Below are positions 1-64,000 of a DNA stretch of 64,000 bases, one piece after another. Source of the DNA: Beroe forskalii (Eukaryota > Ctenophora > Nuda > Beroida > Beroidae). Below the pieces are notes generated by a model. It was not told the DNA's origin, did not search any database, and was given only the letters and a program-made list of their open reading frames with translations. Position 1 is the stretch's first letter. Every line of letters begins with the position of its first letter. Both the position numbers and the translations under genes were made by a program. The stretch covers positions 806,001 through 870,000 of the forward strand of contig WFMF01000019.1 in the NCBI GenBank assembly GCA_011033025.1, given 5' to 3'.

Positions 1-400
1 CGATAACTGATCAATAGAATGAATAATGTTCTTTATTCTCTTCTTAGCTCAGCGAAGTGAAACGAACGATAACTGATCAATCTGACGCTAATTTATGGAT
101 AACTAACCAATGTGACACCGATTTACTCATCACTTAGAACTCAAGAGATTGAAGTTTAAACGAAATAAGTCATACGAGAGAATTGTAATCAGAAGCTTTG
201 GAAAATCTTGTGATTATCTTCGTCAGCTTAGACATTTAGAATTAGACAATCAGACACCAGTCCTCTGATCAATCTGATGTTAATTTACTGATCACTTTGA
301 CAGCAATTCACTGATCAATCTACGCTAATTCACTCTGACACCAGTTTACTGATCAATCTACGTTCATTTACTCATCACTCTGAAACCAGTTCACTAATCT
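1..400. repeat. Degenerate minisatellite, ACTGATCAATCTGAC-type unit
   Basis: Short phrases such as ACTGATCAATCTGAC and TAATTTACTGATCA recur every 20-30 bases through this stretch and again, weaker, between about 790 and 980. Units are heavily diverged and interrupted at 140-227 by a dispersed repeat that also occurs near 35.2 kb. No reading frame or conserved gene is seen. Confidence 0.6.
140..227 (+). repeat. Dispersed repeat, copy 1 (copy 2 at 35175-35262)
   Basis: About 88 bases starting CTCAAGAGATTGAAGTTTAA match 35175-35262 with only a few differences. The second copy lies in a MRE11 intron a few bases from a splice acceptor. There are no terminal repeats that would name a family. Confidence 0.75.
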
Positions 401-550
401 GCATTAGGGATCCAGAACTCCTATCTAAGGATGTACTACTAAAAATCTAAAATGGCAATGAACCTGCAAGAGAAAGTCTCCAGAACGCCCAAAGCCCCAG
501 AGGGAGGCCTCCATGACAACGTGGGGACTAAATAATCAACTAATTAAGTA

Positions 551-652
551 ATTAGTTAAATAAGGACCCTGACGGCGTGACACCAGGGTTTGAACTCTCG
601 ACTGTCTGCATGCCGGGACAGCTGCTCTACCTATTGAACTGTCTCCCTTATC
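551..652 (-). mobile_element. tRNA-derived SINE fragment (minus copy of a head-to-head pair)
   Basis: Read on the minus strand the segment begins AGGGAGACAGTTCAATAGG, an A-box-like block, and about 45 bases later has GAGTTCAAACCC, a good RNA polymerase III B box. The spacing and the GCATGCAGACAG stretch between the boxes match a tRNA body. It is too degenerate to fold as a functional tRNA. Its 5' end abuts the 5' end of the neighbouring plus copy. Confidence 0.6.
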
Positions 653-654
653 TC

Positions 655-760
655 TCCCTGAGATAGCTCAGTGGGTGGAGCAGCCGTCTCTGCATGCAGA
701 CAGTCGGGAGGTCTAACTCATCCTGCCCCGCTGTGACAGCAGGTAGGGGCAATTACAATA
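655..760 (+). mobile_element. tRNA-derived SINE fragment (plus copy of a head-to-head pair)
   Basis: The stretch GAGATAGCTCAGTGGGTGGA contains the A box TAGCTCAGTGG, followed by GCATGCAGACAGTCGGGAGG and a degraded B box. It is the inverted relative of 551-652. The pair could form a hairpin, and their promoters would face away from each other. Confidence 0.6.
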
Positions 761-882
761 ATCACTGTGACACCACGTGATTGACCATTCCGACATGGGA
801 CAGTTCAATGATTCTCTGAAAAAAGTTCACTGATCAGTGATAGCTCTGGCAAAAGTTCACAGATCACCTGAAACCTCAAACT

Positions 883-950
883 GGGAGGTCCCGAGCTGGG
901 GTTTCTGTCTGGAAACTCGCCTGTTGATCCGTCCCCCATTTAGTAGTAGC
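883..950 (+). repeat. Dispersed repeat (second copy at 25187-25251)
   Basis: GGGAGGTCCCG, then a GTTTCYGTYTGGA block, then GATCCRTCCCCCRTTTAGTAG recur in the same order at 25187-25251 in RABL6 intron 7. The element is about 65 bases with several substitutions. The family is not recognised. Confidence 0.6.
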
Positions 951-1329
951 AGTGGTAGAGTCACTGATCAGTGATCACTAAAGATCCAATGTAGGTACGA
1001 ACCTTAGTACCTATTTATTTGGTAACTTACTTTAAACTATTCAATGTGACTTTTTATCATATCATTTAAGTACACAATTATGAAGCCTGGATATCAAGAT
1101 ATCAGCATCTATCAGTCGACACAGTTACTTAGTTGACAGTCATTACTCCATCAAATAAGTACTATTATCTTATTTATTATCTTATTTATTTATGAACATG
1201 TATATTATACTTTGGCTACTTTACAGTGTATATTTATTGATTTCATATCGCACAACACAATCAGCACTACTCCATGAATCCTCAAGAGCATTTCTTAGCC
1301 GTAAATCTAATTTACACACATTCCTCTAC

Positions 1330-1810
1330 ACTAACATTGTGAAAACAGTGAAGAGTGTAACGAACTGTCTACTGATTAGATTACAATTTACATGGGAGCA
1401 GCGATGTGAAAACCGGGATAATATCTATGGGCTGTCGGCTCAACAGCATCATTTACAGTTCACATGTATGTCACGTGCAGCACGTGACTGCAACTGATAC
1501 TGCTAGTGCAATGTGAAAACCGGGAATCTTTCAATGCACTGTCTGGAGAAGCAGTAAATTTACAGATATGCTGTATGATCACATGCATATCACGTGAGGA
1601 TCATGACTGACATTCGATACCCCACAAGCGATGTGGAAACAGTGCAATTTCAACAAACCTGCTCACCAAAACCGGGGATATTTATAAATACTGCCTGATC
1701 ACGCGCATATCAGGTGACAAACCCCGTGCAAACCTCGTGACAGATCAAGTCTGTGAAAACCGTGATTCTCAATCGGGACTGCTTGTTGAAACAGTGCAGA
1801 AATGTGATTT
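1330..1810 (+). repeat. Decayed tandem repeat of about 120-bp units
   Basis: The phrase GTGAAAACCGGGA or a close variant (GTGGAAACAGTG, GTGAAAACCGTG) returns roughly every 110-130 bases, followed each time by a CACATGTATGTCACGTG-like block. About four decayed units are visible. The 101-codon open frame from 1192 crosses this repeat and shows no protein-like features. Confidence 0.5.
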
Positions 1811-2141
1811 TTTCTTCAATGTTGGGAGCACACGATACAAATTACTTGACTGTTTTCCACTGTTATGTACTCTGTAGAATGTAAAACCATCGTCAATTAG
1901 TAGAAAACATGTATAAAATTAAATGGATACAGAAGAATACAGAGAGGCCCTAATCATAACACGAAGTTTGTATTCCAATACAATATACATTTTATTTTTA
2001 GCTAACTCTCAGTATAGATTATGAACATTTGATAAGAGCTTTATCGGGTGTAATCCATCAATTAACAACATCATACCTCAGGTAAATAACAAATAAATCT
2101 TATTATTACTGGAGTGATAATTAAAACTTCAAATTTACTCA

Positions 2142-3012
2142 TCATACATCAACTCTGCATGCAGGGAATTTGTTATAAATATGCTTCGAAAAGTCATCTA
2201 GAGAATGAATTCCATTAAAATATTCCCCAGTAGCTAACTTTACAGCGAAGCCCGACGTCGGGCTTTGGTACGTCACCCACTTGGGTTTTAAGTCAACATT
2301 CTTTATCTTATCAAATAACTGGTTATCTGATTTACAGTTCAGAAAATCATATATCGTCTTTCGAAGGTCAGAATAGTACGGAGACAGAGACTGGTAAATC
2401 TTAACATCCCGAGGTCTATTGTTAGCACTGTCATAGTTCTTATAACCCCTGAGCACATTGTCCTTCTTATTAATCCTAAGAAACCTAACTGTAATGGATG
2501 GCGGTATCGTCTTACCTCGTATAACACGACTTTGGTTTGCGTTTCTGTGAACAGCAGACAGGTCTTGAACAGTTACCGTTTTCTCCGGACGCCGACAGCA
2601 CTTCCGCCACCTTGGAGCACAGGTCCCCTTGAGACTCAGCACCCTCCTCCGGCTTAGGGAGCCCCACCACCGTAACCGTGTCCCTCCGTGTGTACTGCTC
2701 ATTCTTTGCCACGTTCACTTCCAGATCCGCAACAGAGTTCCTCACTTGGTGGTTCCGAACCAACATCTCCTCCCGCAGCTTGGCCTGTTCCAACTTGATC
2801 TCCGTCACTTGGCAATGAAGGTAACCCAGGTAGTCCTTGATCCCCTTCTCGAACTCCGTGACCGCTGGCAAGGCATCAAGCGTCTGGCCCAGTCTGTCCA
2901 GCATGGACGTCACAGATCCAATCCGTTGGGTGACGTTAGTTGAAGAGGGGGTTCCAACAGTAGGAGCAGGTGCTGGTTCTGAAGCATTGGAGCTGGAACG
3001 AGTCGAAACCAT
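2142..3012 (-). CDS. Orphan LINE ORF1 (coiled coil plus RRM-like domain), frameshifted
   Basis: This is a retrotransposon nucleic-acid-binding ORF1 reading leftward. The first frame (3012 to about 2580) has a Ser/Thr/Pro-rich head, a heptad-like middle (IKDYLGYLHCQVTEIKLEQA) and the turn NEQYTRRDTVTVVGLPKPEE. The remainder (to 2142) lies in another frame and carries QDLSAVHRNANQSRV and PPSITVRFLRINKKD, the conserved core of LINE ORF1 proteins. A single shift near 2580 separates the halves. It is related to, but clearly diverged from, the ORF1 at 16575-17475 (PPSVTIKFIRFADKD). No endonuclease/RT frame follows to its left, so the rest of the element is missing or decayed. The region from 1810 to 2140 has no recognisable content. 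Confidence 0.8.
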
Positions 3013-3118
3013 GGGTGTAGAGTGTAGTTTAGGTGTATTTCACTTGTATGTTTTCAATGTAGATTATTATACACACGATGTGTAGCAGCGCTGATGCAAC
3101 TTCTTATCTGTGCTGATA

Positions 3119-3243
3119 AGCAACGTAAGTGAGAAGGTAATGATACGACTTGATCGTAAGTGAGAAGGTAATGATACGACTTGACAACGTAAGTGAGAAG
3201 GTAATGATACGACTTCAACGTAAGTGAGAAGGTAATGATACGA
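3119..3243 (+). repeat. Short tandem array, about 31-34-bp unit x 4
   Basis: CGTAAGTGAGAAGGTAATGA followed by TACGACTT is repeated four times with small length differences in the linker. The last unit runs straight into the first unit of the 40-bp satellite. The two arrays share no obvious sequence. Confidence 0.9.
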
Positions 3244-5786
3244 CTAACAGGGGACACTATCAAGTTAACAGAGGACCCTATCACTAACAGGGGACACTAT
3301 CAAGTTAACAGAGGACCCTATCGCTAACAGGGTACACTATCAAGTTAACAGAGGACCCTATCGCTAACAGGGGACACTATCAAGTTAACAGAGGACCCTA
3401 TCACTAACAGGGGACACTATCAAGTTAACAGAGGACCGTATCACTAACAGGGGACACTATCAAGTTAACAGAGGACCCTATCACTAACAGGGGACACTAT
3501 CAAGTTAACAGAGGACCCCTATCACTAACAGGGACACTATCAAGTTAACAGAGGACCCTATCACTAACAGGGGACACTATCAAGTTAACAGAGGACCCTA
3601 TCACTAACAGGGGACACTATCAAGTTAACAGAGGACCCTATCACTAACAGGGGACACTATCAAGTTAACAGAGGACCGTATCACTAACAGGGACACTATC
3701 AAGTTAACAGAGGACCCTATCACTAACAGGGGACACTATCAAGTTAACAGAGGACCCTATCACTAACAGGGGACACTATCAAGTTAACAGAGGACCCTAT
3801 CACTAACAGGGGACACTATCAAGTTAACAGAGGACCCTATCACTAACAGGGGACACTATCAAGTTAACAGAGGACCGTATCACTAACAGGGGACACTATC
3901 AAGTTAACAGAGGACCCTATCACTAACAGGGGACACTATCAAAGTTAACAGAGGACCCTATCACTAACAGGGGACACTATCAAGTTAACAGAGGACCCTA
4001 TCACTAACAGGGGACACTATCAAGTTAACAGAGGACCCTATCAGTAACAGGGGACACTATCAAGTTAACAGAGGACCCTATCACTAACAGGGACACTATC
4101 AAGTTAACAGAGGACCCTATCACTAACAGGGGACACTATCAAGTTAACAGAGGACCGTATCACTAACAGGGGACACTATCAAGTTAACAGAGGACCCTAT
4201 CACTAACAGGGGACACTATCACAGTTAACAGGGACCCTATCACTAACAGGGGACACTATCAAGTTAACAGAGGACCCTATCACTAACAGGGGACACTATC
4301 AAGTTAACAGAGGACCCTATCACTAACAGGGGACACTATCAAGTTAACAGAGGACCCTATCACTAACAGGGGACACTATCAAGTTAACAGAGGACCCTAT
4401 CACTATAAAAGGGGACACTATAAAGTTAACAGAGACCCTATCAACAGGGGGACACTATCAAGTTAACAGAGGACCTATATCACTAACAGGGGACACTATC
4501 AAGTTAACAGAGGACCCTATCACTAACAGGGACACTATCAAGTTAACAGAGGACCCCTATCACTAACAGGGGACACTATCAAGTTAACAGAGGACCCTAT
4601 CGCTAACAGGGGACACTATCAAGTTAACAGAGGACCCTATCACTAACAGGGGACACTATCAAGTTAACAGAGGACCCTATCACTAACAGGGGACACTATC
4701 AAGTTAACAGAGGACCCTATCACTAACAGGGGACACTATCAAGTTAACAGAGGACCCTATCACTAACAGGGGACACTATCAAGTTAACAGAGGACCCTAT
4801 CACTAACAGGGGACACTATCAAGTTAACAGAGGACCCTATCACTAACAGGGGACACTATCAAGTTAACAGAGGACCCTATCACTAACAGGGGACACTATC
4901 AAGTTAACAGAGGACCCTATCACTAACAGGGGACACTATCAAGTTAACAGAGGACCCTATCACTAACAGGGGACACTATCAAGTTAACAGAGGACCCTAT
5001 CACTAACAGGGGACACTATCAAGTTAACAGAGGACCATACCACTAACAGGGGACACTATCAAGTTAACAGAGGACCCTATCACTAACAGGGGACACTATC
5101 ACAGTAACAGAGGACCCTATCACTAACAGGGGACACTATCAAGTTAACAGAGGACCCTATCACTAACAGGGGACACTATCAAGTTAACAGAGGACCCTAT
5201 CACTAACAGGGGACACTATCAAGTTAACAGAGGACCCTATCACTAACAGGGGACACTATCAAGTTAACAGAGGACCCTATCACTAACAGGGGACACTATC
5301 AAGTTAACAGAGGACCCTATCACTAACAGGGGACACTATCAAGTTAACAGAGGACCCTATCACTAACAGGGGACACTATCAAGTTAACAGAGGACCCTAT
5401 CACTAACAGGGGACACTATCAAGTTAACAGAGGACCCTATCACTAACAGGGGACCCTATCAAGTTAACAGAGGACCCTATCACTAACAGGGGACACTATC
5501 AAGTTAACAGAGGACCCTATCACTAACAGGGGACACTATCAAGTTAACAGAGGACCCTATCACTAACAGGGGACACTATCAAGTTAACAGAGGACCCTAT
5601 CACTAACAGGGGACACTATCAAGTTAACAGAGGACCCTATCACTAACAGGGGACACTATCAAGTTAACAGAGGACCCTATCACTAACAGGGGACACTATC
5701 AAGTTAACAGAGGACCCTATCCCTAACAGGGGACATTATCAAGTTAACAGAGGACCCTATCACTAACAGGGGACACAATCAAGTTA
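3244..5786 (+). repeat. 40-bp satellite array, about 63 units
   Basis: The unit is two diverged 20-base halves, CACTAACAGGGGACACTATC and AAGTTAACAGAGGACCCTAT. These resemble each other (TAACAGRGGAC core), so the unit looks like a dimer of an older 20-bp monomer. From about 4560 to 5700 units are nearly identical; toward both ends substitutions and indels accumulate, as expected from unequal exchange in the centre. A GAGGACCGTAT variant recurs near 3440, 3680, 3879 and 4159, hinting at a higher-order period of 5-7 units. No gene overlaps it. It lies downstream of the RABL6 3' end. Confidence 0.97.
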
Positions 5787-6426
5787 TCTTGTCTTGTACT
5801 CAAATCTGGTATATATTTCATGGAAGAGGTTTTAAAGATTTAAATAAAGAATTTAATGTTTCACTGAAAGAATCACTTCAAACATAATGATTTTTTTAAA
5901 TTTATTCCTTAATTTATTTATTCTAGGTAGCCTATATTTTACATATCAATGCTCATCCCTATACAAAACTGTAATGAGCCTTTGCAGATAAAGCAGCTAA
6001 AATATTTTAAAAATTTTACTTAATTGTCCCAACGAATATGCAAGTTAAATGCATCTTATGCTCACTTGAAGTTGCAGAAGTGAGTCACACGTGGCACTGC
6101 GGCTATAGTTTGGATTTGGAGATGGAGAGGTCATTGTCCAAGTTGAAGACAGGGAATGTCTGTTGGCCCTTATGCAGATTATGGGTGTGGGGCTAGTTTT
6201 TCTGACTGGCTGTATAAAGTGATATTGAATTAGTCACATTACTCTCAAGTATTGTGACATAACTGCTTAGGCCTTAACAGTCTTCAGAATATTACCAACC
6301 TTTAGATCATCAGAGCTCATTTTAAGAAAGGCAGCATTATTTCTCAGATATAAGATATATTTATCATATAAGTTGATTGTAAAAGTGCCAAGAAGTAAAT
6401 AAATAATTGTTTTCTTGTTTTCTTGA
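5787..6426. other. Unique 640-bp segment splitting the satellite
   Basis: Satellite sequence stops at AAGTTA and resumes at 6427 with GAACAGAGGACCCTAT. Between them is AT-rich unique DNA without a long reading frame. The two edges share a TTGTCTTGT/TTCTTGTTTTCTTG flavour but no clean terminal repeat. It is either an insertion into the array or ordinary DNA next to a transposed satellite fragment. Confidence 0.6.
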
Positions 6427-6485
6427 ACAGAGGACCCTATCACTAGCAGGGGACACTATCAAGTTAACAGAGGACCCTATCACTA
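6427..6485 (+). repeat. Isolated 40-bp satellite fragment, about 1.5 units
   Basis: The fragment matches the main array in the same orientation, with one change (CACTAGCAGG). It lies 640 bases beyond the array end. Confidence 0.9.
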
Positions 6486-6519
6486 TTAAAAGACTTTTAG
6501 TGGTTGCGGGCAGCCAGCG

Positions 6520-7020
6520 AAAGCAACGCCGCGCATTCCGTGGCCGTGTGCGAAAATCAATTTCTAAACACGTTGCGCACTTTTTCAGAAATTAAGGTAA
6601 AGTGCTGCGCGCGTACGCCTACCAATGGGGGCTTAGGATGCAGATGAAAACCAGGCATCTAGGTTAGGGCAACTTAACAACGCGACGTATGTGGCAAGCT
6701 ATGCGCGCGCGGCGCCTTTGGATTGCCCTAACCAGAGTTGGTGGCAAGTGCTAGTGAAGTAGTAAAATGTAAAACAGGACACACACCTCTGGTTAGGGTA
6801 ACATAGGCGTGCGCATGCGCGCGCGGCAGCGCTTCCCTGGGAGAAGCGCGCCGCGCGCAGGGCACACGGTTGCTAAACACGTATATCCCTGTGTGCGTTG
6901 CGCGGCGCGCTTCCCCAGCACAGGGAAGCGCGGCGCGCGTACGCAAACCTATGCGGGCTTAGGAACTAGGAAGGCACACGGGGAATGGGATATACGACAT
7001 ACGTGTTTACCGAACGCGTG
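6520..7020. repeat. GC-rich foldback repeat region
   Basis: CpG-rich DNA in an AT-rich setting, with nested inverted segments: GGTTAGGGCAA against TTGCCCTAACC (near 6663 and 6721), and CGCGGCGCGCTTCCC against GGGAAGCGCGGCGCGC (about 6900-6936). The block 6871-6966 (ACACGTATATCCCTGTGTGCG ... ACCTATGCGGGCTTAGGA) is shared with 46723-46808 and, without the hairpin, with 52072-52112. Open frames on both strands here are by-products of the CpG-rich inverted repeats. From 7020 to 7720 nothing recognisable is seen. Confidence 0.6.
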
Positions 7021-7721
7021 AGACAATTGGTTTTGAGACGAATGAAAATTCACAATTAATTCAGTCTAACTTGTAATTACTAGACTCTTCGTCACAAAAT
7101 TTTTCACTCGTGAAAGCGCAAAACATAGATGATAGATTTTAAAACTAATCGAAATGTTGACATAAATCGAAAAATCAAAAAAAAATCGAGATAAATTCAA
7201 AAATCAAAACGTACGTAAACTCATTATTATTAAATCAAAGTGCCCTTGCTATGTTTCAGTTCGAGTTTGCACACGTTTGTTCGAAAAAGCGCGCTATCAA
7301 ATTGAAATAGCTGTCACATAAAAGCACACAGAATATCAATGAGGCCACGTGACACTTACATAACATTTTGCATTTGGTAGGAAAATCATAACATTTAACA
7401 AGACCAGCTTGAAAGAATTAATATTTACAACAAATCACCTATAAGTATAACTATCTTGATATTGCATATAGTACTGGAAGGTGGTAGGGTCTTTTTTTCG
7501 AAGTGTTCAAAATTTCTGAAAAAAAGATGCACATCGCAGTCACTTCATCAGGCGATGCTGAGAAGGAAGATAGGTTACGATCAGCAACCCTTGAAGTTGA
7601 AATTTATCCCAGCTATAAGTTATTGTCAAAGATGTCAGTACTCACCTGACGAGGCCCTCGAGAAAAAGGGAAGTCTGGAGGAACGCCTTCTCATCTTCGG
7701 CGGACCTAAGGCGAACTAACG

Positions 7722-10700
7722 TTAAAACTGTTCATACTCATCAGCACCAGGATTACTGACAGGGTTCTTCTGCTTTTTCTTCTTTTTCTTCTTCTTGGGC
7801 CGTTCCTTGGTGTCTTTCACTTCCGAACTGACTTCCTGCTTCACTTCATCGCTCTGATGACCTAAAAAAGGAATCATCGACAAGGAATGGCGAATTTAAA
7901 ACAAATTCTTCAGGTGCTGGTGCTTGCATAAGGTTTTCCATTAGCATTCAACCAGTCTAAAAAGTCACAATACAAATTGATGGATTTATCCCAACACTCG
8001 GAGGTTTGGAGGGTCGTGTTGCATACTCCCCGCGGAAAACGTTGTGTGCGCGGCGGAGGGTAACATCCTAAAATTTGAAATTGAATGCTGGATGCCTATA
8101 TATGCCCATCTTAAGAATCCTCTCCCACCTGATCCGAAGAACTCCTCGAGCTCATCCCGCTCCTTCTTCTGTCTCATCTCCTCCGCTGTCTTCGTGTCTA
8201 CGACCGGCGTGGAGGAAGAGGCGGGGGTCTTCTTCTTTTTCTTCTCCTTCTTTGGCAGAGGGACAACAGGTTCTTCTGGAGGTTCGTCAGGGATTACGGC
8301 GCTGTGCGTCAGCTGGGAAGGAGGAGGAGGAGGAGGATTAATTGAATAATTTATAAGTACAACTACAAATCGCGAACGAAACTTCTTACTCCATTTTCAA
8401 ACGCTGAAATTTGGAACAAAGCCAAGTGATGAATGACTAGATAAAGATTGCTTTGGCGAAAAATTAGCCGCTGGGAATGGCGCTGAGAGAAAGTGTTGTT
8501 GACGATGAATTAAAATATTGCCATGAGCTCTGTTTTGCAGATGCTCTTCACCAAACCTTCAGTGAGCCGGTAGAGTTGAGTCTCTTGGGAGGGGCGTGGT
8601 CGGCGGGTTCCTCAAACGTAGTGAGAACTTCCCCTGACATCACGTCATCTACCTCATCCTCATCCTCCTTTTCTTCTCGAATGTTCTGTGGGAGAGATAC
8701 CAGTGAACTGTAAATTTATTTTGCCAATTCTAGAGCTTTTTCAGGAACTCAAAATCATCTACCCCCTTTGAAGTAAAGTTGAACTGACAAAATCTTTTAA
8801 AAGATTTGGTTATCAACCAACAACTCACGTGATCATCCTCGTCACTGCTGGTCAGGTTAATGTCGAGGAGGGACTTCTTAGGAGGAACCTTCTTTTCTTC
8901 TTTCCGCTTCTTTGCTGGCGATGGCTGAAGTGTGATTTGAAAAGTCTCGGTAATGCTGACAGGAATTTTATCATATCAAACTCACAATTCATGAAAATTA
9001 CAACGCTTCACTGTTACCTCTTCACTTTTATACACGACAGTAGGTTGTCCAAATTTGAAGTTAGTGAACTTCTTTTTCAAACCTTTTTGTTTCGATGGGG
9101 GGAGCGCAGGAAACTTTGTCGAGAACACCCAAATCAAATTTAGGAGCGGGAGGAGCTGCCACGACCACATCCTCCGGAGCAACATCTTGCGGAGTGATGT
9201 CGTCATCAGGCGAGGGGATGACGTCATAAGACTCATCACGCGTTGGGATGACGTCATAGGAATCCTCACGCGTTATCACTGGATCCTGCCTCTCGTCGTG
9301 AGATGACTCTGATGCGTCTTGGAGGGAAGAGGATATGGGTTGAACTTGGCGGGGGACGGAGGTTGGGTTGATGGTTTGGAGGGGGCTGGTTCCATGTGGA
9401 TTACACTCACTTCCACAGCCTGAGGGAATAGATGAGAGTTTTATAAGTATTACGTGATAGGAACAAAGTAACAAACATTAACAAGGACTTGAAATTTTTC
9501 AGCTTTTTCCGCACGCACTCTATTTGAAGTGAAAACTTGGAAGTCCTTCCAGTCCTTTGCCTGACTTGGCGACAGAGACAAACCAAGGCCACTGGTGACC
9601 ATACAATATCAGTAACATTACCGAGCCATCATAAAATCGGAAATAAAGTGATTTACAACTTTGAAAGAGTGGAACTCACATCAGAGGGCTGTTTATCGTT
9701 TGATATCTTAGACTTCCCAGCACTGAAAACATAACGATTAACTCATTAAATGTTCGGATGAGTGACGTAACGCTGAAAAGGAAAACCTCTTAAAAACAGT
9801 CTTGTGGCATTCTGTGTTTACTGTTTTGAACGTGTATTATGTTGAGTGTAAGACTTGCTTTCATCCTCCATTCGTTAAATAACGCATACAAATCTGATTC
9901 AAAACTTAGAATTATCATGTATTTAAGCAGCGAATTAATGGCACAGACCCCTCTATTTTTATAAAACTTACATTCTGGCATCCTCATCTTCAGATGATGT
10001 TTCAGGAGGAACTGTGCTCCTTTTCAATTCACTCTGATCAGATCTCTTCGAGTGATCTGATATCCTAAGTTCCCTTTGTACCCTCTCAGTTCGAGGCGAA
10101 GGAGAGCGATTTGCTGTGTGCCGGACAGGTTTAGGGGAGGGTCGGGGTGATCGTTGGGGGCGTGGTGATGGTTGGGGTGAGGGGTGGGGAGAGGAGCGAT
10201 TTGACCCTGGCTGCCGGGTGGGAACAGGGGAGGGAGGGGGAGAGGGAGAAGAGATGGGTGCTGCCACGACCAGGTCTTCCTCATCAGGACTCTCTTGGTC
10301 CAGAGCAACTTGAGGGTTGCCCGTCAGTTCGTCTTCGCTGGGGAATTGAATGAGCTGTAATTTCAAGGGCAGGTCTGGGGCTCTTTGCGCGCAGGGGTCA
10401 GACAACTTTTGGAAACATGCTGTGAAATGAGATTCTTTGTGTTTGATTTCGTGCAATACGATACACTAACTACTAGAATTATTTTCATGATTCAGTTTGC
10501 ACTGAGCTCGACTTGAATAAGATTAACAAAATCCTTATTCTTTATCTTGCCCAAATCCAATCTTTACCTATCTGAAATCTCGACAGTGTCTATGTGTGCT
10601 CGCACAGGCTTCGGACTGGGTCGAGGGCTGGGACCCCTACTGTTATTCAGGAAGTTCGAATCCAGGTTTCCTTCAGGGACAAAGTTATCTATACTCTGAT

Positions 10701-13700
10701 TGCTGGTAACTGAAAATAAAAAGGGCAGAATAAACAAACCTTTTTTAAATGCCATGACGATTCAAAATCTCAATCATAATAGGAATAAATCAGTGGATTA
10801 ATTTTCAATTGCCCTGAAACTTTCACTTCTTAAAAACTACAGTGATACCTGGTATGGAAGTGAGTTTGGCAGGGAGGGGTGTGTTCTGAAGAACCTTCTC
10901 ACTCAGCCTACTCCTCAGAGACATGGCCGTTCCATCCTTCAGGTCCGACACGTCCCTTTCTGCTGACAGGATATTAGGATAGAAGAGTTGACTGCCTTAG
11001 TAAAGTTTGGAATGGGAGGGTTAACGAATTGAATAAGCCTGCATCGGCCGGTCGGCCCCCTAGAATTTCTCGCAAAACCAATCGGATCAATAAATAAGAA
11101 ATGCTGTACACTTTCAGCAGTAGCAATAAGCGGAATCCTGATGATACCTGATGGGTTAATCACTAATATTTCAATGGGCTGAGTGCTTGCTTGAAGAAAT
11201 CAATCACAGATTTTACACAAAAATAGGGCAGATTTTGAACATTGACAGCGCACCTTCCGTAGCAGAAGAGGAAGCTTCAGCAGTTTCATTAGCGCCCGCC
11301 GCCACGGTACACACGCCTAGGAATCAATTTGTCTGATAGTTATCAGATGATCAAGAAGTGTGATGGATGGTGGGCAAGTTGCCACCGGGGTAAATGTTAG
11401 CCGGTCAGGGGTTGGTGGGGTGTGAAATCACGCCCTCTGATCGTTATTAGATGATCAGGAGGTGTGATGGTTGAGGTCTTGAAATTTTAGGAGGGGTTTG
11501 GGGTAAGGGATGAACATAAAGAGGGGGAGAGGGAATACTGAATAGGCGAAGTGGGAGTACGGGCTGTATATAGAACTGCTTGAGATAGCTGCTTTTCTGA
11601 ATCCAAAGTGAGAATTGTCTCGAATCTGCTTTAAAGCCATTGATCTGCCAGAAAGTTAATGCTTCACAAGAGATTATCACACACATAGAAAGAAAACACG
11701 AAGTAAGAACACAGATCACACCTTACCGTTGGTTGGGAGCCCCTTCCGTTTCCTTTCCAGCAGCTCTCTGAACCTGAAATATGGCTATGATTATTGACGG
11801 CGAATAAGCCTACCAGTAAGATCCTGGAATCACCTTCGCATTGACCAATCAGCGCACGAGTTTTCAGGCAAAGCACGCATTGATTGGTTTATGTTATGAA
11901 GAGTTTGTGATTCCAACGGTTATTTAGTACGCAGTAACGTAGCTAGGGTTTGAGGCCAGGGTCTGCAAAATGGTTCTAGGGTATGCATCTATTCAAGGGA
12001 CTTTTTCTGGGTATGCAATACGTAGTCTGCATACCCTCTGGCTACGTCACTGTTAGTACCCTGACGATATTAAACGGCATCTTAAAACCAATAATGATTT
12101 TATGCTGTTATGCTTGAAAAGAGCTGCAAAATAAGTCTGCACCATTCTCACCAAATCAACTCATAACAATGGCTGCATACGACAAAGGGTTTTGTTCTGC
12201 ACAATGAGCAAAGTCATTGTGGCGAATGCAACCACTTTGCGTAACCGAGCGTTACAAAAGGCAGGCCTTATAAGGGCCCCGAAATATTGATTAGCGGTAT
12301 GAAATGTCTCGTAAAATATGCTTAATTCTATTCAGCTCTGATTATATTCTAGCTTTGTGGGATTTCTTGCAGCAGCATATCCCTTTGGTGCATGGCGCTT
12401 TTGAGATTCACAGGAACTCAGTGGTTGACAGTATGATATGTCACTGCTCATTGCCAAGTTTTGCATCACTTTTGATGAAGCATAGACGTTATCCTTAAAT
12501 TGCAGTGGCGTCATTATCAAAATTTACTATTTAACTATAAGATAAGGGAGATGACTTTACTTAATTTCCGATTAAGTAGTACACTTAACGATTCATTACT
12601 CGTATATTTTTGAGCGTAGTATCCGGCCGTTTTACCATATAACGTGTACCTCTAATATGGGTTTATATCATGTACTCAATATTCATCTTAGTGCACCACG
12701 AGTGGGTAATTAAGATGAATTAGTGACATCATTATCAGGGTTTACAATGGTGAGTTGATGACGTCACACCACCTATTTTCACTGTACAGTAGAGAGTTTA
12801 AGAGAGCGCATATATCTAAGGAGCTCTTCCTTATTCCGTATTCCTTTTAGTCTGCTGTACTTCTTTAATAAACGAATATATATATATTCATGAGTGGCGT
12901 CATTATCATAGTTTGAAGTGGTGAATTGATGATGCCATTGTCATAAATCTGGGGTTGTGTCGCGAAACACACCTTGTATAGCTGTTCAGTTTTTACTCAA
13001 AAGTCAAAACTACTAACTTTTGACTTTAGTAAAAGTAAAAACGCGGATATTATTTTATTTATCAAAATACATTGTACATTTTTACTAAATTATTCATTAT
13101 CGCAATGTGAGTGTTATATTATAAACGTCCAGAACATTTTTTCAGTCACGACTCCGTAAGTACATTATGTATGTTTTTTAATATTCATCGTTAGATTTTA
13201 TAATACCTGACGCACACCTATAGAATAGTCGCATTTCCTCGTCCACAGCACACAATTCTAACCCATGATAATGACGTCACAACAACCATCCACTATTCCA
13301 CATATAACTAATAACGTGTGTAGTGAGTATCGGATAAAATATTACTCATAGTTTTTGCCACTCACACTGCAATAATACGCGCGCAATGTGGCATACGTAT
13401 TTTAATATGCTTTGTGACATCAGTATCACTGCTCCTTCATCAATATATCTTTTAACATATTTTGTTTTTCTCTCAAGATATCTCGAGAGAACGTTTTTAT
13501 TCTGATATGTTAAAAAGTTCGAGAAAAAGTGTCTAAGCACAAGGCGTTTAGACAATTAATAATGTGTCAAATTTAGCAGTTTCAATTCAAACAACGAATT
13601 ATTATTTTCGAAAAATTAACATTTTTCTGTCATCAGTTCGGCAATCGGCACACAAATCATATAATAACATTATCTTCTCGTGACTCTGATGGCGCAATAT

Positions 13701-16700
13701 AACGATGTTCTCATCGAAATATCAAAAACAATATTCTCTGACAAACAATTAGAGACTTAGAGATAATTCTTACATTTTCTCGCTTTCGGTGTTTTTGTAT
13801 ACGAATTATTAGTAGATCTGCTTCTTATTAGTCAGCTTGTATCGGAATATATGTTGTGCTTCTCATTTTTTGTATCGGTAAATTGGCAACAAATGATAAT
13901 CATGATAACTGGAGATTAAAACATTTCATTGTGAGAATATTTTTGACTGAAATTATCAAGAATTTTTCTCGTGAACAGTCGAGCAATTATATATGATGAT
14001 TCATACTATATGTGTGCTTTTAGATATCCGATACTGAATAATCTTTAAATTGAAGTAACTTTGTCGGCCGCTGGAAATAGATCATCAATCATCGCAAATC
14101 TTTTGGAATCCGTTCTTTTTGTCTACAAATTGTTTTGTTGCTGTTTAGTGTTTATGAAAAAGGCTTTGATCTAAATAACCAGATATTACCAGATATTTAA
14201 AAGAAATAAGTCTCCTGCCAAGTTGCCTATTTTTCTCATGAAACTTAATAATTATTGAAACTTAAACAATGATTTGATTTACTACAAAGTAATTTGTAGA
14301 TTCTAGAGAAAATGGTTTTATTAGTCAGGATAGTTTATTAGTTACGATGGTAAACATTGTTTTTTTCAAATAGAAAGTTGAGGTGGTGTATTGACTCACT
14401 TGTCGTAATCTTGTTCTTCTGATTGTTCATGCACGTCCAGTTCCACTTTAATAGCCTGCGGAGGTTGGTAGTGATTGGGAGTTACCAATCAGCGCGCGAG
14501 TTAAGAGTGAATACGCGCGCTGATAGGTCAATGTCAAGACGATTCTAGGATCCTAGTTCCCACTGATATTATTGGTCACTCTCATCTCAATGGACCGTAC
14601 ATGCATATATTTTGTATACCATCACTCAGCATACCATCATTCGGTATACCATCATTCAGCATACCATCATTCATTAGGTATACGCACCCTACATGGGCTT
14701 TGTATTCTGAGTGATGGTCTGCAGCTGCAACTAATGATTCTTCATTCTACCCCAGTACAATCTTGGTTATAATCGCGTTTGCCCACAATGATCAGCGTAC
14801 CAGAGCCTACTTTAATCAAAGTTTTTGTAGGACTAATCCCCACTCTGTGTGGTGATATTTCGCGGGGTTAATATACGCATTTTTCTCCCCTTTTCCCCCC
14901 CCCCCTTTTGCTGTTTTCACTACTAACAATTGATTTGAAACGTCACGGTGGCAGCAACTCTGTACTGTAGTTTGTAGATTAAAATACCTACCTACTTCTA
15001 AGTAGTTTGTAGATTAAAATGCCTACTTACTTCTAAGTAGTTTTTATACGGTAAATACACACTTGGGTGTGTAATTACCACATTAATTCCACGAGCTTGC
15101 GAGTGGAATTTATGCAATAAATGCACGAGCTTGCGAGTGCATTTATTGGAGTAATTGCACGAGCTTGCGAGTGCAATTACGATGGTAATTTACAAACCCA
15201 AGTGTGTATTTACTGTATTATTACCCTGCCATATATTCAGCAATTTGAAACTTAGAAACATACGAATGAACGTATTATGTTTTATGAAGAATAGGTACCG
15301 TACAGTGGAACACTATTTCATAATTGAACCAGGCGAAAATTTTGGACAAATTTGCCAGTGATGAACTTGTAAAAGTCAAGATCACATCATCATCGTGTCG
15401 GGTCAATTCAGCGAATGTATTTAAAAGTCCAAAGTGCAAATGATAGAACCAGTACCCAGCATTGGTACATACTCATAAGTGTATGACGTATTGTATGAAC
15501 TTAACAAAAATTTTGTTATGATCTTCCATCGCCATAAAAAACATGAATCATGAAAGTTCTGAGTAGGCACTCAATCGAAAACAAAACAATTCACTACAAA
15601 ACCATTAACAATTGACTCGAGAGCTACAATCATATAAGAAACAAACACTGGCAGATAGAAATGACGGCGCTCAGAAATAATGTAATTGAAATTGATAAAA
15701 CGGAGCAATACACCATACATACGGCGCCACAAGTCTGCGTTATATCTCTAACACTAGATAAATAAACATTGAAACACAGATGGAGTTATCAAGCGCGTCT
15801 GGGTGGCGCCATTTAGGTGTATACGATAGTGTTCCTTTTATCTATTTTATATTTAATCTTGTGTTGCCCTATAATAACGTTTACATATATCGTATTTTAT
15901 CTTTTAGTGCTCCTTATTTACTTTATCTTGTGCTATCGAATGTACCATTAAGAATATAGCATATATCGTACCGAACATATTGTGTTCGTTATCGCTATTT
16001 TATCTTGTGTCACAGTATAAACACGGTTAAGAATAAATTATGTCGAATCGTTTTTTATATGAAAAAAGCGATAACAGATATCATGGGAGCTTATTATTCT
16101 CCTATTTACATCCTCAAAGAGATGACAAATAGGTTAGAATCGTGCAAATGGCCGTTTTAGAAAATTTGTAGTAATTCAACAGTAGTAATTCAACAGTTGG
16201 GAATAGTAATTCAACACTTGAATAGTAATTCAACAGTTAGGGTATAGTAATTACACACTTGACAGTAATTCAACTGCTGGGTACGGTGATATTACATGAT
16301 TAATATTGCTCAAAAATTCCAAAAGTAATTACACTGCAGGGTAATAATAGATTAAAATGCCTACTTACTTCTAAGTCTTCCTCGTTTCGTCGCAGCTGAG
16401 CCAGAAGCGTCTGTCTCTGAAAGAAATCTAAATTTAGTACATTTTAACGAATACTTGAGATTCCTTCATTATAGAAAATCTCTAGGTTATCGTATCCTTT
16501 CCTTTGCACTGTATCAATTCTCTACAACGCATTTCTATTACGCCACGATTTACGCTTGTGCGCGCTAGTTTAATTTGATACTTGCCATGGTCAGGAATGA
16601 CGAAACAGGTCGAAGTTCCCCCCTGATGAAAGATGCTATTGCTAAGGTTAGTGGACGGCACTCTCCCCGGCTGCACCCTGGTGGACCTGGCTCTGGTGGG

Positions 16701-17717
16701 ACTGGTAGCGGCTCAGGAGGACCCGGCTCTGGTGGGACTGGCTCTGGTGGATTGGAGTCTAGTGGAGTGACTGTGAGTCAGTTCCAGCAAATCATGGACA
16801 AGATTGCTGGATTCCAAGAAGAGAACCGAGCACAGATTGCTGGATTCCAGGAAGAGAACCGAGCTCAGAACCAGCAGATGATCCAGAACCAGCAGGAGTT
16901 TCTCACGAAGATTGAGAAAAACACGGCGGATATTGGTGAGCTGAGGGCTGAGAATAAGGGGCTACGTGAGAAGGTGGAGGTTTTGGAGGAGCAGATGGTA
17001 AAGCTGGACCAATACTCGGAAAGACGTGGTGATAATGACGGGCTTGGACTTCACAGCTGGAGAAAACCATCATCAATTACAACAGAAGGTGGTACAGATT
17101 TACAACACACTGACGGGTAAGACATTAACTATTAATGACTTTATAGCAATACATAGAAATGGCAACCGTATGAAAGCCAATGGGCGACCCCCTAGTGTCA
17201 CTATCAAGTTTATTAGGTTTGCAGATAAGGACATTTTATTTGACAAGAATGTAATTAGACGTAGACAAACTACACTGGAGGACATTAGATTTCACCATTG
17301 TTTATCGCCTGGTATGATTGCTATTCAAAACCGTATTGACGCACATTCCAGAGTAAAATTTGTTAATTATATGGGTTGCTCTCGTCACTTCTCTGTGTGT
17401 ATTAAGTCAAATAGCCCCGATTCTAATGATGTGTTTTTAAATAGGATTGAAAATTATAGCCAGTTTTTTACTTGAACTTGAAAACGTTAACAGCTAGGAC
17501 AACATCTATTGATATCCTATTTGTGTGTTGATTTTGGTATTGCAATATAAGATGGCGCAAACGCTCATTTAATTTCTACTTGTTCATTTTCTCGTTTAAA
17601 ACACATAGAAGTATTTTTGATATACCATCACTTCAGTCAGTTTATTAATTAAGTAATTACATTCTGAGCATCATCAAATCTCCAGTATCTTTCAGCAGTT
17701 TTAATCGCACACAACTT

Positions 17718-17748
<31 letters not shown>

Positions 17749-20700
17749 GTTCTGTCCCAGTCCATCTGCCCTTTTTTTATCATCTATCAGACCTAATCAT
17801 CTGAGCACACAATCACTCAGTAACTGACGACATTAATTTGGTATTGTTTTGCCTTGTGATTGCGTCACACTTTATCTTTCTCTCGCATATATTTCGTCTC
17901 TTTTGAAATATTGCCATTACATTCACCTTTCTTAATTCACAATTACACTCTTATCCCTACACATAGTCCAGTATCGGGAACTTACACATCACTAAGCCTA
18001 CACACCCACATGACCTGCACATGACTAATCACGTGACCTGCGCATAGTCCGACCTACGCTATATTTATAAGCCTTTTACCCTGGTGGTGTGCGCGTGGTA
18101 CCTACACGTGATTAGCTTAGCCATGATTTAGCCTTATTTAGCAATCCCATGAATGTAAGGATTGATTAGGAAAATTTATCCTTAATATACATTGCACTAT
18201 GTCTCTACTGTAATTGACTAACATAATTTTACTCTCATTTTAGTGTGATGACCAGATAGAATTTAATATAGAATCTCTTACACACGTAACTCATTCAGCA
18301 GAGGAACTTCTCTTATCTATGTAAAATACTTTCACTTTCATTATGAATTTTCCAGAATTATAACATAAGTATTAATACCTACAGACCTTATTGAAAATAT
18401 TGTTTTCTCCCTGGCCTGGTTAAGTTATCGAATATAATGACTAGTATAGTACAGGAAGAGCGTGATAGTGCATACGGCTCAGGAGATGATGATAATGAAT
18501 TCTTAAATTTTTATAAGGAAACACTTAATATTAAAGATAATGAAGCAGAAAAACTCATAGATCAGGAAATAGAGGGTCCAGACTTCCCACGAGCATTGCA
18601 TAACAACATGGATAACTTCCAATACTATGATGCAGAAAAATTTAACTCTATAGATTGCAATTCAGAAAACTGTTTCTCGAATATTAATATAAACATACGA
18701 GGCATAGATCGTAATTACCACAACCTTTTGCAGTATCTTGACGCATTACAACATAGATTTGATATTATTGTACTGACTGAATGTCACATAGAATCCAATG
18801 AATATTTCAACGCAGATTTACATAATACCCATATAATTGATGGATATGACAAATTCTATGTTAGATCTTCTATAAAATACGGGGGTGTCATTGTGTACGT
18901 CAAAAAAGAGTGGAATGCAGAGTACCACTATGATCTTACTAAAACTACCAATACACATGATTCAGTGTTTGTTAAAATTAGGTCACCTAAACCCAACTCT
19001 AAAAAGTCGCTATTTGTAGGAGGGTATTACCGGCACTGCAGAGAGGCTGACAAAATTATGTTTACTGATCGTTTCAACTCTGACATTTCTCATAAATCTC
19101 TGCAAAAAAACGATATAATTATTGGAGGTGATTTTAATATATGCTTAATGAAAAGTACTTTTAATTATGACTCTCTGACTTTCCTGAACACCATAATTAG
19201 CAATTGTTGTGAAATTTTAATCTTAAAGCCCACCAGGATACAATACCATAAAAACTCACTGCAAATGAGGTCCACCTCTTTAATTGACCAAATTATCACT
19301 AACTTATTTGAATACGAATGTATTGCTGGTAACCTTTCTTATCCAGATTCTGATCACTATGCAACTTTTGCCATATTTCAGAACTATAAGGGAGATGTTT
19401 CTAACAATACATCGTTGTGTACTAGGCGTAATCTTAAAAATGTTGATGATGAAAAGGTAATTGAAGATTTTAATAATTATAATTGGGATGAACTAATATA
19501 TTTTGAACCTAATCTTGACACTGCTACTGAAAATTTACAAAACAGGCTCATAGAACTATGTGATAAACACGCCCCTTTGGAACAGCTTTCTAATAGAGCT
19601 AGAAAATATGTTAATAAACCCTGGGTTGATAACGAGCTAGCCAATGATATTAGGATGAAAAATATAGCACATAGCACCAAAACCTCGACACCCACGGCTA
19701 TCAATAGGCAAAAGTTTAATGATATGAGAAACCATGTAACTTATGAAACTAGAAAAAGATGAAAAAATACTTTGCCAATTACTTTGAGAAATTTAGGACA
19801 AATTCTAGGAAATTATGGAATGGTATAAACCTGGCACTGGCCCAAACTAATGCTAGAAAGGGCCCACCAGTAGCAATTAAAACTTTAAAGGGGAGTAAAT
19901 GTGAAGGCGATCAAAAAATTGCTAATGAGTTTGCCAATTATTTCCGTAATGTGCCTGGGCAAACTAAGAAGAAAATAGGAACCTATTCACATGATTATAT
20001 GTATTATGTAAACAAATCTCGTAAAATAAATGACTACTTAGAATTAAACGATAGTGATCCTGATGAAGTATGCAAGCTAATCAACAAGTTAGGCAATAAT
20101 AGTAGTCCGGGTCCCGTTCAAGTACCAAATAGTTTCCTAAAAATAGTAGCAAAACCATTATCAGTAATTTTATCTTCTATTATAAATAGATCTATGTTCT
20201 CAGGATATGTACCGAAGATTATGAAGGTAGGTAAACAAACACCGATACACAAGGGCGGGGATATAAGTGTCAAAAACTACCGTCCGATTACTGTAGTAAG
20301 TAGTATAGCCAAAATACTGGAAAAAGTGGTGCGTGAACAAGTAATGAAATATCTTAAAAGGATCAGAATACTTAACAAATGTCAATTTGGATTTAGAAAT
20401 AAACACAGTACTAATCATGCAGTTATAAACTTACTAGAATTAACTCTAGATGGCATGGAACAAGGGCTAAAAGTGGGAGGTGTGTTTCTTGACGTTGCAA
20501 AAGCATTTGATACGGTAAACCATAGGTACTTACTAAGAAAATTAGAGTATTACGGATTCAGAGGCAAAACCCTTATGTGGATGGAATCTTACATCACAAA
20601 AAGGACACAATTTGTTAATATAAGGAATCATAACTCTAATGCGTATGAACTTGATTGGGGAATACCACAAGGTGGAGTGTTAGCCCCTATTCTATTTATT

Positions 20701-23700
20701 TTATTTATGAATGATATAACCAACAGCTCAAATATTTTTGAATTCTCCATTTATGCTGATGATACCTGTCTCACGCTTAAAATTGAATCTGAAAAGTATG
20801 ATGAAACCATGAGGCATGAATTGAAGCATATAGTTGACTGGTTTAGTAGCAACGAGCTCCTACTTAACTTCTCCAAAACTGAATATCTATTATTTTGGCC
20901 GCATTTTAATAAATGCTATGATAAGGGTGAACTTGACCTAACTGATATGCACTCGGCGTTGCCGCAGTTTCTTTTTGAAGATCCATTTCACGAACCAGGT
21001 GATCCCAGTCCTGCTGAATTAAATAAAAAAGGAGAATTTGTCATGCATGAAATTACTAAAGTGTGTCCCAAACTGATGATTGAAGAGTTCATAAGAATGC
21101 CAGATGATTCCCAGATAAATGAACCGTACTATGTTAAGTATCTAGGTGTTAACTTTGATAACAAACTTAAATTTAAACATCACATTAATATATTAAGTAC
21201 CAAAATAAACCGCATTGTTGGAATTTTATGGAAATGTGATCATCTTAACTTACAAATCAAAAAAACCATTTACCATGCTTTTGTAGAGTCCCACTTAAAC
21301 TATGGTATCATGGCATGGGGCGCCCCTTTCGCCAAAAATTTATTAGTAAATAGTAATCCTGAAACTGTTCCAAATATTCTTAAACCACTGACAAGTACCC
21401 AGAATAAAGTTATCAGGGCAATTTTTAGGAAACCAAAATATGATAAAATTACCCAAAATTATACCAGTAATACCCCCTTATATTCGAACTTAGGAGTATT
21501 AAAAATTCGTGACCTCTACTACTTTAATCTCTGCTGCCTGGCATACGACTATTTTTATGATATGGGCTTTCCGGATAAAATAGCGGAAAGCTTTGTCAAA
21601 AGGTCAGATGTATCCTCACAAGTAACTCGTAGAACAAATATTGACCTACACTGTGATACACCCCGCCTATCTTCAACTTTTACTAAACCAAGTACTGCAG
21701 CTTCTCTTATGTGGAATTCTCTCCCTAGTGACTTGAGGTTATTGAAAACTAAACATAACTTTAAAGATAAACTTAAAAAATACTTGTTATCCAGATATGA
21801 CTCTTAGAGTAATTAAATATTGATATTGCTATCTATACTGCAACGATAATATATCTTATTAAGGAAGTCATGTTAATGAAACTCTTCTGATCTAACAATT
21901 TTTACCATATAATCATCATCTCTTGGTCTGTGCAATGTGACGTTAATTTGGGTGCGCTGTACCGGGGAACGCTTCTGTTAGCCAGACGAGCTATTGCGGA
22001 CTCCGGTTACTCACACTTTCATATCACTTTTCACTGTCCACAACACAATTTTTCGAAAATTTCTCATGTATTTACCTTTTATTCTTCTAAAATATATACA
22101 GCCAATTGTTGCAATTGATGAAATTTAACCGCCTATTTATCTCTTGTGACTATTGCTTCGTGACTATTAGACTATTATTCCTCTCTCAAATTGAGCATGT
22201 CTCTATAAAGTGAGCGTGACTTCCCAGGACAAGTTACGTTAGTCCCGGTCTACTATCTCAGACATAGCAATATGTAAACATAGGATATTCTGTTGGAGAA
22301 ATGGACATTATGCGCTACAACAGTGGAGAGTGGACACGTTGCGTAGTGTAGAGTTCACAGGATTTACTGTTTACATTTACTATAGCTTTTACAAGTTTTG
22401 GCTGCTTTTACGCGCATTCTTCTTTGGTATTTTCTGCATAATCATGTAAATTAACGATTCCATTTTCAAAATGGGATATTATTTAATTCTGAATAGGAAT
22501 CGAATAGTTAATAGAAAAAAAAAGTGCTAAAAATCTTAGAAAACCACCAATCACCATATAAACATTCTGAAACCTTCCATCGCATCATCAACAATTCTTG
22601 TAATATTCCGTCTTACTATCATCCACTTCTGCAGAATCAAACAATCGCTCCTGAATCACATGTCAGAAAGCAATAACCACCTCACTCACTCTCACTTGGC
22701 TATGAAGCGGAGTTTGAATCACTGGAAGCAACTCTTTGTATTGCCTTATTAGGCTGTTTAATCATTGTATTATACCCATACACTCAATTGTTAGCTCAAT
22801 CTCTCAATGCGGTATTCAACCGAGTGATATCGTGATTCATTCTAATAACCAAGTCCCATATACGTGGGGCTAGAACCCCTAGCTAGCTCACGTTGCTCAC
22901 CTTTGTACCATAATGATCAATCCTTATAAGCCAAAAAACCTAACCGATTTTTTGTGTTATTTATTGGTAGAACGTTGTGAATAGATTTGAATTTGATGCC
23001 TGTTGTTCTTTATCAATACTTGTGAGGTTACGGTGCCCATCAAACTAAGACTTCAAATGATTAAGTGAACAATGCACAAAGATTTCATTAAAATGACTAG
23101 GTTATGTAGCTGTGAGCTAGCTAGCTTGATTTTATACATGGCCATATAGATTATAGAACATAGACCCAGGTCGAGTGTTGTGTACACATTAAATTTGGTG
23201 AGTGTCACAGCGCATAACATCCAACATTAAAGCGCAGATCATTGAATTCGGTAGTTGTCTATCGCATCATTAGCCAGTGTCATTATAAAATAGAGCAATA
23301 GGCGGGTAAGATGACGTCATTATCATAGCTCAATGTAGTGAGTTGATGACGTCACACCGCCTATTTCTCGTGCGCGGCGATTAGTCAGCGTCATTATAAT
23401 ATACAGCAGGTTGTAAGGGAGAAATAGGCGGATTTGAGTCGTAATTTCACCACTTCAACGCATGATAATGACGCTTATTTCAAACGCCTATTGTGTATTT
23501 GTCAGCTGTATGGGATGGGAGTTGTCATAGTTATTGTAATATTTTATTTTATTATTTATATGGTTGATGACGCATGCGATTGATCTTCGCCACGCCTTCT
23601 TCAGTAGTTCTGCAGTGCTCCCATAGATCTAATAAATTTCATGCGCCACCTGAGATAACCCTTTAATAACTTTTCAGCATTTTTAACACGTAGAGCATTG

Positions 23701-26700
23701 CAATTGTAATTTGACCAATATAATATGTTTAACTCCGTTTAATTCCTTTAAATCCAGAGGAGATTTTGAAGTTATTGGTTCCTTTATTTTCTGCCCTGAA
23801 TTGGAAAACCAACACCGAAATTCATTCCAGAAACAGAAATTCAATTTGTTGAATCTGACAGGCTTAGAACTCTCCTTCAGTTCTGAAATTTCAAGAATTT
23901 GTCGCATGAGAGAATCGAATGACACTCTTTCTCAGTACTCACCACCGTTTCTACTGCATTTGAGCTCATTGCTGCGTTACTTAAGTCATCTGAACGTGCA
24001 TTTTATTAATTCATATTTTCATTTTCTTTCTAAGGTATTTTATGTAAGTCATTTTGAAAACGTATTTTATTATTTTTATCATTACATCTGTTCATCGTTT
24101 ACTATCCAATGACAGCAATCGAAGGATCGAAGTTTTCAAGCGACACAAGAGGCTGAACGACCACGATCTTAACAAATATGGTTTAGTTAGTGAGTCAATA
24201 ACGTCATCACCTCCTTGCGCATTATTTGAATATTTGACACATATTGAATATGACATAACTTTCTCACCAACCATTTGAAGAAAAATTACACTCATTATAT
24301 TACTGTGTTCCTGAGAATTATTCAATATATTCATTTCTCTTTCGTTGAGTAGGGGATTTGATGATGCCATCAATCTCTCATGATTTAGTGACTTGATGAC
24401 CTCATGATTCTCTCATGAAAGTTTGGTGACTTGTAAGTTGATGACGCCACACTCATTAATATACACAAAATATTCGTTATTCATCATAATATGCTGCTCC
24501 CTCATCACATAATGAGTTGATGACGTCACAACTCAGTATTTTACACAAAATATTCATTATTCATTATTCATCATATGCTGCTCCCTCATCACATAATGAG
24601 TTGATGACGTCATCACTAGATAATATACAATATATATTCATCATATGCTGCTCTTGAGCTCTCCACGAACACAGTAATTACTTTGGTGGCACACCTTCCC
24701 CGTATAATACACAGTCATGGTATACTGTACGCGTCTCTGAGCGCAGACTCTGACTTTTGACGGGATAATCACTACAGTGTTGCATTTTTCTTAAGATTTA
24801 ATTATTACTTGAATAGTTCAGTTACTTGAACTAATAGCTAAGACGCACAGATGAGTCATCTAAATTCAAATGAAGCTCCTCAAACACCTTGATAATACAC
24901 ATTGGTATACTGTACGTCTCTTATTATAGCGGGCAGACTCCCATGCCTTCTCACGTGATCTGATTTGTGTTGTAATTTTTGGAATCGTCGTCAAATAATT
25001 TTCTTTTGACGTGTTTTGTTTGATATTTTTCATTGACAGCTAATTTTCCATCAATTAATTCATAGCCACCTGCCGCAGAGATTGCTGATTGAGTTATTTT
25101 TATCTACAAACTACAGTACAGAATTGCTGAAGTCTGTTCACCAAGTCTTTATAGTTGACTATGACTGGCAACAGGAACATCCCAGCGGGAGGTCCCGTGC
25201 TAAGGTTTCCGTTTGGACCTCTTGTAGATCCATCCCCCGTTTAGTAGTAGTAGATCAGGAATTCTTTCCATTAGGGTATCTTTCTCACGAATTTGAAATG
25301 GATGAAAGAAACACTCTGTATCTTTGGACAATTCCATTATCCACATAATCATGAATCAATCAGTAACTTAAAGTCGCCATGATCTGCCTACGTTAGCATG
25401 TTCCGTGATCTACAGTAAGGACCATTTCGATGATCGGTTCATCAAGATTTGCAATAAATCTTCATGATTTGCAATTAAGAGTTACATCATTACGATGCTT
25501 TTAAGCGACAAATGGCGATGTTAATCCGTCTATTCTTCCCAAGTCCTGAGTCTGTACAGATAATACTTACTACTCACATCTGCCTCTTCTTATTACTCAC
25601 ACAGTATAATTTGTGCTCAGAATAAATAGGCGGTCGCAATGACGTCATTTACACTGTGCGCGCTGCCAAATATTGTTGTCAAATAACCGCCTATTTTACG
25701 ACCGCGGGGTCTACAGATAGTAATGCTGTAATGGATATAATAAATCTGTCGGATGTAATAACTGAAGCTTCCATGCAACCTGCCGGGATTCAACCCTTGC
25801 TGGAGAAAATACGCAGTTGAGAGTGACGTCATTATCATAGATTAACATGGTAAATTGACGACGCCATAACAGCGATTCCTCTCGTGAGTGGTAGAGTTGC
25901 AGGATTTATCCCTTATTAGCAGAGCGATTATCTGAATATATATCGGTAGTGTTATCGGAAGCAACAAACGCTCGAACTTTCAGTGAACAGTAGGTATGTA
26001 GTACTTTGGCATATTATATTATGTCGTATTGTAGGAGGTCATGAGCGTGCGTTTGATGTGTCAATTGATATTGTTTAGTGGGTTAATTTTGTGCCTCACT
26101 CATACTTCTTATAGTTATGACATAGTTTGAGTACCTCATTTTTTATGCCTCTATGATTTTTCAATCAATTTTACTGATTAAAACCTTCTAGCTTCGAGGG
26201 CATTTATATCTTTCATGAACATAATATGACTATGTAAGATGTATAATTTAGTAATAATTGGCCGTCTATTCTTTGTCAGATTTTTTTGTTTTTTTATTTA
26301 TTTTTTATTTATTTATTTATTTTTTCGTCAGATTTTCAATGAAAATCGTCGTGGGTTTGAGGAGTAAAATTTTCAAAGACACTTTCATTTTGAGCTTTCC
26401 ACTTCCGGGGAAAATCATTCTACGCATCCACTTATAAGGCTTGATCAACCAGAAATAATGAACAAAATATTAGATGAAGGTGGTTCGGAAGTTTCATGTC
26501 CATAATATCCCCGACGATGGAGAACATATATATGTAAGCAACTTGAGGTAACTCAGATTCTTTCCCCGTGGAATCTGCCACCAAAGCAAGGGCCCGATTT
26601 CCTCCGCTCAGCGCTCAGCGCATGTCAAAATGGTCCGATTACCTGAGCTACTGACACACATCTAACATGTCAAAATATTACCATGACTTTAATCCTCTTA

Positions 26701-29700
26701 AACTTTTAACAGTCATGGCAATCCGACATTCGATCTGGTTCTGTGATCATTCCCGCATTAAATATACTTAAATATATTTAATATTTTAGTCAGAAACATT
26801 TTGACCTTATTAAGAGCCCGGTACTCCGGTAGTTCAAACTTCAAAGAGAGGTACGGTCAAATTATTAATTACATGTAATATTTTTGGGATATTTTCTGTG
26901 TCACGCGCATCCCGCTCTCAGGATATTTTCTGTGAGTTTTCCGGTCACGCACATCCCAACCTAACATTTCCTATTTGACCCGTATACTTTGTGGGACGGA
27001 TATTTTCTGTTATGATGGAGCTTCAGTCACCCCAAATATAGGGGCGCACTCCACCACCAGGTTTTATTTTGTGATTTTTCCTGCCTTTTTAACTCGTATT
27101 TTGTCAACCGGGGAGGTTCAAGGCTAGTCCCATCCGGGGTCCAACTCCGTATATCCCCCTTCTTGTATTTGAACCGTATATTTTGAAGGTCGTTTACAGG
27201 TCCCAGTCATTGAGGAAGAAGTTGAGAGGTCCCATTCACTGAGGAAGTTAAGTGATGTTGCCTCAGCCACTCCTAATATAGGGACGCTTTGAATTTATAA
27301 ATTTACTAATTATTCAATGTCGGATACCAGCAGTGTTGCAGCTTACTGAGGAGGTTATTAATCAATATATATAGTCTTGCGATTTGTACGCTGTTTTGAC
27401 ATGGTAACTCCATTTCAATCAATGAGGAGCAATATATCAATGAATGTGTATCAGCCAATATGGTTTATTGGTTTAGTACTGTACAAGAAACAGGTAATAC
27501 AACACTTCTGCTTCACCATGCTAAAGCATGAAAATGTCGCAACTCTGAGTCGCGTTTTGATCGTAAGATGCTTGCATTAGTTTGAAATGACTGTCTGGGT
27601 CGTGCAGTGTTTTATTGTTTTGCAGCAAGGTGGCAAGGAACATTGTTGTTTTGACAGGCTGCCAAATTTAATGGTAAGGGAATTTGAAAATAGTATCTTT
27701 CTATCTAATCGAGGCGTGTCCATTGTTCAATGACGTTCTCCGTTCAACTTCGCGCCAGAGATAGATGGAATACCTAAGGGGTAGCATTTATCTGCATTTT
27801 TAATTTTCAGTCCATTTGATACTCTGCTAATCTAACTTATTGTTGAGTGCCATGTCAACAATATCAGAGGAACCAGAAACACAGAGCACGCTGGACGAAC
27901 GTGAGACATTTCTTACTTTCTTTACTTCATACTGGTGTCAACGAAACGATTTTGTTACGTCAAACTGGTGTCAGCGAAAACCCAAATTCAGAATGAGTGC
28001 CAAAAATAGATTCATTTGATTATTCCTCTTTGATTTAACCCCAAGATGTTTCAGGAACTAAGACCCCCACGATCAGTGTCGATGAGCCGGAAGCAGTGTG
28101 TCTGAGATGCGAATCTCCACACAAACAACACACAGGTAAACCACAATCACGATAATAAAATCCAACTGTTTTTAATATTCGATAACATAGTCACCCCACT
28201 GACATCTTCAAACGTGTTTTCTTTCGAATGAACAACGAAAATTCATAAAATATTTTTCACCCTAACTCAACACAGATTGCGACTCCCCCGAAGTGAAGCG
28301 ACGTAACCGAGGTCCAGGGAACCACCTTAGCTACGACGACAACTACATCCGTTACCAAGACAACGACAGTAGGGGAGTCCATGACAACGAGACACGGGGT
28401 TACCATGACAACGACGTGAGGAGTTGGTGTGGTAGTATATCGGATATCTCGCAGTGCAGTAGCAGACCTATCAGCTTGTGCGTCAAGTACAACGACTCAG
28501 AGGTAAGTTGGTAGTAAGTAACATGGTGAATTGAGTGTAGGAGCTTCAAATTGAGGCGTAAACCGAGATCAATATTCAATAATGAAGACAATTGAATGAT
28601 TATCGTAGGCTTATCTAGAAAATGGATGCTTCTCTGAGAAGGGTTCGAGTGAAAGTGATATCTAACATCTGCTCTCACAGGACAACTTGCTGGCAATAGA
28701 ATCGGACTTGGAAGAGTTGGAACAGGAATCAAACAGTGATACGTTGCAGCGACACTTCCACAATAGCAAACTCTCAGACTTACTCGACATTGAACAAGGT
28801 AAGTTATTACGGAAGTATGGAATAAAGTTCGTTTCACTGGATTGAGATATAAGTATTTTGCAGAGGCCACAATAATTCAAACTTCCAATTCAAACAATCT
28901 TTACTTTTATTAGTAAACCATAAAAAACCGAAGCTTAAAATTATCATTATTGAGTGGAATATCACCAGCTCCCCGAAAATATTTTTCAAATCTTCTGTTT
29001 TCAGAAGAGATCCGGCGTCGCAGGTCCATGTCAGCCCTACCCTCAACCCTCAACAAACAACACAACCACAACTTCGTTAAGGGGAACGAGAGTCCGGTTA
29101 AATCGCACGTTACGTAGAAAATACGTGAAAATACGCGATTCAACAACATGAAGTGACCAATTTGAACAATGATATAAAGAAGTAAGTCTCAGCCGAAAGA
29201 TGGTGGATGTATACCAACAGCAAATGTCGAAAATCGCAAATCATATGAACGTACAGGTTGCTCAGTTTGAGGAGAAGAAACGCTTACTTTTTCAGTTTTC
29301 TCGTGGTTTGTTTCAATAAAAAATCAGTATTCATCAATACAATAACGTGTCGGGAGCATCAAACAGAATTTATGGAGGAATAGGAAAATGTGAAAATCTT
29401 CATGGAAACAGAATTCCGTTATCAGAGATGCATTGGATGATAAAAGTAATACGCGAAATTACGAAGTTGTTGCGCCAGAAAACTAGGATTTTAATCCATT
29501 TGTTTCAGTTCCATAATTTATATTCTTGATGTGTCAAGTGTATCCAATTTTCAGTTGAAATCCAAAATGTTCGGGAATTTGTTTCAATTCATGACAATTT
29601 ATATTTATTTCGTGTTTAAAGATGTTAAATAAAACTAAACTGTGTGATAATTGCGTTTATCAAGTACTTAAACAGGTGTCGCGACACCTGGGAATGATTT

Positions 29701-32700
29701 TGAAATTTCCACACGATCACAAGTTAAACGTACGTGATTTTGAAGTTTAATCACGCACTCAAACGGTTCGCGACTAGGAAATTTCAGAATGATTCTCCTT
29801 TCTCGATGTTACGACGCCTGTGTTACCCATGAAATTCACCTGTAACTCAAGGAAGGGCACATTGAAGAATCTGTAGAGGTATTTGAGTCCGAATCCGTCT
29901 TTCATGGAGGCCTCCATGTAGTACACTGCAGCAGCATGTCGGGGCCTGAAAGTGACGGGTGAAAGTGACAGTAGACGAGTTGATGTGACAGCATCATCGT
30001 AGCGTGATATCGTTGCATGATCCGCCGTTTTTTCATGGGGGACACAGCCAAGGATTGGGAAGATAGATGATTTGGATTTGACGAAAAGATCAAAAACCTG
30101 TTCAGCTCTGCGATGAATGAATGCACTTCTTCACTTAGGACAGCCCGCTTTTCTTCTAAATCTCTGTGACCACCCTGGCAAGGTATTAAATTGAGAATTT
30201 CATGATTGAGAGATCACACATAGAAAAAGATATAACATAGTTTCTGAAACCGGCTACAGATTGTTGCTGTGAAGTGTCAGAATAATTTCCGTCTACGTCA
30301 GCAAATTAGTCAAATGTAGTAAAACTTACCATTATGATGACTGGAATATCTTCTGGCACTTTTCCCAGTTCCCGTTGCACGTATTCGTATGTCCTGTGGG
30401 AAGGAATCATTTCACCAACCTTCTCCATACTTCAATAAACTCTATTAAATTATGTATCCAATGCCTTGCTTTTAATATGTCCAAAATGAACCCTGAGACA
30501 TCCATTTTCAACGAGAAAACTAGGTCTTGAGATATATCCCTTAAACCCCACGCTAACGCATGCCTCCCTTATACTGTACAGTAGAAGCGTGTAGAGGTAT
30601 GAGTGGATTACATTGTGTATTGAGATTAATGATGTGAGTTCCTGACAAGAAGAAGATAATAATGCTGCTTATATTATAAAGGAGTAAAATGCTGTGTATA
30701 TTATAAAGGAGTATAATGCTGCATAATGCGGGTAATAATTTGTGTAATGAGACCACACACTACACCCAGCGAAGGGAATATAGGCGGTTATGTTCAACAA
30801 TTTGACAGTGCGCATTATGTAGATGACGTCATTGCGAGTGCCTATTTATTATGAGCACACGCTGCTGGGTATAATATTCTCTTTTATTTAATAAACCATA
30901 CATCATAAAGAAGGGTATATATTAGCATAACTTAATAACTTACATGTATTGACTAAAGTATACTTGTAATCTTTGAGTAGTTGGGTAAAATGTGTGGTGT
31001 ACGTGTAATTTCCTGAAAACTGAAAAGTGAGACTAAGTGGTGCAATGTTATTTATTGGTTCAAGCCAATCTCGGAATTCTTTACATCCGTCTCGACGCCT
31101 TGGGGCGACTTAACCCTGTAAATCACACTACTCTTGACATTACATAATGCGATTTGTTGAAAGCAATTAGAAGCTCTATATGGGATAATGGGCAGCACCT
31201 CGTCTACAGATCAGTGTGCTACGCCACTGCGTTCATTACTCGTAATTTGAGTGCTTTCATTACCAGTAATTTGAGTATGGATTCAAATGGTGTCAGGTTT
31301 GTGTCTTTTAATAGGTAAACCTGAGCACATAAATTCCTCAGCCCTACGGGTACATACTCGATATTAATAAGGAGTGCAGCATTACTTAATTGAGGCTTTG
31401 GCCTTCAGGCTTCACGAAGGGCACTTGGCAGTTCTTATGTTCAAATCGTTAAATAAGCACGGAACGGCGCCAATCTTCAATGAAGATCATTGAGTCGATT
31501 TGGTAAAATTTTGAAGGTTTAGTAAGTGAACTAAATTAACAATACATTCAAGTATTAGCATTTGTTAAGATTACAGTTAAAACCAATCTCATGAATAAAA
31601 GTTTGAAACAATCCTATCTGCAGGGTGCAACAGCGATTTAAATTCAGACATAATCACAGATTGCCATCGCTGTTCCTGGCGTTATAGAATAGACACCACT
31701 CAACAGTCGATCCTGATGCATGGTAATGGTATTGCGTGTGGTATTGATTTGGTAGGAAGCCGCGCCCATCTCATTTAGACGACGCGCGCAAAAGTTTCGT
31801 GCGCGTTATGCTAACATTGCGCGCAGCAAGAATCACCATACAGAAAATTTACAAAAACTAGCAATCAGATGGCCACAAACGCCTCTTAATTGCCAAAATT
31901 GCCAAAAACATCGCCTTTGTTCAATCCGTGAAATAAATTTGATGAAACAATTGAGGGCGACAAACTCAAGTACCTTTTGTCCCTATCACTGTAATTTATA
32001 GTTCCAAGTCGCCATTTTCATTTTGTCACATCAGCATTTTGTCTTTTGATAGCGCGCTTATAACTGAGGTTACTTGACAATTTAAATCAATATTGCTTGG
32101 CCTACAATCAACTTTTAATAGAATTAACCAGTATTTCGTGATATCAAGCAGCATGATAACACCAGACGTTCCTTTGTAAACGTCGATAAATTCAGCGTCC
32201 AACGTCGGCGCCTGAAAGAGTTGACGGCTTGAAATGATGGAAGTCGAATTAGTAATCTGAATGCGTGATATTGCAGTAAAAAACAACAACATTTTCAAAT
32301 CAAAGAAAACTTACAACATCCTCTGTGTCCATCTTAAGTCCGTCCCTCTTCTTGGTCTTTCCCTTGTCCACAATATCCCAAATCTCAACCTTAACGACAT
32401 CGTCAGTAGCTGGAAATTTGCTTATGGGGGTTCGTTGGCCCTACTTCATCACTTGTTACAAATTATACTTACTTCATTTGAACTTATAACTTTATAAGTT
32501 ACAAAAACCAGATTACGAAAGGGGGGGGGGGGATTTCCAGTCTCAAAATCTCAAATTCAAAGATGTCGGGATTCGCGCTCGTAACTAGCTTACTTGTTAC
32601 GAATTATTTTCTTGATTCATTTGAACTTATAACTTCATACAAAAACTAGAAAATGATATATAGGGGGGTGTTTGTAATCTCAAAAACTTTCAATTCAATA

Positions 32701-33883
32701 AAAGAAGCTTTCAGACAGTATAATGGGATGATACAAAACGTATCAAAAGCGCATTATTAATGGATCTAATATTTTAAGACTCCAAGCAGCATTTACTGCC
32801 TCGGAAAATCCGTTCTTAGTTCAATCTGAAACTTTAGGTTACATTGAAATCATTTGTCGTCATTTTTGTGCCTGAAATTGGTTATCATGGGGTGGGGGGT
32901 CTTAAAAGAATTTCATTGAACACTTAAGTATAAGAATAAGTGTTTTACACAGTGCTTTTTTGTTATGACATCGAATCATTAACTCAAACCCTGAGGTTTT
33001 CGTATGAACATTGAGAAACCACACACATTGTACAGTGTGGTTGGGTTAGTTTCTCATGAATCATATACACTTGACATAATCAACCCCAAACATGGCTTCA
33101 TATAACACGGAATCAATCAATGCTACAAAAGTAAATCATCACACTTTTGATAACGAGTACAAGTCGCACAAGAATAGTAGGGGTTGAGACATCATCATTT
33201 TTAAATTAAAATGATGACAACAGACCCCCCTATATTAATTCCTGTGCGACGTAAAAAAACTGATTGATTTTTGTCTCTCAAAATGAGAAATATATAGCAA
33301 CGCTCTCATACCGGCCCGTTCGAACATATTCCGAACTCCTTGGGTTCCTTGGGGGTGTGGGTGTAATCATTAAAATAACGTTTAAGTGTAAGAAAGTAAG
33401 ATGTTGAAGGAAGAGGGGGTAAATGGATAGGTACAGTATATTCAGTGCCACTGTTTTCATTTTTAACGCATTGGATGTAACCATTGGGTTTGTGTTTTGT
33501 GAGAGTTAGAAGTTTGAAAATTTTAAACTCTTCGATAACGAAGAGATCAAGTTACAAAACCTATGTTACAACAACTTGCCAAGTTTTATCAGGAGTTGTG
33601 AAAAGAATGAAAGAATTTAGAGTCGTTATAACACGGATTTGTGTAAACGCTTTCCAACTGAATCTCAGCAGAACAGAGCAAAAAAGTAAGAAAGATGTTC
33701 AGAATCTCAGTAGCATTTGATTTATGTATTGACACTGCACCCCTACTTCATGTTGTACTGTATTCCCTTAGAGAAGCGCTTCTGAAGGCTCGGACCCAGA
33801 GTGCTAACCCCGGGGGGCACCCCATTAGCCCCTCCTCCTCCGGGCACCCCTCCCGCCCCTGCACGAGACTGCTCTGCCCCCAT
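7722..33883 (-). CDS. RABL6: RAB-like protein 6 (RABL6/Parf orthologue), at least 20 exons over 26 kb
   Basis: A Rab-related GTPase-like protein with a long disordered tail. Exons read in order: 33883-33747 (MGAEQS start; LQKRFSKGIQYNM), 32409-32315 (VKVEIWDIVDKGK), 32211-32129 (LDAEFIDVYKG, MLLDITKYW), 30393-30330, 30174-30098 (GGHRDLEEKRA), 29945-29840 (DGFGLKYLYRFFNVPFLELQ), 16416-16369 (QTLLAQLRRNEEDLE), 14455-14400, 11773-11727, 11316-11254, 10962-10849, 10709-10568 (SIDNFVPEGNLDSNFL), about 10382-9972, 9722-9680, about 9419-9018, 8924-8829, 8685-8557, 8312-8129 (ERDELEEFFGSG), 7861-7722 (Lys-rich, GADEYEQF end). Each block matches human RABL6 in order as I recall it. No exon for the P-loop/switch I is visible between exon 1 and 32409. 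The 9419-9018 exon shows a frame break at a C6 run. Intron 7 (13.4 kb) contains a LINE and another gene. Confidence 0.9.
11932..12052. mobile_element. hAT-type MITE, 121 bp
   Basis: Ends are CAGTAACGTAGCTAGGG and CTCTGGCTACGTCACTG, imperfect inverted repeats of the CAGTGRCGTAGC kind typical of hAT elements. Flanking 8-bp sequences TTAGTACG and TTAGTACC agree at 7 of 8 positions, as a hAT target duplication should. It is non-coding and sits in a RABL6 intron. Confidence 0.85.
12723..12767 (+). repeat. TGACGTCA palindromic element
   Basis: GTGACATCATTATCAG about 20 bases before GAGTTGATGACGTCAC forms an imperfect inverted repeat matching the element at 23297-23366. A further copy, TGGCGTCATTATCATAG to TTGATGATGCCATTGTCAT, lies at 12892-12944, and a half copy, GATAATGACGTCACAAC, near 13267. 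Confidence 0.7.
12892..12944 (+). repeat. TGACGTCA palindromic element
   Basis: A second copy of the family in the same RABL6 intron, with GAGTGGCGTCATTATCATAG paired with GAATTGATGATGCCATTG. The central bases differ from the other copies. Confidence 0.65.
14618..14682 (+). repeat. Minisatellite, 16-bp unit x 4
   Basis: ATACCATCATTCAG and variants are repeated four times in tandem in a RABL6 intron. A poly-C run of about a dozen bases lies 200 bases further on, near 14900. Confidence 0.8.
15047..15217. mobile_element. Foldback MITE-like element with three internal hairpins
   Basis: The 22-bp ends (TACGGTAAATACACACTTGG at the left; its complement, with one mismatch, at the right) are inverted repeats. 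Further in, GTAATTACC faces GGTAATTT. The centre carries three consecutive small hairpins, each built on CACGAGCTTGCGAGTG and flanked by its own complementary pair (ATTCCAC/GTGGAAT, AATGCAC/GTGCATT, AATTGCAC/GTGCAATT). It is bounded by TA dinucleotides. It has no coding capacity and is intronic in RABL6. Confidence 0.8.
16168..16345 (+). repeat. Degenerate minisatellite, TAGTAATTCAACAGTTGGG
   Basis: About eight 18-20-base units with the core AGTAATTCAACAGTT run up to the RABL6 exon at 16369-16416. Units vary (AGTAATTACACACTT, AGTAATTCAACTGCT). Confidence 0.75.
16575..17475 (+). CDS. LINE ORF1 protein (Gly-Ser-rich head, coiled coil, RRM-like domain)
   Basis: The probable start is the ATG at 16587 (MVRNDETGRSS). 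Residues about 30-60 are PGSGGTGSG repeats, then a coiled coil includes a perfect heptad-like duplication (AGFQEENRAQ twice) and LREKVEVLEEQMVKLDQYSERR. The frame then shifts near 17030, and the conserved domain continues (FIAIHRNGNRMKANGRPPSV, TIKFIRFADKDILF, HCLSPGMIAIQNR) to the stop at 17475. ORF1 proteins of this kind coat LINE RNA. It is homologous to 2142-3012 but from another lineage. Confidence 0.85.
18437..21807 (+). CDS. LINE ORF2: APE-type endonuclease and reverse transcriptase, split by an ATGA overlap
   Basis: The first frame, 18437-19762 (441 residues), is the endonuclease: NINIRGID, VLTECHI, GGVIVYVKK, IIGGDFNI, LIDQIITN and SDHYATF are all present. The second, 19759-21807 (682 residues), is the reverse transcriptase: PIHKGGDISVKNYRPITVVS, GFRNKHSTNHA, VFLDVAKAFDTVNHR, GIPQGGVLAPILFILFMND, YADDTCL and YVKYLGVNFD. 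The stop TGA of the first and the ATG of the second overlap in AAAAAGATGAAAAAA. In relatives these domains are one protein and the linker here (ETRKR / KKYFANYF) reads smoothly across, so this is most likely one indel in an A-rich run. An unusually long insert (about residues 395-465 of the second frame) separates the YADD region from YVKYLG. Confidence 0.9.
22131..23290. other. RABL6 intron 7, no recognised content
   Basis: AT-rich sequence between the LINE 3' end and the palindrome cluster at 23.3 kb. A half copy of the palindrome end (ACCGCCTATTT) stands at about 22128. No splice-bounded exon or RNA gene was found. Confidence 0.4.
23297..23366. mobile_element. TAGGCGG/TGACGTCA palindromic MITE, copy B1
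   Basis: AATAGGCGGGTAAGATGACG at the left and GATGACGTCACACCGCCTATT-type sequence at the right make a near-complete 70-bp palindrome, with TGACGTCATTATCATAG facing GAGTTGATGACGTCA. It is non-coding, in RABL6 intron 7. Confidence 0.85.
23422..23494. mobile_element. TAGGCGG palindromic MITE, copy B2
   Basis: It begins AAATAGGCGGATTTGAGTCG and ends GACGCTTATTTCAAACGCCTATT, with CATGATAATGACG inside. The same termini and similar length as the copy 60 bases upstream, but a more diverged centre. Confidence 0.75.
24435..24655 (+). repeat. About 95-bp direct repeat, 2.5 copies, each with a TGACGTCA site
   Basis: Blocks containing GTTGATGACG(T/C)CAC, TACACAAAATATTCRTTATT, CATCATATGCTGCTCCCTC and ATCACATAATGA follow one another. 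Downstream, GGTATACTGTACG and a GCAGACTC block form a separate duplication (about 24717-24755 and 24905-24945). Confidence 0.75.
25624..25695 (-). mobile_element. TAGGCGG/TGACGTCA palindromic MITE, copy A1
   Basis: AAATAGGCGGTCGCAATGAC at one end and AAATAACCGCCTATTT at the other. The reverse complement aligns along its length with 30778-30848 (TTGACARYRC..., ATGACGTCATTGCGA), showing a distinct subfamily A. Another B-type copy lacking the TAGGCGG ends lies at 25827-25876. Confidence 0.85.
25827..25876 (+). repeat. TGACGTCA palindromic element
   Basis: GAGTGACGTCATTATCATAG is followed by GTAAATTGACGACGCCATAA, matching the core of the copies at 12892 and 23297. It is in RABL6 intron 7. The stretch from 25900 to 27850 has no further recognised feature apart from a poorly conserved pair of GGATATTTTCTGTG phrases near 26890 and 26925. 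Confidence 0.65.
27852..29117 (+). CDS. Unrecognised five-exon gene nested antisense in RABL6 intron 7 (195 residues)
   Basis: Exons 27852-27900, 28055-28135, 28276-28502, 28681-28798 and 29005-29117 all have GT-AG borders, sum to 588 bases and keep one frame from ATG to TAG, which strongly supports a real gene. The product is acidic and polar: MSTISEEPETQSTLDERTK start, a cysteine pair in AVCLRCESPH, a run of HDN-type repeats (YQDNDSRGVHDNETRGYHDN), an acidic stretch SDLEELEQESNSD, and a basic end with EEIRRRRSMSALPSTLN that looks like a basophilic-kinase target. No membrane segment or known domain is recognised. It is likely intracellular and disordered. I cannot name a function. Confidence 0.75.
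29673..29690. repeat. Perfect 18-bp palindrome
   Basis: CAGGTGTCGCGACACCTG is self-complementary. It lies in RABL6 intron 7, about 150 bases from exon 29945-29840. It contains two CAGGTG E-box-like hexamers, but use as a site is speculative. Confidence 0.7.
30778..30848 (+). mobile_element. TAGGCGG/TGACGTCA palindromic MITE, copy A2
   Basis: It begins ATATAGGCGGTTATGTTCAA and ends GATGACGTCATTGCGAGTGC then CTATTTA. It is the direct match of the reverse complement of 25624-25695. It lies in a RABL6 intron; the rest of that intron (30849-32128) shows no recognised feature. Confidence 0.8.
32410..33746. other. RABL6 intron(s) 1-2 where the P-loop exon would be expected
   Basis: I read this stretch on the minus strand for a GxxxxGK(S/T) block and a YIPTQEIQ-like switch I and found neither. 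A poly-G run (about 32521-32532) and AT-rich sequence occupy it. Exon 1 ends in phase 2 and the next recognised exon needs phase 1, so at least one exon is unaccounted for. Confidence 0.6.
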
Positions 33884-34652
33884 CTGATGAGTTAAATGTC
33901 TGAGTGTCGAGAGTTGCTGGTCATATAAGAGGTTCTGTTATTGAGGTTGCCAGTTCCTTATTACATAGTGGGCTAGATGGTAAAGGATGTTAATTGTAAC
34001 TTAGCTTATTGTTTGACTGAGAATTAAATCACAAATTTTCATTCATTTTGTATTTTCGTAGGAAAGTGAATAATGGAAGATTACTTTAAATTTAGTTTCA
34101 ATTTGTGTTAGACAGGATTGCTACAGAATATCGTAGATAATTGGATAAGTAGGTAGATTTACCATTTGGCAACTGTCCTCCGCTACTTTTCAAGGATAAT
34201 TCGCTTAGAAGTATGATATCTTCACAACCAGAAAATTTGAAACCATAAATCAGTAAATAACAAGATCACTAGATGAATGGCAAATAAGAGAATATGATTC
34301 ACAATGTATGATTACATGATTTAACTGAAATTACACCCAAAAGTTTATATTATTTTCATCCCATAATAAATAAAAAGACAGAGAAGTTAACTAAAAGGGT
34401 TAAAAGTTACATGAAGGATCCCATCCGAAGTAAAGTTTGAACATTTTGTAACAATACAACATGAAATTTTAAAACAGTTTATTTCTTTCTCTTTATTTTC
34501 TGATATAATGTTTTAACATGATAAAGTAATAAATAGCCAATAAAAAGGTAAAAATTAAAATGGTAAAATACAATGAAATAATTTAGATTAATAATGTCTT
34601 TTGTTCAGGACTCCCTTTAAGCAGAAGAATGCCCACAATTTCACCCTATCAT
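33884..34652. other. Intergenic: RABL6 upstream region and MRE11 3' flank
   Basis: About 770 AT-rich bases between the RABL6 start codon and the MRE11 stop, both on the minus strand. It should hold the MRE11 3' UTR and the RABL6 promoter; AATAAA-type signals on the minus strand occur near 34480-34500. No other feature is seen. Confidence 0.5.
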
Positions 34653-37600
34653 CTATGAACCGTCACCTATAAACGCATCCAGAGTTCCCTTCTGAGTTTT
34701 GGTCCTCCCACCCCTTGAGCCGCGCCCCCGTCCACGTGTGTTGCCACGCGACCCACGCGCGGCACGTGCGCGGCGTCCTCCTCTGGTACGTGGTGCAGAT
34801 CCACATCCACCAGTGTCCATAAGGTCGGGGTCAGAGTCCCGGTCAGAATCAGGCTCATCCGTCTGAAGTAGCGTGTTCTGGTTCAATTCTGTAACTTTTT
34901 TACATCTTTAATTCAAATATTTTTCTCCAATTGAAAAGTGAAATAATTAAAACCTAGGAGTCTCTAAAATTGATGACTATCCATGAAATAACCGGTATAA
35001 AAGTGAAAGATACACTCTTCCACTGACCTCTCCGCGAGCTTGCTTCTCCATCCTCCTCTTCTCCCATCTCTTCCGAGCTTCCTCCACGTCCTCCTTAGCA
35101 TCGTCTTCACGTGACATTACTGTCTTCCTTACACGCGTCTTCTCGTATAGATCTTCCTCTAACTCTAGAGAAGGGCTCAAGAGATTGAAGTTTAAACGAT
35201 ATAACTGATACGAGAGAATTGTAATCAGAAGCTTTCGAAAATCTTGTGATTATCGTCGTCAGAGAAGAGGTTAGGAGGAAATGAGCGGAAACAAGCTGGT
35301 AAATGAAAGGCATAAGATATTTATCCAACACTGAAATTATTACACGCAGTACAAAAATACAAAGAGATCTCAGGTCTGCGGTAAAATTAATAAGTTAATT
35401 GAACTTTAATTTGTGTTTTGTGTTGTACTTAGCTGACGGGGCGGTCCAGGAAACACAGCAATTAAGGAAAATATATACCATCTCTCCATTTACCTGGGTT
35501 GGTGTTCATTTTCAAGTACTTCATACACTGTTCCATTGCGAAGTCAATGTACTCAGTCACACTGTCGTTCTCCAGTTTCTCCACGTAATCCTCAGCTGCA
35601 ATGCCGAGACTTCGCTCCAAGAGGATTTCCAACTCCTTGTTCTCACCTTAGAAAAGTTTAAAGTGCAGGTTTTCTGTGGTTTTCAGTACAGATTTTCAGC
35701 TAAGTAATCAATTGAGTCTGAAAAGAGTCTTAAAAATCGGCCTTTACATTTTTACAGTAGAAAATTTCAGCTGATAGTTTTCAGTTAACTCCTGACACAA
35801 TCACATACCTGCCATGAATTCTAGAGCTATTGTGCTGGGACTTTTATATTTCCTTTCTTCTTCTTCGGGAGAAACATCTGAAAAGAGCACAATTTGAAGC
35901 ATTAAAAAAGCAATAAAAATATTGCAAATAAGTATTACTAAAAGTCGCTTCGAGCGATGGGACTGAGATACGGTGCATTGGGAAAAGTTGGAAGCGCTGG
36001 AAGAAAAAAATATTCTGATTTAGATGGGGCGTTAATTCAAATCCCTTAGAAATTATCTTCTGATGATTGATTGAGCTAAATTATTTTCTCTTACTGGGTC
36101 TCCTGCGGGAAGGGAAAGCAGGTCCAGCAGTAGCTGCATCCACCTCCTTCTGCTTAACCGGATAAGAGAATATCGTATCAAGTGTGGGGCTTATCAATCA
36201 AATCAAATCTATCTTACTGAGTTGATTGGGGTGGTGGTTCAGCTGCATCCACCTCCTTCTGCTTAACCGGATGGAGAATGTCTCGAGTGTTAGCTGCTCG
36301 GTCCTTGTACTCTATACCGAACTTAGCGGAGTTGATTGGGGTGGTGGTTTCAGGGTAGTGGTAACGTAGTCTAAGCAGTGGTAGCTCAGGGGATAGAGTG
36401 GTAACTGAGGGGATAGAGTGGTTACTAATCACTAAGGGGGGTTAGTGGTAACTAAGGGGATAGAGTGGTAAAAATAAAATAGAGTTATAACTGAGGGGAT
36501 CATATTGGAAAATTTTGATTTTAATCAACTGCGGGGAATGAGAAATATAAGTGAATTTAGATATTACATGATATTCGCAATATTAGATTTATCTAATATC
36601 ATCGATTAAAACTAACATTTCACATCTGAGTTTAATTCCAAGGTTTCAAATGTGAGAGTGAGTCATATAACGGAGTCTAAGCAGTGGTAGCTCAGGAGCG
36701 TTAGGGTTCTCCTCCTTCATCTGATTAGCTCGATCCAACATCTCATCTACATGAAACTGTAGGAAGGAGGTGATGGCTTTGTCTTCTTTAACTTCTTCCG
36801 GCTGTTGGAGGGAGAGAAGGATAAGATGAGAGAATCCAAGGATCTTTATTGACCAAGTCGGAGTGACAGTGGCGTTCGCGTTTATTTAGAGCTGCCGTCA
36901 AACATTTTCAACGTTTGAAACATATAAGTATCCCAACTCGCAACGCTAGCAATGTAGCAAGATGACATGACGCACACTGCACCAGCACTAAAGCACTAAC
37001 CAAGTTAACATCCTTGAAAATGAAGGGTCGGACAGTGGTAAGAGGAATTTTATTGAGACAAAAGTGTTTCTTCCAGATTTGCAGTTTGAAGCAGTGCTTG
37101 GGAAGAGTTTCTCCTTCTGAAAGTGATGTCGCAACACTCGAGCCAGGCTGAGGGGAAAGGGTCTGAATTATACAAGCAAGCAAATTACTTTAAGTTTAAG
37201 CAAATAACTTTAAGTTTATTAAGAACAATTCAAGGAACAAGAGTTGATTTATTTGTTTATTTTGGGTAGAGGACTGGATTTGGTTTTATAGTTTGTTATT
37301 ATTTTATTGCATTTTTAGAAAAGTAATGATCTAAGCAATAATTTTCCTATTCAAATTTCATTACGCTCTAACTGCTCCCACTGAAGCAAACCTGTAAGAT
37401 GTACGCGTTGATCGTCTCATTGAGGTTCAGCTCGGGTATACAGTCATGTTCGTGACCCCAGATAACCATGTCAATGAAGTCTGGCAGGTAGTCTTCAGGG
37501 ATGTAGGACGTGGGGGCTCCACGCTTCACATGGTTCTGGGAGGAAGAGAGGGTGTAAGATCAAAGAGTGAAAAGGTTTGAAAAATAGCCATTCCTTTTTA

Positions 37601-40600
37601 CAAAAACTAAAGAACAAGTTAAAAAGTTAAAATAAACAAGTTAAAATAAATAAGTTAAATTTCAGAACAAGTAACAAGTTAAAAGGTTAAAATAAAGTAT
37701 CACTGATGAAATCATCTACTTCACGGACCTACACTAAGAAACTTTATAATTTTCTAGCATATAATGATGAGACAAATACCTGGTGAATGACGAAGATGTT
37801 GAACCAGTCATCCTTGTCATTCTCCGGTCTCAGCACCTTCACTTTCTCGTCTTTGAACATCCGGTGGAGCCTGTGAAAGTGTAAAATAAGGATTTACTTG
37901 TGGAGCCTGTGAAAGTGGGAAATAAGGATTACTACGCCAAATTTATTAGAAATAAAACTATAGTACTGTGCTCTATGTAATGGAGAGCATTCATGAATTC
38001 TTGAATTGCAACATTTTAGAAGCCGCTTTTATGCTTTTAAATGTACCATTTCAATGCACAGAATATGAAAGATCATCCAACACAATTATGCATTCTCAAA
38101 TATTCAAGAGTGTGTAACCTCTCATCCCTGACACTGCCTAGGCCGTAGATAGCTAGTTTTGTAGGGCCCTTCCTTAGAAGAATGGGATGGATTGTGATCT
38201 CTTTCACGGTTGAAGCTTTGCCTGATGGGGATATAATCAGGATATTTTGTTCGTTTTATTGGATCGAATAAATTGAATTAAATGATAAACTCTTGCAAAC
38301 AGTATTAGTTAGTATTTACCTATCCAATATTTAATTCCTTCATTTAGTTCACCCAATCACACTGTTGACTAATCAGCGAGCAGGATTTTAATGATTTGCT
38401 TTATCTAAAATTGCAATTAACCGAAGTAGTTGAGGACTCCACTGGCGCTCAGCATGTCTAAAGCACAGAGGCCTTGGGGCCCGGCGGGGTCATCGTGGTT
38501 ACCATGGATACTGAAGACTGGGATCGCAACATTGAGATTGGGGTCCTCGTAGTTTACTCGCGGAAACTGACTGAAAACATTTCATTTAACCAAGAGGTGT
38601 ACATGCTTACATACATATTACACCCACAACCAAGTGTATACATTGCAAAATCATTCTAAAACGAGTGCAAAGCGAGTCCTGTACAAAGCTTATATATACT
38701 TATATGCTGATTTGATTTTAAGCGATTATGCCTTTTCGTCAACCATCATACAGTATAAAATGTGAAAAATGATAATGAGTAATGAAATAAAATTCACATT
38801 CACCTTCCCTCGAAGTTGACTGTCTGGTCTGACAGGAACTCTATCTGAATGGGCGTGTCCCCGAAGCAGTACTTGCGGAGAAGAGTGGTTGCTTTGTGGA
38901 CAGTGGCGCGGGAGGGTTTGTTGTCGTGGAATAGGTCCCCGCCCAGCAGAATCATGTCCACCTGAGAGATCAATAATAGGAGGGATTGGTACCGTTGCTA
39001 TGGAGAGTGGGTATTCGTTGCTATGGAGAGTTGGTATTCGTTGCTATGGAGAGTGGGCATTCGTTGCTATGGAGTGGGTATCGTTGCTATGGAGAGAGGG
39101 GTACCGTTGCTAAAGAGTGGGTATTCGTTGCTATAGAGTGAGTATTCGTTGCTATAAAGAGTGGGAATTCGTTGCTATAGAGTGGGTATCCGTTGCTATA
39201 GAGAGTGGGTATTCGCACGTGCAGAAAGGGAAGAGTGTACAGTTGAGTAGAGTGGTGAAATGTGTCATACCATATCCCCGATCATTTCTGGGGATATGGT
39301 AGAGGAGGTATATGGCGGAATTGGAAAATATAATCAATTATTTCCCGGAAAATGGGAGAATAGGCGGATTCCGCCAACTAAGCCTTTTATTGTCTTTACA
39401 TGTGTCATGGAAGGGAATTGTGGTATTGATTTCTTGAGATTATTTCACTGATTCCTAATCCCTGCCTAGAAAAAATGCCATAAAACAATAAAAAATACAG
39501 CTAGTACCGATGTAGTCTATTAAAGTATTGAAACTAATAAGGGGTCAATTGACTTATCAATTAAGTGTCCCAGGTCGAGTCAAATAATTGTATTGAAAGA
39601 ATTTTTTCCAATATAAAATTATCGGTTTTGTAGCCAACTTTTAATTAGCCAAGCAATATTGTCTTCTACCAAAGACAAAAGACCCAAAACATCGAAACCA
39701 CTATGTATTACCATTTACTTGTCTAGGCTCCAGGCAAGTCAAGTCTGGACAAAGGAGGAGAGGATGGAGGAATGAGAAAATTAAAAACAAAGCGGAATGA
39801 AAATTTGATAATTAGATGCCCTTGCTGAAAGAATTGTTCGCGTTAATGAGTTTTAAAGTTCTATTGTCTAATTTATAATAAAGTTATAAGATTGGCAACG
39901 TTGGGGCTTTTATTATTATATTCCTTTTAGTTCCAATTTCGGACAGTTATTTTCCTTCGCTTAAATCTTTTCCTCTGCGCACTTTATCACTAGAGCACAT
40001 CAAATCAGTCCTACATACTTTTCATTTGTGGGCTACGACTGGGAGTGACTTTTCTCGGTGTGCCATATTTACTTTTTCTATGATTTGATTCATATGCCCT
40101 GTTGCCAAGCGCTCAGTTATCTTCTGTTTGAACGATATAGAATATTTTCATCTAGTAATAGGGCGTTTCATAATTTCCCAACTAGAGAACTGTATATTGT
40201 TCGGGGTCAAAAGCTATCCTTTAGGACATTAAAAAGTGACAGAAAAAATTTTCAGACGAAAAAATTAATTTTAAGCACGTGCACAGGCCACAGCCATTTT
40301 TACCTGTAAAAATCATGATTTTCGGTAAAATGTTGCCCATCTCTTTTTCTGCTTGAGTTACATATTTCTAAGCTTCCCATCGTGTTTCAAGCGAAATTCT
40401 ATAGGTCAAAAATTTTTGACCTACGACCTTGTGAGTTATCACCGACTTTCATATGCCCATGGGGGCAGGCCAGAACTTTTAGTTTTGGAATTTCTGGAAA
40501 TTATTTTCACTTTTCATTTTTGGGGTAATTAAATCTTTTCTCGTCTGTGCAATTTTCACTTGAACAAATCAGTTCTAGTTGAAACATGTGGGCCATCGAA

Positions 40601-42077
40601 ATGAGCTCATCAAAAATCGGCCTTTTTTGAACATACATACATACTGCCTCATCACTACCTCATCATTTCGAAAACATACATACATACATACCCTAGTGAT
40701 GAGCTCATTTCTGAATGACCCGTAGTATAACCGTTGTCTTATAACGAACTAACCCTAGATTTGATGGCCAGGTAGCGCAGTGGTTAGGGCGTCGTACTTT
40801 CAATCGCGAGGTTGGTGGTTCGATTCCCGGCCTTTTTTCACCGTGCAGGGTGAGAACTCTCACCTAAGCAGCCACACGGTTCACTCAGCCGAGCGTACAG
40901 GAAACTGTGCGGAGGGTTAAATGAGGAGCTGCCCATTGCAGCGAAGTCTCGGGCGAAGAAAGTATATGGATTACACTTCCTTAACCGTCGATTCCTGTCA
41001 TTGCTGCAGCTGTTGGAATAGAAGTAAAACCTTCGAAATAAAAAAAAAATGAAACTGATGTGTACAGTCGCCATATCACTGATGATTCTGGTGGTTGCGA
41101 ACGCCAGAAGCCTACCCCCCATTCCAGAGTACATGGACTATAACCACGACATAGTCCGAGAAAAGAAGGATTTACCCCCGATTCCAGAGTACATGGACTA
41201 TAACCACGACATAGTCCTAGAAAAGAGGGAAATCCCCGCGGAGCGATTTCTTGAATATTTCATCTAAACTACAGTGACTCCTTTCTTCGGAAATACGAAC
41301 ACTGTTAATTCGCTGAATAGAGTAGAGCTTTAAGTAGTTCTTAGTATTTTAGCCTTTGCTTGCCCAAATTTTATATTTTCAAAATGTAGTTGAAGTAAAA
41401 GTTTAGATTTTAATTCTTAACAATTATAAATTACTCATTGTCTTAATTGGTCACCATTTCAAATGTTTTATAAGTTAATTACGATTAAAAAATAGTAGAA
41501 TGACTAAAAATACACTGTATGCTGTCATGATATTGACCCTAGATACTTTCATACGACCAGAAAATCAATCAGTGCAGCACACTGGTGACAAATTCAGCAT
41601 CACAGTCGCTGATTAGTGAATACCTATCGAAGTTTGGACTATGCAAGATTTAAACTCTACAATCTACAGGAACAAGTACCAATCAACTATATTTCATCAT
41701 TTCTGTAATATCAGTTGATGTGCAAACCTTTTGGTGAACAGCATGCTGCAAGACTTCCTCAAATGCAATAAAACTGTCTTCACCCCTAATAGGGTCATCC
41801 TCTGCATACCCAAGGTGGTTATCTGTAGTAACACAACTTAAATTTAACAAAAATATCTAAACATAGATTAAAGATAACAAATACAAAACTTGTGTTTCAA
41901 GTTCAACATCACAGGCGAATCATCAGTTCACTAAAATCTTGTAGAAAAATGGTTCTTCCCATATGGTTAAAATCTTAAAACACCCAACAGTATCTGTGTT
42001 GAAATCGGTTGGTAACCTGTAGCAACTAGAATGGAGAGGGATTCTTCTTCAGGAGGATTCTCATATCCCTCAGACAT
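34653..42077 (-). CDS. MRE11: Double-strand-break repair nuclease MRE11
   Basis: The Mn-dependent exo/endonuclease of the MRE11-RAD50-NBS1 complex. Exons: 42077-42017 (ILVAT), 41822-41728 ([18 protein letters not shown]), 38961-38804 ([18 protein letters not shown]), 38570-38422 ([10 protein letters not shown]), 38221-38119 ([12 protein letters not shown]), 37870-37780 (WFNIFVIHQ), 37535-37392 ([12 protein letters not shown]), 37147-37001 ([13 protein letters not shown]), 36801-36672, 36404-36218, a probable 8-base microexon near 36100, 35877-35809, 35646-35494, 35164-35028, 34877-34653. They sum to 1857 bases in one frame (618 residues; human about 708). All metal-binding motifs (DxH, GD, GNHD, H, GHEH) are intact. 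The last exon is a Gly/Arg-rich GAR segment ([10 protein letters not shown]) ending near TLDAFI, as in vertebrates. Border choices between 36672 and 35877 are the least certain. Confidence 0.95.
35175..35262 (+). repeat. Dispersed repeat, copy 2 (copy 1 at 140-227)
   Basis: It starts 11 bases from the 5' border of the MRE11 exon 35164-35028, so on the minus strand it supplies the intron sequence just before the CTTCTCTAG acceptor. Confidence 0.75.
36370..36480 (-). repeat. Minisatellite in MRE11 intron and exon border
   Basis: GGGGATAGAGTGGTAACTGA and close variants repeat about five times. The array runs from the intron into the exon at 36404-36218, where it encodes [11 protein letters not shown]-type sequence. 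A 24-base block containing TCTAAGCAGTGGTAGCTCAG recurs at 36673. Confidence 0.7.
38988..39215 (+). repeat. Minisatellite, about 23-bp unit x 10
   Basis: TTCGTTGCTATGGAGAGTGG repeats with small changes about ten times in MRE11 intron 2, right after exon 3. Any open frame here is a by-product of the repeat. Confidence 0.9.
39269..39300. repeat. Perfect hairpin, 11-bp stem
   Basis: ACCATATCCCC, ten bases, GGGGATATGGT, in MRE11 intron 2. A half copy of the TAGGCGG element (GAATAGGCGGATTCCGCC) lies at about 39358. The remainder of the intron to 40760 has only CATA microsatellites near 40640-40700. Confidence 0.75.
40764..41048 (+). mobile_element. Full-length tRNA-derived SINE with A tail
   Basis: The head TGGCCAGGTAGCGCAGTGG holds the A box TAGCGCAGTGG (40773-40783), and GGTTCGATTCC (40817-40827) is a perfect B box; the head ends CCCGGCC as a tRNA-like acceptor half. 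A body of about 200 bases (GTGCAGGGTGAGAACTCTC ..., GGATTACACTTCCTTAACC) follows, and the element ends in about ten A residues at 41040-41050. A target duplication was not found. The A tail runs directly into the start codon of the next gene. Confidence 0.9.
41049..41267 (+). CDS. Small secreted tandem-repeat peptide precursor (neuropeptide/hormone-like), nested in MRE11 intron 2
   Basis: 72 residues. [19 protein letters not shown] is a classic signal peptide (basic start, hydrophobic core, A-x-A end). The mature part holds two copies of [15 protein letters not shown], separated by REKKD and followed by LEKRE, so dibasic KK and KR sites bracket the repeats as in peptide prohormones; the tail is [12 protein letters not shown]. 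The two repeats are exactly 60-base DNA units (41111-41170, 41171-41230) with about 37 identical consecutive bases, a recent duplication. Tyrosines lie among acidic residues, a context that permits sulfation (inference). There is no amidation glycine before the basic pairs and no cysteine, so this is not a disulfide toxin or defensin type. The gene is single-exon, opposite in strand to MRE11. I do not recognise a family. Expression is unproven. Confidence 0.7.
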   Translation: MKLMCTVAISLMILVVANARSLPPIPEYMDYNHDIVREKKDLPPIPEYMDYNHDIVLEKREIPAERFLEYFI

Positions 42078-42356
42078 CGAGCTGGAAGCAGAAGTGAAAC
42101 CTTAAGATGGCAGCTTATTAAATCACAATGGCAGAAGACCAAGCTTAAATTTTGACTTGATGATATTCCACAATTTCACAATACCACAAGATCTGTTGAA
42201 CATTTAGCAGAAATAATTGATACCAATTTTAGCTCAAATAATGGGTCTTTAATTGATCCAATTTCTACCTATCAAACAAATTTATAGCTAAAACTCTAAA
42301 ATACATTCAATAAGATATTAATAAATATTATATGCCTAACTTGTCATCTTCTAATC
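42078..42356. other. Short intergenic region before MRE11
   Basis: About 280 AT-rich bases between the glycosidase/kinase stop and the MRE11 start must hold a 3' UTR and the MRE11 promoter. No specific site is identified. Confidence 0.4.
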
Positions 42357-44444
42357 TTAAACCATATCAATGTCAGAAAAGTCAAATTTTCCTCTGAATA
42401 AAATTTGTGACTCCCATTGTAAATGTTTCCACCTATCTAAAACATTAGAAACATGCCCCATTTTAATCTCAGGGCTTACAGTTTCAAATACTTGTAGACT
42501 CTCCCATGCACAAACAGAACCTATCTTCAAGCACGTTTCCAAACATTGTCCTTTGTTGAGTGCTGCAAAAAATCCCCCAAGAAATGAGTCCCCTGCTCCA
42601 CTGCTTGATACAACAGAGATATCTCTTGGTGCACGAGGTAGGTAGAGGAGTTCAAGCAGCCCATCTGAAGATAACTGACAGTATAAGACACCCTGCTCAC
42701 CAAGTGTTGTTAATACAGCTCGGTATTTAGTTTTGGTGCACATTATCTGAAGACACCTCAGCATATTGATCACAACCTCTTTCAAATCTTCTGGAACATG
42801 AAATGAAGATGGTAGCTTAAAACATTCTGATGGTTCTGTAAATATCAATGAAAGTTCTGATATATTAGGAGTCACCATTGAGGCCATTCCCAATAATCCT
42901 GATTCAACAAATGTCTGAAATTTTTTTGGAGCAGTTGGTTCAATAACTAATGGTACATTTGATTCCGAACATTTCTGAGCAACACTTAATGCTGTACTGA
43001 GTGGAATGTCGCAATCTATGATTACATAAGAAGAGTCTTGGATGTCTGAATCTGAAATTAAATCTTCAATAATATGGGAATGCGATGAAAAGTCACAAAC
43101 ACCACCCAGCACATTTCCACTTTTGACAAGTAACTGAGCCACAGGAGTTGATACCCCTTCTATGACTTCAATTTGATTAGTGACCATACCAGAGTTACCA
43201 CAAAGCTCAAGAGCCATTTTTCCAAGCTTGTCATCCCCAACGATACTAATTAATGAGCTAGATGTACCACACCTTGTGAGACATTCAGCAACATTGCGTC
43301 CAACACCTCCCACCACATGATTTATAGACCCATCAGCTAAGTCTTTCCCAGCACTTACTTCACTTAATTTGGCACAAACAATGTCAACGTTAATGGCACC
43401 AACCACAAGAATCCTTTTTTCAGTGACTTCGTTTTTATCTGAGAATAGAGGTTTATCTTTGTGTAAGAGATTTGCCAATTCAGAGGCAATCTTACTGCCT
43501 ACTAACACATTATTATTGACTAATGCCAAATTTGTTTGTAATGACCGACCATCAGTCAACTCAGATACTCTTCCAAGCAGGAATGGGGTAATTGCATGCC
43601 CATTAACATTTTGTTGTTCGGCTTCTTGAAGGGCAATTGATATTGCAGATTCTATTTCTAAGCCATCTGTAGCATATTCATTTGGAATGGGGACAGCAAT
43701 AATAATTCCAGAGTTGAGCTTCAATTTTTTGTTGGTTAATATCAATTCAGCTGCCTCTTTAGCATCACAGACATTTGTATGGGAAAAATAGCCACTATTT
43801 GCTGTAAAGAAAGCAGGAAATTCTCTTGTTTTTCCAAATGTAGCAACAGTAACTCCCTGTGTTTCTAAAACCTCAAGTGTCCTAGGTATATCAAGAATAG
43901 ATTTGACACCAGCACACACCACAGTGACAGGAGTTCTTCCTAATTCTGTAAGATCTGCACTGATATCAAGGGTATCTTGTCCACCACGGTGCACACCACC
44001 AATCCCTCCAGTAGCAAATACATCAATGTTATGCTGGTGAGCTAAGAGCATTGTTCCACTTACTGTTGTCCCACCAGTAAGAAGCTTTTGGATGGTAGGT
44101 GCTAAGTCTCTCCTAGATATTTTGACATAGTTCCTATCTCCATTTGATATATATGCAAGTTCTTCATCAGAAAGACCAATTTTAACTTTCCCATTAATGA
44201 CACCAATAGTTGCAGGAGTTACTTTTTCATTATGGCATATCTGTTGCACATTTTTTGCCATTTCAAAATTATATGGTATTGGTAGGCCATGTGTAATGAT
44301 AGTTGATTCTAAAGCAAGGACAGGAGCTTTTTTCTGTAAAGCTTGTGACACTTCATCAGATAAAAATGTATAGATATGCCTCGAAATATTTTTCTGGAAA
44401 ATATTTGGTGGCCACCTTATTTTTCTGGTCACCATATTGATCAT
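42357..44444 (-). CDS. Pseudouridine-5'-phosphate glycosidase / PfkB carbohydrate kinase fusion (695 residues)
   Basis: A bifunctional enzyme for pseudouridine breakdown: the kinase half phosphorylates pseudouridine and the glycosidase half splits pseudouridine 5'-phosphate to uracil and ribose 5-phosphate. Residues about 35-330 are PsuG-like (LALESTIITHGLPIP, TGGTTVSGTMLLAH, FATGGIGGVHRGGQDTLDIS, VVCAGVKSILDI with the catalytic lysine, ANSGYFSH). Residues about 345-690 are PfkB-like (ILVVGAINVDIVCA start, GGVGRNVAECLTRCG, and the SSGAGDSFLGGF anion hole with the catalytic Asp). The basic N-terminus (MINMVTRKIRWPPNIFQKNI) could be a mitochondrial presequence. The gene is intronless, complete, and ends 280 bases upstream of the MRE11 start on the same strand. 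Such fusions are known in several invertebrates and fungi; mammals lack them. Confidence 0.95.
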   Translation of the reverse strand: MINMVTRKIRWPPNIFQKNISRHIYTFLSDEVSQALQKKAPVLALESTIITHGLPIPYNFEMAKNVQQICHNEKVTPATIGVINGKVKIGLSDEELAYISNGDRNYVKISRRDLAPTIQKLLTGGTTVSGTMLLAHQHNIDVFATGGIGGVHRGGQDTLDISADLTELGRTPVTVVCAGVKSILDIPRTLEVLETQGVTVATFGKTREFPAFFTANSGYFSHTNVCDAKEAAELILTNKKLKLNSGIIIAVPIPNEYATDGLEIESAISIALQEAEQQNVNGHAITPFLLGRVSELTDGRSLQTNLALVNNNVLVGSKIASELANLLHKDKPLFSDKNEVTEKRILVVGAINVDIVCAKLSEVSAGKDLADGSINHVVGGVGRNVAECLTRCGTSSSLISIVGDDKLGKMALELCGNSGMVTNQIEVIEGVSTPVAQLLVKSGNVLGGVCDFSSHSHIIEDLISDSDIQDSSYVIIDCDIPLSTALSVAQKCSESNVPLVIEPTAPKKFQTFVESGLLGMASMVTPNISELSLIFTEPSECFKLPSSFHVPEDLKEVVINMLRCLQIMCTKTKYRAVLTTLGEQGVLYCQLSSDGLLELLYLPRAPRDISVVSSSGAGDSFLGGFFAALNKGQCLETCLKIGSVCAWESLQVFETVSPEIKMGHVSNVLDRWKHLQWESQILFRGKFDFSDIDMV

Positions 44445-44994
44445 ACTTCTGAACCATGCCTATAGGAAATATAGTGATGAATTTAAATCAAGTCATTCTT
44501 AGAAGAAGGTTAATATGAAATTAGAGCAAAATAAATCTGAGCAAATTATCTGATGACATTAATATGTTCTTAAGAAGAAGTATGATCATCTTTCATTGCA
44601 GTAAAGGGTTAAATTAAGTAAGAAAAAAATAAAATGAATTTAAACACCCCAAAAGCTGAGGTAGGTATTGGACTGAAGACACCTGCACACCACTCATCTT
44701 GGTGTGACACACTTAGATCCTGCTGCTCTCCACATTGCATTCCTAAAGGGATCATGAAACATGTTGGCGTTCAAGTACGGAGTTGGGGAAAGTCTTGCAG
44801 ATTGATGTCTTGAAGAAAGATTTCTTTTTGTTCTGAACATAATTACATTTATCTTCTTAACAATAAATAACTTCTAACGAAAATATCAGAATTTACTCAG
44901 ATATTATTGAAACAATGCAACTCTTTAGTACAACGCCACTGAAGCAACTGAAAAATTATTAAGGTAATAGAAATTAAACATGCTATGCCCTCGG

Positions 44995-45627
44995 CTAGTT
45001 AGTAAGGTCAAGTTGGGCCTGTTCTTTCATTACTTTAGTCACATGGAATATAGACCCATGACCTGGGATGATAGAATCTGAGAGTAATAATACTTTATTC
45101 CGATGTTTCGTCTGAAGAAATTCATTTTCTGAACCAGCTTCTTTCCATATATGTGGATTGTTTATATCATCTACATTTTCAAAGAGATCTCCCGCAATAC
45201 AAATCAATCCCTCATTAGTATTCACTACAACACTAATACTATCAAGTGTATGACCTGGTGTAGGTAAAATGTATAAATTATTTCCATCAAGTGGATATAT
45301 GTTGCCACCCTTGAAATCATGCTCAAAATACTGGTCTTGTTTATATATAGAATGCCCTACAATGTGTAAAACAGCAGAAGTGAATAGATTGTTATTCCCA
45401 ACATGGTCTGGATGTCCATGGGTACAAATGACATGTGTTATATCATCACATGCCAATCCCTCCCTACTTAGAGTTGTTGTTAGAAGAGCTCTGTCCCAAG
45501 GGGATAAAGTATCCACAATAATATTCAATTCATGCCCTGATATGAGTGTACAGGTCCCATTTGCTGACATGGAACCATCAGGATTGCTGAAGGAGTATCC
45601 ATTTTGCAATACCTTAACTTGATACAT
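44995..45627 (-). CDS. MBLAC1: Metallo-beta-lactamase domain-containing protein 1 (MBLAC1)
   Basis: A 210-residue, single-exon metallo-hydrolase. The metal-binding motifs are complete: THGHPDHVGN (HxHxDH, residues about 69-78), LPTPGHTLDSIS, AGDLFEN, and IIPGHGSIF near the C-terminus. The length and the early VKVLQNGYSF and NGTCTLI strings match MBLAC1, a stand-alone MBL-fold protein for which RNA nuclease activity on histone pre-mRNA has been reported in mammals. The neighbour downstream on the same strand is the glycosidase/kinase gene, 550 bases away; that gap (44445-44994) shows nothing else. There is no signal peptide. Confidence 0.93.
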   Translation of the reverse strand: MYQVKVLQNGYSFSNPDGSMSANGTCTLISGHELNIIVDTLSPWDRALLTTTLSREGLACDDITHVICTHGHPDHVGNNNLFTSAVLHIVGHSIYKQDQYFEHDFKGGNIYPLDGNNLYILPTPGHTLDSISVVVNTNEGLICIAGDLFENVDDINNPHIWKEAGSENEFLQTKHRNKVLLLSDSIIPGHGSIFHVTKVMKEQAQLDLTN

Positions 45628-46151
45628 CCTAGCAATTGATTGTAGAGTAGTTCTGATTTGAAGGCAATTGCCAATTATTGAAATATTGGTGTCTTATATT
45701 TCGAGAAATGATATTCAAGTTTGAAAGATTGCATCTTCACCACACATCATCGCTTCAATTTCAATGATTATTAAAACACTGCAATTGAATAAATATATTA
45801 AATACAAATATATTGAATACAAATATTATTAAGAATATAAATATTTTGCCATTCAGCAGCAAAGTTTGACAATCATCCTTCAACACACAATTGCCCAGTT
45901 CCACAACACAAATAACCACCACAAGCTGACTTTTTCAGATCATCTTCAGTGCAAAATTTTGTCTTTCACTAAAAAATTGTATTTTACAATTAAGCTACCT
46001 CAAATTTGATTGTAATTACTAGTGTTTGAATGCAAATGAAATGTAAATATAGTTTCATCTAACCAGATGCTAACACCAAACACAAAAGAGGGCTCTGGTT
46101 AGAGTAGAGTTATAGTTGAAATGAATCCGGGACAGTGGTTATTTTCCATTC

Positions 46152-46390
46152 TTAGGCGCCCGTAACGTTCGTCGGTCGATCGAGTGGAGTTGGTCGATCG
46201 ATCAACTCCATTTGAACGAATGATGTGTTTTAATGCTCCCTGTTGACTTGAATCGTGTTTAAATGAGCAATATTTAGTTGTTTCCCTACTAGCTTAAAGA
46301 TTTTCTATTAAAAACACATCAGTCGATCACATGAAGTTGATCGATCGACCAATTCCATTCGATCGACCGACGAACGTTACATGCACCTTA
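46152..46390. mobile_element. Foldback element with about 75-90-bp GATCGATC-rich inverted ends
   Basis: The left arm reads CGTAACGTTCGTCGGTCGAT then CGAGTGGAGTTGGTCGATCG; the right arm is its reverse complement with a few changes, ending at GTTACATGCACCTTA. Complementarity continues inward to GATGTGTTTTAAT / ATTAAAAACACATC, leaving a loop of about 80 bases. It is non-coding and lies in the gap between MBLAC1 and UBOX5. Confidence 0.85.
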
Positions 46391-46702
46391 TAAGTTAACC
46401 TGAGCATATATTGAAATTAAATTTATTGTATCAATCATTTTCAAAATGCTCGCTCAACACTGCATGGCACATATTTATCATTTTCAAAAGCAGCGCACAT
46501 TCACTTTTGTGTCTATAAATTATTTAAATTTACACATTTATTTAATTGAATAATTAAAGAGTACCGTGCGGTGCGCACTTCAGCTTCGGTAATATGTAAT
46601 ACTTTTAAAATCTCGCTTTCAAATGTTTTTCTAACTCGATCCCTGCTTCGACGCCCCTGGTTAGAGGAAAATGTAATTCCGTGTTACGGAGCCTTATTAG
46701 TT

Positions 46703-46809
46703 ATTCCTTAGCCCGGATAGGTTTGCTAAACACGTATATCCCTGTTTGCGTTGCGCTTCCCCGTAGGGAAGCGCCGCGCGTGTACACAAACCTATGCGGG
46801 CTTAGGAAG
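46703..46809. mobile_element. GC-hairpin foldback repeat (family of 6871-6966)
   Basis: Outer arms TTCCTTAGCCCGGATAGG and CCTATGCGGGCTTAGGAA are inverted; the inner arms GCGCTTCCC and GGGAAGCGC form a perfect stem around CGTA. The middle block, ACACGTATATCCCTG to ACCTATGCGGGCTTAGG, is shared with 6871-6966. CpG-rich sequence continues to about 46930. Confidence 0.75.
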
Positions 46810-47085
46810 CGCCGCGCGCTTCTGAGGAAGCGCGCGCACAACGTGAACAGGAGTATACGTGTCAAGCAAGGAGTCTTTCGCGCTCGCTCTTCTACTAAGT
46901 CGAAAAGCGCGCGCGCGAGAACAAACAGGGACACCTTGCATGGCAGGTGGTATTGTGGTAAGAAAAATAAGAAACGAATAAAATAATGCACATAATTTTA
47001 CATAAAAAATTAGTTACAAGGCATGAAAAGCATAGTTAACTTAACACTTAACTGTGAATTATAGACTGACTACTGAGTCTAAAAC

Positions 47086-47179
47086 TTAATTTAAGTTTGT
47101 CAGGCGTCGCCTGATTCGGTGACCCCTCTACGCGTACGTCCCGACTCGCATGTCGCAGAGTCAGACAAATTTAAGTTAA
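47086..47179. repeat. Inverted repeat TTAATTTAAGTTTGTC with GTCAGGCGTCGCCTGA core
   Basis: The ends TTAATTTAAGTTTGTC and CAGACAAATTTAAGTTAA are complementary, and CAGGCGTCGCCTG inside is a perfect palindrome. Related palindromes GTCTGACGTCGTCAGAC and GTCAGGCAACGCCTGAC occur at 54742-54758 and 54775-54791. Nothing coding was found between here and UBOX5 exon 7. Confidence 0.65.
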
Positions 47180-47628
47180 ACGGCGACATTCCTAAGGCAG
47201 CATCGGGATAGGTACGTCGCGGTGTGCGCGCGCATTTTGTTTCTCTTTAGCAATCGCAAATCGGTGATAGTTTGAACTTTTCTGTCTCAATTTCAGTTTT
47301 GTGTGCGCGGCTTAGATAATTGCGCGGCTTAAAACATGTTATATTTTTGAATAAATAGCACACCATGCAAACTTACGCCGCGCACCAAAAACTTCGAAAG
47401 TTGTGCTCTCGATAGTTGCCAGACGTTTCCTGTCCCTGCAGTCCCCCTTCGCGTGCTTGTCCAGACTCGGACAACGCGACGCCTGGCAATTCGATAGAAT
47501 GTTCAATACAAAAAGCAAGGTTGACCTGCGAACTGGAAATTTTGGTAACCATATGGCATTATAGCCATTCAGCTCCGATCTGGCTGCATATTGTCATATA
47601 CAGATACTTAAAGTCGTCTAGATATAAT

Positions 47629-50600
47629 TTAAAAACTATTCAACCTCTCCTCGTGTCTAGCTAGACTTTCGAGAGTTTTCTCAACACTGAATGGTTCAAC
47701 TTCACCAGTCAAACTACGTGGATCCAATACGCGCTTACCGGTTCTAGTCTGTTCAGCGCATTCAAACTTTATTTCTTGGATTTCTTCCACGTCGACTGGG
47801 ACTTGGAGTTCTGTTAAAGGTGCATTTTTCGAAGTGTGTTTGATAAGAGAACTTTTACCTTCTGGTTCTCTCGTCACAGGTTTGGACTGCAGTTTTCTCA
47901 AGCGTTTCGATCGCAAAGTTGAGCGTTCATCTGTCTCAGGATCTGGGTGCCTCCTGAGAAAAGGAAACAGTATTACCATCGGGATTGCATACTGATAGTG
48001 ATACAGCATGTTGGATAATCCAACATGCTGTATCACTATCAGTATGCAATCCCGATGTGATCATTTTCCATGATCAAGGCTGATTTGTCATTTGATGAAT
48101 CATTGAAATTGAATCAACTAGCTGACTAAGGAAATTTATACAGAAAGGACAAAACTTCCGGCAGGCCATAAAATTAAGGATTATAAATTCAAAGGAAAGG
48201 AGGACAGGTGGCGTCTGACACCTGCTTCAGACACGTTGCTAAATGCCGCATATCTGACTGTAATTTCTAGATTTTATTTTTAGCAACCTGAAGGAGCCAC
48301 AGGACGAGATAGGAATGTATAGATTAAATCAGAGAACCTTTGATAATCGATGATAAATATGATGATGCCATCAGATATTAGTGTGCTCACTATCATAACT
48401 ATTGGGCAACCATTCAAGGGCATCCTAATTCCTGAGATGTGTGAATATTCACAATAAGTATTGGGTTGTATTCTTGTATTCCTTTACCAACCTTTTCGCG
48501 TTTCTGTTGAGTATCTGCAGAGACATTGGAGTCCCACTTCCCACCCCCACACTGCCCCCGCCCCCCACCCCACTATCCCTCCTCCAGGAATCTATCCGTT
48601 CTTTGAGGGATGTGTGGTAGAGGGGACCGTGATCTGTCCCATTGAAGACCACCCCGGTGAAGGGATCACTGCTCTCTCGTCCCCATTTTAGTTCTTCCTT
48701 TCTGTGCTTGTCTAATGTACTGGAACGTGCATCGGATGAGGTCATAAGTTTTCAAGTTTTCTGTTTTTAGTTGAATTTATGCTTTTAATTTTGATCGAGT
48801 TGTTTGCAGGATTATTTGGTACAGACTCATTTGATAAATTCGCTGAATTAAATTCAGAAAAAGTTCCGATTGAGTTTGACAGCAATCTACTTGTTCAAAA
48901 ATTAATCAAGAAAGATGAGGAAAATACAATTACATTTCATGATGCAAAATAATTTCATTGATACAATATTTTTCACAGTCAAATCATCCCAATCTCTACC
49001 ACTCATAAGTATCAGACTGCATCACACTGATCAGTCCATTTCCCATATCGACACACTTCTGGAACTCATCTCTGATGACCTGAATCCCATCTTTCGCTGT
49101 ATAATCCTGGTACATATCATGTAACATCTGCATGCAACTCACCACCGGATCCCTGCTGAAACACACCTTCTGGTCCGTGGTCGCGTGGAGTCCCAACACG
49201 TGGGCCCGTGGGTATATCTCAGAGTTAAACTTCATCTTGCTCGGGATGGTCCGGATTTCTCCCTTGCAGTCCAAGTGAAGGATCACGTCCACCAAGGTAT
49301 GGCGGACGCTGTACCTGTCAATAGCTACCAAGATAAGGGCGGCTCCAGGGGGCGTGAACTCGATGGAGTTGACGGTCATGGCTTCTCTATCAGGGAAGAA
49401 TGTCTTCGTTACCTTGCTTTTAAAGACGTGATCATGACCCTTTCCCAAAGCCACACCATCCAGAACTCTAGCTTTGACAGGGAGATCAGAGTCAGTAAAG
49501 AATCGGTAGGGGGCGTCTATTTCCAGTTCCTTGGAGAGGTACCAGTTGATCTCATCCTCCATCAGTGGTCCGTCCGTAGCAACCCTCACAACCTCCGTCA
49601 GAGGCTCGAGATTCCCAACTTCCAGGATTCCCCTGTCTCGGATGGTACAGGAAGCATCAGTCACCAGCTCCACAACTGTCGTGTGATTGTATACAGGAGT
49701 TATGTCAATCAGGGAGGTCTCAGGAACTTCTACCCTAGTCAGTCTGCACCGCTCCTTGAGCAATTTCCCCTGACACATGGGTCTGAGAGAGGAGGCATCT
49801 GCTCCTAACCCCACCCTCCCCACTCCAGCTCTCACCACATTCCTCTTGCCGGAGAAGTGGGCGTGTTGGTACAACTCCCAGTCCCCAGCCTCCGCAAGCA
49901 CTTCAACAATCCTATCATCCCACTCCCCCAGATTCTCAACATCCACAAAGTACTCCTTGGACCGTCCCTGCGCGTCAAACGCTATCAGCTTTGCTCGCTC
50001 CGGATCCTTGGTGTATTTGCAGATGGGACGGACGGAGTTCAGTTTGTTATTCCCAGCACTCTTCTGGAAGAGGAAGGACGCCGCAGCGGTGATAGAGTTC
50101 AGGACCTGTCCCTCGGTTATGACGAACCGGCGTCCGTCGTACCAGTTTTCCACGTACATCTCCCAGTCGCCCTCAATGGCTTCAGCGCTGGAGATCCGGT
50201 TTGTGAAGTCGATCTCAGCGAGTTTAGGCATGGGTCCCGTTATCGTGCGGTTCTCTCGTTCTAGGTTCCGACCGGAGTAGACCATCAGGAGGTAGGCTTG
50301 GGTGGTTGTAACCAGGGTGAGGAGCAGGAAGATGCGAGATAGCATCATGTTATGAGGGGGATGTAGCACAGATTCTTTCACGTGGGATTTAGTAGTGAGT
50401 AGTAACGCTAGCAACGTGGAATATGAAAAGTGTTGGTAAGGAATGTTTGTTGACGTGGTGGCTAGAAATCACTGTTTATTTGTTTGTAGAATGCGATATG
50501 GTGGGTAATTCTTACTGCCAGTCAAAACAAGCCCCATTTAAGCCAGTAGGGATGCAGAGACCGAATTGACTGGATTTAAACCTCCTGAGTATTCTAATAA

Positions 50601-53600
50601 ACTGAAATAGTTTATGACACGCCTCTCACAACACTATTCACGTTGCCTCTGCATGCGGTCATCATTGAACAATGGACTTGAGTGGCAATGAAACTGAGTG
50701 GCAATGGAAATGAGTGAAATTATGAAAGACGAAAGTTTTAAAAATAAACTTCATTAAAGTGCCCTGCTAGTTCTGTTTATATAATATCTGGTAAGTTTTC
50801 TCAACAACTTCACACGCATTGCCACATGGCAAAACCACATTCCGACATCAGATAGCATCGAAATTAGAAAAAAAAGTGGAAAATGTGCTTGCCGAATAAT
50901 ATCGGCTAACACTTGAAATGATATGCGACTGGGAGTGACATCATTATCAGGGATCAGGAAGGTGGATTGATGACATTTAGAATCGTCCATTATCCGAGCA
51001 CGAAATTTAATTTCTCAGCATCTGGTTCATATTAAGATTCACACCACTTCGATACGTTGCTTACAATTTTGCCGTGTGAAATTAAAAGATTACACAATGT
51101 CTGAGTTTCGTAAAATTGAAAGTTCAAATGATAATGTACATGATAACGTGCTTTTGATGATTGCTCTGATAGGACACTCACCACGCATCAATGGATAACG
51201 TGATGCATTTTATTTCTTCTCAGATATATTGAGCTGTCACTAATTGTTATTTTCATTGCATGACGGGTCGTTGACTTGATATGTCACCAGAGCATTCAAA
51301 TAGGATTAGGAATCAATTTATGAATTTTTAAACACATTTATTTAGCTTCAATCTTTGGCATTTGAATAGGATGTTTACAAATAAAACGTATTCGCATGCT
51401 ACTTTAAATTTCCATTCTTTTGAATCAATACCGTATTCTTAGTACTACAAACCTACTTGAGCGATTTTGTTCTAAAAATTTTCGAGAGCTGAGCAAATCG
51501 GTGTACAATAACTCAATAATTCAAAAAAAGCATTGAAAAATCGAGGCTTCTTAACTGCGAATGGACAGTCAATATCTCCGCGAAACATACTTATTTGAGA
51601 CCAAAAGAATTTTCCAAAAGTCAATCCAGCGCATGTCGCACAATGAAAAGCAAAAACTCTTTATTAAAGTATTTAAACTTTAATAAAGAGTTGGCATTGT
51701 ATTCAATCTGTATCTCTTAGATTTCGATCTTTGTAATTAACAATTACTCCGTTAATTGATAATGCTAGCATTTTGCATGTCATCGCTTTCATAAATGGTA
51801 TCAAAATTATGATAGAAGTTGGGAAATACGTCATAATCATGCGATAAAGTGTTCAATTGATTGATAAGACCGCCTATTCTTACACACGACTCCCATCAAA
51901 CTGTGGCTTGGAAGTGTGAGGACCGGTTAAAAAGTGCTTGCTGCAGAACAATGTAAATTGTAAATTGATTATGTATCTCGATCGTCGTTGATATCTTCTT
52001 CGTACAGTTTATCAATTATAATTTCACGATATTTCGCAAGTTTTGTGCACTGTCTGCTGATTTATATTTTTCAACACGTATATCCCGTACGCACACCTAT
52101 GCAGGCTAACGAAGATTTATATCTACAGTCGATAATGTATTTGGCGTTCTAGAAATTTCGCTAACTTGTATATCTTGAATATTTATGATCTTATTTCCTA
52201 TGCAATAAGCATATTTAATTACGTTGTGATTTTATTTAAATAAAATAATACTATCATCATGTTACATGAGACGATAGTTCCATCTGGTATTAAGTAACAA
52301 ATTTCGTTGAAATTCGATTATCCACGTTTGAAATTTCTTTACTACAAGTAACAAGGCAAATCGTAATTTAGCTTCGCTCGTTTGCACTCTTTTATATAAG
52401 TGACTTGCTGAACATTTTCTACATTTTCTACATTTCCCAATACACATATAAGTTGCTGACCATCTGCTACATTTCCAGTACACACTTCATCTGCTCCTAT
52501 TGAGCATGGTGCTGACCCTCTAACCCTCGCTCACGCTGGACGAGGATTATCTCTTTTTCCGTGACAACCTCCGGCGGACCGTCCTCTCCCAGTCCCGGTA
52601 CTTGTGTCCGAAGAAGCGGCCTCTCTGTCACCTCTACAAAACCTCCCCCCGCCTCCCCTTCTACTCGGGCACCCGGCGACGCCCCTCACAGGTAAAGTTA
52701 TCTAATATGGGCGCAGCCTACTTGGCAACTTATGTCATTGTCAGGACGCAAAATTTTCAATCTTGCCGTATGTTACTTTAACATAGAAGGGCAACTTATC
52801 ATCAATATTCTATAGAACTAGAATATGATTTTATTTTGAAGTGCAAAAATATTAGTAAATTTATTGAAACTTAGTTTCCCCCAGCACCCGCACCCCGGTG
52901 TGCTAGAAGAAGAGTCGGATGAGTTCAAGTCCTCCACCTCCATCACCACCGAGATCAGCTCAAAGACCGGGCTCCCCCGGAAGTGCCTGAAAATAACCCT
53001 CCCGCCCGTCCGCCCTTGGACGGACGACCACTCCTCTATCCGGACGCCAGCAACACCGGATGATGATTCCGAGAAGTCTTGGAGTTGTTGGAGTCCGGTG
53101 TATGTCACCGGGCAGCGGCCGAGTATATCTCAAAGTACGAGGAGATTAACCCTCCGCCGAGTAGCAGCAGACTTCAGTCAGCCAGGCGGGAACAGGATGA
53201 CGTCATCAACGCAACGAGCTGTGATTGGCTCATCTCGCGAGAGTGGCGGGAATTGGACCAATGTGGTGGACGTGGGGTCGTCAGAACGACTAAACAGCAG
53301 TGCTGGCACGAATATGACGTCTTCGCCCAATGATATGATCAGTAACTACGGACTTACGATGGTGATATCAGGGGCGAGTTTGCTGAATTCGTTAGAGAGG
53401 ATGGAGAGGGATAAGGACAAAACTCCGGTGAGAGGGGTCAAGTTAGTGCTCCACAGACCCATGTACAACAACCCGATGTAATGGGGCGAGATGAAATAAA
53501 CCAAACACGAGTGCATGAACAATTATTGAAAGCGTGGTTTGGGTAAGATAATATATAAATCCCTTCACCTTGATAAACTAAATTTACCTGGAATCAACAA

Positions 53601-56600
53601 TGTTTCCACTGGGCAGGATCACAGGACACGTCATTATCTCCCTGGTTATCGGGTCCAGGAACTCCTCAGGAATATCTTCCTCTGGTGATGCCATCGCAAC
53701 GCGTGGTGTTGCCGTAGTAACGCGTTGTGTTGCCATGGCAACGCGTTGTGATGACACGTGACTTTGTGATACATCTGAAGCACTGGAGCTAGGTTTGGGG
53801 CTGAGTAGGCGATGCTTTTCTGAGTCCTGTGAATTATCGAGATGAAATTCAGAATACTGTTCAGTGTTATTATTTGACTGCTAATGGAATATGTTACCAT
53901 TAGTCTGTTACTGGTGATGGAAAGTGTAAATACTGCTAATAGACTTTACAAATGCTTCGGATTGCTTTTCTCTTTTACGGGGGAGTAGTGGAATTTGTCA
54001 TTTGAAGCATGAAAATTTCTAAATTTGTACCGTCACACACGAATCGTTAAATTGTGAAAGAAGAATAATAAAATGCATATCAAAGAAAAGCCGCCCGATA
54101 AATTTTAATAAGTGAACAATATCGAAAGCTTAATGCACAATATCAGAATCGAGATTGATCATGGTATTGAGATAAAGTATGATTTTATAATAATTGATTT
54201 TCATTATCTTGTACTTTAAGTCGTTTCTTGTTTATGAATTTAGGGCATTTGTCGATGACTTTAAAAGCACAATTTTTGTCATCGACCGAATTCATTAAGT
54301 TTTTTGATTTATCACATCAATCGTTAAATCAAATTGGGGGGGAGGACCTTTTTCGTGGGGGGGGGGGGGGGGCAAATTGAAATATAAATGTGATACTTTT
54401 CATCGCCGTTCCACCATTCTACTGAAAAGGATCACGAGTAGGAATGTCACCTTGTTAACGTCCAATTTCAGTTTCTCCACCCACGCTAGAATTTCTCCTT
54501 TTGTCTTCTTCTCTGAAATTTAATACAGCTGCCCGGCATTGGATACAAAATTGGAAATGAGCAAAGTATAAAATATTCAACTTTCAGCGCTTGCCCCCTA
54601 TAAACCTATTCAAGTTCCTAAGATTTGTTTCGAACCAAATCACCCAATTATTTACATTCATTCAATCAAATGGGGGGGGGGGAGGGGTTTTTTCGGGGGG
54701 GGGGGGGGATCTAACTTTGCGATACTTCATCGCCAACCCTTGTCTGACGTCGTCAGACCCATTATTTTAAAGGGGTCAGGCAACGCCTGACAAGCCAACC
54801 CACCATGCGGTCGTCAAACAAGTGATATGAACACAAACAATGTTCATATCATTATGAACAATTTAAACTGCGCTTCACTTGAAGTTTGCTGGTTAATAAT
54901 ACATTGAACAATTTCTTGAAACCGAAAAGTCTTCATGGCCCCTGAAACATTAACATGTTGTTGTTGTGAAACCCACGGTGGGGCTGGCAATGTGCCGCAA
55001 TGTAATATCAATAGTACACAATACAAGTTTTAACAATCCATCAAAAACATAAACTCATAAAGAACTCATTGTATAACGTATTTAAGTAGTTAATCTTTAT
55101 GCCGTGTAAAAGCATATGAAATGTGCATATTATCAAGACTGCAAATCAATAACAAAATAGATAATTTTGAAAATTTAACAGATTTGACCGGATCCAACCG
55201 ATAAATTCTAATGTACCGCCTGTCGCCTTGCTGAAATGTTGTTAATAAACAATAGGAATGGCCAGAGTCATGGCCAAAAGTCCACTGTTTCGATCTGTGC
55301 AATGGGACAGTCATCAAGATAAAGTGCGCGGCGCGCATAAACGAAACATGCATGCGCGCAGCGCCGCATATTTAATTTGATCTTTGCGCGCACAAGATCA
55401 ATAGTTTGTTTCCGCGCCGTCCGTCTACAACTGAAAAGTGTGCGACCTTGCCATTTCTGTAGAACTGAGTTGAAAGTCATGTGGTTATGGAAAATTGAGA
55501 TATGCGATGTAAAAAAAGACTGCACCGAATTGAGAACTCAGGACAGACTGAGTTTTATTACTGGATAAAAATGCATATGAGTTGAAAATTTAGATAATTT
55601 GGTATTGATTTTAAAACTGACCGGTTAAAATACTCAAATATCTCCAATTTGGGAATTTGAGACCTACCAAGTCTACAAGGTAAATCTTACTCACTTTGTC
55701 TCAGATAAGAATGAGACAGTATCCCAACATCGCCCAATATCTGTAAGTCTCCGATCCATCGGTCACTGCCCTGACTAGAAACAGTGATACGCAGGTATTG
55801 ACAACACCGCGTGATGAAGGTGTCTGGGTAGAGCAGGACATCACGTGATCCGTTCTCACGTGACACCTCTGCGTTACCACGTGACATCTCTGCGTTACCA
55901 AGCGACCCTTGATCTCGTGACCCGTTTCCACGCGACCCTTGATCACGTGATGTAGTGTCACGTGAGAGTGTGACAGTGACTGGAGAAGGGGGAGACAGTT
56001 GGACTGTTCTCAGCAGAGTGAAGTAGCTGCGACTGGTCGGGGTTTCTGGACTCAGTGTCTCTTGCTTTGATATCCACACCTGCGCCTGCAAATAAACAAG
56101 AAGGTCAGGAAGTTTTATTGGTTTGAAATGAAATGGAAATTTAACACAATTATTAGATGTAAATTATCCTGTGCTCATTGTTCTCGACTCTGAATACAAT
56201 TCAAATTGAAAAACTTCGAAGTTGGAAGTTTTATTAGAAAAAACTTCAACGAAAGTCTAAATTTAAATAACAAGGAAATATCAAAAATCAAAAAAACAAT
56301 CCATAATCATCAAAAATCACAAAATCATCAATAATTAAAAACAAAAGTTGATACAGTCCCCGATCCTCAATCAAATAAACTGAAATTAAAATGAGCGAAA
56401 TTAACATAAGAAACATCGTTAAAATCATTTGAAACAGAATTTCACACATGATAACAAACATCTTATCAATAACAAGTGTGCTTGTGTCAGTGAGAGGATC
56501 TAGGGGCAAGTCTCCTCTCAAGCGCGAGATTCCTATTTCTGATATTTCATTGAATCTCATCCCAGATGGACTGAGAGGGGATCTTTCATTTTCATAATTT

Positions 56601-58471
56601 TATTTATTCTGTTTTTGGAAAATTTGTCCATCAATTATGCTATGGCTCATGAATAGGAAGAAATTTTCAAATTGGTTCTGTAATGATTATTGTTATATAT
56701 ATTTTCATTTGTTATTAATTGATAACAAACCGGTAGGTATAGATTTCATTTCGCAAATGCCCATCACTGACACTTGCAGTGTATGTACTCTTGACCGATA
56801 GTTTTGAAGATATCCAAGGTTTTCCGAGCCTTTGACCCAGGAACCCAAAACGAACTCTGTGTCACACCAGGAACCACCACAAGCTCCAACAACCGTCTCA
56901 CGCTACGCAGTCTATTAGCTAGTCTTGTGGCTTCAGTGATGTGCATACCAAACTCTGTTTCTATGATGATTGTGGGTGGGAATTTCTGCAAAAGTTCGTC
57001 ACTTGCTTTGCCGGGAAACAGAAAGGGGCTTGTTTTCTGCAGCTCAAAATCTGCAGCAATAAGATCTCTCCATATCTTTCGCATTGCCAAATGAGACTCC
57101 CTCTCTTCTTTAGTCATAACCAGAGGATCAGAAAAGCAGTAATCATCGACCATGGGCGCTATGGGAATAGCCAACTTAACCAGATAAGTCTCATTGAACT
57201 CTGCTAAAAGTACCATCGCACCAAGACAGATATACGCGCCCCCATCTTCCCCACAAATTACAATCTTGCCGGGATCTATCTTCAACTTCTCTGCGTTCTC
57301 ACTCACATGGATGATAACTTCGTAGAAGTCCTTGACATTGTCTGGACACCTGGTTTCAGGAGCATGACGGTACTGCACATTAAACACCACCATGTTCATA
57401 TCCACAGCGAGACACTGCGCTGGTCTTCTCAACTCGTGAATTGAGAGAGACACTCCGCAACCTCTGTGCGCGTAGATAAGCGCGCCTCTTCTCTTCTCTT
57501 TTCTGATGGTTTTAGGGGTGTAAACCTGAACTGGGACTTCGAAGTTTCCACAGTGTTTTGTTCTCACTTTCAGGTGAGTTGTTAGAGTTTGTAAAGATCC
57601 GTACAGCATAGCCTCATGGTTATCGTAGTTAAAAAAATTTAACAAGGGCTCGGGCAGTTCGTCTGAAGATGCAATAAAACTCTTCATCTGACTCAGGATC
57701 ATGTTTTAGTTCCAGTTCTTTTATCTGTTCAGTCATTTGTTTTGCTTCTGGAGTAGCAATCTTCAGTTTTTCGAGGCGGTCTTCTAAAGCCTGAACTTCA
57801 GCATCCATTTCACCGGTGCATTTAAAGTTAAAGAGGTTCTTAGACTCAACTCTTGACATTTTCCTATCAGAAACGATGTGGTTTCAGAACAACCGGCATC
57901 AGAACTTCAGAAAGTCAGAAAGATTGGGTATACTACAACTTACCCCCAACATTCCCAACCGTTTACCCAGCAAAATCTTACCCGAGCAGGGTAAGAGTTT
58001 GGAGCATAAAATTTCGATTACCGAATAATGGAAGATAGCATTTATTAATCCCGAACTACTCACCTGACTTTGCCTGGAGCAGGCGGTAGAGAACTGGAGG
58101 GAGGATATGGAGACAGGGAAGGAGAACATGATGTCCACTGAGAGCGGACCACTCACGTAGGTAGCTGGTTTGAAACCTGAGGAGGTAATCAAAAATAAGC
58201 TTAAAGATCTCATCACATGATTAGAATATCAACAGCTCTCCTGGGAAATTTAAACAACTTGTGCTTGTAAATGTTGATGGTTTAATTGCATTACCAACAG
58301 ATTAAACTTTTATAGTACAGCGAAGGTAACAAGAGAATTTAAGAGATAGAACTTACCACATTTTCTTTTAGATGGGTGTTTACTGACTAAGTTGTCAATA
58401 ACATGAACATCATCATCAACTATGCTGGATTTCGCCCGGGTTTTCACTCTTTCGTCACATAACTCAAACAT
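47629..58471 (-). CDS. UBOX5: U-box E3 ubiquitin ligase UBOX5/RNF37, seven exons, host to three nested genes
   Basis: Exons: 58471-58357, 58176-58064, 56085-55695, 54512-54451, 53826-53588, 48719-48492, 47953-47629. They sum to 1473 bases in one frame (490 residues; human 541). The N-terminal sad1/UNC-like region is recognisable (DDDVHVIDNLVSKHPSKRK, GFKPATYVSGPLSVDIMFSF). The U-box, which recruits the E2, is split by the 4.9-kb intron 5: PEEDIPEEFLDPITREIMTC with PVILPSGNIVDS, then TLDKHRKEELKWGRESSDPF with TGVVF and SLKERIDSW. Human RNF37 also has a C-terminal RING; here the frame ends at HEERLNSF without one. Exons 3 and 5 carry in-frame minisatellites (SRDQGSRGNG, QRVAMATQRVTTATPRVAMA). 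Intron 2 contains an alpha/beta hydrolase gene; intron 5 contains a secreted crystallin-domain gene and a plus-strand gene. Confidence 0.92.
47977..48057. repeat. Perfect 39-bp inverted repeat with 3-base loop in UBOX5 intron 6
   Basis: Arm 47977-48015, loop TAA, arm 48019-48057, with no mismatch along the arms (arm start CATCGGGATTGCATACTGAT, arm end CAGCATGTTGGA). On the transcribed strand it ends 23 bases upstream of exon 7, just before the TTTCCTTTTCTCAG acceptor, where the branch point is expected. Perfection implies recent origin or gene-conversion-like upkeep; an assembly snap-back artefact is possible. Confidence 0.95.
48996..50348 (-). CDS. Secreted beta/gamma-crystallin-domain protein, nested in UBOX5 intron 5
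   Basis: Intronless. An in-frame ATG exists at 50414, but MMLSRIFLLLTLVTTTQA from about 50348 is a clean signal peptide and the likelier start (about 450 residues). Two crystallin-like motifs follow: GDWEMYVENWYDGRRFVITE ... SVRPICK and GDWELYQHAHFSGKRNVVRA ... SSLRPMC, i.e. a two-motif beta/gamma-crystallin fold, often calcium-binding in invertebrates. The C-terminal half (about 250 residues; cysteines in ASCTIRDRG, HLDCKGE, KVCFSRD, VSCMQML) matches nothing I can name with confidence. The gene is on the same strand as its host UBOX5. Likely extracellular or vesicular; the function is not assigned. Confidence 0.8.
   Translation of the reverse strand: MMLSRIFLLLTLVTTTQAYLLMVYSGRNLERENRTITGPMPKLAEIDFTNRISSAEAIEGDWEMYVENWYDGRRFVITEGQVLNSITAAASFLFQKSAGNNKLNSVRPICKYTKDPERAKLIAFDAQGRSKEYFVDVENLGEWDDRIVEVLAEAGDWELYQHAHFSGKRNVVRAGVGRVGLGADASSLRPMCQGKLLKERCRLTRVEVPETSLIDITPVYNHTTVVELVTDASCTIRDRGILEVGNLEPLTEVVRVATDGPLMEDEINWYLSKELEIDAPYRFFTDSDLPVKARVLDGVALGKGHDHVFKSKVTKTFFPDREAMTVNSIEFTPPGAALILVAIDRYSVRHTLVDVILHLDCKGEIRTIPSKMKFNSEIYPRAHVLGLHATTDQKVCFSRDPVVSCMQMLHDMYQDYTAKDGIQVIRDEFQKCVDMGNGLISVMQSDTYEW
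50932..50976 (+). repeat. TGACGTCA palindromic element, degenerate copy
   Basis: GAGTGACATCATTATCAGGG followed by GTGGATTGATGACAT matches the copy at 12723. A half copy of the TAGGCGG end (ACCGCCTATTC) lies near 51869. Both are in UBOX5 intron 5. Confidence 0.6.
51655..51692. repeat. Perfect hairpin, 16-bp stem
   Basis: AACTCTTTATTAAAGT, ATTTAA, ACTTTAATAAAGAGTT, in UBOX5 intron 5. Its position upstream of the crystallin-domain gene suggests no clear role. Confidence 0.8.
52072..52112 (+). repeat. Hairpin-less copy of the ACACGTATATCCC repeat
   Basis: CAACACGTATATCCCGTACG then CACACCTATGCAGGCTAACG aligns with the outer parts of 46723-46808 and 6871-6966 but lacks the GC-rich hairpin between them. 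Confidence 0.65.
52543..53481 (+). CDS. Unrecognised plus-strand gene nested in UBOX5 intron 5 (5' end not found)
   Basis: Two exons join in frame: one ending at 52691 (DYLFFRDNLRRTVLSQSRYL, CPKKRPLCHLYKTSPRLPFY, before GTAAAG) and 52885-53481 (HPHPGVLEEESDEF ... VKLVLHRPMYNNPM, TAA). The first exon has an in-frame stop at 52521 and no ATG after it, so either an acceptor near 52543 joins unseen upstream exons or the start is lost. The product is Ser/Thr-rich and basic with an acidic patch (EEESDEFKSSTS), no membrane segment and no known domain. High GC and smooth codon use against AT-rich surroundings support real coding. Function unknown. Confidence 0.6.
54320..54735. repeat. Duplicated poly-G blocks
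   Basis: Two segments (about 54320-54400 and 54650-54735) share ATCAAAT, a G run, TTTTTCG, a second long G run and ATACTT(TT)CATCGCC. They flank the UBOX5 exon 54512-54451. Homopolymer length is unlikely to be exact in the assembly. Confidence 0.6.
56764..57859 (-). CDS. HSL-like alpha/beta hydrolase without its catalytic triad, nested in UBOX5 intron 2
   Basis: The fold is evident: LIYAHRGCG, FNVQYRHAPETRCPDNVKDF (the YRLAPE-type strand), KLKIDPGKIVICGEDGGAYI and VVVPG. Family members have HGGG, GDSAGG, an acidic residue and HGF; here these read HRGCG, GEDGGA, ETEFGM and VTQSSFW, so oxyanion hole, serine, acid and histidine are all substituted: a probable pseudoenzyme. The main frame is 57702-56764 (312 residues). 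A second frame, 57859-57629 (MSRVESKNLFNFKC, a helical EDRLEKLKIATPEAKQ stretch), overlaps its start. It may be the true N-terminus joined by an indel near the A7 run at 57632, or an upstream frame. Intronless, same strand as UBOX5. Confidence 0.8.
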
Positions 58472-59090
58472 TCTGGAGTGAAAAGATTAGAAAAATATAC
58501 ATTTCAAAAGTTTTCTTATTAAATAGTTTAATATTTAACATTGATATCGAATGTTATAAAACAAAATTCACGCCTATCTTTCGTTTTTCTTCTTTTACGC
58601 ATTTAATCTGCAATTGACACCAGCGATATGACATAATTTCAAGTCAAGATTTTAAAGCAATAGTCGAAAGATACGCCGGGTTTATAAAAAATCAATTTGA
58701 AGATTGATCGTTGAAACATAATACGCGATTCAGAATAAATTAGGTTAAAAATAAGCGTAAACCTCAACCATTTCCATAAGAAGGCATTTAATTATTAAAA
58801 AGAATCGAAAAAAAGCTCTGATAACTTACGTTCCAATTTGATTATTAAATTTAAACTCTGTTAATTGATTAATTAACTTTTATCAACATTCGTTTTGGTT
58901 AAAATTTCCACAATCAGTAGTTTTACAATCAGCCTTAAATCCATACTGTAATTAATCAAAAATCTGAGGATAAAACATTACCATATTAGTTCAGCGGAAA
59001 TATCATTGCTCTATGCAAAATCAACAGAGCCAATCAAGTATCAACCATTCAATCAATCCTTTACAACCACTAAAAACTGAATTCTGAAAA
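58472..59090. other. Intergenic: UBOX5 upstream region and MLYCD 3' flank
   Basis: About 620 AT-rich bases between two minus-strand genes. It should contain the UBOX5 promoter. No element is recognised. Confidence 0.4.
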
Positions 59091-60518
59091 CTACCCACCC
59101 AACAGATCCTTGACAGCAGCCCCAGCCGTAACTTCCTTATCATCCGACGCATACCTCTCAGCCCTGACCCCCGCCTGCTCATCGTACAAATAATTCACCA
59201 TGAGACCCAGACTTTGTTCCATCATCTCCTCACTCCTCCTCCCTCCCCACCTCAACCCCCACACTACCGCACCGTTAGTCAGGTGGAAATGTCCCACTGG
59301 GTCCAGAGCAGCGCCCCTCTGCTTCTCCTTCAACAGGTAGTAGGCTGCCAGGTGGGATATGGTGGGTTGGAGGTGGGGAGGTACTTGGGTCATGTGGTCC
59401 GGGGTGGAGAGGAGGGTCAAAACATCCGGGGTTTTGTCGCCCATGATGGTCTTTACCTTCTCATGACCACGTTTAATGGACGCATTGCACCAGTTTCTAA
59501 ACCCAGGGATGGGGGAGAGAGTCGTGTAGATGGAATGAGGGATGGAGAGGTGGGATTTAGCTTTACTGATACACCAACCCCCACAAGGGATGCCTCTCAG
59601 GGATATCTCAAGGGATGAAATGGAGTAGAATGTGTTAACTCGACGGTATGGGGATGAGGGAGAGAACTGTAAACATGACAAGATATCACCCCTTATCTGA
59701 CACGATCCCTTCAGTCTGTCCTGACACTTCACTCTCTTCATTCTGTCCTGACACTTCACTCTCTCCTTAGCTCTCCTGCACAGTGAATCCAGCGAACTCC
59801 CATCCTCTCCTTCCTTAATGTCCGACACACACTGGAACATTCCCTGGCTGTGTGCCACGTGCAATGCCACCAAGGGTCGTCCTGGCAACAAGACATGTGT
59901 CAGGATGAAGACAGACCGGTTATCTGCTATCCGGTGCTGCAACTCCTCCTCATTCCGGATAGGATGGACTCTGTCGCTCCTCCCCACAACATCCAATATC
60001 TCTCTAGGAGAGGACTTTGTCACAGTGGCAATCTCCGTGGTATCGAACCGAACTGCAGACTTCAGCACCTCGAACAGGACCTTATCAAACCTGAGGAGTC
60101 TTGGTTCGGGCAGTACCCTGATCATGGTGTTACACTGGTCCCTCATGTCTAGAACAGCAGACAGTCCGGCAGCAGAGCCACACATTTCAGAGAGAAGGGA
60201 AAGGAAGGCAGCCTTATCTGAACTCTCTGACATCTCCGAGAACATGTTCACGTTCTCTTCAGGAGAGTTGGTAGATGAGATGGATATTGCATTGTCAGGA
60301 GATGAGAGAGTGTGATGTCTGCGGGAGAATCTGCTGTGAGATTCTCTGCTATGTCGAGCAAGAGGGGATACCCTCCCTCTAAAGCATGTCACAAATGAGT
60401 GCTGTCTGGGCATACAATTAGTGGAGATTCCCTGCACATGGTGACAGAGCTTGGAAAGGGCTCCATTCATTTTGAGGTGATGAAGAGGAAGTCGGAGAGA
60501 TGAAATCATCTGAACCAA
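59091..60518 (-). CDS. MLYCD: Malonyl-CoA decarboxylase
   Basis: Converts malonyl-CoA to acetyl-CoA and CO2, tuning fatty-acid synthesis and oxidation. 475 residues in one exon (human 493, several exons). The N-terminus is Arg/Ser/His-rich without acids (RHSRESHSRFSRRHHTLSS), like a mitochondrial presequence. The helical domain follows (MRDQCNTMIRVL), then the catalytic GNAT-like domain: NTFYSISSLEISLRGI, TTLSPIPGFRNWCNAS with the catalytic Ser, and DPVGHFHLTNGAVVWGLRW with the catalytic His; the end is SLGLMVNYLYDE. A short in-frame duplication gives RVKCQDRMK RVKCQDRLK. The C-terminus is DLLGG, without the SKL-type peroxisomal signal of the human enzyme, suggesting a mitochondrial or cytosolic form. 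The start could be the ATG at 60518 or a few codons later. Confidence 0.93.
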   Translation of the reverse strand: MVQMISSLRLPLHHLKMNGALSKLCHHVQGISTNCMPRQHSFVTCFRGRVSPLARHSRESHSRFSRRHHTLSSPDNAISISSTNSPEENVNMFSEMSESSDKAAFLSLLSEMCGSAAGLSAVLDMRDQCNTMIRVLPEPRLLRFDKVLFEVLKSAVRFDTTEIATVTKSSPREILDVVGRSDRVHPIRNEEELQHRIADNRSVFILTHVLLPGRPLVALHVAHSQGMFQCVSDIKEGEDGSSLDSLCRRAKERVKCQDRMKRVKCQDRLKGSCQIRGDILSCLQFSPSSPYRRVNTFYSISSLEISLRGIPCGGWCISKAKSHLSIPHSIYTTLSPIPGFRNWCNASIKRGHEKVKTIMGDKTPDVLTLLSTPDHMTQVPPHLQPTISHLAAYYLLKEKQRGAALDPVGHFHLTNGAVVWGLRWGGRRSEEMMEQSLGLMVNYLYDEQAGVRAERYASDDKEVTAGAAVKDLLGG

Positions 60519-61019
60519 CTACGATTACATCACTGCTCAATGAAAGGATGTTGTTAGGAAACAGAAAATACGAAAGAACATAAAAAATTTGAATATCCAT
60601 GATCAGAAAATGCAAAAAATAAGTAGAACTGTGTCAAAATGTTTCCAAGATGATTGTTTATTAATATATAAAATTAATATATATACGCTGCGTCTTGTTT
60701 TGTAATTAGAGTTTCCATAAAATTTGGCTGTGTCAAGGTCTTGATGTACTTATGTCCATTGTCAAATGGACATATTATATAGCATATATGATACAGACAT
60801 GAAATATTGTCTGCACTGCCAGATTGAGAGGCAGTTTGCTTAAAGTGCAAGTGAAACAGCATTGAATTTTAACCATAAAACTATATTAATAAAGCTATTA
60901 TAAAATAATTAGAGTTATTAGAGCTATATCAACCAAAAAGCTAACAACGGAGTTTAATGATATAAAAATAAAATTGAAAGCATTGAAAATTTCAAACAAC
61001 AAATCTCGATAAAAGAAGT

Positions 61020-61388
61020 ACTTTAAAGTTGTACGATGTATGTTATTAAAGTACATTACCTGCATAATAAACATTGTTAATTTAAACTTTGAAACTTCGC
61101 GTTAAAATAAAAGTTTAATCGTAAAAAACAGCAATAAAATTAAATACTTAACAATTTCTTAAATGAAATAAGAAAATTCGTATATTGGTCATTTAAAAAA
61201 CGAAGAGCAGTGTTATCGAATCAATATGATCCAATGAAAATATGGACCAGGAAGCTTTTGGAAATGAAATTAAAATCAGCAATTTAAACCTTTTACTCTT
61301 TTAACATTCAGTTATACCAATTGTTTATTCTGCCCAAGAGATAAGTAATTTATCAATATCGTGAGATACCAAAATCACCGGAACAACC
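61020..61388. repeat. Downstream flank of DXO copy 1, duplicated at about 63640-63952
   Basis: AATCGTAAAAAACAGCAATA, AAATGAAATAAGAAAATT, GAATCAATATGATCCAA and AAAATCAGCAATTT occur in the same order in the flank of the partial second copy, with several indels. This shows that the gene and its 3' flank were duplicated together. The rest of 60519-61019 is AT-rich with no recognised feature. Confidence 0.8.
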
Positions 61389-62873
61389 CTAATCGGAATC
61401 ATCCCAATTATCAGGTACATCTGTATCGCTGCTCAAATCCAACACACCTGACCCATCATCATTTCCTTTTTCATTGAGCATCTTGTTAGAATCATTCACA
61501 ACACTTTGGTTGAAGTTGTAACGTTCAGTAATGATTTTCCTCAATTCTGGGTGGTCAGCTTTTTCAAGACGAATAACCTCATCTCCTCGATAACTCAAGG
61601 TAAAAGTTGCACCTTCCTCTTGGTTCAACTCGTCTCTGAGCCATGTTTCACCTTTTTTATTACGAGTGGCATCTTTATTCAGCTTTTCTTTCAACCAGGA
61701 AATGAAAGTTTCCAAGAATGTGAGAATCTCGTTTGGATTCCAATAATCCTTCCCGATTTCCACTAACTCTTCCATAGTATAGTTTTTTATATCAATCAGC
61801 TTTCCATCGGGGGTCCTGATGCCACAGTAGACAGAATCGACCCCAACTAAAGCACAGTGGATCCAAAGCCACCGAGATTTTAAGCGGGCAAATTTTTCCT
61901 CAGAATGATGAAACATAGTCTTTATTTCAACATGATTTTCTTCTGATTTGTTGGGATCTCTACCACTGTTACGTGTTGCAGTAATGATTTTGTGACCACC
62001 AATAGAAATGAGTTTATTGCATTTTGTCATCCTAGTTTCTGGAGTTATGCCATTGAAATGGGGATCACCTTGGCCACCTGTTCTCAAAATATCTTCAAAC
62101 TTAGTTCCATGTTCACCCATCTCAAGGTTCTTTTTAGCATCAATGGTAAAATCTAAGTTTTCAGGAACTTTGATCTTATGTCCAACGATTTCATCGTATT
62201 CATTCATAGTAAATTCAAATTGAATAAGAGGCTCTCTTGGAATATCAAAGCCATACTTAAAAGGGCATTTTCCTAATCCTTGCTCCCAAAACCTTTCTGT
62301 ATCATCAATAGGGCGGTCAATGAAAATTTTGCCCTTGTAGCAAAATACGCTATAGTCCCACTCATTCCGCCATCTTCCGACACCTTCAGCACTGGCTATA
62401 TCTCTTAATGCACAGCTTATTATGAAAATATCTGCTTGATTTAAATCATATTGTTCTCTCACGCCCCAAGAGCAAATTTTACCAACAGAAAATAATTCGG
62501 GAACAAACTCTGGCATTTCACAGGGAGGAAGTTTTATTTTGAATAAATGGTCATTAGTAACATCACGAAAATAGATCTTTTCAAACCACTTGCTGAGCTT
62601 TAGACTAAGTGGAAGGGATTTTGGAAGGTATAAATTTGGTCGTTGACATGATGGTGGGATGGGCTTTCCAGACGCTTTGGACCACGTTTCAATTTCCACT
62701 AAAGATTCATAATTATGCCTTCCAATTTCTTCAACAGAAAAGAATCGTTTTTTCTTACATACATTGTACTCTTTGCGATGTTTTACAGAGAATGAAACTT
62801 TGGAATTGTTTGCACAGGCCATCATGAACTGCACATGTGCCCTGACAATTGAGATACTTATCAAGGAGATCAA
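61389..62873 (-). CDS. DXO/Rai1-family decapping exoribonuclease-like protein with altered active site
   Basis: DXO proteins remove incomplete or NAD caps and degrade RNA 5' to 3'. The frame is 494 residues; the likelier start is one of the twin Met codons at residues 17-18 (MMACANNSK), giving about 477 (human DXO 396). Family landmarks: WGVREQYDL, HGTKFEDIL (motif II, GxKFE), NHVEIKT (motif IV, ExK), SRWLWIHCALVGVDSVYCGI with RTPDGK, and WNPNEILTFLETFISW. Where motif III (ExD) should stand, GGHKIITATRNSG has T-R-N, and the WAQSF glutamine is replaced (WIHCA). Two catalytic positions thus appear lost, suggesting weak or no nuclease activity. The C-terminus is acidic (DLSSDTDVPDNWDDSD). Intronless; a tandem relative lies immediately upstream. 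Confidence 0.85.
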   Translation of the reverse strand: MISLISISIVRAHVQFMMACANNSKVSFSVKHRKEYNVCKKKRFFSVEEIGRHNYESLVEIETWSKASGKPIPPSCQRPNLYLPKSLPLSLKLSKWFEKIYFRDVTNDHLFKIKLPPCEMPEFVPELFSVGKICSWGVREQYDLNQADIFIISCALRDIASAEGVGRWRNEWDYSVFCYKGKIFIDRPIDDTERFWEQGLGKCPFKYGFDIPREPLIQFEFTMNEYDEIVGHKIKVPENLDFTIDAKKNLEMGEHGTKFEDILRTGGQGDPHFNGITPETRMTKCNKLISIGGHKIITATRNSGRDPNKSEENHVEIKTMFHHSEEKFARLKSRWLWIHCALVGVDSVYCGIRTPDGKLIDIKNYTMEELVEIGKDYWNPNEILTFLETFISWLKEKLNKDATRNKKGETWLRDELNQEEGATFTLSYRGDEVIRLEKADHPELRKIITERYNFNQSVVNDSNKMLNEKGNDDGSGVLDLSSDTDVPDNWDDSD

Positions 62874-63640
62874 TAAGAATCAATATATTGTTTTTTTGAA
62901 TAAAAACTAACAATTCTTGCTTAATTTTGTAAACAGACTTTCAAAAACCAATTTTACCAACAAATTACCAACATAATGTTAGCAATGTTACTAGGAGGAT
63001 CTACATTTATAGATTTATACACTTTACGGAAGTGAAGTGCATAGAATTGTTATATGGCATCAAAATCTATGATACAGTTATCCTTCAAGTTTACTTGTTC
63101 TACAGAAATAATTGAAAATTGGGCAGATCTGATAGAAGCAATTTAACAGAATTTTTCATTTCTTGAATGCTAGTCATAATTATTTTGCTTGCTCTCAAGC
63201 TGAGACAAGTTTCAAGAGTTATTTATTCTTTTCACTAAGATTAAAACGCTGTATAACAAGACAGTAGAGACACAACAGTTCTTACACACTTTCTTCTTTT
63301 CACTCTTAGGTCCAAATTTTTACAGAACTTTGTTGAAAGCAACTTTATTATCTTCCTTGAGGTCTTCAGATTAAGGTTTATAATACAATTTAATTTTCAA
63401 AATCAATTTAAAGTGGAGGTGCCTCAAAGGTGAACAAAGCTGTAAGTTTTTATTCCAGAATTTGCAATCATCTCCCCCTGTTAATAAGTTTCTGCAGAGT
63501 ATAATGCATACTGGATATAAATATATATATTGATAAAAAAAATTTCAGCACCATCAAATTGAGAAGCAGTGAAACAAAACGGAATAACTAGTAATATAAT
63601 TAAAAATTAACTGAGCTGAATTATATTAAAGGTAACATTG
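62874..63640. other. Spacer between the two DXO copies
   Basis: AT-rich, without a reading frame or recognisable element. It must include the promoter of copy 1 and the far 3' flank of copy 2. Confidence 0.4.
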
Positions 63641-63952
63641 ATGATTTCAGTAACATGGTGATATTTATTAAATGATTGCTTAATCAGTTAATTGTAAAAA
63701 ACAACAATGAAATTACATGCTAAACAATTCAATGAAATAAGAAAATTTGCTTGCTTGGTCAAGATAGAGAAAATGACAATCAGTCTAATTGAATCAATAT
63801 GATCCAAATAGATGGAAACATAGGGCCAAAAGCTTTTTAAAAAGCAAAATCAGCAATTTTAACCTTTTCAATCATCAATTCTGGCCAAGTGATAAAATTT
63901 TATCAATATGATAAGCTACCTATCATTCATCAAATCAGATGATCATTACCTA

Positions 63953-64000
63953 ATCAGAATCATCCCAATTATCAGGCACATCTCCATTCTCCATTGCTGC
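63953..64000 (-). CDS. 3' end of a second DXO-family gene (tandem duplicate, cut by window edge)
   Basis: The last codons read AAMENGDVPDNWDDSD and stop at TAG, against DTDVPDNWDDSD of copy 1. Homology continues into the 3' flank. Only 16 codons are inside the window, so whether this copy keeps the ExD motif cannot be seen. Confidence 0.85.

Follow-up and report, generated by a model that had tools for sequence, protein, structure and literature searches.

The closest described systems are the precursors of short secreted peptides in cnidarians and the phoenixin and nesfatin precursors. Antho-RPamide-1 of sea anemones (LPPGPLPRPamide) is a short linear peptide from a secreted precursor, and its initial L-P-P also opens the 15-residue core that is repeated in the candidate precursor considered here, a 72-aa reading frame on the plus strand (PMC7523074). 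Antho-RPamide peptides are short, amidated through a glycine-basic site and free of acidic residues, whereas the predicted peptides of the candidate have no such glycine, span 17–19 aa and contain several acidic residues (PMC7523074). The cnidarian FHIRamide-type precursors, whose neuropeptide status is doubted by the authors themselves, carry repeat peptides of 14–19 aa with internal acidic residues, as does the candidate, but they also possess a C-terminal amidation signal and an FHIR motif, both of which the candidate lacks (PMC7523074). The phoenixin (SMIM20) and nesfatin precursors, which are broadly conserved across animals, share a signal sequence and dibasic sites with the candidate; they differ in being single-copy, in their broad conservation, which for phoenixin extends to intron positions, and in having no resemblance to the 15-residue core (PMC9004410).

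Compared with most established cnidarian neuropeptides, the candidate peptides are longer and more acidic, in a host that may not itself be a cnidarian (PMC7523074). The locus is best described as a plausible candidate, not an established gene, for an acidic, unamidated multi-copy secreted precursor, a description that is drawn from sequence. An assignment to the amidated cnidarian neuropeptides (RPamide, RFamide, GLWamide) was rejected for want of the amidation glycine, the residues before the basic sites being RE (before KK) and LE (before KR). Unamidated acidic peptides exist in other phyla.

Position and anatomy of the 72-residue frame

The window, meaning the whole 64-kb stretch of DNA that was analysed, contains the frame antisense to MRE11, within an intron at 38962–41727 (2,766 bp, phase 0). 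The host gene, which we take to be an animal-type MRE11 from phosphodiesterase motifs characteristic of the family, has a coding exon on either side of the frame and on the opposite strand, in agreement with the nesting proposed in the preliminary description. The translation of the frame is likewise exactly as had been proposed. The features of the locus are as follows:

38804–38961, minus strand: MRE11 coding exon downstream of the host intron, which it flanks
40766–41049, plus strand: tRNA-derived, SINE-like element, its 3′ boundary inferred
41049–41267, plus strand: 72-aa reading frame, intact with an ATG start, candidate secreted peptide precursor
41049–41105, plus strand: signal-peptide-like region of 19 residues, predicted cleavage after residue 19 or 21
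41112–41171, plus strand: repeat unit 1, 20 residues, from Tandem Repeats Finder (TRF)
41163–41168, plus strand: dibasic site KK, preceded by RE and not of the furin form RX(K/R)R
41172–41231, plus strand: repeat unit 2, 20 residues, from TRF, with 5 bases different from unit 1
41223–41228, plus strand: dibasic site KR, preceded by LE
41229–41264, plus strand: C-terminal tail of 12 residues, not demonstrably a third repeat
41484–41489, plus strand: ATTAAA, a weak possible poly(A) signal in an AT-rich region that may well be chance
41728–41822, minus strand: MRE11 coding exon upstream of the host intron, with MRE11 phosphodiesterase motifs

An in-frame stop lies upstream at 41025–41027. The length of the frame is ordinary, since open frames of 70–100 aa are also present nearby, and two frames on the minus strand across the same stretch are likewise open for more than 90 codons. 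Elsewhere around the host gene, a 22–23-bp tandem array (38993–39215) lies some 30 bp away from a splice acceptor of MRE11 and makes repetitive, evidently spurious ORFs, and an intronless 695-aa frame encoding a fusion of Indigoidine_A (pseudouridine-5′-phosphate glycosidase type) and PfkB kinase lies just upstream of MRE11 (42357–44444, minus strand).

The product begins with a signal-peptide-like sequence whose hydrophobic core reaches 3.26 on the Kyte-Doolittle scale. A von Heijne-type weight matrix, modelled on the 1986 eukaryotic table, scores cleavage behind residue 19 at 4.6 and behind residue 21 at 6.9, the latter value supporting the N-terminal signal peptide that is expected of the multi-copy precursor class. 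As a positive control, the same matrix scores 9.8 on the secreted-type beta/gamma-crystallin gene of the window (48996–50348, minus strand), a single long open frame that starts with a strong signal peptide and encodes a beta/gamma-crystallin domain. Were translation to start at Met4 instead, the signal sequence would still be usable. AlphaFold, run on the single sequence, places a helix at residues 2–20 of the 72-aa product and leaves the chain disordered beyond it, a model that, made without an alignment, does not discriminate between readings. The secreted part contains no cysteines.

Independent detection with TRF returned a repeat at 41113–41230 with a period of 60, 2.0 copies and 94% matches. 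The true repeat unit is 20 residues (60 bp), consisting of the 15-residue core followed by [RL]-E-K-[KR]-[DE], with identity confined to the core. Basic cleavage sites bound the repeated peptide as in multi-copy precursors, KK and KR standing at the unit ends. The proposal of two copies of a 15-residue peptide, each followed by a dibasic site, is borne out as regards the core; since only the core is identical, the predicted products are instead 17–19 aa long and differ on their C-terminal side. The units are indeed nearly identical, as had been noted, although the second copy can be called recent only in a relative sense, given that 5 of 60 bases differ. Treating the tail as a third repeat was unsupported by shuffling (tail against unit, p=0.69 for DNA and p=0.06 for protein). 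A furin-type growth-factor precursor was also rejected, the available sites being REKK and LEKR in place of RX(K/R)R.

The distribution of the five differences is suggestive of constraint on the 15-residue core. Both differences within the 45-base core are silent (CTA/TTA and CCC/CCG), while all three replacements (R/L, K/R and D/E) fall in the five-codon linker, where the dibasic pair is retained and the K/R and D/E exchanges preserve basic and acidic character. Under random placement, the chance that all five changes are silent or in the linker is approximately 0.012–0.013, a value that rests on five substitutions in a within-gene comparison and was calculated post hoc. Gene conversion acting on the core would leave a similar pattern.

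If the frame is expressed, which together with secretion, cleavage and a signalling role is predicted from this layout, signal peptidase would cut after ANA (or ARS), and cleavage behind KK and KR would fall to a protease of the prohormone-convertase type. A carboxypeptidase would then trim the basic residues to leave ends in VRE and VLE, releasing two acidic peptides of 17–19 aa that share the 15-aa core, along with the 12-aa tail. Aminopeptidases would be expected to halt at the L-P-P start, the tyrosines that follow Glu and Asp could be sulfated, and the released peptides may act as extracellular signals.

Chance expectation and the SINE-like element upstream

It is unusual for one frame to join a signal peptide to two dibasic sites, and the anatomy is better than chance. 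The window holds 56 ATG frames of 60–150 aa, against 43–48 expected in Markov sequence, and the 72-aa frame is the sole one among them to combine a signal-peptide-like start with at least two dibasic sites. Frames with its signal peptide score and two dibasic sites are expected at 0.027 (order-2) or 0.040 (order-4 Markov) per 64 kb, and the window has one; this expectation offers guidance without the standing of a formal p-value, since the thresholds were fixed after seeing the query, and KK and KR are not independent, one site having been copied from the other. The claimed layout of a neuropeptide or hormone precursor stands as multi-copy secreted precursor anatomy; the designation as neuropeptide or hormone stays conjectural, and the product has no amidation glycine.

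A codon-usage score trained on 2,756 codons from genes in the window fails to tell the frame apart from non-coding sequence: 27% of non-coding ORFs equal or exceed the score of the 72-aa frame, and 25% of chunks taken from real genes score at or below it. Tandem repeats are common in the window (43 TRF rows), and other repetitive ORFs occur nearby, for example at 38889–39113. Separate from the locus is a 40-bp satellite at 3243–5786 with approximately 64 copies and 97% matches (ACTAACAGGGGACACTATCAAGTTAACAGAGGACCCTATC). Mobile sequences are represented by a non-LTR retrotransposon at 18437–21807 (plus strand), in which the Exo_endo_phos endonuclease and RVT_1 reverse transcriptase frames are both open, and by an 81-bp near-perfect palindrome (98.8%) at 47977–48057 that is possibly a young MITE-like element.

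The SINE-like element immediately upstream was absent from the preliminary description. Its tRNA-like head (40766–40832, plus strand) contains an intact A-box and B-box, the sole such pair in the window, and aligns locally to tRNA-Arg, -Lys and -Glu sequences with scores of 59–64, against maxima of 44–48 in 300 shuffles. Neither ARAGORN nor Rfam called this stretch a tRNA, which fits a SINE head and not a working tRNA gene; an Rfam match to plastid ycf2, antisense on the tRNA-like stretch and far below the gathering score, was rejected. An A-run at 41040–41049 closes the element, and its final A is the A of the ATG of the 72-aa frame. The 3′ end is placed tentatively, because the window contains no second copy and no clear target-site duplication; if this placement holds, the SINE would have contributed the leader of the frame and possibly its start codon. 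The SINE-like element, which fills the 280 bases before the frame and has an A-run that forms the ATG, makes it less likely that the frame is an old gene under a promoter of its own.

Relatives and competing readings

Relatives were sought in Pfam, PDB, phage and viral, plasmid, prokaryote and literature sets, which are free of animal genomes, and it is within these sets that the proposed label of undescribed applies. Pfam returned no families up to E=10 for the 72-aa frame, and the PDB matches were to LRR and SET proteins (E=0.1–9) and, in a phmmer search with the 20-aa unit, to STAM-binding protein alone (E ~6), all judged chance. The best match in the phage collection had E=6, a DNA search of plasmids gave no match, the GTDB genome contigs (84,980 prokaryote genomes) contained no relative, and no paper turned up when the full text of the literature was searched for the peptide sequence. 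A 39% match among IMG/VR viral contigs (L001) was rejected as chance, as it belongs to a phage-like ORF that shares an EKKDLPPI stretch. The SINE body gave a single 20-base match (L002), also judged chance, while the tRNA-like head, the 40-bp satellite and the palindromic element gave no matches, the genome contigs having been searched with the palindrome only. A bacterial promoter and terminator scan of the window was set aside as irrelevant to a eukaryote. Precursors of small peptides are fast-evolving, and annotation routinely overlooks them.

We put the probability that the frame is a real multi-copy secreted precursor of signalling type, a small gene antisense within the MRE11 intron, at a little under one half (roughly 0.47). 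The intact frame with dibasic sites at both unit ends, its rarity under the Markov nulls, the silent core changes, the predicted disorder after the signal helix, a secreted part without cysteines and the lack of any known domain count for this precursor reading; the neutral codon usage and frame score, the frequent tandem repeats that make other repetitive ORFs in the window and the absent amidation glycine count against it. A rival is a chance frame, in which a non-coding intronic 60-bp tandem duplication happened to have a period that is a multiple of three and took its ATG from the SINE-like element, a reading that is quite possible without being the probable one. It is consistent with the neutral codon score, the 56 ORFs of similar size, the many tandem arrays, the open minus-strand frames, a start codon that adjoins an A-run and a SINE-like element and the lack of relatives in collections that contain no animal genomes, but chance would seldom pair a signal peptide with two dibasic sites (0.03–0.04 expected per window), and the repeat with its silent-core pattern (~0.013) makes pure coincidence less likely.

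Other readings accept a secreted product or its ancestor. The same repeat anatomy and the lack of an amidation site would suit a real secreted peptide gene without a signalling role, for example one whose acidic linear product serves in defence, adhesion or protease inhibition, with KK and KR as maturation sites or linkers, and peptides that exceed typical cnidarian neuropeptides in length and acidity (PMC7523074) point the same way. We consider this unlikely, as the absence of cysteines and of cationic character after processing does not match the usual toxin or antimicrobial layout, and phmmer of PDB with the unit gave chance matches only. In blood feeders, acidic Tyr/Pro peptides from repeat precursors are known to bind the thrombin exosite. 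It is more improbable still that the frame is the degenerate remnant of a once longer or more repetitive precursor gene that the insertion of the SINE-like element separated from its promoter: the adjacency of that element, the mere two copies and the weak protein-level similarity of tail to unit (p=0.06) would fit such a history, but the frame is intact and without stops, and Met1 and Met4 both retain a usable signal sequence.

Within the signalling-precursor reading, a fuller version may be advanced as a long shot, that of an expressed lineage-specific signalling gene of an early-branching animal, encoding tyrosine-sulfated, unamidated LPP-peptides, with a promoter or leader contributed by a tRNA-derived SINE in the MRE11 intron. 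Should the frame prove spurious, it would caution that a tandem duplication beside a SINE can mimic a prohormone. If the signalling-precursor reading is true, the locus would encode an orphan signalling peptide beyond the reach of homology searches, and its two-copy state would show tandem duplication giving rise to multi-copy precursors.
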